A DNA stretch of 64,000 nt from Acinetobacter ihumii (GTDB lineage Bacteria > Pseudomonadota > Gammaproteobacteria > Pseudomonadales > Moraxellaceae): contig NZ_LR130760.1 in assembly GCF_900625095.1 (NCBI RefSeq), positions 1,375,224 through 1,439,223 of the forward strand, read 5' to 3'. The position numbers and the translations under genes were made by a program. Shown here piece by piece: positions 1-64,000 of the stretch. How positions within the stretch are numbered: position 1 is the stretch's first letter; every line of letters starts with the position of its first letter. The notes beneath the pieces are model-generated. The model searched no databases, was not told the DNA's origin, and saw nothing but the letters and a program-made list of their open reading frames with translations.

Positions 1-191
1 ATGAACGTTATCGCCGCCTTTCTGCTGTACTTGATCAACATGATCGTGATTTAAAACAGGAACATCAACATATTGCTAATGCTGTACTTGAACGTAATAT
101 TAAAATGGCTCAACAATATATCGGAGACCATATTTTGACGACCACCCAAATTGTGCTCGGTAATTTTGATCTTTCAATTGCGGAGCTTTAA
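1..191 (+). CDS. GntR-family transcriptional regulator, C-terminal end (partial)
   Basis: The open frame enters from the left edge (first full codon at base 3) and stops with TAA at 189-191, leaving about 62 residues. The visible part is helical and resembles the end of an FCD (FadR C-terminal) ligand-binding domain: an ERYRRL start, then EHQHIANAVLERN and a final helix MAQQYIGDHI. FCD domains bind small carboxylate effectors and control the DNA-binding HTH, which would lie outside the window. The target genes cannot be told from here. The assignment rests on the pattern of the last helices only. Confidence 0.6.
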   Translation, partial: ERYRRLSAVLDQHDRDLKQEHQHIANAVLERNIKMAQQYIGDHILTTTQIVLGNFDLSIAEL

Positions 192-224
192 CTGTAAAAG
201 CTCCAGATAAAATACTTCAGCCCA

Positions 225-650
225 TTAACTCAAACGCTTTGGTCGTTCCAGACTCAAATAATGACAATAATAAGGCAGGGTTTGCTCAAGGCTTATTTGT
301 TTAACCTGCTGCTCTTCTGTACTCCACGCCAAAGCAGAAGTTTTTGCAAAAAGCCCTTTACGTTCAATTGCAAAAAGAAAAAGTGAGTTATGCCAACATT
401 CTGTCAGGTGTGTCCATAAACTCTGATCAGCATGACTCAAAATTTTAACTTGATGCTCAGTCCACTTATCGCCCAACCAGAGTTGCAATAAATCACCCAG
501 ATAAATTTTTTCTTCACTTACGATAGAAAAATGAATATGGGCATCTTCAACAGACTGATAGTACAACGCTGGATCACGCAAAATATCCAGATAGCGAGTT
601 TGATAATATTGAAATTGAGAGAAAATCTCTTGGATATGAAGTGTTGGCAT
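225..650 (-). CDS. Hypothetical protein, 141 aa
   Basis: I do not recognise a family. The protein is soluble, with many aromatic residues (Trp, Tyr, Phe) and no signal peptide or membrane segment; it begins MPTLHIQEIFSQF. The frame is open further upstream to 674, but a GGAGGG sequence seven bases before the ATG at 650 decides for the shorter start. It ends 33 bases after the stop of the convergent GntR gene. It probably stands alone, since the next item upstream is a tRNA on the other strand. Confidence 0.6.
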   Translation of the reverse strand: MPTLHIQEIFSQFQYYQTRYLDILRDPALYYQSVEDAHIHFSIVSEEKIYLGDLLQLWLGDKWTEHQVKILSHADQSLWTHLTECWHNSLFLFAIERKGLFAKTSALAWSTEEQQVKQISLEQTLPYYCHYLSLERPKRLS

Positions 651-849
651 GATACTGCCCTCCGATTTAGCCATTTAGTGCTGGCAAGTTGGGTTAAATC
701 CACACAGTTTGAATTTGAGTTCAAACAAAATTATGCTTTTAAACATAGCAATCTATAATCTAAAGCACAAGTATTTTTACACCCGATGTGACATTTGTTC
801 AAATAAGCAACATACACACGCAAAATGAAAGAAACATGAAAGATTAGGC

Positions 850-877
850 TTGACCCTGTTTAAAATCCCCTTATAAT
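850..877 (+). promoter_or_regulatory. Promoter of tRNA-Asn
   Basis: TTGACC at 850-855 and TATAAT at 872-877 are separated by 16 bases and end 11 bases before the tRNA. This is close to the sigma-70 consensus at both boxes, as expected for a tRNA gene. Confidence 0.75.
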
Positions 878-888
878 CGCTTTCAGAT

Positions 889-964
889 TCTCCCATAGCT
901 CAGTCGGTAGAGCGACGGACTGTTAATCCGCAGGTCCCTGGTTCGAGCCCAGGTGGGAGAGCCA
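889..964 (+). tRNA. tRNA-Asn (anticodon GTT)
   Basis: The acceptor stem TCTCCCA pairs fully with TGGGAGA, followed by GCCA, so the 3' CCA is encoded. The D-loop (AGTCGGTAGAG), the anticodon loop CTGTTAA and the T-loop GTTCGAGCC are all standard. The anticodon GTT reads AAC/AAT. Confidence 0.97.
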
Positions 965-970
965 AATACG

Positions 971-1003
971 AAAAAGCCCGCAGCATTAAAGCGGGCTTTT
1001 TTT
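971..1003 (+). terminator. Rho-independent terminator after tRNA-Asn
   Basis: An A-run, then AAGCCCGC, a short loop, GCGGGCTT and a T-run lie directly after the tRNA. It can act in both directions. Confidence 0.85.
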
Positions 1004-1083
1004 ACGTCTAAAATTTATGTTTCAGGTCTCAACTACCATTCTATTTTCTGTCTCCATAAAATGTACTATACAAATTAAAGCAT

Positions 1084-1112
1084 AAAAAAGCTCGCATTCA
1101 GCGAGCTTTTTT
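1084..1112 (-). terminator. Terminator downstream of glnA
   Basis: AAAAAAGCTCGC, loop ATTCA, GCGAGCTTTTTT lies 14 bases past the glnA stop. The A- and T-runs on both sides make it bidirectional. Confidence 0.85.
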
Positions 1113-1125
1113 AAATTAATATGAA

Positions 1126-2535
1126 TTACAGGCTGTAGTACATATCAAACTCAACTGGGTGAGTCGTTGTATTTAAACGACGTACGTCTTCAGTTTTAAG
1201 TTCGATATAAGCATCCAACATTTCTTTAGTGAACACGCCACCTTTAAGAAGGAATTCGTGGTCATTTTGAAGGGCTTCAAGTGCCATATCAAGGCTATGA
1301 GCCACTGTTGGGATTTTTGCTTCTTCTTCAGGAGGAAGGTCATACAAGTTTTTGTCAGCAGCTTCGCCCGGATGGATTTTGTTTTGAATCCCATCGATAC
1401 CCGCCATCAACAATGCTGCAAAGCCCAAGTACGGGTTCATCATTGGATCTGGGAAACGAGCTTCGATACGTTTGCCTTTCGGGCTAGACACGTAAGGAAT
1501 ACGAATAGACGCTGAACGGTTACGTGCAGAGTAAGCAAGCATGATTGGTGCTTCGAAGTGAGGAACCAAACGCTTATAAGAGTTTGTAGATGGGTTTGTG
1601 ATGGCATTCAAAGCACGAGCATGCTTGATGACACCACCGATGAAGTAAAGTGCCATTTCTGACAAACCTGCATATTCATCACCAGCAAACAAGTTCTTGC
1701 CATCTTTAGAGATTGACATATGAACGTGCATACCAGAACCATTATCACCCACCATTGGTTTAGGCATAAAGGTAGCTGTTTTTGCATATTGATGTGCAAC
1801 GTTCCAAACCGCATATTTAAATTGTTGTACTTCATCCGCTTTACGAACAAGCGTATTGAAGCTCACACCAATTTCTAACTGGCAAGATGCAACTTCGTGG
1901 TGATGTACTTCTACACGACCTGGACCCATGATGTCTTCAATTTTTGCACACATTTCAGCACGCATATCTTGATGAGAATCAACTGGTGGAACTGGGAAGT
2001 AACCCCCTTTAACACGTGGACGGTGACCAGAGTTACCAGACTCATAGTCTTTACCAGTTGACCAAGCCGCTTCTTCAGCAATTAAAGTATGACGAGCACC
2101 AGACATGTCGATGTCCCATTTCACTTCGTCAAATACAAAGAATTCTGGCTCTGGACCGAAGAATGCTGTATCACCAATCCCCGTTGATTTTAGGTATTCT
2201 TCTGCACGACGAGCAATCGAACGTGGGTCACGCTCATAACCTTGACCAGTTGAAGGCTCAATGACGTCACAAGTGACAACAACTGTAGGCTCAGCAAAGA
2301 ACGGGTCGATAAAGCCAGTTTCTGCATCTGGACGTAAAATCATGTCAGATGCTTCAATGCCCTTCCAACCAGCAATTGAAGAACCGTCGAACATTTTACC
2401 GTCTTCAAAAGTATCTTCATCAATTGAATCTGCTGGATAAGTAACGTGTTGCTCTTTCCCTTTAGTATCGGTAAAGCGAAAATCGACCCATTTTGCGCCA
2501 CTTTCTTTGATGAGTTCGAGGACCTTGTTCGCCAT
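1126..2535 (-). CDS. glnA: Glutamine synthetase type I
   Basis: This enzyme makes glutamine from glutamate, ammonia and ATP and is the main entry of ammonium into the cell. The 469-aa length is the same as enterobacterial GlnA. The N-terminal beta-grasp domain is followed by the catalytic barrel, with signatures [14 protein letters not shown], the glutamate/metal loop HHHEVASCQ and the ATP-binding [16 protein letters not shown]. The adenylylation tyrosine lies in NLYDLPPEE near residue 398, so activity control by GlnE is expected. The ATG has GGAG ten bases upstream. The gene stands alone between its terminator and a 345-bp upstream region that carries an NtrC-like dyad. Confidence 0.97.
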
Positions 2536-2562
2536 GCTCTGTATGCTCCAGTGAAGTATTAT

Positions 2563-2579
2563 TGCACTTGTGAAGTGCG
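2563..2579. promoter_or_regulatory. NtrC-like dyad in the glnA leader
   Basis: TGCACT, five bases, AGTGCG lies 28-44 bases before the glnA start. Eleven of the twelve arm positions fit the NtrC half-site TGCACT and its complement. No clear sigma-54 -24/-12 pair was seen beside it, so this could be an NtrC repressor or activator site or a chance match. Confidence 0.4.
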
Positions 2580-2880
2580 TGTTAGTCGTTGGCTGTTATA
2601 AAGCAAATCCCATACCAACTTTTAAAGACTATTCTAATTTATTGAATTCCTTAGCAGAAAACCTAAATAGAGTTCATCGTGACTAAACTATTATACTGCG
2701 TGTAATTTTAAATGCACCATATTCAATCATTTTCATTTTTGTTTAGATTTCTAATTATTTTTATGTTTCATAATGGTGCATTTTTATTTTTATGTATTAA
2801 TCCAGTGCATCTTTGTCGGAATAGCATGTTCAAGCTGAGTTCGCTAATATGACCGTATTGCTAAAGCTACGAATTTTTAC
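2580..2880. other. Intergenic region between glnA and the yddG-like gene
   Basis: About 300 very AT-rich bases between two divergent genes. It should hold both promoters. I could not assign boxes with confidence and saw no coding sequence or repeat. Confidence 0.5.
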
Positions 2881-3759
2881 ATGAAACCCTCAACCGCTAA
2901 TCTACTCGGGCTGTCATCTATCTTGATTTGGGCCAGCATTGTCGGCGGCGTTAAACTAATTACAGAACAATTAACCCCCTTATTGGCGATTGCACTGCTT
3001 TATAGCGTCAGTGCAATCAGTATGGTCATTTTAAACCGTAAAACCATTACATTTGCTTTACCTAAGACATATTTAATTGTTTGTGGGGGCTGTTTTGTCC
3101 TATATGAAGTTTTGTTTTTAAGCGCAATTGGCTTATCACATACCCGCGACGAAGCCCTGATTTTAGCCATGGTGAATTATCTATGGCCAAGCTTTACGTT
3201 GTTATTTGCTTATTGGTTTCGGCAAGTTTCTTTTCAGTTAGCTGCATATCTAGGTATTCTGATTTCAATCTTTGGTTTGGCTCTTGTTATTAACCCCAAT
3301 GTTTTAAATATTTCGTTATTGTTAAAGACCATCGCCCAAAACCCAAGTGCTTATTCACTGGCTTTTATTGCAGCAATTTTATGGTCATTTTACTGTATAT
3401 TTACACGAAAATATGCTCAAGGACACAATGCAGTTCCCTTATTTTTTTGTTTAACTGCACTTTCATTGTGGGTTTTATTTTTTATTTCTAATCAATCTTG
3501 GCAACAACCCTTAGCTTCACTCTGGTTGATGATTATCGTGATGGGCAGCTTGATTGGAATGGCATATAAAAATTGGAACCAAAGTCTTCAATTTGGGCAG
3601 ATTCAGTTATTGTTGCTCGCGTCTTATTTTACTCCGATTTTATCGAGTTTATTTGGCAGCATCATTTTAGGTATTATACCAGTTTGGACATTCTGGCTGG
3701 GCACTTTTCTCGTTAGTTTTGGCGCACTACTGTGTTGGCGATTTAGCAAAAGCATTTGA
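2881..3759 (+). CDS. yddG: DMT-superfamily exporter, YddG-like (aromatic amino acids)
   Basis: This is an inner-membrane carrier of the EamA/DMT fold with about ten hydrophobic segments in 292 residues, almost the length of E. coli YddG. The first EamA half spans roughly residues 5-140 and the second 155-290. The stretch FVLYEVLFLSAIGLS followed by LVMVNYLWPS-like residues is the part that resembles YddG, an exporter of aromatic amino acids and similar compounds. The next genes on this strand are trpGDC, but a terminator and an opposing gene lie between, so the two are not one operon. The substrate is inferred. It could be another EamA exporter. Confidence 0.7.
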   Translation: MKPSTANLLGLSSILIWASIVGGVKLITEQLTPLLAIALLYSVSAISMVILNRKTITFALPKTYLIVCGGCFVLYEVLFLSAIGLSHTRDEALILAMVNYLWPSFTLLFAYWFRQVSFQLAAYLGILISIFGLALVINPNVLNISLLLKTIAQNPSAYSLAFIAAILWSFYCIFTRKYAQGHNAVPLFFCLTALSLWVLFFISNQSWQQPLASLWLMIIVMGSLIGMAYKNWNQSLQFGQIQLLLLASYFTPILSSLFGSIILGIIPVWTFWLGTFLVSFGALLCWRFSKSI

Positions 3760-3791
3760 AATGATTTAAGCAAAAATTGCCAAGTAAAATT

Positions 3792-3817
3792 AAAGCCCAA
3801 TTTTGCGTTGGGCTTTT
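3792..3817 (+). terminator. Terminator after the yddG-like gene
   Basis: AAAGCCCAA, loop, TTGGGCTTTT lies about 30 bases after the stop codon. Confidence 0.8.
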
Positions 3818-3855
3818 GATTGTTATCTCAATAAGTGATTTAAGTTAAAACCTTT

Positions 3856-4056
3856 TCACTCATCAATTTCTATAGGGTCACCATCTTCAGGGCGAATATG
3901 CGGTTCACCATCTTCCGCAGGATCGACACTTGAACCATCTTTGGTTATGGTGTTGTACAATTCATCTTCTTTTTTATCATCAATGAATTCTTCATCTGCA
4001 AAATCCATTGGCTCGTCATCATCATTAAAATCTAAAGGTTTTTCTTCGTCTATCAT
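3856..4056 (-). CDS. Small, highly acidic hypothetical protein (66 aa)
   Basis: The ATG at 4056 gives MIDEEKPLDFNDDDEP, and nearly half of all residues are Asp or Glu. An in-frame longer form starts at 4110 but adds an unlikely hydrophobic head. No known domain is seen. The sequence has the look of a disordered, DNA-mimic-like or ion-binding tail protein, but nothing supports a function. It lies alone between two plus-strand units. Confidence 0.55.
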   Translation of the reverse strand: MIDEEKPLDFNDDDEPMDFADEEFIDDKKEDELYNTITKDGSSVDPAEDGEPHIRPEDGDPIEIDE

Positions 4057-4250
4057 GGTCGATCCGTCACTTATATTGAATTGAATGTAGATCATATAAT
4101 CTTTAAGCATTTATACGTGACATTCAACAGCAGACAAGCATGGTTTATGTAACAGTGAACTAAAAAGATTTTAATAAAACTTGATGAAAAATTTACTGCT
4201 TGTGCTCATGCGTGCAAACTGTAGTTAAACAAGATGAAAATTGATACTAT

Positions 4251-4276
4251 AGCCGCTTAGTTTGGCGGCTTTATTT
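4251..4276 (+). terminator. Hairpin with T-rich tail upstream of trpG
   Basis: AGCCGC, loop, GCGGCT followed by TTATTTT lies 90 bases before trpG. It could be a terminator or an attenuator in the trp leader. I found no Trp-rich leader peptide to support attenuation. Confidence 0.5.
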
Positions 4277-4365
4277 TGAGTGAAAATCTTAAAACGGGTT
4301 ACTAAACAGGTAACACAAACAAGCTAAATAAATATCTAAATATTTTTCAATAGGTTGCGTTTACA

Positions 4366-4950
4366 ATGCTGCTCATGATCGACAATTACGACTCTTTTAC
4401 GTACAACATCGTCCAATATTTTGGCGAGTTAAATCAAGACGTTAAAGTAGTTCGCAATGACCAAGTCACATTAGAGGACATTGAACGATGGCAGCCGAAG
4501 TATTTGGTGGTCGGTCCAGGTCCTTGTTCGCCAACCGAAGCAGGGATTTCCATTCCAGCGATTCACCATTTTGCAGGGAAAATTCCCCTGCTCGGTGTTT
4601 GCCTAGGACATCAAGCGATTGGACAGGCTTTTGGTGGCCATATCATTCGTGCCAAAACCGTGATGCACGGTCGTTTATCCGATATGCATCATATTGATAA
4701 AGGCATTTTTAGTGATTTGCCATCACCATTTTCAGCAACACGTTATCACTCTTTAGTGATTGAACAGGAAACCTTACCTGAGTGTCTGGAAGTGACCTGC
4801 TGGACCAATCAAGCAGATGGTTCGATGGAAGAAATTATGGGCGTCAAACATAAGACACTCCCTGTTGAAGGTGTGCAGTTTCACCCTGAATCGATCTTGA
4901 GCCAACATGGTCACCAAATCTTCAAGAATTTTTTAGAGATTTATGCATAA
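4366..4950 (+). CDS. trpG: Anthranilate/aminodeoxychorismate synthase, glutamine amidotransferase subunit
   Basis: This subunit takes ammonia from glutamine and passes it to TrpE (anthranilate, for tryptophan) and in many bacteria also to PabB (folate). It is a 194-aa class I glutaminase: DNYDSFTYN at the N-terminus, oxyanion strand VVGPGPCSP, nucleophile Cys in [15 protein letters not shown], and catalytic His/Glu in GVQFHPESI. The stop abuts the trpD start with no gap, giving a trpGDC operon. The partner trpE is not in the window. Dual use in folate synthesis is typical for this family but is an inference here. Confidence 0.95.
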
Positions 4951-6000
4951 ATGAATATTCAACAAGCGTTAAATCATATCACCAAAAATATTCATCTCAC
5001 TCAAGCGCAAATGGAAGATGTGATGCGTAGCATCATGCAAGGTGAAGCCACTGAAGCACAAATTGGCGCGCTGATGATGGGTTTACGCATGAAAGGTGAA
5101 AGTATTGATGAAATTACCGCTGCGGCGCGTGTTATGCGTGAACTTGCGATTAAAATCGATGTCAGTGATGTCCAGTATTTAGTTGATATTGTAGGTACAG
5201 GTGGCGATGGTCAAAACCTGTTTAATGTTTCAACCGCATCCAGTTTTGTGATTGCTGCGGCAGGTGCAACCATCGCTAAACATGGTAATCGTGGTGTGTC
5301 GAGTAAATCAGGTTCTTCTGATTTATTAGAACAGGCAGGGATTAATCTCGATCTGGACATGCAACAAACTGAACGTTGCATTCGTGAAATGGGGGTCGGT
5401 TTTTTATTTGCACCGAATCATCATAAAGCCATGAAATATGCGGTTGGTCCACGTCGTGAACTCGGCATTCGAAGCATTTTTAATTTACTCGGTCCGCTTA
5501 CGAATCCGGCTGGGGTAAAACGTTTCGTAATTGGTGTGTTTTCAGATGAACTCTGTCGCCCAATTGCAGAAGTGATGAAGCAACTTGGTGCAGAACATGT
5601 GATGGTGGTGCACTCCAAAGATGGTCTGGATGAAATTAGCCTTGCATCGCAAACCTATATCGCAGAACTCAAAAACGGCGAAGTGACTGAATGGATACTC
5701 AATCCTGAAGATGTTGGCATCACTTCTCAAACTTTAAGCGGTTTAATGGTGGAAGACTCTAGTGCCAGTCTAAAATTGATCAAAGATGCGTTGGGTCGTA
5801 AAAAATCTGACATTGGTGAAAAAGCGGCCAATATGATTGCCCTGAATGCAGGGGCAGGTATTTATGTATCAGGGCTGGCCACCAGCTATAAACAGGGCGT
5901 GGCTTTAGCACATGATATTATTTACGGCGGACAGGCACTTGAAAAGATGAGCATCTTGTCTGAATTTACCAAAGCATTAAAGCAATACGCAAACAACTGA
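4951..6000 (+). CDS. trpD: Anthranilate phosphoribosyltransferase
   Basis: This enzyme transfers phosphoribose from PRPP to anthranilate, the second committed step of tryptophan synthesis. The 349-aa length is normal. The PRPP loop [15 protein letters not shown] is at about residue 83, [15 protein letters not shown] follows, and the anthranilate-side motif [12 protein letters not shown] and GPLTNPAG are present. It starts on the base after the trpG stop, so translation is probably coupled. Confidence 0.97.
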
Positions 6001-6010
6001 GGTTATCCAA

Positions 6011-6817
6011 ATGATCCAGATTCAAAATACCATCTTGGGTAAAATCGTTGATCGTAAGCATGAAGAATTGGCTGATCGTTTAAAACAACGTAGCCTGAAA
6101 GATGTCGAAGAGTGGGCACAACAAGCGACACCTGTTCGTGGTTTTGCTCAATCGTTACACAGTAAACGTCCCAGTGTAATTGCAGAGATTAAAAAAGCAT
6201 CGCCATCTAAAGGCGTGATTCGCGCTGACTTTAATCCTGCTGAAATTGCAGCACAATATGAACAGGCAGGTGCAGCTTGTTTATCGGTACTGACGGATGT
6301 CGATTTCTTTCAGGGTGCAGATGAAAATATTGCCATCGCGCGTGAACATTCTAGTCTTCCTGCCCTGCGCAAAGACTTTTTGGTTGATCCATACAATGTG
6401 ATCGAAGCACGTGCCTTACAAGCTGATTGTATATTGTTGATTGTGGCGTGTTTGTCTGATCAACAACTTGAAGAAATGTCGAAGACTGCATTTGAATATA
6501 ACTTGGATGTTTTGGTTGAAGTGCATGACGAACAAGAGTTGGAACGCGCACTTAAACTTTCTGAGCAATGTTTATTGGGCGTGAATAATCGTAATCTTAA
6601 AACCTTTGAGGTTGATTTAAATACCAGTTTGCGCTTAAAGAAGCTTCTTGATCCTTCGCGTTTATTGGTCACTGAAAGTGGTATTGCTACACCGAATGAT
6701 ATTGCCATGATGCAGGATCATGATATTCATGCGTTCTTGGTGGGCGAAAGCTTTATGAAACAACCACGACCTGACCACGCCTTTACGGCATTGTTTGGTG
6801 TACCAGAACAAGTTTAA
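6011..6817 (+). CDS. trpC: Indole-3-glycerol phosphate synthase
   Basis: This enzyme closes the indole ring from carboxyphenylaminodeoxyribulose phosphate. It is a 268-aa (beta/alpha)8 barrel with the motifs VIAEIKKASPSKG (catalytic Lys), LSVLTDVDFFQG, LRKDFLVDPYN, LGVNNRNLKTFEVD and the phosphate-binding TESGI. GAGG sits eight bases before the ATG, ten bases after trpD. It is the single-function form, with no fused TrpF. Confidence 0.97.
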   Translation: MIQIQNTILGKIVDRKHEELADRLKQRSLKDVEEWAQQATPVRGFAQSLHSKRPSVIAEIKKASPSKGVIRADFNPAEIAAQYEQAGAACLSVLTDVDFFQGADENIAIAREHSSLPALRKDFLVDPYNVIEARALQADCILLIVACLSDQQLEEMSKTAFEYNLDVLVEVHDEQELERALKLSEQCLLGVNNRNLKTFEVDLNTSLRLKKLLDPSRLLVTESGIATPNDIAMMQDHDIHAFLVGESFMKQPRPDHAFTALFGVPEQV

Positions 6818-6852
6818 TGTTGAAACAGACGACTGTTTCATTTCTTCAAAAC

Positions 6853-6882
6853 TGCTTAAGTTTAAACACTTAAGCATTTTTT
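6853..6882 (+). terminator. Terminator of trpGDC
   Basis: TGCTTAAGT, six-base loop, ACTTAAGCA and a T-run lie 35 bases after trpC. Confidence 0.8.
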
Positions 6883-6997
6883 GTTTTCACAAATATGTTG
6901 CAGATTGTGATTAAGACGAACCGATCTTATGATCTCTTGTGTTTTTCATACTATAATCCTCTCAAATATTTTTTATTGTGATTCTTTAATTTCAGTC

Positions 6998-7702
6998 ATG
7001 AGCAAACACGACACCTCCCTCTCCAAAGCCCAACAAGATTTGTTAAAACAGTTTAAAAAACAAATCTCAAATGGTCAGGAAAAAGTGAGTAAACAACAAA
7101 CGTCAAATAAACAACCCATTTATAATGGTCCTCAAACTGAACCAGAAGATGACAGTCAATTGTTGAGTAAAGCATTGCAAGGTGTAAAACCGATTGATAC
7201 TGGTAATATCGCGGATATTAAACCCAGCCGTGCAAAAAAGGTTGATGCGCAAACCCTAGCCAAACGCGCAGCGGCTGAAGGTAGTGCTGATACTGAAGAT
7301 GCTGAACTGTCTGACACTCAAGCGGTGCTTAACCCAGTGGCGAGTCAGGCAAGCCTGAGTTACCGTATTGCGACTTTACAACACAAAGTCTTTGAAGATT
7401 TAAAAGCAGGTAAATTACGCTGGTTTGAGGCAGTAGATTTACATGGCTGTACAGTAGAACAAGCGCGTTCTGCGGTGTTGCAGATTATTCAGATGGCCAA
7501 AGCTGAAAATCAAAATGTCATCAAGATTGTACATGGCAAAGGTCCCGAAGCCATTTTAAAAACCTATGTGAATGGCTGGTTGCGTCAGCATCGTGATGTT
7601 TTAGCTTTTATCAGTGCGCCTGAAAATCAAGGCGGTACAGGTGCAGTTTTGGTTCTACTCAAACGTGCAGAGAAAAATCCGAAATTTGATGCACAGAAAT
7701 GA
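6998..7702 (+). CDS. Smr/MutS2-domain protein (SmrA-like)
   Basis: 234 aa. The first 130 residues are polar and low-complexity. The C-terminal Smr domain starts with the signature AVDLHGCT, followed by IKIVHGKG and GGTGAVLVLLKR. Smr domains bind and can nick nucleic acids; proteins of this layout are described as SmrA-type endonucleases. The open frame reaches back to 6929, but the MSKHD start at 6998 begins the conserved sequence. It stands between trpC and the opposing xdhC and has no obvious operon partner. Whether it acts on DNA or RNA here is unknown. Confidence 0.85.
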   Translation: MSKHDTSLSKAQQDLLKQFKKQISNGQEKVSKQQTSNKQPIYNGPQTEPEDDSQLLSKALQGVKPIDTGNIADIKPSRAKKVDAQTLAKRAAAEGSADTEDAELSDTQAVLNPVASQASLSYRIATLQHKVFEDLKAGKLRWFEAVDLHGCTVEQARSAVLQIIQMAKAENQNVIKIVHGKGPEAILKTYVNGWLRQHRDVLAFISAPENQGGTGAVLVLLKRAEKNPKFDAQK

Positions 7703-7712
7703 TTCAATACAA

Positions 7713-8696
7713 TCATTTTTGTATATCAAAAACCTGTAGTAACTGCGCCACGACTGAAACTGCGATGATTGCAGGTTGTTTTGAAGTGATTCCAGTCATT
7801 CCAATCGGGCAAATCAAACGCTGCAAATCTGTCTGAGTATAACCTCTGGCAGACATGCGTTTTTCAAAAATTGCCCGTTTACTTTTTGAACCAATCATCC
7901 CAACAAAAGCAAAAGGTTGCTCTGAGGGTTTTAACGCTTCAAAACACAATTGTAAATCCAGTTGATGATCATGGGTTAAGATTAAAATTGCACCCTTTCG
8001 GTCAAAATGGGCAATTTCCGTTTCAGGTAAATCAGTACTAATACAATCAATCTGCTCGGTTAAATCCTCTGGAAAGATATCATCGCGACTATCCACCCAA
8101 CTAATCTGCACCCCAATCGGCAGTAAGCAACGCACAATTGCCTCACCGACATGACCTGCACCAAAAATCATGACTTTCATGGCATAAGGTTGAACTGTCT
8201 GAACCCATTGCCAATCCGTATCAACTTGCTGGAAATCACAATTCAGTACAGTTGATGAATCATTTGCAATCGACCAAATAGATGTTTGTTTATTCGATAT
8301 TTGTCGAACAATACGCTGTCCTTTTTGCCAAGCCTTTTCACAAGCAACAAGATCATGATGCACAGCCTCTATTTTTTCAAACAGTAACCACATCACGCCC
8401 CCGCAACATTGCCCCAAACGTGCACTCAGATTAAATCGCTCAACAAACTGTTGTCGTGCATCAAGACTCAACAGCATGTTTTTTGCAATATCAATTGCTT
8501 GAAACTCCAAATGACCACCGCCAATGGTATCGGATTGTTGTATTTGCTGTTGCTGATCCAGTCGAAGTAGCATGCTTGCTCCGACTTCGCGCGGAGTAGA
8601 ACCATCAGCTCGAACGACTGTGACCAGTACGGCAGCAACACCTTGCGCTTGCCATTCGACTAAATCTCGCCACCATTGTAAATGCTGTATTGCCAT
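7713..8696 (-). CDS. xdhC: Xanthine dehydrogenase accessory protein XdhC
   Basis: XdhC binds the molybdenum cofactor, protects its sulfurated form and inserts it into XdhB. 327 aa with an N-terminal XdhC/CoxI domain (TVVRADGSTPREVGASML, DTIGGGHLEFQAI, CCGGVMW) and a C-terminal Rossmann domain (VMIFGAGHVGEAIVR, ILTHDHQLDLQLC, FVGMIGSKSKR). It is the last gene of xdhABC, eight bases after xdhB. Confidence 0.95.
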   Translation of the reverse strand: MAIQHLQWWRDLVEWQAQGVAAVLVTVVRADGSTPREVGASMLLRLDQQQQIQQSDTIGGGHLEFQAIDIAKNMLLSLDARQQFVERFNLSARLGQCCGGVMWLLFEKIEAVHHDLVACEKAWQKGQRIVRQISNKQTSIWSIANDSSTVLNCDFQQVDTDWQWVQTVQPYAMKVMIFGAGHVGEAIVRCLLPIGVQISWVDSRDDIFPEDLTEQIDCISTDLPETEIAHFDRKGAILILTHDHQLDLQLCFEALKPSEQPFAFVGMIGSKSKRAIFEKRMSARGYTQTDLQRLICPIGMTGITSKQPAIIAVSVVAQLLQVFDIQK

Positions 8697-8704
8697 CGAA
8701 AAAA

Positions 8705-11086
8705 CTATCTAAGATGCGGCTGTGGACGAGCTGCCATGGCTTGACCCCGACCGATCGAAATCGCACGTAAAATTTCTTCTGCTGTTGCAGGTGCGTTCAA
8801 TTCAAGTGGTGCATCTTCTGGAATTGCTGCTTGTACCGCTTGGCGGATGGCAGAAAACACTGAAAGCCCCAACATAAACGGCGGTTCACCTACTGCTTTA
8901 GAACGGTAAATGGTATCCGATGGATTTTCATTATCAAATAATTTGACATTAAAAATAGGGGGTATGTCTGCACTGGTTGGAATTTTATAGGTCGACGGCG
9001 CATGGGTAAACAAGCGTCCAGCATGCGACCCTTGTGGTTGCCAATACAGCTCTTCAGTCGTGAGCCAACCCATGCCCTGAATAAATCCACCTTCAATCTG
9101 TCCAATATCAATGGCTGGGTTAATCGAACGTCCGACATCATGCAAAATATCGGCACGTAAGACCTTCATCTCTCCCGTCAAAGTGTCAATCGCCACTTCA
9201 CTCACTGCTGCACCATAGGCGTAATAGAAAAATGGACGACCTAAATGATTGACCTGATCATAATGAATTTCAGGGGTTTTATAAAAACCGCTATCCCAGA
9301 GTTGCACCCGTGCCATATAAGCACGATTCACTAAATCAGCAAATGCCCATGAATGACCATTTGCTGTGATCACTGTGCTATTTTCAAACTGTATTTGCGC
9401 TGCATCGCTATGGCTAATTTCAGCTGCCAGTTTAGCTAAACGTTCACGAATTTTGATACAGGCATTTTGTACCGCCTTACCATTTAAATCTGCACCACTC
9501 GATGCTGCTGTCGCAGAGGTATTGGGTACACGAGACGTATCTGTGGCAATCAGACGCACCCGATCAATCGGTAATCCTAATTCATGTGCAGCCACTTGAC
9601 GGACTTTGGTATAAAGTCCCTGTCCCATTTCCGTACCGCCATGCGTAATGGCAACTGTACCATCCATATACACATACACCAGCGCACCCGCTTGGTTGTA
9701 GTGTACCGCGTTAAAGGAAATCCCAAACATTAAAGGTGTTAAGGCAATACCACGTTTAATGACGTCGTTATTTTGGTTAAAAATTTCAATATTTTGTTTG
9801 CGTTTAAAATATTGGCTGCTTTGCAATAATTCTTCGACTATTTTCGGCGCAACATTGTCCCGAACTTCTGCACCATAATGCATATGATCACGACCATTGC
9901 CCGGTTTTTCGGCAAAGAAGTTACGCTGACGGACCAAGACAGGATCACATTTTAAATGTCGAGCAATATCATCCATGATATTTTCAATCACAAACATCCC
10001 TTGCGGGCCACCAAAACCCCGATAGGCGGTATTGGAAACGGTATTGGTTTTACAACGCAAATTTCGTAGTTGTACCGCATTTAAATAATAGGCATTACCA
10101 ATATGACAAATGGCACGTTCATTCACAGGTCCAGACAAATCCGCAGAAAAACCACAGTTTGATGCCAATTGCACTTTAAGTCCTTGTAATACACCTGCAT
10201 CATCAAACGCCACTGACCACTCATACGCAAAACCATGTCGTTTGCCTGTCGAGCTCATGTCATCATCACGATCTAAACGTAATTTACAAGGTCGTCCACT
10301 TTTCTGTGCAGCCAGTGAGGCAATACATGCCCATTGTGCTGATTGCGATTCTTTACCTCCAAATCCACCGCCCATGCGACGTGCTTCAACACTGACCTGA
10401 TGCATGTCAAAACCCAAGGCATGACAAATCAGAAGTTGCATTTCTGTCGGATGTTGTGTTGAACAATACACTTTCAAAGTATGGTCTTCTTGGGGAACAG
10501 CGTAAGAAATTTGACCTTCAAGATAAAAATGCTCTTGCCCACCCAGTTCAATTGAACCACTTAATTGATACTTTGCCGTTTGAAACGCTTGCTCCACTTC
10601 ACCATGAGAAAAATCAACCGGTGGCAATACCCACGATTCTTTTTCGATTGCATCTTGAATACTGAGAATAGGCGTTTCTGGGACATATTCTATGTGTGCT
10701 AAGCGTACTGCATGACGTGCCTGCTGATAGGTTTTGGCAGCGACCACAAATAAAGCCTGACCATAAAATTCAACCTGATCTTCAGCAAAAATCGGATCAT
10801 CATTGACAATCGGCCCCCAATTGTTTTTGATCAGAATATCCTTCGCCGTATAAACGGCATAAACGCCATCCGCCTGACGCACAGCATCCAAATTAAATTG
10901 ACTCATTTTACCTTTGGCACACTTTGAAAAACCGACTGCCAAATGCAGGGTATTTTCAAGTTCTGGCAAATCATCAATATAAGTTGCAGTTCCTGTTACA
11001 TGTAAATGTGCACTTTCATGTGGAATTGAATCTCCAGCTTTGGCAGATTGTCTTTGCACTGTTAAATGATCAATCGATTGATTCAT
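8705..11086 (-). CDS. xdhB: Xanthine dehydrogenase, molybdopterin-binding large subunit
   Basis: This subunit carries the molybdenum site that hydroxylates hypoxanthine to xanthine and urate. 793 aa from the ATG at 11086, chosen because GGAGG lies six bases upstream and one base separates it from the xdhA stop. Family signatures include the cofactor loop MGGGFGGKESQ, AYRGFGGPQGMFV, TEMGQGLYTKV and the C-terminal GEPPFMLG, whose Glu is the catalytic base in the family. It pairs with XdhA in the cytoplasm. Confidence 0.96.
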   Translation of the reverse strand: MNQSIDHLTVQRQSAKAGDSIPHESAHLHVTGTATYIDDLPELENTLHLAVGFSKCAKGKMSQFNLDAVRQADGVYAVYTAKDILIKNNWGPIVNDDPIFAEDQVEFYGQALFVVAAKTYQQARHAVRLAHIEYVPETPILSIQDAIEKESWVLPPVDFSHGEVEQAFQTAKYQLSGSIELGGQEHFYLEGQISYAVPQEDHTLKVYCSTQHPTEMQLLICHALGFDMHQVSVEARRMGGGFGGKESQSAQWACIASLAAQKSGRPCKLRLDRDDDMSSTGKRHGFAYEWSVAFDDAGVLQGLKVQLASNCGFSADLSGPVNERAICHIGNAYYLNAVQLRNLRCKTNTVSNTAYRGFGGPQGMFVIENIMDDIARHLKCDPVLVRQRNFFAEKPGNGRDHMHYGAEVRDNVAPKIVEELLQSSQYFKRKQNIEIFNQNNDVIKRGIALTPLMFGISFNAVHYNQAGALVYVYMDGTVAITHGGTEMGQGLYTKVRQVAAHELGLPIDRVRLIATDTSRVPNTSATAASSGADLNGKAVQNACIKIRERLAKLAAEISHSDAAQIQFENSTVITANGHSWAFADLVNRAYMARVQLWDSGFYKTPEIHYDQVNHLGRPFFYYAYGAAVSEVAIDTLTGEMKVLRADILHDVGRSINPAIDIGQIEGGFIQGMGWLTTEELYWQPQGSHAGRLFTHAPSTYKIPTSADIPPIFNVKLFDNENPSDTIYRSKAVGEPPFMLGLSVFSAIRQAVQAAIPEDAPLELNAPATAEEILRAISIGRGQAMAARPQPHLR

Positions 11087-11087
11087 A

Positions 11088-12596
11088 TTACACCTCCACC
11101 AAAGCAATCAGATCATCCAGCCGGGCAACAGATGATTGCTTGATTTTCTCAATATAAAAACGCTGTAAACAGTTCTGCGCTACCTGTAAACGATACGCGG
11201 CACTAGCACGGCCATCATTTAACGGTTGATAGTCCTTTGCCAATGCGACTTGTGCCTGTTCAATCCGTTCAGGTGTCAGGCTCTGACCCAATAAAACTTT
11301 TTCAGCATTGAAGGCACGTTTAGGAATTGCTGCCATTCCACCGAAAGCAATTCTTATAGATTGCACCACATTATTTTTGTCCAACTCGCAGTAAAAAGCA
11401 GCACACACTGCGGAAATATCTTGTTCAAAACGTTTCGAAATTTTATAACTTGCAAATTTAAATGCTGTGGAGGGTTCACGAATTGGAATTAAGATCGTTT
11501 CGACAAACTCTCCAGTTTGTAGTGCAGTTTTTTGATAATCCAAATAGAAATCCGCTAAGTTCACTTCACGCGTTTGCTCACCACAACGTAAACGTAAGGC
11601 AGCATCCAGTGTAATTAATGCAGGCATTGAATCACCAATCGGCGAGCCATTTGCAATATTTCCGCCTAAAGTGCCTGCATTTTTAATTGGCATAGAGGCA
11701 AAACGGCGTTGTAGATCGGCGAAATCTGGATAAATTTCAGTGATTTTACTCAAGGCATCACTGAGGCTAACATTCGCGCCAATTTCTAAACGACCAGCTT
11801 GAACTTTAATGTTTTTTAGCTCTGGAACCTGACCGATATATAACAGATCTCCAAGCTCACGCCCAAGTTTGGTGACCCATAAGCCCACATCAGTACTGCC
11901 AGCGACAATACGTGCCTGCGGATATTGTTGACGTAAAGTAGCAAACTCCCGCAAGGTTTTGGGTGCAAAAAACTGTTGGTGAAGATAGGACAACTGTAAA
12001 GGTGGTAAATCCTGCATCTGTTTCAGTTCATCAATAATGTTCTGACGTTCCAGCATCATTTTTGGATAATCAAATGCTTTTTGTGCTGCATCCAAAATCG
12101 GGCGATATCCTGTACAACGGCATAAATTGCCTGAAATATAATCCGTCACTGTTGCTCTGCTTGGCATTTCTGCTTCATTTTCATACATCGACCACAACGA
12201 CATAATAAAACCAGGCGTACAAAAACCGCACTGCGAGCCATGATATTCCAGCATGGCCTGCTGCACAGGATGTAAATGAGCTTCTGTGGAGCTAGAAAGT
12301 GTTTGCAAGTCTTCAACACTAAATAATGCTTTACCATCTAAAGTCGGTAAAAACTGGATACAGGCATTGACGCTGTGCAGTTGTAACTGGTCATTGACCA
12401 ACTCCCCAATGACCACTGTACATGCACCACAATCTCCTTCAGCACAGCCTTCTTTGGTTCCTGTTTGACGCGTTTTGTCTGAACCTACATATTCACGTAA
12501 ATATTGTAAAACTGTTGTGGTCGGAGAGAGCGTATCAATTTGCTGTTTTTGTCCCCTAAAATAAAATGTGATTGGACGTACTGACACTTTTGACAT
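11088..12596 (-). CDS. xdhA: Xanthine dehydrogenase, FeS/FAD small subunit
   Basis: This subunit passes electrons from the Mo centre through two 2Fe-2S clusters to FAD and NAD+. 502 aa: a plant-ferredoxin domain with EGCAEGDCGACTVV near residue 50, a second cluster domain with CGFCTPGF and CRCTGYRP, then an FAD domain with AGSTDVG and GGNIANGSPIGDSMP, and a CO-dehydrogenase-type C-terminal domain. It is the first gene of xdhABC, which would supply purine catabolism. No guanine deaminase or uricase gene is in the window. Confidence 0.96.
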   Translation of the reverse strand: MSKVSVRPITFYFRGQKQQIDTLSPTTTVLQYLREYVGSDKTRQTGTKEGCAEGDCGACTVVIGELVNDQLQLHSVNACIQFLPTLDGKALFSVEDLQTLSSSTEAHLHPVQQAMLEYHGSQCGFCTPGFIMSLWSMYENEAEMPSRATVTDYISGNLCRCTGYRPILDAAQKAFDYPKMMLERQNIIDELKQMQDLPPLQLSYLHQQFFAPKTLREFATLRQQYPQARIVAGSTDVGLWVTKLGRELGDLLYIGQVPELKNIKVQAGRLEIGANVSLSDALSKITEIYPDFADLQRRFASMPIKNAGTLGGNIANGSPIGDSMPALITLDAALRLRCGEQTREVNLADFYLDYQKTALQTGEFVETILIPIREPSTAFKFASYKISKRFEQDISAVCAAFYCELDKNNVVQSIRIAFGGMAAIPKRAFNAEKVLLGQSLTPERIEQAQVALAKDYQPLNDGRASAAYRLQVAQNCLQRFYIEKIKQSSVARLDDLIALVEV

Positions 12597-12951
12597 TTTC
12601 TATCCCTTTTTCTTTCTGCATCCAGATACCGTTTAATGAGCAAATAAAATGCCATTTCGTTCTATCATGTTGAATTTCCGCCCAACCAGATACCCTGTAT
12701 AAGAGTTTAGATATATCCGAAGTTTCAGTTAGAAATTGCACATGCTCAGATCATTTTTAACAGACTTTTGATGCAAAAAAGCATAAGAAGTTTGTATTTG
12801 ACGAAATATCGACCATGAACAAGCTGAAAATTATTCAGCTTTTATTTCGTCCTCTCTATCAGAATAAATATACGGCAAAGTTGCATGACCCACTTGTTCG
12901 GTTTTCTGATACAATGCCGAGCTTGTTTAGTAGAGTAAGCCAACACGTCTT
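12597..12951. other. Divergent intergenic region xdhA / folE
   Basis: About 355 bases between divergent genes. A hairpin (AAGCTGAA, five-base loop, TTCAGCTT) at 12821-12841 is followed by TTTATTT and may be a stray terminator. A TACAAT at 12910-12915 could be the folE -10 box, but I saw no -35 box at the right distance. No coding sequence is supported. Confidence 0.45.
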
Positions 12952-13506
12952 ATGTCAATGCAGCAATCCTATGCAAATATTCTGACCTCAGTCGGTGAGG
13001 ATTTAAATCGTCCTGGGCTAAAAGATACGCCTATTCGAGCTGCCAAGGCATTTTCGTTTTTGACCTCTGGCTATGGGAAAACACTAGAAGAAGTCACCAA
13101 TAGTGCCGTTTTCCCATCCGATAATCATGAAATGGTCTTGGTCAAAAATATTGAATTCTATTCTTTATGTGAGCATCACCTCCTTCCCTTTTATGGTCGG
13201 GTACATATTGCCTACTTGCCAGAAGGTAAAGTTTTAGGTTTGTCAAAATTCGCACGTATTACCGAAATGTTTGCACGTCGTTTGCAAATTCAGGAAAATT
13301 TGACGCAACAAATTGCGCAAGCTGTGCTGGATGTGACACAAGCGCGTGGCGTTGCTGTCATGATTGATTCAGCGCATATGTGTATGATGATGCGTGGCGT
13401 AGGCAAACAGGAATCTACAACGCGTACTGTTTCATTTTTAGGCGACTTCAAAACTGACAAAGAAGTCCGTCGTGAATTTTTAAGTGCTGTACCAGAAAGT
13501 TATTAA
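12952..13506 (+). CDS. folE: GTP cyclohydrolase I
   Basis: This enzyme converts GTP to dihydroneopterin triphosphate, the first step of folate synthesis. 184 aa, typical of the FolE core. Zinc ligands lie in LCEHHLLPF and in [22 protein letters not shown] is the substrate loop. A hairpin terminator follows, so it appears monocistronic. Confidence 0.95.
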
Positions 13507-13524
13507 TTTCTGGGCAATTTCATC

Positions 13525-13561
13525 AAAACCAGCCAGAAACTTTCTAAAATCTGGCGGTTTT
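13525..13561 (+). terminator. Terminator after folE
   Basis: AAAACC and GCCAGA pair with TCTGGC and GGTTTT across a 12-base loop, just past the folE stop. Confidence 0.6.
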
Positions 13562-13597
13562 AGACATTAACGAAGTCATGATAAAGGTAGGTCGTTA

Positions 13598-14149
13598 GTG
13601 GAGTTTTTCGAGTTTTTAACTGGTTTTGAACATTATCTTCCTATTTTGATTCAACAATATGGCTTATGGATTTATGCCATTTTGTTTTTGATTATCTTTG
13701 CAGAAACTGCCTTTATTTTTATGTTTTTTTTGCCGGGCGATAGTCTTTTACTGGCCGTCGGTGCGCTTTGCGCCACGGTTCCCATGATGAATCTGGGTTT
13801 TATTATCCTATTACTGTCATTAGCAGCAATGCTCGGTTATATGGTCAATTATCAGATTGGTCGTCGTTTAGGCGTTCGTGTTTTTGAAATAAAATCTCGT
13901 TTTATTAAACATGAACATCTCCTCAAAACGCACGAGTATTTTAGACGACGTGGTGCCATCACGATTTTAGTTGCCCGATTTATTCCCTTTGTACGTTCTT
14001 TTGCACCGTTTGCAGCTGGTTCAAGTGGCATGAACTACACCATATTTTCAATTTACAACATTATTGGTGCTTTTATCTGGATTGCTGTTTTGGTTACAGC
14101 AGGCTATTTATTGGGTCATACCGTCATGTTTATTGGTGATATTGAATAA
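13598..14149 (+). CDS. DedA-family membrane protein
   Basis: 183 aa with about five hydrophobic segments, starting at a GTG preceded by AGGTAGG. The family signature FLPGDSLLLAVG is at about residue 47, and the conserved Arg-rich stretch VARFIPFVRSFAPFAAG is near residue 130. DedA (VTT-domain) proteins act in inner-membrane lipid homeostasis, and some members are undecaprenyl-phosphate flippases. The exact role of this paralogue is not determined by the sequence. Confidence 0.88.
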   Translation: MEFFEFLTGFEHYLPILIQQYGLWIYAILFLIIFAETAFIFMFFLPGDSLLLAVGALCATVPMMNLGFIILLLSLAAMLGYMVNYQIGRRLGVRVFEIKSRFIKHEHLLKTHEYFRRRGAITILVARFIPFVRSFAPFAAGSSGMNYTIFSIYNIIGAFIWIAVLVTAGYLLGHTVMFIGDIE

Positions 14150-14341
14150 CGCTGTCTAAGCTTATCAGAAAAGTGACTTGATCATGACCATAAAACATGG
14201 GATATTCTTTCGCAGCGTCAGCAAGTATTCCACTTGGCTACATCGTAAGCGTTCACGTTAGCCAACGCATCTTTTCCAGTATCTTTTAGATCTTGGAAGT
14301 GGATGCATGTGTCAATGGTATCCTCTTCCTTGGAGTATCGA

Positions 14342-15547
14342 ATGACACAGATTGATCAGAATACCAATATGCGCTCAGCCCTTCAGACTGACTCAGAGAT
14401 GAGAACGCTTTATCCTTTGGTTATTGCCCTTTTTCTTTCTTATTTAACAATTTCTGCTCCACTTGCAGTGATCCCACTTTATGTACATGACAATCTAAAT
14501 CTGAATAATTTTTGGGTCGGGATTGCTGTTGGGACGCAATTCGTTGCCACTGTCCTGACACGTCCTTATGCAGGTCGTATCGCAGATCAAATCAGTGCAA
14601 AACGTGCCACCTTGCAAGGTATGATTGCCCTACTTGTTGCAGGCTCAATTTATATGCTTGCCTTTTTTCTGCCAACAAGCATTAGCATTAAATTTATGAT
14701 TTTATTGGTCGGGCGTTTAGCTCACGGCTATGCTGAAAGCTTATTGGTGAGTGGACATTTAACTTGGGGACTCGGTCTAGTTGGTCAAGCACGTGCAGGT
14801 AAATTACTCTCTTTGACAGGCATGGCGATGTTCGGTGCGCTCGCAGCAGGTGCACCCTTGGGTTTGTGGTTGTTTGAACTTTACGGATTTGCAGCAGTCG
14901 CATTACTGATTCTCATTCTGCCTTTATTTTCCTTAATGATTGATGGTTATATTCGTGCAACGCAACCTCATAGTGGTCATTATCCGCCACTTAAGCATGT
15001 GATCCGCTATGTATGGCGTTTTGGTCTGATTCTGGCTTTACAAGGCGTAGGATTTGCCTGTATCGGAACTTTCGTTGCTTTATATTTTAAACAGCAGCAG
15101 TGGCAATATGCTGGTTATGCATTGACCTTTTTCGGTCTAGCTTTTGTGGCTGTACGTATTTTTTGTGGACATTTAACTGATAAAGTTTCAGGTTTTAGTT
15201 TGGTCAAATACTCCTTAATGATTGAAGCCATGGGTTTATTTTTATTATTTATTTCGCCACGTGTAGAAATTGCCTTAGTCGGTGCAGTCGTCACTGGAGC
15301 AGGATGTTCTCTTATTTACCCAGCCTTGGGTGTAGAACTGATTAAAGGTGCACCTGCACAAATTCGTGGTACCGCCATGGGGGTCTTTTCAGCGTTTCAG
15401 GACATTGCCTATGCAATTTATGCACCTGTATTTGGCTTAGTCGCGCTTTATCTAGGCTATCCTTCGGTATTTATTGCGGCTGGTTGCTGCGCACTTGTAG
15501 GCTGCCTGATGAATATTTACACACGAAAGTTTGCACACAATTCATAA
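14342..15547 (+). CDS. MFS transporter, YhhS/YfcJ (UPF0226) type
   Basis: 401 aa, 12 predicted membrane segments. The start at 14342 has GGAG six bases upstream; the open frame to 14303 lacks a ribosome site. The N-terminal signature YLTISAPLAVIPLYVHD and the loop RPYAGRIADQ closely resemble E. coli YhhS. Substrates of this group are poorly known; arabinose and drug export have been proposed. It ends before a clear terminator and is probably a single-gene unit. Confidence 0.8.
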   Translation: MTQIDQNTNMRSALQTDSEMRTLYPLVIALFLSYLTISAPLAVIPLYVHDNLNLNNFWVGIAVGTQFVATVLTRPYAGRIADQISAKRATLQGMIALLVAGSIYMLAFFLPTSISIKFMILLVGRLAHGYAESLLVSGHLTWGLGLVGQARAGKLLSLTGMAMFGALAAGAPLGLWLFELYGFAAVALLILILPLFSLMIDGYIRATQPHSGHYPPLKHVIRYVWRFGLILALQGVGFACIGTFVALYFKQQQWQYAGYALTFFGLAFVAVRIFCGHLTDKVSGFSLVKYSLMIEAMGLFLLFISPRVEIALVGAVVTGAGCSLIYPALGVELIKGAPAQIRGTAMGVFSAFQDIAYAIYAPVFGLVALYLGYPSVFIAAGCCALVGCLMNIYTRKFAHNS

Positions 15548-15551
15548 ACAC

Positions 15552-15577
15552 AGGGGCACATTTTGCCCCTTTATTTT
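15552..15577 (+). terminator. Terminator after the MFS gene
   Basis: AGGGGCA, short loop, TGCCCCT followed by a T-rich stretch, five bases after the stop. Confidence 0.8.
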
Positions 15578-15593
15578 CAATGCTGTTGATAAA

Positions 15594-15725
15594 ATGTCGT
15601 TTTATAAATCGTTACTAAAAACCGCACATCATCTTGGTTATTTTGAAATGATGGATGGTTTCTATTCGATTGCTTTCATCGCTGTTCAAACCCACTTTAT
15701 ATCTTTACTTAAGGCACAAAAATAA
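15594..15725 (+). CDS. Possible small protein, 43 aa
   Basis: An ATG at 15594 opens a 43-codon frame (MSFYKSLLKTAHHLGYFEM) rich in aromatic residues. There is no good Shine-Dalgarno sequence, and a terminator precedes it. It may be a real small ORF or chance. I list it only because no other gene covers this stretch. Confidence 0.25.
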   Translation: MSFYKSLLKTAHHLGYFEMMDGFYSIAFIAVQTHFISLLKAQK

Positions 15726-15742
15726 ATGACTTAGACAACAAT

Positions 15743-16582
15743 CTATTGAAAATGATTCAATTTCCAATGTCCGTTAGAATCTCTCGTTCCTAATATCTTG
15801 AGGACTAAAACCAAACTGAGCAGCAATAATAAATACCATGAACCCAATTTACCCCAACCGACCATGTGCCAAGCATCAACTTGGCTTGGATAAAGCCAGA
15901 TTTTATAAAAAGTACTGATATTTTCAGCAATCCAGATGATAAATGCCAAGACTAAAAGTACAGGCAACATCGGCAATTGAAAGCTTTGACCAGATAAACA
16001 AAACCTTAATTTGGTTTTCCAGAAGATGATTGCACTCCAGAGAAATAAAACATAGCGCAAATCGGGAATAAAAAACTTACTCATAAAATTGATATATGAG
16101 CACAATGCTAAGGCCAACATATGGCCAAAACGTGGCAAAGCCTCAAATGATATCTGATATAAACGTAAGGAACGGGCAAAAAAACTGCCGACGGCTGAAT
16201 ACATAAATCCAGCAAAAAGCGGTACTGTCCAGAGTTTAAAGATGGCAGGCTGTGGATATTGCCATGATGCAATTGCAGGATGTGTCAGAAAAATTTCCAT
16301 CAGCATCGCCATAATATGAAACAGCGCAATGACTTTGGCTTCAGCCCAAGATTCTAATTTAAGGTAAAGTAAACAGGCTTGAATGATGAGTGCATAAAAA
16401 AGCAAATAGTCGTAACGATAAAAACCATGATAGTCATGACTGCCCATAGGCGCAGTAAACACAAATGCCAACAGTAGTAAAATACCAAACAAGGCAGCCG
16501 AAGCTGCCTTAAAAGAAAAATTAAATACAAGTCTCAGGATGTACACAAAAATGTTATCCCAAGTATTTGGCACTATATTCAT
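15743..16582 (-). CDS. DUF817 family integral membrane protein
   Basis: About 280 aa from ATG 16582, or 267 aa from a GTG at 16546. Eight or so hydrophobic segments. The conserved DUF817 core is recognisable: [31 protein letters not shown], and [18 protein letters not shown]. The function of the family is unknown (B. subtilis YoaT is a member). The ATG start would overlap the end of hemE by 29 bases and the GTG start would not. Either way the two genes are adjacent on the same strand and probably co-transcribed. Confidence 0.75.
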
Positions 16583-17627
16583 GCACGGTATCGACAAAGA
16601 CTTTGGGTTGAGCTGGATCAACCCATTGCGTGATGCCATGTCCCAAGTTTGCAATATAACCTGTGGTTTCACCATTGGCATAGGCATCGTCTAGCATGGC
16701 TTTAACAGACTTTTCAATGGATGCATGAGAGCCATATAACACGGCAGGATCCAGATTTCCCTGCACCGCGACACGTCCGGCAATCGTTTGACGCGCAACA
16801 TTCAACGGTGTGGTCCAATCCAGACCAACAGCATCTGCACCTGTTGCAATCATCGGCTCTAGCCATTGACCACCGCCTTTAGTGAATAAAATAACAGGAA
16901 TACAACGACCATCTTTTTCGCGCTGTAAGCCTGCCACAATTTTTTGCATATAATTGAGAGAAAACTCAATATATTCACGGTGTGCCAACGCCCCGCCCCA
17001 ACTATCAAAAATCTGGATGGCTTGAGCACCGGCATCTATTTGCGCATTCAAATAATCAATGACGGCGACAGCCAGTCGATCCAACAAGGCATGTAACACT
17101 TCTGGCTGTGCATACAACATGTGTTTGGTATGGCGAAAATCTTTGCTCGAACCACCTTCAATCATATAGGTTGCCAAGGTCCACGGACTACCTGAAAAAC
17201 CAATGAGAGGCACCTGACCACCTAAAGCAGAACGAATAGCGGAAACGGCATTCATGACATAGTCCAGATCAGACTTGGCATTAAAATGAGGTAAATTTAA
17301 AACATCCTGTTCTGTGCGAATGGTCTTTTTGAACTTGGGCCCTTCTCCAGTTTCAAAATACAGCCCTAAACCCAGCGCATCTGGTACAGTTAAAATATCT
17401 GAAAATAAAATAGCCGCGTCTAAATCATAGCGACGTAAAGGCTGTAACGTCACTTCACAGGCAAAGTCAGTATTTTTACATAACGATAAAAAGTCGCCCG
17501 CTTTACCGCGTGTTTCACGATATTCTGGTAAATAACGACCTGCTTGTCGCATCATCCATACAGGTGTGGTATCTACAGGCTCACGCAATAAAGCACGTAG
17601 AAAACGATCATTTTTTAAGGTCGTCAT
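16554..17627 (-). CDS. hemE: Uroporphyrinogen decarboxylase
   Basis: This enzyme removes four carboxyl groups from uroporphyrinogen III to give coproporphyrinogen III in heme synthesis. 357 aa, normal length. The N-terminal signature [19 protein letters not shown] contains the substrate-binding arginines, [17 protein letters not shown] is present, and the final region has [10 protein letters not shown] and NLGHGI. It is followed on the same strand by a DUF817 gene. Confidence 0.97.
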
Positions 17628-17831
17628 TTACTTTCTCTATCTCAATTTTTTCTTGCATGCATCATAACAAAAAGGGTTGCGATTTAATAACGTCTTGGTG
17701 CGATAAAATGCGGATTAGACAAGATAAAAATGAGGAACTACACAAAACAACTACTGCATGATCCTGTATTTTCTGTAATACTTGCCAAGTTTCTATCCCA
17801 ACTATATGAATAATTCTTAAGGTTGAATTAC

Positions 17832-19166
17832 ATGTTTGTTCGCTCTTTGCTCGCTTTGAGTCTAACTTGTATTATGACTGGTACAGCCTTTGCTGCGCCT
17901 ACGGCCGAGCAACCGTTAAATCCTAAAGTGATTCGCACTCAGTCTGTTCAAGATCCGATCGATCCACTTGCTATTGAACGTAAGCCTCTTTCACAAGATA
18001 CGTCGGCGGCATCTAGTCCGGTCTCCTCTCCTGTTGCAAATGCAGCTTCAACTCCTGCTGCAAATGTTGCATCTGCCTCTAGCCCAGCAAGCTCAGATCA
18101 GGCAGAAGTCAGTGCTCAGGAAGAACATGACCTTAATCAGGCATCTGCCACCTTGCAGAATCTTGAAAGCAGTGAAACTAAAAATGCAGATACAGGCATC
18201 GCACCTACTGCTGCACAAAAAGCCGCAGCCACAACAACTGCATCAAAAACTCAAGTTGGCAAAGCCTCTTGGACGCTTGATGGTTTAAATCATGCAGACT
18301 GGTATGAAAATATCGGACGTGGTCAGTTTCCCGTGTATGCGCGCGCACAAGTCATGCTAAACAATACACATGCGTCTCCAGGTGCTATTGATGGCACCAG
18401 TGGCATGAATACATTGAAAGCGCTTTCATCTTTTCAGCAAATGAACGGTTTAAAAGCAACAGGTGAATTAACCCAAGAAACTTGGGATGCATTGGTTGCC
18501 AAGCAAAATAAACCTGCTTATGTGGAATACACCATTACTGAAGAAGATTTAAAAGGTCCTTATGCTCCTTCTATTCCACATGACTATGCGCTACAAGCTA
18601 AAATGAAAGGCTTGTACTATGTACGTGTGACTGAAATGCTGGGTGAAAAGTTCCATATGGATGAAGACTTTTTGAAAAAGTTAAATCCAAAAGCTACTTT
18701 TAAAAAAGCGGGTGAAAAAATCATTGTTGCCAATGTGCGTAATGACCTGCCAGAAGATATTCATTTGATTATTGCGCATAAAGGCGCACGTCAATTGTAC
18801 TTATTTAATAGCCGTAACCAGATGATTGCTTCATTCCCTGCAACCATCGGTAGCAGTGATACGCCATCGCCAACAGGAACTTATAAAGTGGTCGGTGTTG
18901 CACCGAATCCGTGGTATAGCTACTCACCAAGTAACTTTGTACAGGGTAAAAACTTAAAACCACTATCATTACCACCGGGTCCTAATGGTCCTGTTGGGAA
19001 TATCTGGATTGGTTTAAGCAAGAAATCATTCGGTATTCATGGTACGCCAAATCCATCTACAATTTCTAAAACTGCATCGCATGGTTGTATTCGTTTAACC
19101 AACTGGGATGCTAATGATTTAGGTAAAAAAGTACGTAGTGGCGTGACTGTAAAATTCCTAGAATAA
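17832..19166 (+). CDS. L,D-transpeptidase with peptidoglycan-binding domain
   Basis: This is a periplasmic enzyme that makes 3-3 cross-links or attaches proteins to peptidoglycan. 444 aa from the ATG at 17832, with AAGG just upstream; a TTG nine bases earlier is less likely. The signal peptide MFVRSLLALSLTCIMTGTAFA is followed by a Ser/Ala/Pro-rich linker to about residue 150. Next come a PG_binding_1 repeat (GAIDGTSGMNTLKALSSFQ) and, near the end, a YkuD domain with FGIHGTP and the catalytic SHGCIRL. A LysM-like stretch may lie before the catalytic domain. It is a single-gene unit with its own terminator. Confidence 0.92.
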   Translation: MFVRSLLALSLTCIMTGTAFAAPTAEQPLNPKVIRTQSVQDPIDPLAIERKPLSQDTSAASSPVSSPVANAASTPAANVASASSPASSDQAEVSAQEEHDLNQASATLQNLESSETKNADTGIAPTAAQKAAATTTASKTQVGKASWTLDGLNHADWYENIGRGQFPVYARAQVMLNNTHASPGAIDGTSGMNTLKALSSFQQMNGLKATGELTQETWDALVAKQNKPAYVEYTITEEDLKGPYAPSIPHDYALQAKMKGLYYVRVTEMLGEKFHMDEDFLKKLNPKATFKKAGEKIIVANVRNDLPEDIHLIIAHKGARQLYLFNSRNQMIASFPATIGSSDTPSPTGTYKVVGVAPNPWYSYSPSNFVQGKNLKPLSLPPGPNGPVGNIWIGLSKKSFGIHGTPNPSTISKTASHGCIRLTNWDANDLGKKVRSGVTVKFLE

Positions 19167-19188
19167 ATTTAACCTGTATTGAATACTA

Positions 19189-19220
19189 AAAAACCTGCAT
19201 TTCTTGTGCAGGTTTTTTTA
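19189..19220 (+). terminator. Terminator after the L,D-transpeptidase gene
   Basis: AAAACCTGCA, seven-base loop, TGCAGGTTTTTTT. Confidence 0.9.
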
Positions 19221-19407
19221 TGATGATTTGAGATATTCATCAGTTATTTTGATTCATTTTATTGTTCCATTATTTTTAATAATATCCATTAAAATTAAAA
19301 ATCATTTCAAAAATAGAACAATTTGTTCCAATTCTGAGGTTTTTACTCAGGTTTGGTCTTGTTAGTATAAGCCCATGAGATAAATACAAGAATTTGGGAG
19401 GTGCAGA

Positions 19408-20097
19408 ATGAATGCATATCTACATCGTAGTGAAAACCGTGGTCATGTCCAAGCTGGTTGGTTAAATACCTATCATAGTTTTTCATTTGGTAGCTGGTAC
19501 AACCCGAAATATATGGGATTTGGACCACTACGTGTGATTAATGATGACACCATTGCCGCACATAATGGGTTTGGTACACATCCACACGACAATATGGAAA
19601 TCTTAACTTATGTGACCGATGGCCGACTCACTCACCGTGATAGCATGGGGAATGAAGAATATATCCATGCTGGTGAATGGCAGTTAATGAGTGCAGGTAC
19701 AGGTATTACACACAGTGAAATCAATAATGGAGATGAGCCTGTTCATCTATTCCAAATCTGGATTCACCCTAATGTGCGTGATGCTGAGCCAACTTATCAA
19801 CAAATCAAACTTGACCCACGTGAAGCTCCGAATCAATGGCACTTGATTGTGGGACCTAATGACAATGCGCCTATGTTGATCCGCCAAAATGCGGAAGTCA
19901 AAACTGCCGTATTGGAAGCAGGTAAAGAGCTTGAAGTTGTTGCCACTCAAAAACACAATTATGTGCATGTGGTCAAAGGTCAAATCATGATTGAAAATCA
20001 AATTGTTAAAGCAGGTGACGCTTTATTATTTGATGAGAAAACCGTGATTAATGCACTTGAAGATAGTGAAGTGATCTGGTTTGACTTACCAGCATAA
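19408..20097 (+). CDS. Pirin-family protein (YhaK/YhhW type)
   Basis: 229 aa, two cupin barrels. GGAGG lies six bases before the ATG. The metal-site motif GTHPHDNMEILTYV is present in the N-terminal cupin, and the C-terminal half matches the pirin C-terminal cupin (KHNYVHVVKGQIMIEN). Some members oxidise quercetin and others act as redox sensors; the substrate here is unknown. It is monocistronic, with a terminator behind it. Confidence 0.88.
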   Translation: MNAYLHRSENRGHVQAGWLNTYHSFSFGSWYNPKYMGFGPLRVINDDTIAAHNGFGTHPHDNMEILTYVTDGRLTHRDSMGNEEYIHAGEWQLMSAGTGITHSEINNGDEPVHLFQIWIHPNVRDAEPTYQQIKLDPREAPNQWHLIVGPNDNAPMLIRQNAEVKTAVLEAGKELEVVATQKHNYVHVVKGQIMIENQIVKAGDALLFDEKTVINALEDSEVIWFDLPA

Positions 20098-20110
20098 TGT
20101 TCTCAAATAT

Positions 20111-20145
20111 ACGCACTGTTTCGTCAGAAGCAGTGCGTTTTTGTT
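20111..20145 (+). terminator. Terminator after the pirin gene
   Basis: ACGCACTG, 12-base loop, CAGTGCGT and a T-rich tail. Confidence 0.8.
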
Positions 20146-20210
20146 ATTTTTGACTGAGACAACCCGATCAGGCATGCTTGATCATCTTAAACATTCTTAA
20201 TTTAAATGCA

Positions 20211-20684
20211 ATGCAACCGTTGAATATAAAAGAAATTTCCAAGATAACATCTTTTGATATGCATCCAATATTAAAACAATTGTTATTACAAGCTGACCCT
20301 GATTGGCAAAGCATTACACAGTATGTTCATGACTCTTTAATTTTTCTTGTACAAGACTCCGAGCAGAATATTTTAGGTGAACTTTGTTTAATTGCCGATA
20401 ATCATTTAGCCGAAATCAAAAATTTAGCGATTGCTAAAGAGTATCAAGGTTTGGGCTTGGCTAAAGGACTGATTCATTATGCAATTGATTATTGCCAGAA
20501 GCAGGATATACATACGCTGATTGTAAAGACTGGAAATTCAAGTTTAAATCAACTTGCCCTCTATCAAAAATGTGGTTTTCGAATGAGCTATATTGAAACT
20601 GATGCTTTTAAAGATTATCCAGAGCCAATTTTTGAAAATGGTATTCATTGTGTGGATCAAATCGTGTTGATACAGCAACTTTGA
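20211..20684 (+). CDS. GNAT-family N-acetyltransferase
   Basis: 158 aa from ATG 20211; an in-frame TTG at 20178 is less likely. The acetyl-CoA loop is in the stretch LAIAKEYQGLGLAKGLIHYA (the Q/RxxGxG/A motif), followed by the typical beta-bulge end ALYQKCGFRMSYIE. The acceptor substrate is unknown. Its stop lies about 110 bases from the trailer end of the CRISPR array and it is not part of the cas locus. Confidence 0.82.
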   Translation: MQPLNIKEISKITSFDMHPILKQLLLQADPDWQSITQYVHDSLIFLVQDSEQNILGELCLIADNHLAEIKNLAIAKEYQGLGLAKGLIHYAIDYCQKQDIHTLIVKTGNSSLNQLALYQKCGFRMSYIETDAFKDYPEPIFENGIHCVDQIVLIQQL

Positions 20685-20793
20685 GTCGGAAAATTTTATA
20701 AGCTACTTTTTCAACACCTTAAATCTTTATTTAACATATATTGTGCATGTCTAAATACTAAATATCGTTAGCAAATTTTTACCTATTTTGGAA

Positions 20794-23700
20794 TTTATAA
20801 TTGACGTATGCCGTCATGAACATGCTCCATTTTTTAAAGTAGCTGATCCTGAATTTCTAAATGACGTATGCCGTCATGAACCTAAGAACCTCCATGATGG
20901 TTATACACAATATTTTCTAAATGACGTATGCCGTCATGAACGAGCGTGGCTGGTGGTGGTCGCCGTCAAATCATTTCTAAATGACGTATGCCGTCATGAA
21001 CCCGTCAGTTGCATCAACACCGCCCAAAACATTTTTCTAAATGACGTATGCCGTCATGAACTACTGGATTTGCTAAAGCAGGTGTTTGACCTTTTTCTAA
21101 ATGACGTATGCCGTCATGAACGTTGCCCAATTTGAATTGATCGAATGCAGCATTTTCTAAATGACGTATGCCGTCATGAACATTGCAATATTGATTTGCT
21201 TGAGGGTATGCAATTTCTAAATGACGTATGCCGTCATGAACTCACTTCGAGTAGATCCGAGAACTCACCTATATTTCTAAATGACGTATGCCGTCATGAA
21301 CTGTTTAAAGCGGGTATTAAATACAAGAAATGTTTTCTAAATGACGTATGCCGTCATGAACTCAGCATTTTGAAGATGGTGAAATGATCGATTTTTCTAA
21401 ATGACGTATGCCGTCATGAACTGGTCGATTGCGCTGAGTCGGGAGCAATCACATTTCTAAATGACGTATGCCGTCATGAACAAATTTATGCTGCATGCAC
21501 ATGAGCGTGGGTTTTTCTAAATGACGTATGCCGTCATGAACCTTATGATCGTGTTGTGCCAGTGCCGTTTGCTTTTCTAAATGACGTATGCCGTCATGAA
21601 CTTTCTTCGCATTCTTATCTGCTGTGATTGTTTTTTCTAAATGACGTATGCCGTCATGAACTTTCACGCTGCTTTTGGGTAATGCGCTTTGTCTTTCTAA
21701 ATGACGTATGCCGTCATGAACATGCGTTGCAAGTTGAGCAGTCTTATCAGCGCTTTCTAAATGACGTATGCCGTCATGAACTAGACATCAAGGGGAATGA
21801 ATGGGAATTAATTTTCTAAATGACGTATGCCGTCATGAACGCATATTTTAACGAGTGAGTTAAAAAAATGGTTTTCTAAATGACGTATGCCGTCATGAAC
21901 TCGAAAAATCACGCACACGCTACAAGATTGCTTTTCTAAATGACGTATGCCGTCATGAACCCTTATCATTATTAATATATTCAATAAATTCTTTTCTAAA
22001 TGACGTATGCCGTCATGAACGCAATAAAGACTGTGATTGAAAGGGTGGGTGATTTCTAAATGACGTATGCCGTCATGAACAATCTTACTATCCAATACAA
22101 TCTGCGCTGGTCTTTCTAAATGACGTATGCCGTCATGAACGTTCTGATTGCTTTTTGTCTTGCATCTTTTGCTTTCTAAATGACGTATGCCGTCATGAAC
22201 AGCAGCCACTTTTGTATGTGTCACACAATCACCTTTCTAAATGACGTATGCCGTCATGAACACCTCAACACGCATAAAACTTTAATCAACATTTTTTCTA
22301 AATGACGTATGCCGTCATGAACATCTTTCTACAATGTCAGACGAAACACCGCAGTTTCTAAATGACGTATGCCGTCATGAACCAATGTTTATGAAGATGC
22401 CGACAATATTCAGTTTTCTAAATGACGTATGCCGTCATGAACAATACTTTTCCTGTCCAGAGCCTATTAGTCTTTTTCTAAATGACGTATGCCGTCATGA
22501 ACTTGGTTCATATGCCGGTGATTTCGAGTGGCAATTTCTAAATGACGTATGCCGTCATGAACCTTGGTGGCACATTTCGACAACAGTGGATATTTTTCTA
22601 AATGACGTATGCCGTCATGAACCAGATCTGCAAGGGTGGCGGCTTTCATAACAATTTCTAAATGACGTATGCCGTCATGAACTTAGTTAATTTTATTGAC
22701 GTAAAAACTAACTTTTTCTAAATGACGTATGCCGTCATGAACCGTCGCGATATTAATCGCATTTTGTTGACGTTTTTCTAAATGACGTATGCCGTCATGA
22801 ACGGGGTTTATCTAGAATTCTGTTAAGAATCAATTTTCTAAATGACGTATGCCGTCATGAACGATTTTTTATACAACGCAAAAGCCTGATAACATTTCTA
22901 AATGACGTATGCCGTCATGAACACACTTTCTTTTTTCTCATACCTGATTTTTAATTTCTAAATGACGTATGCCGTCATGAACGAGTTTTATCATAATGGC
23001 GAAAAGGTGGCTGTTTTCTAAATGACGTATGCCGTCATGAACATTGGTTTAAATACAACAATCATCGTGAACTCTTTCTAAATGACGTATGCCGTCATGA
23101 ACAAATAACTGAGCAGGTAAGAGTTTTGCCTAAACTTTCTAAATGACGTATGCCGTCATGAACGTACATTGCAAGTAACCGTTCACGCTGCTTTTTTTCT
23201 AAATGACGTATGCCGTCATGAACGCATATAGCCAACTTAGCAATGTATTACGATTTTTCTAAATGACGTATGCCGTCATGAACTGTCCTTTTGGTGCAGT
23301 GGGTGATCGTCTTTGTTTCTAAATGACGTATGCCGTCATGAACATGCTGATTTCCCGTGTGGTTGCCCTCGTCACTTTCTAAATGACGTATGCCGTCATG
23401 AACGTCGAGAAGCTCAAGACTTGTTTTTTGAGTTGTTTCTAAATGACGTATGCCGTCATGAACGCCAAAGCTAAGGCTTATCAGGCGCAGTTTGCTTTCT
23501 AAATGACGTATGCCGTCATGAACTCTTCAAACGAAGATTATTACATCGAAGATCTTTTTCTAAATGACGTATGCCGTCATGAACTAACACCTGTCTTGAT
23601 TTTGTTTTCGTAGTGATTTCTAAATGACGTATGCCGTCATGAACTTAAATTCTTTTTCGCTTCGAGAATATCCATATTTCTAAATGACGTATGCCGTCAT

Positions 23701-26700
23701 GAACACATAAACCCCGCTGACATACATGTTATTGGCTTTCTAAATGACGTATGCCGTCATGAACTGATAAAAGCCTTGGCTTCCTTAATTAGCTCATTTC
23801 TAAATGACGTATGCCGTCATGAACCAGGCTCAACACTCATAGGTATTGCACATAAATTTCTAAATGACGTATGCCGTCATGAACCATCTGGAATCTCAGT
23901 GAAAACGGACGGTACATTTCTAAATGACGTATGCCGTCATGAACTAGCAACGTCTGTTTGTATTAAGAATACGTTATTTCTAAATGACGTATGCCGTCAT
24001 GAACGATCCGTAGACATTATGCCCTTGGAGAATCTTTTTCTAAATGACGTATGCCGTCATGAACCCTTGAGTTGTCTGATTTCATCTTCTCTATGCTTTC
24101 TAAATGACGTATGCCGTCATGAACTTTCAAGGCATCAGCATCAATCATTTTTCTTTTTTTCTAAATGACGTATGCCGTCATGAACTAGAAAAAATATTTT
24201 ATAGAAATTTTTTGCTATTTCTAAATGACGTATGCCGTCATGAACATCTGGAACTCTGAAATTTTCCCCTTCCCCTTTTTCTAAATGACGTATGCCGTCA
24301 TGAACATTCATAAGCAGGATTGCCCCCGATGATTAATTTTTCTAAATGACGTATGCCGTCATGAACAACATGCAGAATTGCGATCTGGATAAGATTGATT
24401 TCTAAATGACGCATGCCGTCATGAACACATCAATCTGCATTATACGAACTGGAGGAGAATTTCTAAATGACGTATGCCGTCATGAACGGAAAAAGAACAA
24501 GCTTTCGAGATCGTTGCTAATTTCTAAATGACGTATGCCGTCATGAACTTTAAACAATTCAGAGTTAGCTTTGACCCATATTTTTAAATGACGTATGCCG
24601 TCATGAACGCCGTACTCGCACTTGCTTATCTTTTTGCAATTTTCTAAATGACGTATGCCGTCATGAACGCGCGTACCGATTGAACAGCAAAACTGGATTG
24701 CTTTCTAAATGACGTATGCCGTCATGAACTCCGCAGCAATCAGAACTTGATTAATCATCCCTTTCTAAATGACGTATGCCGTCATGAACTGAAGCTTGGT
24801 ATGAAGGCTGAGCAACGTGATTTTCTAAATGACGTATGCCGTCATGAACTTTGGTGCGATCTTTGGTAGGTAGCACTACATTTTCTAAATGACGTATGCC
24901 GTCATGAACTGTTAAATCCAAAACAGTTTCTATTTTTTCTTTTTCTAAATGACGTATGCCGTCATGAACACTGGCAATGACTGATTGATCATCATGTCGG
25001 CTTTCTAAATGACGTATGCCGTCATGAACAGCCTGAAAATACAAAACTAGCTCTGGCTACATTTCTAAATGACGTATGCCGTCATGAACATTTCTACTCA
25101 GTTCAGCACCAAATCATTTTTTTTCTAAATGACGTATGCCGTCATGAACAATAGGGAGGGTGGTCACTTCAAAAAGGGTATGTTTCTAAATGACGTATGC
25201 CGTCATGAACGTAATCGTTTGGTCGATGCGATGCAAGCTTGTTTTCTAAATGACGTATGCCGTCATGAACATTTTGCATTGCAAGTTGATCAGAATTAAT
25301 CTTTTCTAAATGACGTATGCCGTCATGAACAAAGGCATAGTAAAACTTTATATTCTGTTCGTTTTCTAAATGACGTATGCCGTCATGAACTCAGTTGCAT
25401 ATCTTCAACTTTCTGCCCTTGCTTTCTAAATGACGTATGCCGTCATGAACATATGAATGCTGCTGCAAACAAGTCAGCATCATTTCTAAATGACGTATGC
25501 CGTCATGAACTAAAAGAACACGCGTTACGCGGCTGGATAGATTTTCTAAATGACGTATGCCGTCATGAACGGATTTACAACACTTGGCGCAGGTGCGGTT
25601 TTTTTCTAAATGACGTATGCCGTCATGAACGGTCAAGTGTCTGACGTTGAACTACAAATTGTTTTCTAAATGACGTATGCCGTCATGAACATGAGCCATA
25701 TTGAATTATTGCGCGGCAAGAAATTTCTAAATGACGTATGCCGTCATGAACACGTTCTTGGAATCAATATTTGGTTTGCTTTTTTTCTAAATGACGTATG
25801 CCGTCATGAACGACCAAGTGGATACTTTAATTGATGCGATAGATTTCTAAATGACGTATGCCGTCATGAACATCCATTTTTGTATTCTATCTCGCATTTG
25901 GTGTTTCTAAATGACGTATGCCGTCATGAACTATCGGTCGCAGGAAAAAGAAAGGGGTTAGATTTTCTAAATGACGTATGCCGTCATGAACTATAATCTG
26001 AAGCAGGGGACGGAAAGCCTGCTTTTCTAAATGACGTATGCCGTCATGAACAAAGCGATTATGCTTGTATGGTGAGCGTTGGCTTTCTAAATGACGTATG
26101 CCGTCATGAACCATAAAGTAGGGCCATTTACTAGGATCATTTGTTTCTAAATGACGTATGCCGTCATGAACCATGAAGTAATTCAGCAATGTGATCATGA
26201 TCATTTCTAAATGACGTATGCCGTCATGAACAATCACAACATCTGGCATTCGCAATGCAGCGCATTTCTAAATGACGTATGCCGTCATGAACATGCTCAA
26301 CAGCAGGATGGTTATTCGCAGTTATTTCTAAATGACGTATGCCGTCATGAACCATAGCTAAACTGATTTTTAAGACTTGTTTTGTTTCTAAATGACGTAT
26401 GCCGTCATGAACGCACGGAAAAACTAACGTGGCGCGTTGTAATTTTTCTAAATGACGTATGCCGTCATGAACGAGTTTGCAAAGAAATTCTATACGGACG
26501 TTGATTTCTAAATGACGTATGCCGTCATGAACTGCCCTGAATATCGCTAATGCTCGTTTCCTCTTTTCTAAATGACGTATGCCGTCATGAACCTCAGTAT
26601 CAACGTCTTTACAGTTTAAAATCTTTTCTAAATGACGTATGCCGTCATGAACTGGCATTTGCTTCCCAAAAGTCATTCGTTCTATTTCTAAATGACGTAT

Positions 26701-28993
26701 GCCGTCATGAACATGTATGAGACACACAGATCAGTTGTGAATTGTTTCTAAATGACGTATGCCGTCATGAACTCGGGGGGGCACATGCAAGAGCATGAAA
26801 AAGTTTTCTAAATGACGTATGCCGTCATGAACCTTCAGGTACTGTTCTCCAGTCGTCAAGTAATTTTCTAAATGACGTATGCCGTCATGAACGTTGAGCA
26901 TGAATGCAATGAAGATAAATATCATTTCTAAATGACGTATGCCGTCATGAACTCAAATATTAGATCATTATCATAGTTATGAAATTTCTAAATGACGTAT
27001 GCCGTCATGAACTCAAAAAAGCAGGCTAATCACTGCAACAAAAATTTCTAAATGACGTATGCCGTCATGAACCCGTTGTGCTTGTTGTTGGCTGTTGGCC
27101 AGTATTTCTAAATGACGTATGCCGTCATGAACAAATCTTTAACTGCATCATTTAAGCCATCAACTTTCTAAATGACGTATGCCGTCATGAACCAAGCCTG
27201 CATATACATCTCGTTAATATCTTTTTTCTAAATGACGTATGCCGTCATGAACACCGTAGATGGTGGCGAGATAACCGCGGGGCTTTTCTAAATGACGTAT
27301 GCCGTCATGAACACGCAGATTTTGTCGAGTATTCGAGACGTTGCTTTCTAAATGACGTATGCCGTCATGAACCCGTTGCAAGTGGTATTTCAACATATGT
27401 GGTTTTTCTAAATGACGTATGCCGTCATGAACATACAGCGAGATCCAGTTGTAGGAGCTGTGTTTTTTCTAAATGACGTATGCCGTCATGAACAGTGCAT
27501 TATTAAATGCAAAAGGCGCGGTTATTTTCTAAATGACGTATGCCGTCATGAACTTGCATTACCGCATATTTGTGAAATTATGATTTTTCTAAATGACGTA
27601 TGCCGTCATGAACGAGCATAAAGTTCACACAGAATATGGCTCAAATTTCTAAATGACGTATGCCGTCATGAACTTCAACTGTGACACCTGCAAAACCTTT
27701 TTTCTTTTCTAAATGACGTATGCCGTCATGAACATTTAAGGTTTTTGCATTGTCGCTAAACCGTTTTTCTAAATGACGTATGCCGTCATGAACTCATTAA
27801 AGATGACGGCATGCCGATGGTTTCATTTCTAAATGACGTATGCCGTCATGAACTTGGTGTAGAAGCCGGTAATGTAATGGAGGTATTTCTAAATGACGTA
27901 TGCCGTCATGAACATTGATGCATGGGGTGTAACCTCACGCGGACATTTCTAAATGACGTATGCCGTCATGAACAATGACTGGCCTTGATACCGAGTGGCG
28001 CGATTTTTCTAAATGACGTATGCCGTCATGAACAATCACGGCGCGAACTGCATTGCCGATCATTTTTTCTAAATGACGTATGCCGTCATGAACTCGGCTG
28101 ATCTCAAACAAGTCACATTGGATCGTTTCTAAATGACGTATGCCGTCATGAACGCAGGCGGTGTGCCGTTTTTACCCAATAAGGCTTTCTAAATGACGTA
28201 TGCCGTCATGAACAACTCTACCGGGTATTGCGACTGGATCCGAATTTTCTAAATGACGTATGCCGTCATGAACAATCCCCCTTGTCGTTGCTCTTGCCGA
28301 ATCACTTTCTAAATGACGTATGCCGTCATGAACTGAGTGGCAATCGCGCACGGTTTTAATTCTAATTTCTAAATGACGTATGCCGTCATGAACTGACAAA
28401 GCTGTTCCGTTGGCGCTGAACACTGTTTCTAAATGACGTATGCCGTCATGAACTCAGTCTGCGTCACATAGAGTTCACCTTTAGCTTTCTAAATGACGTA
28501 TGCCGTCATGAACGGGGTTGGTGGGTTGTCCTATGCGAAAAGAGTTTTCTAAATGACGTATGCCGTCATGAACTTGTGCTATTTGGTCGTTCATAGTTCA
28601 TACCCTTTCTAAATGACGTATGCCGTCATGAACAAAAATTTAACAATCGTGAAGTGAAGTTGCGTTTTCTAAATGACGTATGCCGTCATGAACTATCTGA
28701 TCGACCGAAGTTATTTTTTGAGAGTTTTCTAAATGACGTATGCCGTCATGAACGCTGTGGTTCGCTTAGTCCCCATGAAGCCGAATTTCTAAATGACGTA
28801 TGCCGTCATGAACACGTTTTCACGGTCATATCTCTTATGAAGACTTTTCTAAATGACGTATGCCGTCATGAACTAATTGTTCCTACAGGTGCAACTGCGG
28901 CTGTGTTTCTAAATGACGTATGCCGTCATGAACCACAAATGTATTAATTGCAAAGCCTTTGGAAATTTCTAAATGACGTATGCCGTCATGAAC
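20794..28993 (-). CRISPR. Type I-F CRISPR array, 137 repeats and 136 spacers
   Basis: The 28-bp repeat on the plus strand is TTTCTAAA, TGACG, TATGC, CGTCA, TGAAC. On the transcribed minus strand it starts GTTCA, folds as TGACG-GCATA-CGTCA and ends in the handle TTTAGAAA. From the first repeat (20794-20821) to the last (28966-28993) I count 137 repeats. Following the drift of the repeat phase, 122 spacers are 32 nt, 13 are 33 nt and one (21782-21812) is 31 nt. The repeat at 20794 is degenerate (TTTATAAT at its handle end), which marks the trailer and puts the leader at 28994-29125 beside csy4. Single-base variants are at 24412 and 24584. Long open frames seen inside are translated repeats, not genes. 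Confidence 0.99.
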
Positions 28994-29125
28994 AGTAAGA
29001 ATAATATAAAAAGATAAGTTACAACAAGCATTTATCATTGGTTTTAGCAATTTACCCAATCAAAAAACGACCTATTGTAACTTATTGATTTTATTAAGTT
29101 GTTAAAGAACTAAAAAAATATTGGG
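28994..29125 (-). promoter_or_regulatory. CRISPR leader
   Basis: A 132-bp AT-rich stretch between the last perfect repeat and the csy4 stop. It contains an 11-bp inverted pair, ATAAGTTACAA at 29014-29024 and TTGTAACTTAT at 29075-29085, 50 bases apart. The array promoter and the Cas1/Cas2-3 integration signals should lie here. Confidence 0.75.
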
Positions 29126-29737
29126 TTAAAACTCTGGAACAGTTGCTGTTCGACTTAGTCCATATGTTCCAAATTTTCCATCTTTTGCCTCATCAGCAAC
29201 AGATTTACCAATATATAACCTGTAAGGTCGATCTATATTTTCCTCACGTTTAGCACTTAAGCTTTTTAAACTTATATAAGGCTCAAATATAGGTTGTTCA
29301 ACATATTCTTTAAAATGTTGTTTGGCTTCATCCAAAGAAATATTGCGGCGCTTTGCCTGATGAGCAACTCTTTCATCTAAACTCATTTTAGGATTGACTC
29401 GATAATAATGAGCATATTCGGTAATTTTATCTTGAGGCACTTCGCGAGGTCTCGTCACATGCACATAGTCAATTAGTCTCTCTAACCATTTATCTAAATG
29501 AAGTTGCTGTAACTGATCTTCAGTATTAGCAAAGATACGCATTTTTGTCCCCAAAAAACCAAGTTTCTTTTGCTGATTGATACGATATTGCGGAAAAGAT
29601 ACACCAAAGGGTATTTTTTCCTGTTCATCAATATGTTCAACAAAAGCAATATGGAGCTGGGTGTAAACTTTTGACCAAAGAAAATACGCAGAAGTATCTT
29701 CATTAGGTAAGAGTGTAAGCTCAATATAATATTGCAT
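29126..29737 (-). CDS. csy4: Type I-F crRNA endonuclease Cas6f (Csy4)
   Basis: Csy4 cuts the precursor RNA at the 3' base of each repeat hairpin and stays bound to the crRNA 3' end. 203 aa, slightly longer than Pseudomonas Csy4 (about 187). The N-terminus YYIELTLLPNED and a His near residue 34 in FVEHIDEQ fit the ferredoxin-like catalytic domain. The C-terminus GTYGLSRTATVPEF is the family's typical ending. It overlaps csy3 by one base and is the last cas gene before the array. The hairpins in the creA element at 33526-33601 would be its other substrates. Confidence 0.93.
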   Translation of the reverse strand: MQYYIELTLLPNEDTSAYFLWSKVYTQLHIAFVEHIDEQEKIPFGVSFPQYRINQQKKLGFLGTKMRIFANTEDQLQQLHLDKWLERLIDYVHVTRPREVPQDKITEYAHYYRVNPKMSLDERVAHQAKRRNISLDEAKQHFKEYVEQPIFEPYISLKSLSAKREENIDRPYRLYIGKSVADEAKDGKFGTYGLSRTATVPEF

Positions 29738-30786
29738 TATTTATCACTCTCACCAAAGACACCACCACGTACCAGTACAGACATCACATAATGTTGCTGT
29801 TCAGTTTCTGGAACTTTGCCTGTATTTACCCAACCATCAAACAAGCTATAAAAATCTTGCCCTTCTTTGGGCTGACGATATGCTTTACCTTCGGAAGTCA
29901 CTGAACCATAAGGTTCAACTGCAATCGGTTTAGTTGCATTTGGATACCAAGTATCAATGGTACGCAGGGCATTACCAATTTTTTGTGAGTGAATCCCTGC
30001 TTCTTTTTCTTTAACCGCATAAAGAGTTTTACTTTTTTTTCCTTTGCTATTTCCTGTATCTAAAATTAACTCTTGAGATGGATATACCTCCTGTCCCTCT
30101 CCTAAACGGGCAAAACCAGTAACGCGTAACAATACATGTTCATCGCCAGTCAAACCTGCCTGAATCCATTGCGATAATTGATCTAAAGATTTTTGCTGAT
30201 TTGAATCAACTTTAACTTCAAATAAACGGTTAGCCAAAGCATCAAAATTTAATTTTTCACTTGATTTACCATCAATAATGCGTTCAACAGTCACAATAAC
30301 GTTTTCCGCACCAATGCGGTTTCGCCATAAGAAACGTCCATTTGCCAGATTTACCGCATAACGTCCTGCAAGTTCATTAAACTTTGATTCAGCTTTATAT
30401 CCTGAAACCACTGCATTAAGGCGTTCAGCAAAACTTTCATCATTACATGCAGATGGCTGTCCTACATTCGGTAAAACACGCAAAGTAAAAGTCACAGCAA
30501 CGGTATCTTTACCTTGTGGCAATGCTGCAATATCAACGGTTTGTAAATTAGCTTTTTCCACTGCTGCATCAATATAAGCAGGATCAATTTCTTTGGCATT
30601 TTTAGGGCGATTTGAAATTGTACCTCGTACTGATTTTTCCTGAATTTGGATAATCGTTGTACCTGCACCCTGTTCAATTTCATTCCAGTTGACTGCGGTC
30701 ATACGTCCATCTGATGGATCTAAATGACGGTTAAATGATAATACTGATGCAGTTTTAATTTTAGTAGTTGCTGGAGCTTTAGCCAT
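29737..30786 (-). CDS. csy3: Type I-F Cascade backbone protein Cas7f (Csy3)
   Basis: Csy3 forms the six-copy filament that holds the spacer part of the crRNA. 349 aa. The family start KTASVLSFNRHLDPSDG is followed by GRFLWRNRIGAENV. In type I-F the filament leaves every sixth spacer base flipped out, which matters for judging the guide matches described at 33448 and 33789. It is two bases from csy2 and one base overlaps csy4. Confidence 0.95.
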   Translation of the reverse strand: MAKAPATTKIKTASVLSFNRHLDPSDGRMTAVNWNEIEQGAGTTIIQIQEKSVRGTISNRPKNAKEIDPAYIDAAVEKANLQTVDIAALPQGKDTVAVTFTLRVLPNVGQPSACNDESFAERLNAVVSGYKAESKFNELAGRYAVNLANGRFLWRNRIGAENVIVTVERIIDGKSSEKLNFDALANRLFEVKVDSNQQKSLDQLSQWIQAGLTGDEHVLLRVTGFARLGEGQEVYPSQELILDTGNSKGKKSKTLYAVKEKEAGIHSQKIGNALRTIDTWYPNATKPIAVEPYGSVTSEGKAYRQPKEGQDFYSLFDGWVNTGKVPETEQQHYVMSVLVRGGVFGESDK

Positions 30787-30788
30787 GA

Positions 30789-31892
30789 TTAATATTCCTC
30801 ATTTTCATAATTTGTATAGTCATCAAATGATTGTTCTTCTGAGTCATCTGACAATAATTGAATGTTAAGTTTTGGTGCGAAAGGTTGAGTGAGTTGATAA
30901 ACACCATCTTTTGCTTCGGTACTATATGTCCATAAGATTTCGGTTAAATCCTCAATCCGATGCGGGCTTTGCCACTCCCCCAGACTCAATAAAGTTTCAA
31001 CAAAAGTTGCTGGATAGCGGTTGTCTCTTAAGCCTGTAACTGAACCTTTGTCTTGCAGTTCTGTTAATGCCGCATATCCAATTGGGATTGGTACTAACCA
31101 GCCTTTTAAATGCTCAGGACGAGACCGTACTTGCCAAATGCCTTTACGCTCTCCATCAACACCGAGTTGCGGCTGTTCTATACTGCAAAGATTTAGACGG
31201 CTGATATCAAGCAAAGTATCTAAGACATTCGGTTCATTTCCTTGTGTCTCTAAATAGGTTTGTTGCTTGCTTAAATATTTTTGATGGGCAAGCAATATTT
31301 CATGCCGATGCAACAATGCAAAACTTGGCAATAACCCATGACGCAACTTTTTAGTTTTAGCAACTGCATCAGACAGTGACCAATTGATCAATTTAGGCTT
31401 TATGCGTCGATGAGGAAAAATTGCCCCACCCGCCAAACGCATGCCATAAATCAACTGATTCATTTGTTGAGTTAAGCGTTGGGTTTGCTCATTTAAATCT
31501 TCATCATTGGCAGATAAATGTTGATCTAAATTATCACCACTCAAACCAATAATTAAACTGACTTCAAAATGCCCTTTACCCTCTTCCACCATCGCAGGGG
31601 TTGATCCATCAGACTCTAATGGATGACGAGCGAGATTGAGTTGATACGGTGAATAACGATAATCGCTACTTTTGGTCACTTGTGGGCTAAATTGATGACA
31701 CAGGATACCAACTCCACAACATTCCAGATGACGATATTGTTCTTGTTCATTCAGTTGACGCTGCAAAGCATTGGCAAAACCTGTAAATGCACTCGGTGCA
31801 GGAAATCCCCACGTCAAATGGCTACTGATAATAGACGCATTTTCGACTTGTAAACGAACAATATATAAGGCTTTAGGATAGGCATAACTCAT
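30789..31892 (-). CDS. csy2: Type I-F Cascade protein Cas5f (Csy2)
   Basis: Csy2 caps the crRNA 5' handle together with Csy1. 367 aa. N-terminal ALYIVRLQVENASIISSHLT and GFPAPSAFTGFANAL fit the Cas5f RRM; GGAIFPHRRIKP and the late CGVGILCH-type stretches are also family-like. Its ATG overlaps the csy1 stop by one base, so the csy genes form one tightly coupled operon. Confidence 0.94.
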   Translation of the reverse strand: MSYAYPKALYIVRLQVENASIISSHLTWGFPAPSAFTGFANALQRQLNEQEQYRHLECCGVGILCHQFSPQVTKSSDYRYSPYQLNLARHPLESDGSTPAMVEEGKGHFEVSLIIGLSGDNLDQHLSANDEDLNEQTQRLTQQMNQLIYGMRLAGGAIFPHRRIKPKLINWSLSDAVAKTKKLRHGLLPSFALLHRHEILLAHQKYLSKQQTYLETQGNEPNVLDTLLDISRLNLCSIEQPQLGVDGERKGIWQVRSRPEHLKGWLVPIPIGYAALTELQDKGSVTGLRDNRYPATFVETLLSLGEWQSPHRIEDLTEILWTYSTEAKDGVYQLTQPFAPKLNIQLLSDDSEEQSFDDYTNYENEEY

Positions 31893-33220
31893 TAGGCAAA
31901 TTCCTCTTTGAGTAATTGCAACTTATCTCGTAAAGCAATTGACCATACCCGAGCTTCATGATCATCCAGATCAGCTAATTTGCCTTTGGTGGTTAAAATC
32001 TTGTTTAGCCAATTGCCAAAGTTATACCCCACTTCAGTATGCCAATCCCGCTCACGATAATCGTCTAACCATTCCTGTTCTTCATCAGTTAAAGTATTTT
32101 GATCTTCTTTCTCAAAAAGCTCTTCACGATAGCCACGATCTAACCAAAAACTTTCAGCACGGTTAAATTTACGTTGTGATTCAAGTGTCCAACCTGAATT
32201 TGCACTTTGTTGAAGTTCAAGGCTCATATCAATGACACAATCCACAAGCTGATCGACTAATTCATCACGTTCACTTCTAAATTCATCATTATTTTTATGC
32301 TCTTTTCGATACATACGAATAATAGAACTTAAAATCGGTTTTACATCCTTACGATTACTTAAATACCCTGTAAACACTGAATCTGATTTTGGCAATTCCA
32401 CCATCAGTCCTTGCCAAACAGGAGGTAACGATGGCAATAACCACATCGAACCACGGCGATCGCTATTCAGTTGTGAAATGTTCTGGGGCTTTGATCCGCC
32501 ATAATTATGAACCAGTAAGTTTGGGTATTCTCGGCTTTCCTGCGTATGATGCAAACCCTTAAAGCGAGCTTCACGCAAAGCCTTATTTTGCTCACCAAAA
32601 CGATCATGTGAAATTTGCTGATAAACCCGATGTACCAATGCACTTGGATATAAAATTACCAAGATGTGATAGTCATTCTTTTTGACAGGAAAATAAACCT
32701 GCTTGGATAATCGCCCTGCATTTAATTCCGATGGGTTTTCACTAAATGCTAAAAACCGTTTAAAGCGAATCTCAGCCTGTTCAGCATTGCTTGCAAGTGC
32801 AGCGATAAGGTCTTGATCGGCTTTTAGTAAACGTTCAAGTAAAGAGATACCCTCAAACTTTTGCCGTAACAGCTTAAAAACATCCAAAACCGCAGCATTA
32901 CCAATCACATCAGCTTCATGCTCCAGTCCTTGTGAACCGACAAAATCATGAGTCTTGTTCTGCCCTGCATAAAACATGGCCGACGCTTTTGAACTAGGAT
33001 GATGCTGTTTAGGCGTATGAGTTGCCAAACGAATTTGACTAATGCGTAAACTCGCATCCTCTAACCATGTTTCGGGTTGATATTTTTCAAGCAGTTTTTC
33101 ACGTTCAGTAAAGTCATCTTCTTTCAACTTCTCCAACTTTTCATTTAAACGCCCCTGAATGTATTGCTCAATCAAGGCTCGAATGGTTGCTGGTGAAGCA
33201 TCTCCGAGTTCTTCTGTCAT
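31892..33220 (-). CDS. csy1: Type I-F Cascade large subunit Cas8f (Csy1)
   Basis: Csy1 recognises the CC PAM and recruits Cas2-3. 442 aa. The region THPKQHHPSSKASAMFY and the stretch NYGGSKPQNISQLNSDRRGS are characteristic of Csy1. It is the first gene of csy1-2-3-4, with AAGGGAAAATA before the ATG. Its upstream region (33221-33525) is shared with the creT element. Read-through from the creT promoter could feed the operon. Confidence 0.94.
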   Translation of the reverse strand: MTEELGDASPATIRALIEQYIQGRLNEKLEKLKEDDFTEREKLLEKYQPETWLEDASLRISQIRLATHTPKQHHPSSKASAMFYAGQNKTHDFVGSQGLEHEADVIGNAAVLDVFKLLRQKFEGISLLERLLKADQDLIAALASNAEQAEIRFKRFLAFSENPSELNAGRLSKQVYFPVKKNDYHILVILYPSALVHRVYQQISHDRFGEQNKALREARFKGLHHTQESREYPNLLVHNYGGSKPQNISQLNSDRRGSMWLLPSLPPVWQGLMVELPKSDSVFTGYLSNRKDVKPILSSIIRMYRKEHKNNDEFRSERDELVDQLVDCVIDMSLELQQSANSGWTLESQRKFNRAESFWLDRGYREELFEKEDQNTLTDEEQEWLDDYRERDWHTEVGYNFGNWLNKILTTKGKLADLDDHEARVWSIALRDKLQLLKEEFA

Positions 33221-33272
33221 TATTTTCCCTTACTTTTACAAAGTAAATTATTTTTTTAAAGCCATCTTTGTT

Positions 33273-33305
33273 ATCATTTACGATAGTTTAACTACCGTAA
33301 ATGAT
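33273..33305. terminator. 33-bp inverted repeat between creT and csy1
   Basis: Perfect 10-bp arms ATCATTTACG (33273-33282) and CGTAAATGAT (33296-33305), with a further five of six pairs inside. It lies just past the creT mini-ORF on the minus strand and 53 bases before csy1. It may be the end of the creT RNA or an operator for the csy operon. There is no T-run, so termination is only one option. Confidence 0.45.
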
Positions 33306-33322
33306 GCTGGTTACCCAACTGT

Positions 33323-33358
33323 TTAGACTCTTCTAAACAAATGTGTGTTAAACATCAT
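33323..33358 (-). CDS. creT mini-ORF with tandem AGA codons
   Basis: ATG ATG start, 11 codons, peptide MMFNTHLFRRV, stop TAA. The AGGAAGGAG ribosome site lies four bases before the first ATG and seven before the second, an unusually strong site for this window. Both Arg codons are AGA and they sit in the loop side of a 7-bp hairpin (arms at 33321-33327 and 33332-33338). The peptide itself need not matter; the expected effect is ribosome stalling and trapping of the AGA-reading tRNA. Confidence 0.65.
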   Translation of the reverse strand: MMFNTHLFRRV

Positions 33359-33447
33359 TTTTCTCCTTCCTCTATCGAGGTATGTGGGATCTGGCGAGAC
33401 CGGTATTTAACAATTTAAAAGACTGCAATCTTTTAAATTTTGCCTAT

Positions 33448-33469
33448 TCTTAACTTAATCACTCATAGG
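33448..33469 (-). promoter_or_regulatory. CreA target 1, at the creT promoter
   Basis: On the minus strand this reads CC followed by TATGAGTGATTAAGTTAAGA. Against the CreA pseudo-spacer, 14 of 20 positions match, and positions 1-11 match except position 6. Mismatches at 6, 12 and 18 fall on bases that type I complexes flip out. The CC is the type I-F PAM on the correct side. Partial pairing would allow binding and repression without cleavage. Confidence 0.72.
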
Positions 33470-33493
33470 CTTGAAATGTAATATGGACTGGAT

Positions 33494-33522
33494 TTGTTAC
33501 TTTGGCAAGTCCTTTCTATGCT
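33494..33522 (+). promoter_or_regulatory. Possible creA promoter
   Basis: TTGTTA at 33494-33499, 17 bases, TATGCT at 33517-33522. Transcription would start near 33529, just before the stem of the first pseudo-repeat, so a very short precursor would suffice. Confidence 0.45.
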
Positions 33523-33525
33523 TTT

Positions 33526-33601
33526 CTTTACTGTTACACAAACAGCTTAGAAATATGAATGATTCAAATTTGATTTCAATACCGCACAGGTAGATTATTC
33601 T
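33526..33601 (+). ncRNA. creA: CreA-like guide RNA: two degenerate type I-F repeats around a 20-nt pseudo-spacer
   Basis: Pseudo-repeat 1 (33526-33553, 28 nt) has the exact I-F layout: five bases, stem-loop CTGTT-ACACA-AACAG, handle CTTAGAAA (array handle TTTAGAAA, 7 of 8). The rest has diverged (13 of 28 identities in all). Pseudo-repeat 2 (33574-33601) keeps the other half: TTTCA (array GTTCA) and a stem-loop TACC-GCACA-GGTA (array loop GCATA), with 12 identities in the first 18 bases and little in the handle. Between them is the pseudo-spacer TATGAATGATTCAAATTTGA. This split decay, in which one repeat keeps the 5' handle and the other the 3' hairpin, is the known pattern of CreA genes. Csy4 processing would give one crRNA-like guide with a short spacer. 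It points away from creT and lies inside the cas locus. Confidence 0.8.
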
Positions 33602-33608
33602 CCTTCAC

Positions 33609-33651
33609 AAGATATTTTTGTCTTATGTAAGTAAATAGACAAAAGTATCTT
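33609..33651 (+). terminator. Long hairpin after creA
   Basis: A 15-bp stem (33609-33623 with 33637-33651, one G.T-type mismatch) and a 13-base loop. It directly follows the second pseudo-repeat and may end the creA transcript. It is AT-rich and followed by TATTAG, so it is a weak terminator at best. Confidence 0.5.
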
Positions 33652-33779
33652 TATTAGCTTCACCCAAACATATAGTTTTTATCTATTTGTTTTATATTAA
33701 TTTTAGCACTTTTATTGCCTACTAATTAGTATAGTAGGAATATTTCTTTACCAAACATATCTGTTACCATATAGAAAGC

Positions 33780-33808
33780 TTGAAGTATTGGAATTAAAGC
33801 TATAATAT
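33780..33808 (+). promoter_or_regulatory. Promoter of the small-protein pair
   Basis: TTGAAG at 33780-33785 with TATAAT at 33801-33806 (15-base spacer), or TAATAT at 33803-33808 (17-base spacer). It is the only good plus-strand promoter before the two small genes, about 110 bases from the first ATG. The leader contains an AGGGGAG site followed by tiny frames (for example GTG at 33861 with two Cys codons) that could be another mini-ORF. Confidence 0.6.
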
Positions 33809-33822
33809 TAAACAATCATAGG
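33789..33822 (-). promoter_or_regulatory. CreA target 2, over the -10 box of the small-protein promoter
   Basis: On the minus strand the sequence is CC (33821-33822), then TATGATTGTTTAATATTATA (33801-33820). The pseudo-spacer matches 14 of these 20 bases, 13 of them in the first 17, again with mismatches at positions 6, 12 and 18. The matched bases cover TATAAT. This is the same PAM and the same seed pattern as target 1. Confidence 0.65.
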
Positions 33823-33916
33823 TTAATTTTTTTCAAATAATTAATCTACACAGGGGAGCAGTGTGTTGCCCGTCATAAATTAGGCTGTTAGAGTGATATG
33901 CAGTCTGGAGGTGTGT

Positions 33917-34105
33917 ATGATGCATTTTATATGCAATACCCAATCTAAAGAAACTTTGGACAAAGAGCGTCCAAAAAACGAGCATCTAGGTGTTCACATT
34001 GACCGCTTATTATCATTGACTCACGAAGAATCTTATATAATGCCTGAGGGATTAACTCGAGAGCAAAGACGATTGTGGGCGAAGAAAAACCTCAAAACAA
34101 AATAA
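33917..34105 (+). CDS. Small protein, possible antitoxin (62 aa)
   Basis: The ATG at 33917 is preceded by GGAGG at 33907-33911, which is better than the GTG at 33893. Sequence: MMHFICNTQSKETLDKERP, a central IDRLLSLTHEESY and a basic C-terminus LTREQRRLWAKKN. I do not recognise a family. The order (small charged protein first, larger protein second), the 31-base overlap with the next gene and the shared promoter are those of a type II toxin-antitoxin operon. It lies on the strand opposite to all cas genes. Confidence 0.55.
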   Translation: MMHFICNTQSKETLDKERPKNEHLGVHIDRLLSLTHEESYIMPEGLTREQRRLWAKKNLKTK

Positions 34106-34488
34106 ACTACACGGTTGAGTTTGGTGCAACATTTAATCTTTATTACTCTGAAAGATACTCAAGTAAGACTCTTGATAAAATTGATGATTTTATCGAACAT
34201 TATGAAAAATTTGGTCTAAAAGACTGGAAAGGTAAAATCTCTCCCTCTGACCGTGTACCTGATACATATCCAAATCAACAGAATCTAATTGCAAAAGCAA
34301 AAAAATATAATTTATGGCATGTCCATATTGGTGAACCAAAATGGCAAAGACCTCTTCATGACCAATATTTAGTTTCCGAGTGGGTTTTACATTTTCAAAA
34401 AATCAATAACTACCATATAAAACTACTTGAACTAAGTTGGCATAACCCAATGGAATTACCTAGTGATGAGATGATTAATGAAGAATAA
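34075..34488 (+). CDS. Small protein, possible YafO-like toxin (137 aa)
   Basis: Starts at GTG 34075 inside the end of the previous gene and in another frame. The C-terminal half (WHVHIGEPKW, then DQYLVSEWVLHF, then IKLLELSWHNPMELPSD) resembles the layout of YafO-type ribosome-dependent mRNA interferases, in which a His-x-His strand precedes the catalytic core. This is a weak, pattern-level resemblance, and a ParE/RelE-like or unrelated protein is possible. No membrane segments or signal peptide. It stops 35 bases before the end of the opposing cas2-3 gene. Confidence 0.5.
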   Translation: MGEEKPQNKINYTVEFGATFNLYYSERYSSKTLDKIDDFIEHYEKFGLKDWKGKISPSDRVPDTYPNQQNLIAKAKKYNLWHVHIGEPKWQRPLHDQYLVSEWVLHFQKINNYHIKLLELSWHNPMELPSDEMINEE

Positions 34489-34523
34489 TCAAATGAGAAG
34501 ATAGACTATTCATGTCACTAAAG

Positions 34524-37500
34524 TTATTTTTCCCTTATAAATCCTAACCAATCGTGATAGAGCCATTTCTTTTGTTCTGCCAGTTTGGGTAAATTCAGGC
34601 TTAAATAGCGAGAACAATTTTCAGACCAGCTTCTCTCTACTGAGGTCGCATCTAAATAATTCTGTAAAGCAATTTCAGGCTTCTGATTCGGCCAGCAATG
34701 AATTTGTGAATTATTTGCCAATTCAATTCGCCTCACCAAACTTTCAACCAGTAACCAGTTTCCTGTTTTTTCATTGTATTGATAAAGCTTTAAAAGCTGT
34801 TCTTCTTCCTCTGCTCTTAAAGCGGTAAAGAATTCAGCCTGTGACTGCCGAAATCGGCTTAGTGTTTGTAAAATGCCTGTGTAATGAATGGGCGTATTCC
34901 AGAAACTATAGGCAGGAAATTTAATCGGTGACATATGAGTAGAACGCATATCAGGACAAATCCCATGCCCCAACAAAATATGGTGCATACGATCATGTTC
35001 TAAATCGGCTAAACGTGGATAACCCGACTTTTCATAGAACTGTTTTAGATAACTTGCAGGCGGCTGGATGAGTCGGGCAATTGAATCCAGTTGTTTAAAA
35101 TGCTCAAGATTCATCAGTCCTGCATTTTTTGTATCATCTATTCCCCGTAAAAAATGTCGATTCTGCTTAAACTCAAATCCTGTTGCCTCAAAGCCAGGGC
35201 GAGAGAAACAGGCTTGTTGAGGATGTCTGAAATGTCGGATATTGGTTTCCATAATAAAGACATTAGGATGGCAATAAGGTTCTGTACGATGCCGACGTGC
35301 TCGACCAGAAGCCTGAATAATTGAACGCATGGAGGAGGGTTCAATCATCATCCAGTCATAATCATGGTCACGACCTACCTCACAGACGGGCGAAGCCAAG
35401 ACCAGAATAATCTGTTTTTGCTCAGGATATTTTTGCAGCCAGCCTTGTACTAAATGATGGTCATGTGGTTGCTTTCCATTGTTCCGATCTAAAATTTCAT
35501 CCAGATATTTTTCAATATTGGCTCGAATCAGCAATGGAAACCGAGAGTGATACACACATAAATGGATACGAGTATCTGCATCAATTTTTTGTTTTAATAA
35601 CAGTTGGGCAATCTCTGCCATTGGGTCAATATTGGCAAAACGCACTAATCCCACACTGTATTGTTTACTGGTTTTAGGGTCTGTAATGGCATTTAGCTGA
35701 TGCGCTTTTAAGCTAGTAGTCAAAATCTGTTGAGTAAATACATCTTGCCATTTTTCAGGTGCAGGAATTTGTCTAGGTAAACCGACCCATTCTAAAGTAC
35801 GTCTTTGTGTTGCTGCTGCATGTTCATTTAAATAAACTGCCCGTTTTTTGGTAAATTGCCGATGCGCTTTTTCAAAGATAGGATTGGCTTCTGAATTTTT
35901 GACTGTGCCATCACATGGAATCACTTGATGAGTAATACTTTTTTCATTTTCATCAAACCATGCCGCAATAATCGGCTGATTGGCTTGGGTACGATGAAGA
36001 TTATAAAACTTGCGTCCAGAACTATAGGCCAGATATAAACCATTAATTTCAGCAGGTGTTAAAGTCGCAGAAGACAATAACACCCGACTACCCAATAAGC
36101 CTGCCCAATAAACCAAACGAGTCAGTGCATAATAATCATCTGGCGAAAAATCATCGGGTTCATCAAAAACCAAATCGGATGACATCAGGCGTAACATCGG
36201 TGCAATTTGTCGCCCACCGCGTGTGCTTTCAGTGGCAGGAATCAAATGGTCAATGGTGCAACATAATATTGGACTCATCAGCATTTTTTTGACCTGATGA
36301 TTGCCTTTAAGCCACTTTGCAAATAAATGATCCTGATTGAGGATGCCCTCAAAGTCGAGTTCGAAATCTTCAAAATCAACCTGTAGATCAGGTTCAAATA
36401 GCCCTATTAAAGATTCTGAACCCATCATTTTGGCTAAGGCAGGGTTTTTAATTGGATCAGGGTTTTCTTCATCCTGAATAAGTCGTTCCGAACCAACTTG
36501 GCTATACTGTTCAAATATTTCCTTAACCGCACCGCCACCCACCATAATGGCTAAATCAGTGTCATCCAGATTTAATTTTTGCCGTAAAGCTTTGCCTGTT
36601 TGTAAAGTTAAGGTTCTTAAACCCAACGCAATATTAAACCGTGCCCCTTTTTCAGGGTCAGCCAGACCATACATAATTCGAGTATTGGCTAGGGTTTTTC
36701 CTCGCCCTGTAGATGCTAAATTTACACCGAAAAATCCATGATTCGGATAGTTTTTCTGAATACTGCACGCTTCCTGATAGGACTTATCTTGCCATTTATA
36801 ATAAGCATTGCTGGTTTTTCCCTCTAAAGCCCGTTGTTTTGGTAGACGATTAAATAACTCATCTAAACGCGTCAATGCGCCCATAAGTTGACGAGCAGAC
36901 TGACTGACACCAATCAAATGATCATCTAAAGGCTGTTTTAATTCACCAAATTTATTGGTATTGGCATAACAAGGATATTTCGGATCATGCCATTTAGGTG
37001 TGGCCTCACAACTTGAATAATAATGATCTGATAACATCAAAACTAAACGGGAAACATGACTTAAATAAGGATCAGACAAATTAGTCGCTGGATAGGCTTT
37101 ATAGAGTTGCAGTAGCTTCACTGCACAACTATTCATTTCCTTACACCATGTCTGGCTGTTAAAAGGAATATGCTCAGCTTTTATTTTCCAGCATTGCTGA
37201 ATGTCTTTGTCCTTATTTTTATCTTCAGCATTATAATGGTGTGGATAACACCATTCAGAATTCAGGTCATTTAATACCGTTGCAAATTTAATAGCTTCAT
37301 AGCCCCTATCTGTATTTTTATTTTTGCTTAACATGTAATTAGGAATCGGTAAACGATGATGTGAAACAATCAACCATGCCACCAGTTTGGCAATATCAGG
37401 AAGTTGCTGAAACGGTGACTGATGTTGTGTCTGGTCAGAATGATCTTTAATCATATTTCCTAACCACACGTAATCCTCATTTTGAGGTGAAATTTTGATT

Positions 37501-38033
37501 AATTTTTCAATCCAGAACTCATCTTTGTCACCACATGATTTTACAAAGGTCTCAAATAATCTTAAAGAAATCCATTCATGTCGAAATGGATCAGCAACAG
37601 GCTTTTTATTATATTTTGCATCGGCTATTTTCTTGGCAAAAAACGGATTGATCTTGCCAAAGTCATGGAATAGTGCAGCAATTCGACTCAACACAGCAAT
37701 CAATGGAGCAGTTTGCCAATCATTATCACTATAATCCAGTTTAATCGGCTTGGCTGTCCGGTTGACAGGGACGACACCCTCACTATTAAATTTATTACGA
37801 TTCCCCACAATCCAAACCAATTCTGTTCGTCTACGTGTGGCAACCCGATGACAAGCGATTGCTGCATTTTTACTTGGCTTTTTAAGTAGTAGTTTTTTAA
37901 TTGCCAATAAACCATCTTCAGTAATTGTGGTTTGCCATGTGTTATCCCCGATCCGTTCTGCAAAGGCATCCAGTACACGACGAGTATGGGCAAGTGCCTT
38001 TTTCTCACATTGCGAAACAAAAATCACAATCAT
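34524..38033 (-). CDS. cas3: Type I-F Cas2-Cas3 fusion nuclease-helicase
   Basis: This protein unwinds and degrades target DNA recruited by Cascade and, through its Cas2 part, supports spacer acquisition with Cas1. 1169 aa. The Cas2 domain is at the N-terminus (MIVIFVSQCEKKALAHTRR, about residues 1-95). The HD nuclease domain follows with LFHDFGKINPFF (about 140) and ISHHRLPIP. The SF2 helicase has Walker A NLASTGRGKTLANTR (about 440), the DEAD-type DEPDD and LLSSATLTPAE, then QASGRARRHR. All key motifs are present. It is 16 bases after cas1. The creTA and small-protein region separates it from csy1. Confidence 0.96.
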   Translation of the reverse strand: MIVIFVSQCEKKALAHTRRVLDAFAERIGDNTWQTTITEDGLLAIKKLLLKKPSKNAAIACHRVATRRRTELVWIVGNRNKFNSEGVVPVNRTAKPIKLDYSDNDWQTAPLIAVLSRIAALFHDFGKINPFFAKKIADAKYNKKPVADPFRHEWISLRLFETFVKSCGDKDEFWIEKLIKISPQNEDYVWLGNMIKDHSDQTQHQSPFQQLPDIAKLVAWLIVSHHRLPIPNYMLSKNKNTDRGYEAIKFATVLNDLNSEWCYPHHYNAEDKNKDKDIQQCWKIKAEHIPFNSQTWCKEMNSCAVKLLQLYKAYPATNLSDPYLSHVSRLVLMLSDHYYSSCEATPKWHDPKYPCYANTNKFGELKQPLDDHLIGVSQSARQLMGALTRLDELFNRLPKQRALEGKTSNAYYKWQDKSYQEACSIQKNYPNHGFFGVNLASTGRGKTLANTRIMYGLADPEKGARFNIALGLRTLTLQTGKALRQKLNLDDTDLAIMVGGGAVKEIFEQYSQVGSERLIQDEENPDPIKNPALAKMMGSESLIGLFEPDLQVDFEDFELDFEGILNQDHLFAKWLKGNHQVKKMLMSPILCCTIDHLIPATESTRGGRQIAPMLRLMSSDLVFDEPDDFSPDDYYALTRLVYWAGLLGSRVLLSSATLTPAEINGLYLAYSSGRKFYNLHRTQANQPIIAAWFDENEKSITHQVIPCDGTVKNSEANPIFEKAHRQFTKKRAVYLNEHAAATQRRTLEWVGLPRQIPAPEKWQDVFTQQILTTSLKAHQLNAITDPKTSKQYSVGLVRFANIDPMAEIAQLLLKQKIDADTRIHLCVYHSRFPLLIRANIEKYLDEILDRNNGKQPHDHHLVQGWLQKYPEQKQIILVLASPVCEVGRDHDYDWMMIEPSSMRSIIQASGRARRHRTEPYCHPNVFIMETNIRHFRHPQQACFSRPGFEATGFEFKQNRHFLRGIDDTKNAGLMNLEHFKQLDSIARLIQPPASYLKQFYEKSGYPRLADLEHDRMHHILLGHGICPDMRSTHMSPIKFPAYSFWNTPIHYTGILQTLSRFRQSQAEFFTALRAEEEEQLLKLYQYNEKTGNWLLVESLVRRIELANNSQIHCWPNQKPEIALQNYLDATSVERSWSENCSRYLSLNLPKLAEQKKWLYHDWLGFIREK

Positions 38034-38049
38034 TGTTCGCTCTCCAAGC

Positions 38050-38994
38050 TTAGAAAGTTTTACATGCCTGCAACTTCACCTGCTCAAACATCCAGTCCAA
38101 ACATCGATACTCCGTGAACTTTTGTAGTAGCTGTTGTCGGAACTCCTGCTCAGTCATCCCCTCTTTGGCACAAATAAATGCCCATGGCAAAACCACGGCA
38201 TCCTTAATTAAATCAGCCACATCGAACACCAATGCACCACGGCGGGTTTTGCCATGCATCACGGCAAAAGAGTGACTAATTCCCAAGACCCAAAGTGTGG
38301 TGGCACTTAAACCGTATGCGAGATAATTCCCATGGTTCAAAAAATCGTTGGCTAAATCACCTTGTTCAGGATTACGCTCAAAACTGAGTTTGCAGCGTGT
38401 TGCCGCAATTTTATAAAGCTGTTTGGTGGTCATCGCTTCCACCAGCAATAAATCCCCCACTTTTGTTTGATGGGGAATCTTCTTCTCAAAACCATCTAGG
38501 GCTTGCTGAATATCAGCATCATCGAGATAAAAGCCTTCATCTTTTAAGTCTTTATCTTTAGCCCATATTTTTCGAATAAATTCAATTCGGGCAAATTGAA
38601 ATTGTTTTGCAACGTCTAATCGTTTAGCATCATCAAACCAGAAACTCATCCAACCCTGCATATATTCCGTTGGACGATATTCACTTTGTGGAGTCAGCCA
38701 TTCCACTTCATTACCTGAAAATAAGGGTGTACCACCACCACCGCAAAAACCCACCAGTACCCCTGCACTACACAGCATGCGCATTGCAGCCTGAGTGATG
38801 GAAGTTCCTGTGCCTAGTAAGATAACCGTAGTATTGGCAATCGGAATATTCCAGTATTGGTTTTCATTTTTAGCTTCAGTTAAATACAAAACTCGTCCAT
38901 CTTTTTGCATGACACGACAATGTTCAAGATAGTATAAATTCGCTCTTTTTGAATGAAGAATCGCTTTTAAATCAGATGGATTGAGTTGTTCCAT
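38050..38994 (-). CDS. cas1: Type I-F integrase Cas1
   Basis: Cas1 inserts new spacers at the leader end together with the Cas2 part of Cas2-3. 314 aa from ATG 38994 (MEQLNPSDLKAILHSKR), which matches the start of Pseudomonas Cas1f; the frame is open to 39006. Family blocks include NIPIANTTVILLGTGTSIT, GFCGGGGTPLFSGNEVEW and DHGNYLAYG-like HGNYLAYGLSATTLW; the metal-binding acidic and His residues are expected in these blocks and in LVFDVADLIKDAVVLP. First gene of the cas1-cas2-3 unit. Confidence 0.95.
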   Translation of the reverse strand: MEQLNPSDLKAILHSKRANLYYLEHCRVMQKDGRVLYLTEAKNENQYWNIPIANTTVILLGTGTSITQAAMRMLCSAGVLVGFCGGGGTPLFSGNEVEWLTPQSEYRPTEYMQGWMSFWFDDAKRLDVAKQFQFARIEFIRKIWAKDKDLKDEGFYLDDADIQQALDGFEKKIPHQTKVGDLLLVEAMTTKQLYKIAATRCKLSFERNPEQGDLANDFLNHGNYLAYGLSATTLWVLGISHSFAVMHGKTRRGALVFDVADLIKDAVVLPWAFICAKEGMTEQEFRQQLLQKFTEYRCLDWMFEQVKLQACKTF

Positions 38995-39278
38995 GTTATT
39001 CATCAAATGATTTTAAATTAATCTCAATCTAGCATAATTATTCGCTATTTATCTCATTCTAATCTCACTAAACGACTGAACTTGTCGCTATATCTTTCAT
39101 TCATTTTAAATGGCTAGCTGAATTATTTTTATTTCAAATTTAAGCAATTTTTCAGAAAAACTTGAGTGAAATAATCAACTTTTCGTAAAAATAGAGCAAA
39201 ACATTGCTATGATCTACGTGACATTTAAACAATTATGATCCTTTTCTCCTAACCATTTTGTTCTTTGGGCATATTTTC
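38995..39278. other. Divergent intergenic region cas1 / antiporter
   Basis: About 280 AT-rich bases that should hold the cas1-cas2-3 promoter and the antiporter promoter. I saw no copy of the CreA seed with a CC PAM here and no other feature. Confidence 0.45.
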
Positions 39279-41108
39279 ATGGCAGCAGAAGCACATTCTC
39301 TAGGTCTACTTAGTCCCGTTATTTTACTTGCTGCGGCAGTGATTGCCGTTCCGCTTTTTAAACGTTTGGGACTGGGTTCAGTTCTGGGTTATTTGGTTGC
39401 AGGTTTAGTTATTGGGCCATTTGGTTTTGCCTTTATTCATGACCCAGCCTCTATTTTACATATCGCAGAACTGGGTATTGTCATGTACCTATTTATCATT
39501 GGTCTGGAAATGCAGCCTTCGCATTTATGGAGCATGCGTCGTGATATTTTTGGCTTAGGTACCTTACAAATTACTTTTTGTACCATCGGTCTCACTGCTA
39601 TTGGTTTACTGTATGGTTTTCCGTGGCAAATCGCTTTTATTGGGGCTGCTGGCTTTGTGCTAACTTCAACCGCGATTGTTATGCAAATTTTGGGGGATCG
39701 TGGGGATTTAAATCAGCCCAATGGCACCAAAATCGTAGCCATTTTATTATTTGAAGATTTACTTATTGTTCCTTTACTGGCTATCGTTGCCTTTATGTCA
39801 CCCAATCAGGTCGTAGAAAGTACACCTGAACGACTCAAAGATATTGGTATTGCACTGGCAGCCGTTGCTGGACTTATTGCCGCTGGCTGTTGGTTACTTA
39901 ATCCACTGTTTAAAATATTGGCCGCAGCCAAAGCTCGTGAGGTCATGACCGCAGCGGCATTATTGGTGGTACTCGGTGCTGCACATTTGATGCAAATTAG
40001 TGGCTTATCCATGGCGATGGGTGCATTTCTTGCAGGTGTTTTATTATCTCAGTCAACTTTTCGTCATCAAATTGAAGCGGATATTGAACCGTTCCGTGGC
40101 ATCTTACTGGGTTTGTTCTTCTTAAGCGTCGGCATGTCACTGAATTTATCTGTTGTACAACAAAACTGGCTGTTAATTTTAAGTAGTGTCATTGCACTGA
40201 TGTTAACCAAGGCAGTGCTGATTTATGTCGTAGCGCGCCTCACCAAAAGTAGTCATGCGGTTGCTTTGGATCGTGCTGTACTCATGGCTCAAGGAGGAGA
40301 ATTTGCCTTTGTTTTATTCACTGCGGCTGCAAGCGCACAAGTGATTGATGAGTCGATTAAATCGAATTTAACTGCCATTGTGGTTCTTTCCATGATTTTC
40401 ACTCCACTATTAGGCATTGCAGTCAATCGCTTGAGCAAACCGCAAACTACGTCTGCACTTGATGATGTCGAAATTGCTAATAATCTGCATGGACGTGTAT
40501 TGCTGATTGGTTTTGGACGTTTTGGACAAGTTGCCAGTCAACTTTTATTGGCACGTGGTGTGGATGTCACTTTAATTGATACCGATATTCATATGATTCA
40601 AAACGCGACCAAATTTGGTTTTAAAGTTTATTATGGCGATGGTTCGCGTTTAGACATCTTACATGCTTCTGGTGCCGCGACTGCACAAGCAATTATGGTC
40701 TGTATCGATGATAAACAGGTGACTAATCGTATTGTGGAATTGGTCAAACATGAGTTTCCTTTGGCCAAGCTTTTGGTGCGTTCCTATGACCGTGAACATT
40801 CCTTAACGCTGGTTAAACAAGATGTAGATTATCAATTACGTGAAACATTCGAATCAGCGCTGCTCTTTGGTGGTGCAACATTGGATGCCTTAGGTGTAGA
40901 TGCTGACGAAATTCGTAGTATTACCAAGGAAATCCGTGAGTTAGACAAAGAGCGTTTTGAAACTGAAATTGCCTCAGATGATGTTGATGCAGGCGTTGGT
41001 TTCCAATTCTCAAATACTTCACATCATCCACGACCGACTTCACCTTTAGTCAAACCAAGAACCCAAGCCCAGCTCTTAAATGAAACTGAGTCATCCGATA
41101 CTCAATAA
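39279..41108 (+). CDS. CPA2-family cation:proton antiporter with TrkA-N domain (Kef/YbaL type)
   Basis: 609 aa from the ATG at 39279. About twelve membrane segments (residues 8-390) form the Na_H_Exchanger domain, with the conserved LGYLVAGLVIGPF and GAAGFVLTSTAIVMQ. The cytosolic part has a TrkA-N domain with NAD-binding GRVLLIGFGRFGQVASQLLL and IDTD. Members export K+ or Na+ against protons under ligand control. A glutathione-gating Kef function is possible but not shown. The charged C-terminus (after residue 570) is likely disordered. Confidence 0.88.
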   Translation: MAAEAHSLGLLSPVILLAAAVIAVPLFKRLGLGSVLGYLVAGLVIGPFGFAFIHDPASILHIAELGIVMYLFIIGLEMQPSHLWSMRRDIFGLGTLQITFCTIGLTAIGLLYGFPWQIAFIGAAGFVLTSTAIVMQILGDRGDLNQPNGTKIVAILLFEDLLIVPLLAIVAFMSPNQVVESTPERLKDIGIALAAVAGLIAAGCWLLNPLFKILAAAKAREVMTAAALLVVLGAAHLMQISGLSMAMGAFLAGVLLSQSTFRHQIEADIEPFRGILLGLFFLSVGMSLNLSVVQQNWLLILSSVIALMLTKAVLIYVVARLTKSSHAVALDRAVLMAQGGEFAFVLFTAAASAQVIDESIKSNLTAIVVLSMIFTPLLGIAVNRLSKPQTTSALDDVEIANNLHGRVLLIGFGRFGQVASQLLLARGVDVTLIDTDIHMIQNATKFGFKVYYGDGSRLDILHASGAATAQAIMVCIDDKQVTNRIVELVKHEFPLAKLLVRSYDREHSLTLVKQDVDYQLRETFESALLFGGATLDALGVDADEIRSITKEIRELDKERFETEIASDDVDAGVGFQFSNTSHHPRPTSPLVKPRTQAQLLNETESSDTQ

Positions 41109-41153
41109 AATGTGTATTTGGCTGGTGCGGACTCAGCTTGTCCGATTAAATTT

Positions 41154-41190
41154 AACCGAATAAATCTTGATTTTATTCGGTTTTATTTTT
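41154..41190. terminator. Bidirectional terminator between the antiporter gene and the opposing small gene
   Basis: AACCGAATAAA, seven-base loop, TTTATTCGGTT, then a T-rich tail. It overlaps the last codons of the minus-strand gene that ends at 41183. Confidence 0.75.
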
Positions 41191-41527
41191 TAGTGCTTAG
41201 TAGCGTATCAGCTTCAGTCACCACTGCTTTTTTCTGTTGTCGTTGATACAAACACAATTCTCGTCCTTTCTTATTTTTCATATGTGCCTGCGGATAATTA
41301 CCTTGCATAACCAATGCGGAATATCCAACGCGATCATCAAATAACATTGTATCACTGACTATTTTTACATTTTTTAGCTGGCTGGCTTGAATACAGGCGG
41401 TTTGCATAGATTTATTTTGCTGGTTCCATGCTTTTTCAGAACTTGCATGGGTGATACCCGCAGCAATACTCAGTAAAATGGCGAATATTTTAAAATATAC
41501 AGATGCATGGTTTTTATTACTTTTCAT
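41183..41527 (-). CDS. Secreted hypothetical protein, 114 aa
   Basis: Begins with a signal peptide (IFAILLSIAAGITHASS) and continues as a small basic protein with two cysteines, in the stretches QTACIQASQL and GRELCLYQRQ, possibly a disulphide. No known domain recognised. It has its own unit between a terminator and the divergent pqi operon. Periplasmic location is inferred from the signal peptide. Confidence 0.65.
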   Translation of the reverse strand: MKSNKNHASVYFKIFAILLSIAAGITHASSEKAWNQQNKSMQTACIQASQLKNVKIVSDTMLFDDRVGYSALVMQGNYPQAHMKNKKGRELCLYQRQQKKAVVTEADTLLSTKK

Positions 41528-41783
41528 GAGTCATTCTCGATTTAAACAAATCCTGAATTCATCATAAATATAATCCTTGCAATTGAGTTTTTTTCACACA
41601 ACTTTTAACAGCATTAATTTATAAGGTTACATAGATGAAAGTAATATGAAGAACATTCGATGTCTTTCCTAACTCATCTTTTAAAAGTTTCAAATAAAGT
41701 CTAGATTTAACGTAATTGATACGGCACTATGGAGTAAATGGCACTCCACTCAATCTAAAATAAACAATAAAGGTCTATGCACG

Positions 41784-42464
41784 ATGAGTCAGCCTTCATC
41801 ATCGGTATCCCCACCCGAATTAGAACCTCAACTAAACAATCTGAATGCTCAGCATCACACAGTCATGGCATTCGCCAGTTGTGAAGAATGCGATACGATT
41901 TATCGTAGAGTTCCACTCAAATCAGGTCAAAGAGCTTATTGCATATGTTGTGGAGCTGAAATTTATCGTGAGATTAAGTCTTTTAATCAAAAACTTGCAC
42001 TAGTTTTGACAGCAATCATTGTCTTTATCATTGCCAATAGTTTCCCGATTGTCCGAATTGAAGTACAAGGGCATTTTCAGGAAACCACTTTACTCGGTGC
42101 AGCATGGACCATGTTTCATATAGACCGCCCCATCGTTGCAATTATTTTACTCTTGACGACTTTCGTTGTGCCATTGCTCGATTTACTGCTTTTAAGCTAT
42201 GTTTTTTTCATGGTGAGTGCCTTTAAAACCCGCCCTAAATATATGGTGTTTGCATTAAGAACCTTACATCTATTACGAACGTGGGGAATGATTGAAGTTT
42301 TTTTAATCGGTATATTGGTGACTCTGGTCAAACTGGCAAATATGGTCATTATTATTCCCGAAATTGCGCTCTGGGCATTTGCGATGTTAAGTGCGCTGAT
42401 GGTTTATCTGAACTCCATCAAAGTAAAGGATATCTGGAATGATATCGACAGGAAGCTGCCATGA
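41784..42464 (+). CDS. PqiA-type membrane protein, first copy
   Basis: 226 aa. An N-terminal zinc-ribbon-like part (CEECDTIYRR, then CICCGAEIY) is followed by four membrane segments. PqiA proteins are inner-membrane partners of MCE proteins in phospholipid traffic to the outer membrane. In E. coli one PqiA has two such halves; here each half is a separate gene. AAAGGT lies eight bases before the ATG. The stop overlaps the next gene by four bases (ATGA). Confidence 0.88.
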   Translation: MSQPSSSVSPPELEPQLNNLNAQHHTVMAFASCEECDTIYRRVPLKSGQRAYCICCGAEIYREIKSFNQKLALVLTAIIVFIIANSFPIVRIEVQGHFQETTLLGAAWTMFHIDRPIVAIILLLTTFVVPLLDLLLLSYVFFMVSAFKTRPKYMVFALRTLHLLRTWGMIEVFLIGILVTLVKLANMVIIIPEIALWAFAMLSALMVYLNSIKVKDIWNDIDRKLP

Positions 42465-43255
42465 CCAAGACCCATTTCCAGCCACTTGATCACGGTCAAA
42501 CTGAAGCAACTGATGTTGAACATCCTGCTTTGCCCAGAGCAATTGATTTTTCTTTGGTCACATGTCATTGCTGTGGATTACTGAGTCGAGTATCGCCCGA
42601 GTTTTTAAAAAACTCAGGATCGACTGCCCGCTGTCCTCGTTGTCATAGTCATTTACATGTCCGAAAACCCCAAAGTATTAACCGCACTTTGGCATTAGTC
42701 ATTGCAGCAAGCATTTTATACGTGCCTGCCAATGTTCTGCCCATGACCATTACCGATTCTATATTTGATACACAAAAAGACACCATCATGAGCGGGGTAA
42801 TTTATTTTTGGCAAAATCAGGATTATTTGGTGGCAACAGTAATTTTTGCTGCCAGTATTTTTATTCCAATTTTGAAACTACTCATTCTGTGTTTTCTTAT
42901 GATGAGCGTGTCTATGCAGTCTTGGGGTCGCTGGCATTTCCAACCTAAACATTGCACACTGCTTTATCGTGTGGTCGAATTTGTGGGGCGCTGGTCAATG
43001 ATTGATGTATTTGTGGTTAGCATGTTAACCGCGCTTATTCAAATTCAGTCTTTGGCCACGATTTTGGCAGGTCCAGGTGCTGTTGCATTTGGGGCAGTTG
43101 TCATCTTAACCATGTTCGCGTCTTTAAGTTTTGATCCGCGCATCATCTGGGATAATTATTATGCAAATCAAGCTACACATTCACCCCATCCAGACTCAAT
43201 GAAAACTGATATGAATCATATCGCTACACCCTCCCACCTTTCACCGCCCAACTGA
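42461..43255 (+). CDS. PqiA-type membrane protein, second copy
   Basis: 264 aa. Same plan as its neighbour: a zinc ribbon (CHCCGLLSRV, then CPRCHSHLHVR), then PANVLPMTIT and four membrane segments. The block GRWSMIDVFVVSMLTALIQ is typical of PqiA. It is translationally coupled to the first copy and followed by the MCE gene after 16 bases. The polar tail after residue 230 is not conserved-looking. Confidence 0.88.
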   Translation: MTKTHFQPLDHGQTEATDVEHPALPRAIDFSLVTCHCCGLLSRVSPEFLKNSGSTARCPRCHSHLHVRKPQSINRTLALVIAASILYVPANVLPMTITDSIFDTQKDTIMSGVIYFWQNQDYLVATVIFAASIFIPILKLLILCFLMMSVSMQSWGRWHFQPKHCTLLYRVVEFVGRWSMIDVFVVSMLTALIQIQSLATILAGPGAVAFGAVVILTMFASLSFDPRIIWDNYYANQATHSPHPDSMKTDMNHIATPSHLSPPN

Positions 43256-43271
43256 TTAATGAACGATAGCT

Positions 43272-44933
43272 ATGTCTGACAATAAAATAAATAACGAAGG
43301 TCAAACGCCTCCATCTGCCCATGAAGTAGATTCGTCTCTACCGACTTTGCCTGAACCCCAGAAGAAAAAATCACGCTGGCGTTTTTCACTCATATGGCTG
43401 GTTCCATTTATTGCATTATTAATTGCACTGTCTCTAGCAGTAAAGGCGATTTTGGATCGCGGACCGACCATTGAAGTTTCTTTCAGAACCGCCGAAGGAC
43501 TTGAAGCTGGAAAAACGGCAGTACGCTATAAACAAGTCAATATTGGACTCGTTCGTCAAATTGATCTTTCAGAAGATAATTCGCATGTGATTGCTAAAAT
43601 TGAACTGGGCAAAGACAATCGTAACTTTGCAGTGAAAGATTCACGTTTCTGGGTAGTACGACCACGGATCGGAACCAGTGGCGTGTCAGGCATTGATACG
43701 TTGCTATCGGGTTCATACATTGAAGTAGATGGTGGAAAATCGGAAGAAAAACAAAGTCATTTTGTCGGTCTTGAAACGCCCCCTGTAGTTTCATCTGATG
43801 TTCCCGGCAAGATCTTTTTTTTAAAGGCACAGGATTTAGGTTCTCTGGATATTGGTGCTCCTATTTATTATCGACGTATTAATGTTGGTCAAATTACTGC
43901 CTACAACTTATCCAAAGATGGTAAAAATGTTGAACTTCAAACCTTTATTCGCACGCCTTACGATAAATTTGTCACAACCGATGCACGTTTCTGGCAAGCC
44001 AGTGGTGTCGATGTCACTCTCAATGCATCAGGTTTTAATCTGGATACGCAGTCTTTAGCCAGTATTGTGGCAGGTGGCATAGCCTTTGGTTATCCCGAAA
44101 ACTCAAACGCTGCCACTGCACCTAACAACACACATTTTAATTTATGGAATTCTCGTCAGGACGCACTCAAAGAACCAGATGGAACTGGGCGTCATGTGAT
44201 TATGTATTTTGATCATTCTTTAAGAGGTTTAACCGCTGGCGCACCCATTGATTTTATGGGCATTGAAATTGGGAATATCAAAGCCATTAATGTGGAATTT
44301 AATCAAAACTATAGCAAACTACGTATGCGAGTCGACGGTATGATCTATCCGTCACGTCTGGCGCATGGTAAAGAACTTGATCCAAGTGGTGAAATCTTCA
44401 AGAATTTTATTCAACGTGGCTGGCGCGCACAAATGCGTACAGGCAACTTGCTCACAGGTCAAAATTATATTGCGCTGGATCAATTTGCCAAAGCGCCTCC
44501 TGCTACTTTAATTATGCATTCGGATGGTAGTGTTGAAGTTCCGACTCGTCCTTCAGAATTAAGTGGATTACAGGCTCAGGTTTCTCAAATTGCGGATAAA
44601 TTAAGTAAATTCCCAATTACTGAAATTGGTCAGGATGTTCGTAAAACCTTAAACAATATGAACACCACGATTGAATCGACAGACAAACTGGTGAAACAGC
44701 TCGATGGCAAGGTTGCGCCAGGTTTACAAGCAACACTTGATGATGCACGTAAAACCTTACGTTCCAGCGAATCCATATTGTCGAGTGATGCGCCAATGCA
44801 ACAGGATGTGCGCCGCGCACTACAACAAATGACCCGAACAGCTGCTTCCTTACAGCTCATGGCCGATTATATTGAACAACATCCTGAGTCCTTAATTCGT
44901 GGTAAAAAAGGAGAGGTTAAAAATGACAAATAA
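43272..44933 (+). CDS. pqiB: MCE-domain protein, PqiB type
   Basis: 553 aa. One N-terminal membrane anchor (WRFSLIWLVPFIALLIALS) and three MCE/MlaD domains in the periplasm, starting near residues 60, 180 and 300 with GPTIEVSFRTAEGLEAGKT-like motifs. A C-terminal helical region (about 450-540) would form the needle-like channel seen in PqiB. It forms a tunnel that carries phospholipids between membranes. It overlaps pqiC by 11 bases. Confidence 0.92.
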   Translation: MSDNKINNEGQTPPSAHEVDSSLPTLPEPQKKKSRWRFSLIWLVPFIALLIALSLAVKAILDRGPTIEVSFRTAEGLEAGKTAVRYKQVNIGLVRQIDLSEDNSHVIAKIELGKDNRNFAVKDSRFWVVRPRIGTSGVSGIDTLLSGSYIEVDGGKSEEKQSHFVGLETPPVVSSDVPGKIFFLKAQDLGSLDIGAPIYYRRINVGQITAYNLSKDGKNVELQTFIRTPYDKFVTTDARFWQASGVDVTLNASGFNLDTQSLASIVAGGIAFGYPENSNAATAPNNTHFNLWNSRQDALKEPDGTGRHVIMYFDHSLRGLTAGAPIDFMGIEIGNIKAINVEFNQNYSKLRMRVDGMIYPSRLAHGKELDPSGEIFKNFIQRGWRAQMRTGNLLTGQNYIALDQFAKAPPATLIMHSDGSVEVPTRPSELSGLQAQVSQIADKLSKFPITEIGQDVRKTLNNMNTTIESTDKLVKQLDGKVAPGLQATLDDARKTLRSSESILSSDAPMQQDVRRALQQMTRTAASLQLMADYIEQHPESLIRGKKGEVKNDK

Positions 44934-45636
44934 GCAGCAGCTCTCTACAATATTATCTGGATTAAGCACAAAGATAGCCAGCTTTAGTGTTATGGCTGCA
45001 AGCGTGGCAAGCTTAACTGCATGCTCCAGTTCCATGACACCGCATTATTATACCCTGACCCCCAAAGTGACCCCGATACCCAGCTCCAATGTCCGGGTGA
45101 TTGAAGTATTACCCGTTAATTTACCCGATCGACTAAATCGAGCACCTTTAGTGCTAAGTACCGAACAGGGACAATCTAAAATTTTAGACAATGAACGCTG
45201 GACGTCTCCATTAGCAGCTGAGCTTCGCGATGGATTATCGTCAGGTCTACAACAAAAACTCGGTGCGGTGGATCGTTATAATAGTGGCATGACTGGTGGT
45301 AAAGTGGCGTATCGTATTGCCACTGATTTTTCACGGTTTGATATTGTCCAGTCCTCCTATTCTAATACCCATCAGGTCGAAGTTGTGGTCAGTTGGATTG
45401 TGAAACGGATTTCACCAATGCAAAGCGAATCTTCATCCGTCAATCAAAGCTTGGGACTCAATCATCAACTGAGTTGCCGTATGAGTTTTAATGAACCCAT
45501 CAAAGGTTTGGATCAAGTTTCAAATGCCGTTGAGGCATCCCGACAATCTCTCAATCGAATTGTGAATACAATTGCCAATTCAGTCATTGCAGCAGAATCA
45601 GGAACAATAAACGTTCAGGGAGCGGTGTGCTCTTAA
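44923..45636 (+). CDS. pqiC: PqiC-type outer-membrane lipoprotein
   Basis: 237 aa from ATG 44923, chosen because AGGAGAGG lies seven bases upstream. Signal peptide with lipobox SLTACSS, so the mature protein begins at Cys and is lipid-anchored. The rest fits the ABC-type transport auxiliary lipoprotein fold (PHYYTLTP, VIEVLPVNLPDRLNRAPLV). It should dock the PqiB needle to the outer membrane. Last gene of the operon, with a strong terminator behind it. Confidence 0.9.
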   Translation: MTNKQQLSTILSGLSTKIASFSVMAASVASLTACSSSMTPHYYTLTPKVTPIPSSNVRVIEVLPVNLPDRLNRAPLVLSTEQGQSKILDNERWTSPLAAELRDGLSSGLQQKLGAVDRYNSGMTGGKVAYRIATDFSRFDIVQSSYSNTHQVEVVVSWIVKRISPMQSESSSVNQSLGLNHQLSCRMSFNEPIKGLDQVSNAVEASRQSLNRIVNTIANSVIAAESGTINVQGAVCS

Positions 45637-45678
45637 TTTTTGTGATAATGATATTGTAGTATTCATTAAAATCCAAAT

Positions 45679-45706
45679 CACCCCAGTCAAGACTGGGGTG
45701 GTTTTT
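45679..45706. terminator. Strong terminator after pqiC
   Basis: CACCCCAGTC and GACTGGGGTG pair perfectly with only AA between, followed by GTTTTTC. It also faces the end of the opposing receptor gene. Confidence 0.85.
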
Positions 45707-45769
45707 CATTCATTCCACATGAGTTGAATGACTTGGCTCAAAACATCTGGATGACGACTGTAGACCAAA

Positions 45770-48040
45770 TTAATATTTGACACTATAACTTAGGCCATAA
45801 GTACGACCTTGTGCTGGTAAGCTGGAAATTGCACCATATACAGGTACAACGGCTTGGCTATACACAGTTTTGTAGTCAGTATTCCATACATTGTAGACTC
45901 CAAAGCCGAGGGTGCCTGGACCTGCTTTCGCGCTTGCAATCACATCCATAACGGCATAGCCTTTAATTTTGGCAGCAGCATTCGGTTGTACATTGGTATC
46001 ATAAACGGCTTGGAGTGAATCCTTATAAGCCTTGTCTGTACCTTTAATCGCAAGGGTTTGTACACGTAAGCTATTGCCATTTCCATCTTGCCATTCACCA
46101 AATACAGTGCCCTTAATAGGTGAAACTTGTAAAGCATTGAGTTCACGCCATTTTCCACTGGCATCTTTAAATTCACCACGGGTATAGCCTAAAGTACCGC
46201 CGACAGTAAATTGTTCAAGTATAGGAAAACTTAAATTGGCTTCAGCCCCATAAATTCGCTGGTCCGTATCTGCCACATTAACGCTACGATCAGATTTAAA
46301 CTGGACCACTTTATCAGAGGTGTTGTAAAAACCCGTCAAACCTAAATTCAGGCCGTCATCTCCCTGTAAACGCCAACCTAACTCATAACTGTTGACCTTA
46401 ATTGGTTCAACATTGCTCGATTGCACCACAAAGCCTGCTTGCACATCACGTAGTACGCGCTGCATATCAGGTAAGCTGAAACCTTGTGAAAAATTGGCAA
46501 AAACTTGTTGTTGGTCGCTTAGTTTAAATACAGGCCCAATATTAAAGAGTGTCGCATCATGTTTAACTGAACCCGCTGCAATCACCGCAGGATTATAGTT
46601 TTGACCTGCTGAAGCACGGTCATCAGCAATTAGCAATTCTGTAGTTGGTGAAAATGCGTCACTGTCACTTTTAATATGCTGATAGCGAACGCCTGCCTGT
46701 ACATTTAAGCGATCAGTGAGCGTATAGTCTCCTTGTAAAAAAGTGCCCAAATTTTCAACTGTTACTTCTGGACCATAGGCAATAGTGGTTCCAGTCGGTC
46801 TGATATTTAAACCATTACTGGCAATAAATGTATTTAGACTATAACGGTCTGCTTCCTGACTACCCTCTTCACGGTCATAATCGACACCATAAGTCAGTTT
46901 TAAATTACGGTTCGCAACATTAAAATTTGATTCCATCGCAGCGCGAAGACCTGCTACTTTGGATTCATTTTCAGATTGCAGAACAGCGTAATACGGTGCT
47001 GCACGTGTATAAGCGGCCGCAAATGGATAGAACCTTGCTTTTTCATTGCGATAGTAGGTTTCAACATTTAAGATCTGACCAAACAGATTTTCATTACGAT
47101 ATTGTGCATTCACACCATAACGCTCGGTAAATGGCTGGTCATCAAGTTGCAACCCTTTCACGGCTTTTAGTGAGGGCTTTGCACCAAATAATACTGCGAC
47201 ATTCTTGCCATAATCTGGACCGTAATCGCTGTCTTGTTCATCATTATAATATTGTGCACCCACACTTAAAGATTGTTGATCGGTCAGTTTAAAGGTCATA
47301 CGTCCATTAACATCAATCGTTTCAGTGTCTGAACGATCTGTTTGTGCTGGTTCTGGGGCAATCCGATCACCATGACTGTCCTGAATTTCACCACGTTTGG
47401 TATAAGTTGCACCTAAAAAACCGCTGAGCGCGCCCTGATTAAAAGACATGCTTTGCATGGCTTCATAAGCTAAGGCATCATGATTGAATTCGTCGCCCGC
47501 CGTAACACCTAATTTGGTTTCAAAGCTGAGGGCTTTGTCACTGGCACGCTTGGTAATAATATTGATAATACCGCCAGTTGCCCCAGAACCATAAATACTG
47601 GTTGCACCCGAAACCACTTCGATACGTTCGACCATATCGGGGCTGATACTATTGAATTGGCGTGACAAATCACGCGAACCTGTTTGTGGTACACCGTCAA
47701 TCATTACCAAAATCTGACGACCGCGCATGGTTTGACCATAGTTACTGGTGGTTCCACTACTTGCACCTAATGATGGAATCAATTGCGCCAAAATATCTGC
47801 AATTTTACGTCCTGCCGCCGCCTGTTGCTGGATTTGAGCCTGATCTATCGATTGAACGGTTCCTGCAATTTCAGCAATACTTTGCGCCGAACGTGTCGCG
47901 GTCGTCACAATGGGCGCCAATTGTTGGGTGGTCTGTAGCGTCTGCTGTGTATCCCCCGATACTTGTGTATCAGCATAAAGCTGAACACTGACAGCAAGAC
48001 TTAATACAGTGATTGATGTAGCAAATGAACGATGTTTCAT
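45770..48040 (-). CDS. TonB-dependent siderophore receptor
   Basis: 756 aa. Signal peptide (SITVLSLAVSVQLYADT), a plug domain from about residue 45 (IVTTATRSAQSIAEI; GRQILVMIDGVPQTG; YGSGATGGIINIITK) and a 22-strand barrel ending in the terminal aromatic TYGLSYSVKY. It imports an Fe(III)-siderophore using TonB energy. It is the last gene of the siderophore operon, nine bases after the exporter gene, so the natural ligand is likely the hydroxamate made by this operon. AGGGATT precedes the ATG. Confidence 0.92.
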   Translation of the reverse strand: MKHRSFATSITVLSLAVSVQLYADTQVSGDTQQTLQTTQQLAPIVTTATRSAQSIAEIAGTVQSIDQAQIQQQAAAGRKIADILAQLIPSLGASSGTTSNYGQTMRGRQILVMIDGVPQTGSRDLSRQFNSISPDMVERIEVVSGATSIYGSGATGGIINIITKRASDKALSFETKLGVTAGDEFNHDALAYEAMQSMSFNQGALSGFLGATYTKRGEIQDSHGDRIAPEPAQTDRSDTETIDVNGRMTFKLTDQQSLSVGAQYYNDEQDSDYGPDYGKNVAVLFGAKPSLKAVKGLQLDDQPFTERYGVNAQYRNENLFGQILNVETYYRNEKARFYPFAAAYTRAAPYYAVLQSENESKVAGLRAAMESNFNVANRNLKLTYGVDYDREEGSQEADRYSLNTFIASNGLNIRPTGTTIAYGPEVTVENLGTFLQGDYTLTDRLNVQAGVRYQHIKSDSDAFSPTTELLIADDRASAGQNYNPAVIAAGSVKHDATLFNIGPVFKLSDQQQVFANFSQGFSLPDMQRVLRDVQAGFVVQSSNVEPIKVNSYELGWRLQGDDGLNLGLTGFYNTSDKVVQFKSDRSVNVADTDQRIYGAEANLSFPILEQFTVGGTLGYTRGEFKDASGKWRELNALQVSPIKGTVFGEWQDGNGNSLRVQTLAIKGTDKAYKDSLQAVYDTNVQPNAAAKIKGYAVMDVIASAKAGPGTLGFGVYNVWNTDYKTVYSQAVVPVYGAISSLPAQGRTYGLSYSVKY

Positions 48041-48048
48041 GATAATCC

Positions 48049-49296
48049 CTAATTAATAGTGGGGTTTGTTTTTGATTTTCTAACAATCATCTGAGACAAA
48101 ATGACACTCACAACTGAAGCAATGGCAAGCACGATATAAAAATTGCCATAGCCCAGCCCTTTGGCTAAAAAGCCAGAAAAAGCACCTCCTAAGAAATAAA
48201 CCAGTAATTCAAAACACACCAGAATAGTGAAATCAGTTCCCGCCTGTTGTTTCGAGCTGTTCTGCATGAAATAAGCATAAAGTGCAGTCATAGCAATGTA
48301 GCGAATGGCTAAAATGACAATGACAAAAAGCCCCAACAAACCCTGCCAGACATCAAACCAACTGAGTAAAATCGCCAGCCCAATTACGGCGTAGACCACG
48401 GTTCTTAACCAGCCTGCCCAAATCAGAAGTTGAGTCGCTGCTAATTTTTTCAGTAAAAATGCCGCAGTTACCGCAGCCAATAAGCCCACCAATGCCCCAA
48501 ACACTGACATCAATACCCCAATTTCTGTCAGAGACCAGTGTTGATCAATCAGCATCGGATTCAGCATGGCCATGGCAGGTGCTTCAACAAAGCGATAACA
48601 CAGGATCAGCAGCAAAGCCCAACGAATTTCAGGGCGTTTAAACGCATTTTTTAAACTGGGTGGCTGTTTGAATGCAGTTTGCTGCGGAGCTTCTTTAATT
48701 TGCGAGATAGCCAGCATAGTGAGCGCGGTCAAGGCCGCCAAACTGCACAACGCAACTTGCCAACCATAATGTTGATAAAGCCACAAAGTTGCAGCACCAC
48801 CAATCATGCTTCCCAAAGCCACACCGATACTTTGTGCCATACTGCCCAAACGGTATTCAGACTCCGCCAGTGTCTCTACCGTATAACCATCAATGGCAAT
48901 GTCCTGTGTGGCTGCAAAAGTGGATATCCACAAACCAACAAGCACGAATACCCAGATGCCATAGTTAAACTGAGTCATGGCAAGCATAATGACGCCAGCA
49001 ACCAGCGCAAGCTGTGTAAACAGCAACCACGTTTTGCGTTTCCCCAGTTTTTGCAGATAAAAACGATCCAATACGGGTGCCCAAAAGAATTTAAACGCCC
49101 ACGGTATGTAAAGCAGTGAAAGCATGCCAATCCAGCGCAGATCGACACCTTGATGCCTTAAAATGGCGGGCAATGCCACATTGTAAAAATACAAGGGCAA
49201 AGCATGCGCCAGATATAAAATGACAATGACTCCGAGCCCCAATGCCGAGACAGATGTCAATGATTTTGAATTCGTCATGTGATTTGCGTCGTGCAT
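48049..49296 (-). CDS. MFS transporter of the siderophore operon
   Basis: 415 aa from ATG 49296 (AGAGG six bases upstream); a longer start at 49365 overlaps the previous gene more. Twelve membrane segments, with PWAFKFFWAPVLDRF and QDIAIDGYTVETL, which give it an AmpG/PAT-like look. In this position it probably exports the siderophore or brings the complex across the inner membrane. The direction of transport is inferred from context only. Confidence 0.82.
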   Translation of the reverse strand: MHDANHMTNSKSLTSVSALGLGVIVILYLAHALPLYFYNVALPAILRHQGVDLRWIGMLSLLYIPWAFKFFWAPVLDRFYLQKLGKRKTWLLFTQLALVAGVIMLAMTQFNYGIWVFVLVGLWISTFAATQDIAIDGYTVETLAESEYRLGSMAQSIGVALGSMIGGAATLWLYQHYGWQVALCSLAALTALTMLAISQIKEAPQQTAFKQPPSLKNAFKRPEIRWALLLILCYRFVEAPAMAMLNPMLIDQHWSLTEIGVLMSVFGALVGLLAAVTAAFLLKKLAATQLLIWAGWLRTVVYAVIGLAILLSWFDVWQGLLGLFVIVILAIRYIAMTALYAYFMQNSSKQQAGTDFTILVCFELLVYFLGGAFSGFLAKGLGYGNFYIVLAIASVVSVILSQMIVRKSKTNPTIN

Positions 49297-49664
49297 AATG
49301 ACCTCTGCACCGCCCATTGCAGTGCATCTGTTTTTGATAAACTGACAAAATAAGGAACTTTCCATGCCTGTTGTAAAGCAGGCGTATCCAGACGAATACG
49401 ATCCTCTTCATCTTGGGCAATACGAGCAAGTCCAAGACAATATTGAAAAAAAAGCGCCTTATAGCATTTGTACCAACGCGACTGAATTTCCCGATAATCT
49501 TCTGGAAATTCAGTTTCTGGCAAAGTGTGCATGACCAGTACAAAATTCTGTTTCTGATCTAGCAAAACCTGTATCTGAGACAACCAATCTTCAAATTCGA
49601 CACTTGAAACCTGTCCTGAAAACTGCATATCGAGGATCTGAATACAACAACTACTCAAGGTCAT
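49275..49664 (-). CDS. Small STAS-like protein in the siderophore operon (129 aa)
   Basis: Cytosolic, no signal peptide. Predicted alternating strands and helices (QILDMQFSGQVSSVEFEDW, NFVLVMHTLPETEF) give a SpoIIAA/STAS-like impression, but I do not recognise a named family. It overlaps the acyltransferase gene by four bases and the exporter by 22, so it belongs to the operon. No role in siderophore systems is known to me for it. Confidence 0.6.
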   Translation of the reverse strand: MTLSSCCIQILDMQFSGQVSSVEFEDWLSQIQVLLDQKQNFVLVMHTLPETEFPEDYREIQSRWYKCYKALFFQYCLGLARIAQDEEDRIRLDTPALQQAWKVPYFVSLSKTDALQWAVQRSLCTTQIT

Positions 49665-50296
49665 ACGTTATACTCAGCCGATAAATTCTGTTTTTTATGC
49701 TGCTGCGAACGAATAAGATCATCTTCAAACTTGTTATAAAATTTATCTCGATAGCAGAAGTACAACATGGCTGTTTTTTCCGCCATCGGAATCAAGCGCT
49801 GGGCTTCGTAACACAGCCCTTCGACCACAGCCGCATAAGGCTTCACAGTATGGTCAGGTTCACCCACAATCTTGATTGATTGGGCATGTTCAAAAATATA
49901 AAAACTTAATAATCGGATGGTGGGGCGTAGATAGCCTTTACCAAAAGCAGACTTTTCACCAAAAAGTAAATGCCAACCGAGATCATGCTCATGACCGTCA
50001 TAGTATCGTCCCAGACGATCACGTTTACCTTCATAAATTTCGGTATAACCAACATCTTGCCCGTCAATCCCAACAATCAATAAGCGTTGATGATCATCAG
50101 CCAGCATTTTGTCGAAATACACACTTAGCTCTAATTCTGTTTTGTTGAGTTGCCACTGTGGAATCACATGTGGTTCATGCATCCATTTATGAAGTAACGC
50201 CATATCTTGTGGATACTGCACCTGACGCAAATAATATTGAGTACCTTCCTCAAAATATTCGTAATAATCGGGGAGCTGTTTTGAAATTGTATGCAT
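49661..50296 (-). CDS. Siderophore N-acyltransferase, IucB/RhbD-like GNAT
   Basis: 211 aa. This type of enzyme acylates the N-hydroxylated amine to give the hydroxamate. Signatures: MHEPHVIPQWQL near residue 38, GYTEIYEGKRDRLGRYYD, DLGWHLLFGEKSAFGKGYLR and IVGEPDHTVKPY, all typical of the AlcB/IucB group. The acyl donor (acetyl, or octenoyl as in acinetoferrin) cannot be read from the sequence. Seven bases after the second synthetase gene. Confidence 0.88.
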   Translation of the reverse strand: MHTISKQLPDYYEYFEEGTQYYLRQVQYPQDMALLHKWMHEPHVIPQWQLNKTELELSVYFDKMLADDHQRLLIVGIDGQDVGYTEIYEGKRDRLGRYYDGHEHDLGWHLLFGEKSAFGKGYLRPTIRLLSFYIFEHAQSIKIVGEPDHTVKPYAAVVEGLCYEAQRLIPMAEKTAMLYFCYRDKFYNKFEDDLIRSQQHKKQNLSAEYNV

Positions 50297-50303
50297 GTTT
50301 ATC

Positions 50304-52151
50304 TCATCCCTCAGCCATTTGAATATGGTTAGATTTAGTATTTAATTGATGTTTCCAATCTGCCAAGGTTTGTTCACTTACAGGATTTGGCATTGGATCA
50401 AGAAAAACAGGAACAGGACGCTCTGCTTCATCGTTATAACTTGTTGTAAAAAGACGAACCCGATTCAGACAAATTTTTTCAAACTCAGGACGTAAGATTG
50501 AAAATTGTTCAATACGATCTACAAGTTCAGGATGCGCCTCATGCAAGCGGACAATACTATCTTGAATGGTTTGCCAGAAATCCAGCTCGCTGTATTGTGG
50601 AAAATCCTGCAAAAATACATTGGCAATATAGCGATAGTGCACCATAAATAAGCCCGTAAAAATAAAGTGACTCAACTCTAAGGCACTGTGTCGCAATAAA
50701 ATCGAACCTTCTTCGGGCAAATCATTCAGCTCAGGAAAGTCCTGATCGACCAGATTTACATCATCAATAAAATCTTTAAGAACCAACGCTTTTGGAACAC
50801 CATTTTCATGTACCAACATGGTATTTTCGCCATGCGGGGAGAATGCCAAACCATAACGATATAAACAGATCAAAAGTGGCGTCAGACAGACGTCGGCAAA
50901 CTGTTTAAGCCAAGCTATTGGGCTCAGTTGAGAAGCGTCAATCAAGGTTTGTAGAATAGAGCGACCAGCTAAATCTCGATGTAATAACGCGGCTTGAGAT
51001 AAAACTTGCTGACCTGCGGCAATATGCGGATCAACACTTTCACGCCACAAACAGCCAAACAACTCTTTAAACTGATATGGCACCCCGTCTATACGATCAA
51101 AACATGGCTGATGAATGGTTAAAGTGGCGATTTCTCCCAGAAAAATCACCCCACTTTTTTGTAAATCTGCATCATTTGCCACAATATTTTTTAGCCAACC
51201 GGTTACAGCTGGTGCCGCCAGATTTCGTTTGGATGGCAAGCCACGATAAACCGCGGTATTAAAAATACTGACTGGCAGTTTGATATAATGCCTTGTTGGA
51301 TTACTGATATTGCATAGGGTTCTAATCGATTGCATCGGGACAAAACTATCTGAGCTAATATCCAGTTCCACAATCTTTTGATCAACAATTTCATTGGCAT
51401 AAGTGGCGACCAGCCATTGATGCCATTGCCATGCATGCACGGGAATTAAATAGTAATCCTGTGCATTTAAGCCTTTTTGAGCAAGCTTCTGTACAAAACT
51501 TTGTAGTTCTTTGGCATCAAACTCATGTTGATATAGCGTGTTGGCATTCCAGTCTTGGGTAGATCGATAATTAGCAAGATCACGGTGTACTGCCAACCAA
51601 AGTACTTTCACTACGGGTGACAATTCAGGTGCAGCATTAAGATAATCATCATAGCCAAAGCCCATACGACCTTTACTCATAATCAGCCATGGATGCCCAC
51701 GTAACATCCCTTCAATCTGATGATGTGGCTGCGTTAAAACGGCATTACTATTTAAGCGTTTCTCATCAAAAAGATGCGCCTCTGCCAGCCATGTATTGTT
51801 CATTTCTTTAATCAGATAAGCTTGGGTAAATGGCTTCACCTGAGCTGCTTGTGCTGCTGCAACAATAAACTCATGTAAATTCCATGCACTCTGATCCATG
51901 TCTAAAGAGTTAATATCTGCCTGACTCACATCACGAACAGAACCCGACTGAATATTCCAATGACCCAATAAATAACGATGCCCACGAAATTGATAGCTAC
52001 GATCTGCTAACTGTAATTGATAGAGCCCCTGTCCAAGTGATTCGACTTGCAGAATTTCTTCATATAAAAACTCTGCAATTGCCATTTCGATTAAACGCTG
52101 TCCAGCCGCTCTCCATTGCTGCTGGTTAATTTGTAACTGTGCAAAACTCAT
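50304..52151 (-). CDS. NIS siderophore synthetase, IucC-like
   Basis: 615 aa, IucA/IucC family followed by a FhuF-like C-terminal domain. This type of enzyme adenylates a carboxyl of citrate (or its mono-amide) and couples it to a hydroxylated amine. Key motifs: RGHPWLIMSKGRMGFGYDD near 135, IPVHAWQWHQW, SIRTLCNISNPTRHYIKLP, and SPHGENTMLV. Four-base overlap with the hydroxylase gene. It probably adds the second arm, since the other synthetase of the operon is IucA-like, but the order of action is inferred. Confidence 0.9.
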   Translation of the reverse strand: MSFAQLQINQQQWRAAGQRLIEMAIAEFLYEEILQVESLGQGLYQLQLADRSYQFRGHRYLLGHWNIQSGSVRDVSQADINSLDMDQSAWNLHEFIVAAAQAAQVKPFTQAYLIKEMNNTWLAEAHLFDEKRLNSNAVLTQPHHQIEGMLRGHPWLIMSKGRMGFGYDDYLNAAPELSPVVKVLWLAVHRDLANYRSTQDWNANTLYQHEFDAKELQSFVQKLAQKGLNAQDYYLIPVHAWQWHQWLVATYANEIVDQKIVELDISSDSFVPMQSIRTLCNISNPTRHYIKLPVSIFNTAVYRGLPSKRNLAAPAVTGWLKNIVANDADLQKSGVIFLGEIATLTIHQPCFDRIDGVPYQFKELFGCLWRESVDPHIAAGQQVLSQAALLHRDLAGRSILQTLIDASQLSPIAWLKQFADVCLTPLLICLYRYGLAFSPHGENTMLVHENGVPKALVLKDFIDDVNLVDQDFPELNDLPEEGSILLRHSALELSHFIFTGLFMVHYRYIANVFLQDFPQYSELDFWQTIQDSIVRLHEAHPELVDRIEQFSILRPEFEKICLNRVRLFTTSYNDEAERPVPVFLDPMPNPVSEQTLADWKHQLNTKSNHIQMAEG

Positions 52152-53626
52152 AAAGATTTCTCGTGCTGAAAAACATGGGATAAGACTTGTTTAAGCTTGG
52201 ATCTATTTTTTTGAAGATGTGGCAAATGAGGCGCAGGTCTACGCTGCTGCCCCAGATTTGCTATTCTATGATCGGTTTTGCTTGGATAAGACTCGTCCAC
52301 TGTTGTAGCAGGATGATTAAATTGAATATTTGGATTCTGGCTTAAGTGAAAGTGCTGGAAGGTTTGAGGCTGATCTCCCAACTCATAAAGCCTTTCATTT
52401 GCCAACTGATTAGCAATCACCGCAGCACGGTAAGCTCCCAATCCTAGATCGGGTGTTCCCACACCATGACTATGCATTTCCAGATTTTGAACAAAAATAT
52501 TGCCATTGGCGAAATGCTCAAGCTGATAATCTTGAGTAATTTTCCAGTGATTTTTCTGGTCTCGTTGAATAAATGCAGCAATTTTTTCCATAAAGTGAAA
52601 ATGAGGCGTGCGATAGCCTGTTGCCGCAATCACATGATCAGCATCCAGATAAAACGTCTGTTGTGTGTTTTTATGCACAAAGTGCAAACGGATTTGCTCA
52701 TTGGGCATGAGCATCGCTTCCACTAACTCACAGCAACTGTGCAAATGCGTATTCAGCGATGGATTCAAAATACTACGTTGATATAGTTTTTGATAAATCT
52801 CACGAATGGTTTTTGCACTGATCCCTTTATAAAGCAATGCTTGTTGTGCCAACTGACTATGTTTGACTTTTTCATCGAGATGATAAAAATGTTGTAGATA
52901 ATCAGGACTAAAATGCTCTAATCCTAACGGCGCATATTCCATTGGAAAAAATCCGCTGGAACGGGTAAACCAGTGCAACTCAATATTTTGATCCGGCTGA
53001 TTATTTTGCAGCTCAAATAGATCCAGAAATACTTCAGCAGCAGACTGTCCAGAACCCAACACCACCACATTGCCAGTCACATCTGCTTTATTTTTAAAAA
53101 GATAATGCGCCGAATGTAAGCATTTCTCGGCATGATTTTTTGCAATATCAGTCAAACAAGAAGGTAAGTTCGGAACATGACCCGTTCCAATCACCAATTG
53201 TTTACAGCGATAGTGCTGCTTAATCCCTTGCTGTTCAACAGTGACCTGAAAACCTGAAGTCATTGCTTCAATTTCCAAGACTTGAGACTGATACTGAATA
53301 TGATCGAGTTGTGCCGCAACCCATTGGCAATATTGATTGTATTCTTGTCGGGGAATATGCGACTGTTCAAGAAAGTAAAACTTATACAGCCGCTGTTGAT
53401 GCTTCAAATAATTTAAAAAACTATATGGACTGGTGGGATCAACCATCGACACCAGATCGGCCATGAAAGGCACTTGCAACATGGTGTTGGGTAATTGCAT
53501 TCCCGCATGCCAGTCAAAACGATCTTTTTGCTCAAAAAATAAATAATCAAGCTGGGTTTTATCTTGCAATAAACTGGCTAAACTTAAATTAAATGGCCCT
53601 AAGCCAATGCCAATAAAATCAAGCAT
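52148..53626 (-). CDS. FAD-dependent amine N-hydroxylase, IucD-like
   Basis: 492 aa. This enzyme hydroxylates a primary amine (lysine, ornithine or a diamine such as 1,3-diaminopropane) with NADPH and oxygen. FAD motif GIGLGPFNLSLASLL at the N-terminus, NADPH motif VVLGSGQSAAEVFLDL near 190, and the late DHVIAATGYRTP. It is about 50 residues longer than E. coli IucD because of a basic C-terminal tail. Which amine is used is not decided by the sequence; acinetoferrin-type systems use diaminopropane. Confidence 0.9.
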   Translation of the reverse strand: MLDFIGIGLGPFNLSLASLLQDKTQLDYLFFEQKDRFDWHAGMQLPNTMLQVPFMADLVSMVDPTSPYSFLNYLKHQQRLYKFYFLEQSHIPRQEYNQYCQWVAAQLDHIQYQSQVLEIEAMTSGFQVTVEQQGIKQHYRCKQLVIGTGHVPNLPSCLTDIAKNHAEKCLHSAHYLFKNKADVTGNVVVLGSGQSAAEVFLDLFELQNNQPDQNIELHWFTRSSGFFPMEYAPLGLEHFSPDYLQHFYHLDEKVKHSQLAQQALLYKGISAKTIREIYQKLYQRSILNPSLNTHLHSCCELVEAMLMPNEQIRLHFVHKNTQQTFYLDADHVIAATGYRTPHFHFMEKIAAFIQRDQKNHWKITQDYQLEHFANGNIFVQNLEMHSHGVGTPDLGLGAYRAAVIANQLANERLYELGDQPQTFQHFHLSQNPNIQFNHPATTVDESYPSKTDHRIANLGQQRRPAPHLPHLQKNRSKLKQVLSHVFQHEKSL

Positions 53627-55403
53627 AGCGTAAATCCTCTTGTTTGATCATGAGAGGATTCGGCAGTTCAACGTAAACGGATTGATGCTCAACAGGCGCA
53701 ATCAACTCATCCAGTTCATGTAAACGGGTTAGCAGATTGCCTTTGTAAGGTAAACTATCCTTATATAACAATCCTTTTAATAAGGAACTGTCTGGATATT
53801 GCTGGAGTAATATAATTAAGGATTGTTGCAGTCTTACCAATAAATCATCTTCAGACACATAGCCTGTTGTAGCAATCGCATTAATCAAGCCAAATAAAGT
53901 ATTACCAAAGAAATAATAGCTAAAACGTTCATCAACAAAGCTTTGCGGCCCAACTGCATGTGCTTTTTCATTGAGTTCAGGGAACTGTTCAAGCACTTTT
54001 TCTGCCCGTTCTTCAATATAATAAAATCCCTGATTGTCACGTAACCAGATATTTTTTGGTTTAAAGTTTTCCAGTTCAAGCAAAACATTCTGCTGATGTG
54101 ATTCAAATGCCATGCCATATTCATGGTACAGATACATCAATGGCTGTAAGCTAATCTCTAAAAAGTCGTTAAACCATTCCCGTGCAATCTGTTGATGTGT
54201 GAGCAATGGATGTTGCTGATGGATTTTGTCAAATAAACTATTAAAACGATTCAACGGTTTAGCTGGATGATCCTGACATAACGAGGCGATGCAGGTGATC
54301 TGATCATTCTTATGAAAAGGCTGCTCTCTAAAAATACAAATACTTTCATTAATTACTTCATCATCAAGTTTCAGCGCAATCCACGCTGGATCATTGACCG
54401 CTTTCAATGTTGGACAATTTTTTAATATCTGTTCACCCAAAACGCTATGCCATAAACGATGGGTCAACTCGCCACGATGACATTCTTTCGCCAGATTGAC
54501 CCGAATCGAATTGGTAATCATCACGGACAACGAGGGTTTGAGCATCCACGGCGAGGAAAAACTGGCCAATGTCCGAACAGAAGTGGTTGGATAAAAATTT
54601 ACACCTTGTAAACCAAGATCAATCAATCGAGATTTTTGCTTAAACTGACCGTACCATTTTTTACTTTGTAGATAACGCGCTTGCCACGGATGTAAAGGCA
54701 ACAATTTATAATGCGCATAATTTTCACACAACCGCAGATCTGCTTCTGACATTTGCCATTTTAAATAATCTTTCAGTTGGGTAGAAATGAGTTCGCCTTC
54801 TGCACAACCTTCAGCAATCAAATCTGGATGAACTAACCAAAAATGAAGCGGTGTTTGACCTTGATACTCAGGTGAAAACTTATACCAGTCTTCATGAATA
54901 AAACCAGTACGACTTTTGGGAGCGGGATGCATACTATGTCCCAACAACAAAGCTTGTTCAGATTCGATAAAGTTTTGTTCAGCCGCAATTAATCCATCAA
55001 AATCTTCCGCTCGATAACTTAAAAACTGTTGTAAGGCATCACGGCTTTGTATCCAGCGTTCAATAAGGGAGGCAGCATCAAGCTGATTTTCAGCATGTGA
55101 TACCAATTCTTCCAACAGAATTGTAGCAATCGTCACCATACTTACATTTTGAATCTGCTGGTTGATCCAAAGTTTTGGAAGCGATGCTAAACGATGTCGC
55201 CCCACTCGACTGACATAAGATAAAGCCACCAGCACTTGGGCGTTTAAACTTTCGATTGGAATAACAAGTAAGGTCAAGCCTCGGCTAAACCATTGTTGGG
55301 GAGAGTTTTGTTGAAAGTCTTCGAGTAAATGCCCTTTCGCAGTTTCCTGCGTATAAGCATTGACGAGATGTTGCATCGCCAAACGATTGGCAAGCTCTTT
55401 CAT
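53619..55403 (-). CDS. NIS siderophore synthetase, IucA-like
   Basis: 594 aa, IucA/IucC family plus FhuF-like C-terminus. Motifs: GHSMHPAPKSRTGF near 150, LLPLHPWQARYL, TSVRTLASFSSPWMLKPS, and ESHQQNVLLEL. GAGGATATCCCG precedes the ATG. First gene of the operon; a Fur box lies 109 bases upstream. Together with the hydroxylase, the second synthetase and the acyltransferase it gives the complete enzyme set for a citrate-hydroxamate siderophore such as aerobactin or acinetoferrin. No diaminopropane genes are in the window. Confidence 0.9.
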   Translation of the reverse strand: MKELANRLAMQHLVNAYTQETAKGHLLEDFQQNSPQQWFSRGLTLLVIPIESLNAQVLVALSYVSRVGRHRLASLPKLWINQQIQNVSMVTIATILLEELVSHAENQLDAASLIERWIQSRDALQQFLSYRAEDFDGLIAAEQNFIESEQALLLGHSMHPAPKSRTGFIHEDWYKFSPEYQGQTPLHFWLVHPDLIAEGCAEGELISTQLKDYLKWQMSEADLRLCENYAHYKLLPLHPWQARYLQSKKWYGQFKQKSRLIDLGLQGVNFYPTTSVRTLASFSSPWMLKPSLSVMITNSIRVNLAKECHRGELTHRLWHSVLGEQILKNCPTLKAVNDPAWIALKLDDEVINESICIFREQPFHKNDQITCIASLCQDHPAKPLNRFNSLFDKIHQQHPLLTHQQIAREWFNDFLEISLQPLMYLYHEYGMAFESHQQNVLLELENFKPKNIWLRDNQGFYYIEERAEKVLEQFPELNEKAHAVGPQSFVDERFSYYFFGNTLFGLINAIATTGYVSEDDLLVRLQQSLIILLQQYPDSSLLKGLLYKDSLPYKGNLLTRLHELDELIAPVEHQSVYVELPNPLMIKQEDLRYA

Positions 55404-55511
55404 CGGGATATCCTCTAAAATAGAGTAAAATAAGTGACAATTCCGCCAGTCACCTAAATTAGCTTTTGATTTTTCTTAAAACTACAAACTGCTCATAGGC
55501 AGCAAAAACAC

Positions 55512-55530
55512 GATAATGATAATAATTAAC
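55512..55530. promoter_or_regulatory. Fur box of the siderophore operon
   Basis: GATAATGATAATAATTAAC matches 17 of 19 positions of the classic Fur box. It lies upstream of the first synthetase, so the operon should be repressed when iron is plentiful. Confidence 0.85.
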
Positions 55531-56230
55531 ATTTTCATATGCAATTTATTAAAGAATTATTATAATTTGGTTAAAAATATATAACACGCTGATAAATATA
55601 AATTATTTACAAATAATACTTTTTATATTATGTGAAATATCTCATGATATAAAACAATTAAATAATGACTAAACATTGAGAATCTTGATAAAAAATCCAT
55701 AAAAGAAACAATGGATTAAAAACTTATTCAGTAGATTAATTGGCTAAGTGATTCATCTTCCATATTTTTTAAATAGGTTAGGCTTGATTCTGGGTTATAT
55801 CGACCAGTAAGAGAGTAAGTGATTTGTGCTGTACGCTGTATCTAGCTGGAATCAAAAAATTTAAAGTGCTCAATAGCCAAAAAATTTTAGATAAATTTAG
55901 TCTATTCTTGGACTGCCCCAAATTCCACTGTCTTAGATTAGCGTTCAGCCTTTGAGTATCAGACAACTTTGTACTTGATTGAGAATTGACACTTTAATTT
56001 CTAAAATATTTCAATATGCAGCTATTTATACAAGAATCATCACATGAATAAAACAATCCTTCTCACCAATAATATGAATGAAATTCACTAGCTAAATAGA
56101 CAAAGCTAAGCCTTAAACAATTGCGAAAAGCTAAAAACAAGAGTGAATAAATAATTTGAATTTTTGCTAAACACTCAAGTCAAAAATATGGATCAATTCT
56201 TTGGATTTACATAAAAATATCACTTATAAA
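55531..56230. other. Long AT-rich intergenic region with a possible transposase remnant
   Basis: About 700 bases with no intact gene. On the minus strand, 55778-55966 encodes 62 codons (RLNANLRQWNLGQSKNRLNL, then LIPARYSVQHKSLTLLL) that look like the end of a transposase, perhaps IS1-like, without ends or a start. The rest shows nothing I can support. Decayed mobile DNA is the likely origin. Confidence 0.35.
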
Positions 56231-56250
56231 AAAAAGAGGCCGAAGCCTCT
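56231..56250 (-). terminator. Terminator after the permease gene
   Basis: On the minus strand AGAGGC, TTCG loop, GCCTCT and a T-run, 24 bases past the permease stop. Confidence 0.88.
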
Positions 56251-56273
56251 GTTTCAGTCTAATGCCTATCAAA

Positions 56274-57698
56274 TCAGTCATTTGCATCTTTAATCATGGC
56301 AAACTCTTGCTCAGGAGTACCCTTAACCAAATGATGACGGCTGTACACTAAATAATAGATGATAAATCCACAATAAATCAGAGCAGTTAAAAACCAAACT
56401 TTTGGATTCACCATTAGCCCAGCCACGACTGCAATAGCAGCAAGAATCAAGGCTGCACCTGATGTCCATATTCCACCGGGCGTTTTATAAGGACGAGATA
56501 ATTCAGGACGAGACAACCGTAACTTGATATGTGAAAGCATCATCAAGACATAGGAAATTGTCGCACCGAATACGGCCATTAAAATAAGTAAGTCACCCTC
56601 ACCGGTTAAGGAAAGTAAAAATCCAATAATGCCCGGAATGATAATTGCCCAATATGGCGCCTTATTTTCATTAGTCAGAGATAATTTTTTTGGTAAATAA
56701 CCTGCGCGTGACAATGCAAAAATCTGGCGTGAATATGCATAAATAATTGAAAAGAAACTTGCAATAAGACCCGCCAGACCCACAAAATTAACGAAACTAG
56801 CCAACCAAGTATACTGACCATACACCGCAATTAATGCATCGACCAAAGGGGCTCCTGAATCTTTTAGCGCATTTGAACCTGCTGCACCCGCTCCCAGAAA
56901 TAAAATTAAAAGTGCAAAAGCGGCCAATATCAACATTGAACCGATCAGACCACGTGGTAAAGACCGTACCGGATCTTTTGCTTCTTCAGCAGCTAAAGGT
57001 ACGCCTTCGACGGCGAGAAAAAACCAGATAGCATAAGGGACTGCTGCCCATATTCCAACATAGCCAAACGGTAAAAAACTATTCGCGCCAACATGCGAAC
57101 TCACAGGGATATCAAATAACCGTGTACTATCAAAATGAGGAAGCATCGCAACAATGAATACGACCAGTGCAATACAAGCAACCGCGGTAATTCCAAACAT
57201 AATTTTGAGTGCTTCACCTGCACCTTTAAGATGAATTCCCATAAACACTAAATAACAAATCAGATAAACAGCCCAGCCTCCTATGCCAAATAGTGATTCG
57301 CAATATGAACCAATAAATACAGCGATAGCGGCAGGTGCAATTGCATATTCAATTAAAATCGCCGTACCGGTGAGATAGCCCCCAAAAGGTCCAAATGCAA
57401 CACGTGCAAAACTGTAGCCTCCTCCAGCAGTCGGCAGCATCGTAGACATCTCAGACATAGCAAAGCTCATACAAAGATACATAAATGCGACGATCACTGT
57501 TGCAACAAATAGTCCACCCCATCCCCCTTGTGCCAGTCCAAAGTTCCAACCCGCAAAGTCTCCTGAAATGACGTAAGAAACGCCTAGCCCGACTAAAAGT
57601 AGCCAACCCACTGCCCCCTTTTTTAACTGGCGTTTCGCAAAATAATCAGCGTCCTGTTGCAGAGCACCACTATCTATAGCTAATTCTGACTCTTTCAT
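56274..57698 (-). CDS. eat: Ethanolamine permease-type APC transporter
   Basis: 474 aa, twelve membrane segments. The N-terminal region (GLGVSYVISGDFAGWNFGL) and EMSTMLPTAGGGYSFARVAFG are those of the ethanolamine transporter subfamily of the APC superfamily. It would bring an amino alcohol into the cell for the kinase and PLP enzyme of the same cluster. It is divergent from the kinase gene, and the shared 183-bp region contains the 43-bp dyad at 57761. Confidence 0.82.
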   Translation of the reverse strand: MKESELAIDSGALQQDADYFAKRQLKKGAVGWLLLVGLGVSYVISGDFAGWNFGLAQGGWGGLFVATVIVAFMYLCMSFAMSEMSTMLPTAGGGYSFARVAFGPFGGYLTGTAILIEYAIAPAAIAVFIGSYCESLFGIGGWAVYLICYLVFMGIHLKGAGEALKIMFGITAVACIALVVFIVAMLPHFDSTRLFDIPVSSHVGANSFLPFGYVGIWAAVPYAIWFFLAVEGVPLAAEEAKDPVRSLPRGLIGSMLILAAFALLILFLGAGAAGSNALKDSGAPLVDALIAVYGQYTWLASFVNFVGLAGLIASFFSIIYAYSRQIFALSRAGYLPKKLSLTNENKAPYWAIIIPGIIGFLLSLTGEGDLLILMAVFGATISYVLMMLSHIKLRLSRPELSRPYKTPGGIWTSGAALILAAIAVVAGLMVNPKVWFLTALIYCGFIIYYLVYSRHHLVKGTPEQEFAMIKDAND

Positions 57699-57760
57699 TG
57701 TTCTGTTGCCTTATTTGACCAAATTTACACCATCCATATTTGCTCAAAAGATAGAGCTAA

Positions 57761-57803
57761 AACTTGACAGCAAAACATAAGCAAAATCATTTGAAGTCAA
57801 GTT
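57761..57803. promoter_or_regulatory. 43-bp dyad operator, copy 1
   Basis: AACTTGAC (57761-57768), 21 bases, TTTGAAGTCAAGTT (57790-57803); the outer eight bases are an inverted repeat. The same element with the same 21-base spacing occurs at 63226-63268 before the PLP-enzyme gene. It lies 63 bases from the permease start and 78 bases from the kinase start. The likely binder is the AraC-type regulator of the cluster. Confidence 0.75.
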
Positions 57804-57880
57804 GATTCATTTTTTCTTTTATAAGATCGACTTCATCTCAACACAGAACGTGTTTAAAAATTAAATTGAGGAGTCGGATC

Positions 57881-58882
57881 ATGTCTGTTGAACAAAACGA
57901 ATTTTTAAGCCAAGTTCAATTACAAATACTTGCAGAACAAGCAATTCAACAATATCCGCTAGAATATCAAGGACAGGTAAAACTTCTCTGTCAGTCTGAA
58001 AATGCAACTTTTCAGGTTTCGACTCGATCTGCCCGATATGCGCTTCGAATTCATCGCCCGAACTACCACAGCAAACTCGACATACAAAGTGAGCTTGAAT
58101 GGTTAGATGCCCTAAATGCCAATGGTATCCAAGTGCCTATTGCGATTGCGGATCAAAACGGCGAACGCGTCATTACCCTGAAACTATCGAATGATATTTA
58201 TCGTTATGCGGTACTTTTCAACTGGGTCGATGGTGATATGCCTACCATTGAAGTTGATCCAACAGCATTTGAGCAATTGGGGCAAATTACTGCAAAACTG
58301 CATCAGCATAGCAAGACGTGGCAAGCATCTAGCGAGTTTCAACGCATTGTGTGGAATCATGAAACCATGATCGGTGCAGATGGTCATTGGGGAAACTGGA
58401 AAAATGCACCATATTTAAGACAGCAGGATCACTGCATTATTGAAGAAGCCATAATACAAATTGCTAAAGATTTACATTTTTTTGGGAAAACAAAAGACCG
58501 TTACGGTCTCATTCATGCCGATTTACGTTTAACGAATTTATTGCTACAACAAGAACGTATCGGCGTGATCGATTTCGATGACTGTGGCATGAGCTGGTTT
58601 ATGCATGACCTTGCTGCTGCGATTAGCTTTAATGAGCATTACGCAAATGCGCCTGATTGGATCGAGCACTGGTTAGAAGGCTATGAACGTGTGGGTCATA
58701 TTCAATCTGAAGAATACAAAATGATTCCGACATTTATCATGCAACGCCGTATACAAATGATGGCTTGGAATGGTTCTCATGCCCAAACTGAGATGGCGCA
58801 AAGTCTAGGAGATCAATGGTCAAATGAAACTGTACGTCTATGTAAAAAATATTTAAATGGGCTTATTCCTGTAGGAATTTAA
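57881..58882 (+). CDS. APH-fold kinase, probable amino-alcohol kinase
   Basis: 333 aa from ATG 57881 with GAGGAG seven bases upstream. Aminoglycoside-phosphotransferase/choline-kinase fold: catalytic loop LIHADLRLTNLLL near residue 220, metal site VIDFDDCGMSWFMHDLA. The substrate is inferred: next to an ethanolamine-type permease and a class III PLP enzyme of the phospho-lyase kind, it should phosphorylate an amino alcohol (ethanolamine, aminopropanol or hydroxylysine type). A SrkA-like protein kinase is the alternative. First of two genes on this strand; the HAD lipoprotein follows 43 bases later. Confidence 0.72.
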   Translation: MSVEQNEFLSQVQLQILAEQAIQQYPLEYQGQVKLLCQSENATFQVSTRSARYALRIHRPNYHSKLDIQSELEWLDALNANGIQVPIAIADQNGERVITLKLSNDIYRYAVLFNWVDGDMPTIEVDPTAFEQLGQITAKLHQHSKTWQASSEFQRIVWNHETMIGADGHWGNWKNAPYLRQQDHCIIEEAIIQIAKDLHFFGKTKDRYGLIHADLRLTNLLLQQERIGVIDFDDCGMSWFMHDLAAAISFNEHYANAPDWIEHWLEGYERVGHIQSEEYKMIPTFIMQRRIQMMAWNGSHAQTEMAQSLGDQWSNETVRLCKKYLNGLIPVGI

Positions 58883-58925
58883 AAACGACATATATGATTT
58901 TTTTATAAATGTGAAGGAAGATTTT

Positions 58926-60254
58926 ATGCAAGCTACTCCTCAAATTAGCAAAGTTTTCAAAGCACTATTACTCACCACTAGCCTAGCAAGTATGATTGCG
59001 CTCAGCGCATGTAACTACACCCCTCTACAAAGTACATCTCACCCAGTCACTATTCCACAAAAGGAATATTTACAAAGAGGACAATGGGACTCGTTTAATT
59101 ATGACCAGCTTAACCAGTTGATCGCTACTTATGGAAAAGATAGCCCAAACTATAATCCTGACAAACGCCCGTATATTGTCACTGACTTTGACAATACCTC
59201 AGTATTCTTAGACATCGAAGAAGCAACCTTAATTTATCAACTTGAACACTTAGCATTCAATGTCACGCCAGAGCAGTTGAATCAGATTATTCGTAAAGGA
59301 ATTAGCCCACAAAATTTTGAGGCGGCCTACAACAACCAACAAAGTCAAGCCGTCAATATTGATAAAATTGCTCCAGATATTATTGCCAGCTACACATGGC
59401 TTTATCACCACTATAGCGGTCTAAAAGGTAAACAAAGTCTGGATCAAATTAAGCAGGATCCGCATTATCTCGATTTCATTACTAAAATGCGATATCTATA
59501 TGCAGCCATTGGAGACACCTTTGATCATGAAGTTGCATATCCGTGGGTCACTTATTTATTTACTGGGCTTACCGAACAAGACGTCCGTAATTTGGTAAAG
59601 GCAACAGTGACTTGGCAAATGCAGCAACCGATTGGACCTGTGACATGGACCTCTCCCGCAGCACTTTCAGGCCACGCAGGCGTTGTTAAAACCACTTGGG
59701 AAAATGGTTTAAGACCTTATCGTGAAATGCAAAATCTATTCAAGGCTTTTCAGGACAATGGCATTGATGTCTATGTCTGTTCGGCATCTTTTATTGATGT
59801 GATTAAGGAAATTATTTCTAATCCAGAGATCGGCTATCACATTCATGAAAAAAATGCCTACGCCATGGAGTTAGAACGTGATGCACAAGGTCGAATTTTG
59901 CCCGAATTTCGTCATGGCTATGCGCAAACTCAAGGTAAAGGCAAAACCGCAACTATCCAGCGTTTTTTAGTCTCTAAATATGGTTATGGGCCAATTTTTA
60001 TCGCGGGTGACAGTGAAGGTGATCAAAATATGATGCAGGATTTCACATCAACTCAAAAAGTATTGATTATCAACCGATTGCGCAACCCAAGCTCTGATAT
60101 TGGAAAGTTTTCTCAGCAGGCTGTGCAAAACTATAGTCAAGCCAATCCCAAGTTTTTACTACAGGGTCGCGATGCCAATACAGGTCAATTTATTCCGTCT
60201 ATGGCCAGTTTAAGTTATGGTTCAAAAACGACAAAAATTTTAAAAGGTCAATAA
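58926..60254 (+). CDS. HAD-superfamily lipoprotein phosphatase
   Basis: 442 aa from ATG 58926 (AAGGAAG upstream). Signal peptide with lipobox IALSAC, so it is probably a periplasmic lipoprotein. HAD motif I VTDFDNTS near residue 80, motif II VCSASF, motif III region GKGKTATIQ, motif IV IAGDSEGDQNMM: all catalytic residues are present. The fold is phosphoserine-phosphatase-like. In this cluster it may release the amino alcohol from phosphoethanolamine or phosphocholine outside the cytoplasm before uptake, which is an inference from location and context. Confidence 0.75.
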   Translation: MQATPQISKVFKALLLTTSLASMIALSACNYTPLQSTSHPVTIPQKEYLQRGQWDSFNYDQLNQLIATYGKDSPNYNPDKRPYIVTDFDNTSVFLDIEEATLIYQLEHLAFNVTPEQLNQIIRKGISPQNFEAAYNNQQSQAVNIDKIAPDIIASYTWLYHHYSGLKGKQSLDQIKQDPHYLDFITKMRYLYAAIGDTFDHEVAYPWVTYLFTGLTEQDVRNLVKATVTWQMQQPIGPVTWTSPAALSGHAGVVKTTWENGLRPYREMQNLFKAFQDNGIDVYVCSASFIDVIKEIISNPEIGYHIHEKNAYAMELERDAQGRILPEFRHGYAQTQGKGKTATIQRFLVSKYGYGPIFIAGDSEGDQNMMQDFTSTQKVLIINRLRNPSSDIGKFSQQAVQNYSQANPKFLLQGRDANTGQFIPSMASLSYGSKTTKILKGQ

Positions 60255-60271
60255 TTGATTTATCTCTTTAA

Positions 60272-60293
60272 GCGTACAATATTGATTGTACGC
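60272..60293 (+). terminator. Hairpin after the HAD gene
   Basis: GCGTACAAT, four-base loop, ATTGTACGC; no T-run follows, so it could be a weak terminator or an RNA-stabilising hairpin. Confidence 0.4.
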
Positions 60294-60545
60294 ATCAAAA
60301 ATCGCGCTATTTTCATGTTAATTCCTCACTTTTTGGCCTGTCTTTAGAACACTGATTGCCTCCTTTTAGTTCATCATCAGAAATAGTAACAAAATGAATT
60401 GGCCACACCAGACTTCGCAAAATCAAACCTTAAAAATAAAATATAAGCGCATGTTTTATAAATATTTTTATTTAAATGAAATTAAATGAAAGTGGTATGG
60501 CTTTTGCTTAATGATAGTTAGGAATAAATATCATGAGAGTTTGCC

Positions 60546-61580
60546 ATGTTACATCTCAATCCAACTCATCTTGTCGATGCCACGATGTGTAATCAGGGTG
60601 TACTGTCTGCGGCTGCATCAGGTCTAAGTGAATTTATTCATCAAAAGGGGGCTGATGTTGATCATGTTTTAGGAATCAGTGGTATTAATCCTGAACTGTT
60701 GGTTAGTCCTACGTTAAGCTTACAACTCCCTAATTACTGCAAAGTGCTGGAACAGGCAGCTCTGGTTTCAGGCTGTGATAATTTTGGTCTTCACTATGGT
60801 CAACAGTTTCAACCTAAATCACTTGGTTTAATTGGTTACATTGGATTGTGTTCAGAGACATTAGAATCTGCACTGATCAATATAACCCATCATTTTCATT
60901 TACATCAAAAAGATACATTAAATCGAATGGTTGATTTGGGTGATAGTTGGCGTATAGATTATCAAGTTCAACATGGTGCTATTTTAACTCGCCGTCAAGA
61001 TGCCGAACTGACCATGGGTATGTTTATGAATGTGATCCGTGAAGTCATGGGTCCTCATTACTCACCACGAGCCATCCATTTTGAACATACACGGCCTGAG
61101 TTCTGGCAAGAGCACAGCAAATTATTTAACGCTCCTGTTTATTTTGATCAACCTTTTAATTCCATTCTTATTTCAAAAAAAGATGTACAACAGCCTATGC
61201 CGGGACGTGATCCAATTTTGTTAACCGTCATTCTGGATACTTTACGTTTACTCAACCGCTCTTCTCAAAGTCAAAGTCTAGCGGATCAAGTCCGTTCTCA
61301 TATACAACTTGAACTCAATGATGGCGAACCAAACCTTGAAAAAATTGCACATGATATAGGTTTAAGCACTTGCACACTGACACGGCGTTTAAAAGCTGAA
61401 GCATTAACCTTTACCCATTTAGTTGATCAGGTACGATGTGAGCTCGCCGAACATTATATTAAACAAAAAAATATTCCGATTTCAGAAATGGCATTCTTAC
61501 TCGGTTATTCAGAAGTAAGCGCCTTATCTCGTGCTTTTAAACGCTGGTTTGGTGTGACGCCACGTCAATTAAGACATTAA
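60546..61580 (+). CDS. AraC-family transcriptional regulator
   Basis: 344 aa. N-terminal arabinose_bd-like (PF12625-type) effector domain with GLHYGQQFQPKSLGLIGYI near 80, C-terminal double HTH (DIGLSTCTLTRRLKAEALTF and ISEMAFLLGYSEVSALSRA) ending in FGVTPRQLRH. OruR/ArgR-like AraC regulators of this type usually activate a neighbouring catabolic gene on sensing its substrate. The two 43-bp dyads flanking this cluster are the natural candidates for its binding sites. Confidence 0.88.
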   Translation: MLHLNPTHLVDATMCNQGVLSAAASGLSEFIHQKGADVDHVLGISGINPELLVSPTLSLQLPNYCKVLEQAALVSGCDNFGLHYGQQFQPKSLGLIGYIGLCSETLESALINITHHFHLHQKDTLNRMVDLGDSWRIDYQVQHGAILTRRQDAELTMGMFMNVIREVMGPHYSPRAIHFEHTRPEFWQEHSKLFNAPVYFDQPFNSILISKKDVQQPMPGRDPILLTVILDTLRLLNRSSQSQSLADQVRSHIQLELNDGEPNLEKIAHDIGLSTCTLTRRLKAEALTFTHLVDQVRCELAEHYIKQKNIPISEMAFLLGYSEVSALSRAFKRWFGVTPRQLRH

Positions 61581-61690
61581 AATACAAGGAAAAATAATAT
61601 GCTAAATTAAAGGCTTTCATTTCATAAAGATAGAAATCAGCTTTAAAATATTAGGGTTATAAAATAATCATTAGGCAAAAAAATTACCCC

Positions 61691-61719
61691 TCAAATTAGA
61701 TATTTCATATCCAATTTGA
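61691..61719. terminator. Bidirectional terminator between the AraC gene and the PLP enzyme gene
   Basis: TCAAATTAGATAT and ATATCCAATTTGA pair with one mismatch around a three-base loop. T-runs follow on both strands, as fits two convergent genes. Confidence 0.75.
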
Positions 61720-61748
61720 AGAGTATTTTTAAATTTTGAGTGAATGTC

Positions 61749-63089
61749 TTACTTTAATTTTGTTAAAGATTGATCCAAAGCCCCCACTAACCAATCAATA
61801 TCTTTGCTTTGAAAAGCCAATGGTGGACGTAGTTTTAATACATTGCCATAAGGACCTGCCACAGAAGTTAATACCCGATGAGTATTTCTAAGCTCCTCAA
61901 TGAGGTTGAGAGCCAGTGCTTTATTCGGTTCTTTTGTCGTTCTATCTTTGACTAGTTCAAATCCTATAAATAGACCTGCTCCACGTACATCACCAACAAC
62001 TTCATGCTTGTCCATAAGTTTAGTCAGTTCTTTGAGAAGCTGCCCTCCCACATATTTGCTATGGGTCTGCAATTCTTCTTCCTGAATCACGTTTAGCACC
62101 GCCTGTGCCGCCGCCATGGAAACAGGATTACCGCCAAAGGTATTAAAATACGGAATTTTATCGCTAAATGCAGCAAGCACATCACTTTTAGCTAAAAGTC
62201 CTGAAACTGGAATACCATTTCCCATTGGCTTACCTGTGGTAATGATATCAGGGACAACACCATGGCGGCCAAATCCCCAAAAAGAATCGCCAGTACGTGC
62301 GAAGCCAGGTTGAACTTCATCTGCAATAAAAATACCGCCATTGGCATGTACAACATCAACTACTTTTTGTAAAAAGCCAAGAGGATTTGGCATGACACCA
62401 TCAGAAGAAAAGATAGAATCTGCAAGAAAACCCGCAAATTTTATGCCTTTTGCATTCATATCATCAATTTGTGCTTGAATCTGCTGCGCAAACCATGCGC
62501 CCAAATCATCAGTTTCTATTCGATAATCATCAGGTGCTGGAACCAAACGAGTTGTATCATCTAAAGGTTGTTCCGTCCCAAGCGCTGGAGAACATCCTGA
62601 AGTTAAACTACTTGTTCCATGATACGCCTCTTGAGAGACAATAATTCCTGTCCCGCCGCTGTATTCACGAGCAATGCGAATTGCTAAATCATTTGCTTCT
62701 GAACCAGTACACATATACATGGCACGATCAATTTCGTCAGGCGTAGTTTCCAATAATGCTTCTGTATAATTTAAAATATTTTCATGTAGATAACGGGTAT
62801 GAGTATTCAGCATTTTCATTTGCTCATTCACCGCTTCAATCACCGCAGGATGACAATGACCAATACTCGCCACATTGTTATAGACATCTAAATATTGGTG
62901 ACCTGCCGCATCCCACAAATATTGCCCCTGACCTTTCACCAAATGCACAGGATTTCGATAAAATAAGCGGTAGGATTCGCCTAAAATTTTATTCCTTTTA
63001 TCGGTCAGCTTTCGGGTGTCATGATCTAGCTCAGCCGCATGTTCTGGCCGAAAGCTATTGGTATCCATAATGGTTGAACGCGTACCCAT
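61749..63089 (-). CDS. Class III PLP enzyme, probable amino-alcohol-phosphate phospho-lyase
   Basis: 446 aa, with GAGGAG six bases before the ATG. Class III aminotransferase fold: GQYLWDAAGHQYLDVYNNVA near residue 55, FIADEVQPGFARTG (cofactor Asp), and the PLP lysine in TTGKPMGNG. The sequence is close to the AGXT2L1 group, which does not transaminate but splits phosphoethanolamine to acetaldehyde, ammonia and phosphate. The neighbouring kinase and permease support this reading. A true aminotransferase (for example 4-aminobutyrate type) is the alternative. A copy of the 43-bp dyad lies 137 bases upstream. Confidence 0.75.
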   Translation of the reverse strand: MGTRSTIMDTNSFRPEHAAELDHDTRKLTDKRNKILGESYRLFYRNPVHLVKGQGQYLWDAAGHQYLDVYNNVASIGHCHPAVIEAVNEQMKMLNTHTRYLHENILNYTEALLETTPDEIDRAMYMCTGSEANDLAIRIAREYSGGTGIIVSQEAYHGTSSLTSGCSPALGTEQPLDDTTRLVPAPDDYRIETDDLGAWFAQQIQAQIDDMNAKGIKFAGFLADSIFSSDGVMPNPLGFLQKVVDVVHANGGIFIADEVQPGFARTGDSFWGFGRHGVVPDIITTGKPMGNGIPVSGLLAKSDVLAAFSDKIPYFNTFGGNPVSMAAAQAVLNVIQEEELQTHSKYVGGQLLKELTKLMDKHEVVGDVRGAGLFIGFELVKDRTTKEPNKALALNLIEELRNTHRVLTSVAGPYGNVLKLRPPLAFQSKDIDWLVGALDQSLTKLK

Positions 63090-63225
63090 GAATGACTCCT
63101 CTGTTTTTATTCAGCATGCTTCTGCACAAGATATTTAATGATTCAGGCATGGCATGCGCTGATTCGATATATTTAGATATCTAATTGAAGTTACGTAAAC
63201 TATATTGCTTAAGTCTCTTAAAAAA

Positions 63226-63268
63226 AACTTGACCTCAGAACACTTAAGTCAGTGTTTGAAGTCAAGTT
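63226..63268. promoter_or_regulatory. 43-bp dyad operator, copy 2
   Basis: AACTTGAC (63226-63233), 21 bases, TTTGAAGTCAAGTT (63255-63268). In this copy an inner pair AACACT/AGTGTT extends the symmetry. Upstream of the PLP-enzyme gene; same layout as copy 1 at 57761. Confidence 0.75.
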
Positions 63269-63336
63269 AATATGAATAGCCACTACTTTTGTAAACACCT
63301 TTTATTTAGATAAAATAGCTAATTAGTTAAGTACTT

Positions 63337-63396
63337 ATGAGCAGTAAAACATACGTTGAAGAATTCAAAAACCGAAGCAGTCAAGTAAGTACCTGA
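63337..63396 (+). pseudogene. Remnant of an IS3-type transposase OrfA start
   Basis: Nineteen codons (MSSKTYVEEFKNRSSQVST) whose first eleven resemble the usual start of IS3-family OrfA (KxYxxEFK), then a stop. No inverted repeats or second ORF are present. The surrounding 63270-63517 shows nothing else. Confidence 0.3.
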
Positions 63397-63517
63397 GAAA
63401 AGTCTTAGTTTGACTCGGATAAAAACAAAGAAGAGATCGCTAAAATTTCGAATAGTGTCAAAATTGTGCCAAAGAAAAAGGGAACCAAACTATATATTTG
63501 ATCCCCTTTTAAATATT

Positions 63518-63607
63518 TGGCGGAAGCGGTGAGATTCGAACTCACGGAGGACTCACACCCTCGTCGGTTTTCAAGACCGGTGCATTAAACCGCTCTGCCA
63601 CGCTTCC
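63518..63607 (-). tRNA. tRNA-Ser (anticodon TGA)
   Basis: Read on the minus strand: acceptor GGAAGCG pairs with CGCTTCC, the long variable arm is typical of serine tRNAs, the anticodon loop is CTTGAAA (TGA, reads UCA), the T-loop is GTTCGAATC and the CCA end is encoded. It stands between greB and the amino-alcohol cluster. Confidence 0.96.
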
Positions 63608-63715
63608 AATGGCGGCTATCATATAAATAAAAGCCGCTTTTGGCAAACGATTTCAACAAAAAACTCTTCAATAGCTCAAAATTAAAGCAAATTAGTCCAG
63701 ATCATGAATTATCAT

Positions 63716-64000
63716 TTATTCATATCGAATTGTATTGATATACCAAAGTTTTTTCCCCTGAGGAGTCAACACTTCCACTTCATCATCAACTTCTTTTCTT
63801 AAAAGAGCCTGAGCCATCGGTGATTCTATCGAAATATGCTGGGGGTGATGATCGTAAATTTCATCCACACCAACAATCCTTAAAGTTTTTTTCTCACCTT
63901 GGTCATTTTCGATTTCCACCCAAGCACCAAAAAAAACTTTGCCATCTTGCTCAGGTGAATAATCAATAATTTTAAGTTCCTCAAGTCGTTTTCCTAAGTA
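63716..64000 (-). CDS. greB: Transcription elongation factor GreB, C-terminal part (partial)
   Basis: The frame is open to the right edge (95 codons seen). The sequence YLGKRLEELKIIDYS, then GKVFFGAWVEIENDQGEKK, SIESPMAQALLRKEV and the end LWYINTIRYE match the GreB C-terminal FKBP-like domain. GreB rescues backtracked RNA polymerase by stimulating transcript cleavage. The N-terminal coiled coil is beyond the window. Confidence 0.93.
   Translation of the reverse strand, partial: YLGKRLEELKIIDYSPEQDGKVFFGAWVEIENDQGEKKTLRIVGVDEIYDHHPQHISIESPMAQALLRKEVDDEVEVLTPQGKKLWYINTIRYE

Follow-up and report, generated by a model that had tools for sequence, protein, structure and literature searches.

CreTA, a type VIII toxin–antitoxin module, makes cells dependent on their CRISPR-Cas system. 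Passages of PMC10097628 (2023) describe creTA in the cas3–csy1 gap of three Acinetobacter I-F loci: WCHA45, LoGeW2-3, and ANC3789. Each module has a PsiR1 and a PsiR2, a guide that partly matches a CC-flanked target close by, and, in divergent orientation, a 33-bp mini-ORF with a Shine-Dalgarno sequence. CreT kills cells as RNA; its toxicity depends on loop letters of the hairpin around its start codon, and its stop codon is dispensable for toxicity. The WCHA45 guide pairs at 17 of 20 positions (not at 6, 11, and 18), and pairs 9, 14, 15, and 17 are each needed singly. WCHA45 creA works poorly with the system of A. baumannii AYE until PsiR2 is replaced; with PsiR2 replaced, it exerted Csy4-dependent repression of creT in AYE, and small-RNA sequencing of WCHA45 CreA with the host repeat in place of PsiR2 gave a mature form of 8 + 20 + 20 nt. 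The array repeats of the three published loci depart from that of AYE in 40% of their letters; PsiR2 is about 90% like the array repeat. A further 19 modules are mentioned in the supplement (all PMC10097628).

Two other kinds of CreA-like guides are related. In CrePA, as outlined in a passage of PMC12737573, the CreA guide counters CreP, a protein toxin that typically contains a KilA-N domain. CreR is a cas-regulating guide RNA, for which types I-B, I-E, and V-A are named in the relevant passage of PMC13131331. No guide that acts on an RNA toxin together with a protein toxin, and no type I-F CreR, was found in the literature passages searched, which were mostly open without subscription.

We analyzed a 64,000-nt stretch of Acinetobacter ihumii DNA, referred to below as the window. 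Its creA with a 20-nt guide in the cas3–csy1 gap is of a known kind, already published for Acinetobacter I-F loci: the gap, the repeat-like hairpins, the guide length, a CC-flanked target, and a 33-bp mini-ORF are as in the CreTA described in PMC10097628. Unlike the modules in those passages, it has a further target, located on an inserted operon predicted to encode a protein toxin and its antitoxin, and its Csy4 and array repeat come from a different lineage; PsiR2 is array-like at 15 of 28 letters vs. about 90%. The guide has 14 pairs, compared with 17 in WCHA45. Letter 8 of the CreT loop is also changed. The second target, the captured predicted toxin pair, the exchanged csy4 and array, and the guides of creT-less relatives aimed upstream of csy1 all go beyond the Acinetobacter modules of these passages. 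The window is probably not one of the three published loci because its repeat is near the AYE type and its PsiR2 has so little likeness to the array repeat; it may be among the 19 further modules. As in CrePA, a guide matches the promoter-like site of a gene for a predicted protein toxin; here the protein has a predicted RelE fold, Pfam gave no KilA-N domain, and the gene has a small partner and lies beside creT. As with CreR, a crRNA-like RNA is encoded by a mini-CRISPR in the cas locus, and creT-less relatives aim the guide upstream of csy1; the window differs in that creT lies between target and csy1, and type I-F is not among the types named in the CreR passage.

Organization of the cas locus and creA

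The following features were located:
20794–28993, minus strand, CRISPR array with 137 repeats at up to 5 mismatches (134 exact) and 136 spacers
29126–29737, minus strand, csy4, of a different lineage than csy1–csy3
31892–33220, minus strand, csy1 (Pfam Cas_Csy1)
33494–33522, plus strand, predicted promoter-like site of creA, TTGTTA-17-TATGCT
33526–33553, plus strand, PsiR1 of creA, a degenerate I-F repeat with a hairpin and the 8-nt handle CTTAGAAA
33554–33573, plus strand, PsiS (guide) of creA, 20 nt, TATGAATGATTCAAATTTGA
33574–33601, plus strand, PsiR2 of creA, with a hairpin at 33579–33593 and a predicted Csy4 cut after 33593
34524–38033, minus strand, cas2-3 (family search)

The gap between cas2-3 and csy1, both on the minus strand, is 1306 nt long and holds creA on the plus strand. 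Downstream of csy1 follow csy2, csy3, csy4, and then the array. The initial annotation had taken 33526–33601 for a creA gene, and this identity was borne out by the cas3–csy1 gap, the two degenerate repeats, the 20-nt guide, and the nearby CC-flanked target, as in the modules of the PMC10097628 passages. Its first element was described accurately (28 nt, spacing 5+5+5+5+8, stem-loop, and handle): PsiR1 reads CTTTA CTGTT ACACA AACAG CTTAGAAA, with 5/5 stem pairs. The second element, given as TTTCA with the stem-loop TACC-GCACA-GGTA, is likewise present. PsiR2 reads TTTCA ATACC GCACA GGTAG followed by 8 nt that are no longer handle-like; 4 of 5 pairs form in the 5+5+5 register, and the basal A-G is open. 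The identity to the array repeat GTTCATGACGGCATACGTCATTTAGAAA (minus strand) is 13/28 letters for PsiR1 and 15/28 for PsiR2. The RNA that had been predicted, from 33546 to about 33593, has the same form as the mature CreA of WCHA45 in PMC10097628 (8 + 20 + 20 nt). An Rfam search of the whole window returned two tRNAs and nothing else. The initial annotation had overlooked creT, both targets, and the differing lineage of Csy4 and the array repeat vs. creA.

creT and the first target of CreA

On the csy1 side of creA, we found a target, T1, and a creT gene:
33263–33435, minus strand, creT RNA region, matched by a covariance model with E 3.4e-33
33273–33306, minus strand, strong hairpin between creT and csy1 (z −6.8 for 33262–33310)
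33323–33355, minus strand, creT mini-ORF of 33 bp, read from the sequence
33359–33371, minus strand, Shine-Dalgarno-like stretch of creT, AGGAAGGAG
33448–33467, minus strand, T1, CC at 33468–33469, 14/20 letters matched, seed 10/10
33480–33508, minus strand, predicted promoter-like site of creT, TTGCCA-17-CATATT, ending 10 nt before the CC of T1

Read on the minus strand, CC (33469–33468) is followed by TATGAGTGATTAAGTTAAGA (33467–33448). The guide matches T1 at positions 1–5, 7–11, 13, 16, 19, and 20, the seed being counted without position 6. Downstream of T1 on this strand lie, in order, the Shine-Dalgarno-like stretch, the mini-ORF, the strong hairpin, and csy1. A mini-ORF divergent from creA, preceded by a Shine-Dalgarno sequence and placed downstream of the target, is the Acinetobacter form of CreTA.

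The covariance model of creT was built from seven sequences, the window among them. Their alignment has five common hairpins, with two-sided changes in 8 of 35 pairs. One of the hairpins surrounds the start codon, in agreement with the published form; another lies near the end of the mini-ORF. The stem pairs of the window's start-codon hairpin are kept in the alignment, and the single-sequence fold favors another register (z 0). Letter 8 of the CreT loop is A in the window and G in the six other creT. With strict filters that weak matches could escape, the model recovered only its seven founding loci among 175 genus genomes and only the window among 369 genomes drawn across the class. Common to all seven loci are the stop codon of the mini-ORF and a pair of Arg codons (AGA AGA/AGG). 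A near-perfect palindrome (33412–33439), which folds with z −4.1 (33402–33442), lies in the creT leader downstream of T1.

Co-variation of guides and targets in related loci

A Csy1 search of 175 genus genomes gave 36 with a match, 11 of which, at 71–100% identity, are treated here as the clade. PsiR1, guide, and PsiR2 were present in all 11 clade loci, each with a CC-flanked target in its own gap that matched 12–17 letters across the first 18–20. In a shuffle test (2000 per locus), the observed target score was never reached in nine loci and was reached once in two. The guides vary widely among the loci, and each pairs with its own target: 155 guide–target matches were counted over 18 positions and 11 loci; none of 20,000 permutations reached this number (mean 91, maximum 134).

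Positions 1–5, 9, and 16 were paired in 11/11 loci, and positions 6, 12, and 18 in 4/11, 2/11, and 6/11, respectively. Pairing at these three positions thus amounted to 12/33 vs. 159/187 elsewhere (Fisher 2e-8, a rough value since the loci are related). In type I guides, every sixth letter is flipped out of the hybrid, so mismatches at every sixth position are the expected footprint of a Csy-type complex.

Conservation of the two hairpins across Acinetobacter I-F loci, which had been proposed as a check, was found: both stems are kept with two-sided changes. For PsiR1, such changes with pairing kept occurred in 5/5 pairs (8 loci, the three with a PsiR1 loop other than 5 nt being left out), and for PsiR2 in 2/5 pairs (11 loci, 8 distinct rows).

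In seven of the 11 loci creT is present (the window, G077, G114, G117, G120, G108, and G091), and in four it is absent (S54, A47, G174, and G072). A twelfth locus, G153, with a Csy1 only 27% identical, has two repeat-like hairpins and no creT match in a 232-nt gap; its CC-flanked target has a 10/10 seed and 17/20 matched letters, counting into the first PsiR2 letters. In 18 other loci with distant Csy1, the aligned cas3–csy1 gaps measured 10–160 nt. The creA guides in L041, L042, and L043 (G117, G120, and G091) are 31 nt long, vs. 18–20 nt in the others.

Inserted gene pair and likely second target of CreA

Between the PsiR2 hairpin and cas2-3, the window carries an insert of about 930 nt (33594–34523), which starts directly after the hairpin, accounts for the length of the gap, and is found in none of the 10 close relatives. 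It contains the following:
33780–33806, plus strand, predicted promoter-like site ahead of the inserted operon, TTGAAG-15-TATAAT, which T2 overlaps
33801–33820, minus strand, T2, the second CreA target, CC at 33821–33822, 14/20 letters matched, seed 9/10
33917–34105, plus strand, predicted antitoxin, 62-aa ORF with a 31-nt overlap with the next gene and a motif in common with a 56-aa ORF of pMUT1
34075–34488, plus strand, predicted RelE-fold toxin, 137-aa ORF, named from its predicted fold

Fold matches of the 137-aa protein point to RelE/YoeB/YafQ/HigB, and a Foldseek search with its model gave no match at E 0.001 or better. The protein resembles these type II toxins in its predicted fold, in the overlapping small upstream gene, and in having relatives on small plasmids; it differs in belonging to no Pfam or NCBIfam family, and its role as a toxin is a prediction. 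A YafO-type toxin, the first idea for this protein, was dropped: no family search backed YafO, and the fold matches favor the RelE/YoeB/YafQ/HigB group. Searches of the inserted ORFs against Pfam, NCBIfam, and PADLOC gave nothing above chance, and no KilA-N domain was found in them with Pfam at E up to 5, which returned one chance-level match alone. The 62-aa ORF matched only itself. The insert DNA had no similarity to plasmids at the search sensitivity used; its upstream part matched its own genome and short stretches of 24–41 nt in nine others among the 175 genus genomes.

Small plasmids carry relatives of the pair. On one of them, the cryptic plasmid pMUT1 of E. coli Nissle 1917, overlapping 56-aa and 142-aa ORFs, annotated as hypothetical, lie beside a divergent helix-turn-helix gene (L081, 1855–2417) and are a candidate plasmid-keeping toxin–antitoxin pair. 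The small partner gene overlaps the toxin gene by 37 nt on pMUT1 and by 31 nt in the window. Another Acinetobacter genome, G148, encodes six distant relatives of the 137-aa protein (L060, L065, L067, L068, L069, and L070), each with a short antitoxin-like ORF upstream.

T2 reads, on the minus strand, CC (33822–33821) followed by TATGATTGTTTAATATTATA (33820–33801), and mismatches the guide at positions 6, 9, 12, 14, 18, and 19. It is as good a target as T1, both being CC-flanked with 14/20 guide letters, and it overlies the TATAAT of the promoter-like sequence that scored best ahead of the inserted genes (scored with approximate base frequencies). The 3.3-Mb genome contains 12 sites with CC and at least 9/10 seed letters, including T1 and T2, which lie 353 bp apart; the strictest form common to both occurs three times. 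A third genomic site with CC and 9/10 seed letters lies in L083.

T2 is a single instance in one genome, picked up as the second-best match of a scan, and it may have arisen by chance beside a selfish toxin–antitoxin pair that landed there, CreA acting on creT alone as in an ordinary creTA. We regard this explanation as evenly balanced between true and false. It agrees with the occurrence of T2 in one genome only, with relatives of the pair on small plasmids where no CreA is known, with the 10 other genomic sites having CC and 9/10 seed letters, and with the lack of pair 9. However, a site of T2 quality arose in only 0.2–0.3% of 3000 shuffles of the insert and in at most 0.03% of 3000 shuffles of its 323-nt upstream part, the mismatches include positions 6, 12, and 18, which do not matter, and the covered promoter-like sequence is the best in the upstream part. 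A match of T2 level on the upstream part was reached by 0/95 array spacers and by 0.2% of shuffled guides; on the insert, the guides of the 10 relatives scored at most 20 and the window's own guide 23. In 467 kb of other Acinetobacter DNA, one site scored equal to or better than T2, which corresponds to about 0.002 expected for the insert.

Exchange of csy4 and the array

In trees of Csy1 and Csy3 (24 loci), the 11 clade loci grouped together with support of 99/98 and 100/99. In the Csy4 tree (24 loci), the window, S54, A47, and G077 joined L046, L049, and G153 (100/100), L049 and G153 being long branches, apart from the other seven. The window Csy4 is 75% identical to that of L046 and 38–47% identical to those of the seven other clade members. 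The array repeats group as Csy4 does. The lineage of csy4 and the array thus differs from that of csy1–csy3 and cas2-3, which indicates that csy4 and the array were exchanged and creA stayed. Where the array loop is GCATA (four loci), the PsiR2 loop reads GCAYA; the other seven loci have ATRTA in PsiR2. The PsiR2 stems of the four resemble the older type. The array repeat of the window differs at 2/28 letters from GTTCATGGCGGCATACGCCATTTAGAAA, which occurs in L034/L036, L046, and L049 and which we take to be the AYE repeat.

Because WCHA45 creA is poor with the AYE system, the exchange would have called for an adapted creA or for a creT that was weakened or lost. creT is absent from S54 and A47; in the window, the CreT loop is altered and T1 has fewer pairs. 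That creA persisted through the exchange is of interest, as the repeat replacement in the PMC10097628 passages suggests danger unless creA adapts or creT weakens.

The window module might also be a relic of the exchange, with CreA no longer processed and creT decayed. The foreign Csy4 in a locus whose Csy1 and Csy3 group with all 11, the open basal pair of PsiR2, the weaker T1, and the changed CreT loop would fit such decay. Against decay stand the intact CC, the full set of 10 seed letters outside position 6, a PsiR1 stem that pairs throughout, a PsiR2 loop of the class found in the new array, and an insert that begins directly after the PsiR2 hairpin; we consider a relic quite improbable.

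Proposed action of CreA

It is highly probable that 33526–33601 is creA and that its guide represses creT via T1, and likely also the inserted predicted RelE-fold operon via T2. Csy4 is predicted to cut out the CreA RNA, and the Csy complex would be loaded with the 20-nt guide. CreA-Csy would repress creT at T1 (33448–33467) and likely also the predicted toxin–antitoxin operon at T2 (33801–33820), partial guide pairing presumably repressing without cutting. The CRISPR machinery would then likely keep both neighbors silent, and its loss would likely harm the cell: losing the Csy complex, by mutation or through an anti-CRISPR protein, would free the toxins, tying the cell to CRISPR-Cas. At the sequence level, the repeats, the guide, both CC-flanked matches, the creT mini-ORF with its hairpins, the guide–target co-variation, and the sixth-position pairing loss are established. 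Csy4-dependent repression and CreT killing, demonstrated for the WCHA45 homolog, are carried over to the window by analogy; the proposal supposes that WCHA45 behavior holds here too and that T2 works.

Several features speak against it. T1 is matched at 14/20 letters, where five relatives have 17/20, and its pairs 14, 15, and 17 are missing; T2 lacks pair 9; the basal pair of PsiR2 is open; CreT loop letter 8 is changed; and the window Csy4 is of the lineage in which, according to the PMC10097628 passages, WCHA45-type creA worked poorly. If the guide does command the newly landed protein toxin pair, CRISPR addiction would grow by capture, a selfish plasmid-type toxin pair being wired into it, and the addiction would hold even after decay of the RNA toxin.

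Loci without creT and possible control of the cas genes

In the four creT-less clade loci, the distance from the target to the aligned start of csy1 is 18–53 nt, and the promoter-like site that the target overlaps ranks best in 3/4 and second best in 1/4. G153 has the same layout. Between S54 and A47, guide and target change together at positions 9, 14, and 16. Judging from this arrangement, the guides of the creT-less loci (four close and one distant) likely repress their own cas genes in the manner of CreR; all five are I-F candidates for this kind of control by a guide. The creT-less loci are found in both subclades and in the distant G153; creT was lost on two or more occasions, or else the toxin-free form is older, and the trees fit either history. 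Guides and targets evolve together in this clade, which contains forms with and without the toxin and so amounts to a natural experiment.

A similar self-control could be suspected in the window, CreA mainly repressing transcription from the creT promoter into csy1 and thereby tuning the cas operon, with creT as a passenger or faded toxin. The layout of the four creT-less relatives and G153 argues for it, as do the weakened CreT loop and T1 pairing. In the window, however, T1 and csy1 are parted by 227 nt, with creT and the strong hairpin between them, and seven loci retain both the RNA hairpins and the mini-ORF, stop included. For the window, we hold this explanation to be unlikely, though less so than a relic. 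Repression of creT by CreA remains the preferred reading. Its widest form is tentative and in our view somewhat more doubtful than probable: one guide would serve as antitoxin to an RNA toxin (creT, via T1) and to a captured protein toxin–antitoxin operon (via T2), and the guides of the creT-less clade loci would be aimed at the cas operon. The arrangement of creA without creT and with the target upstream of csy1 was seen in L004/L033, L005/L034, L008, L013, and L045.
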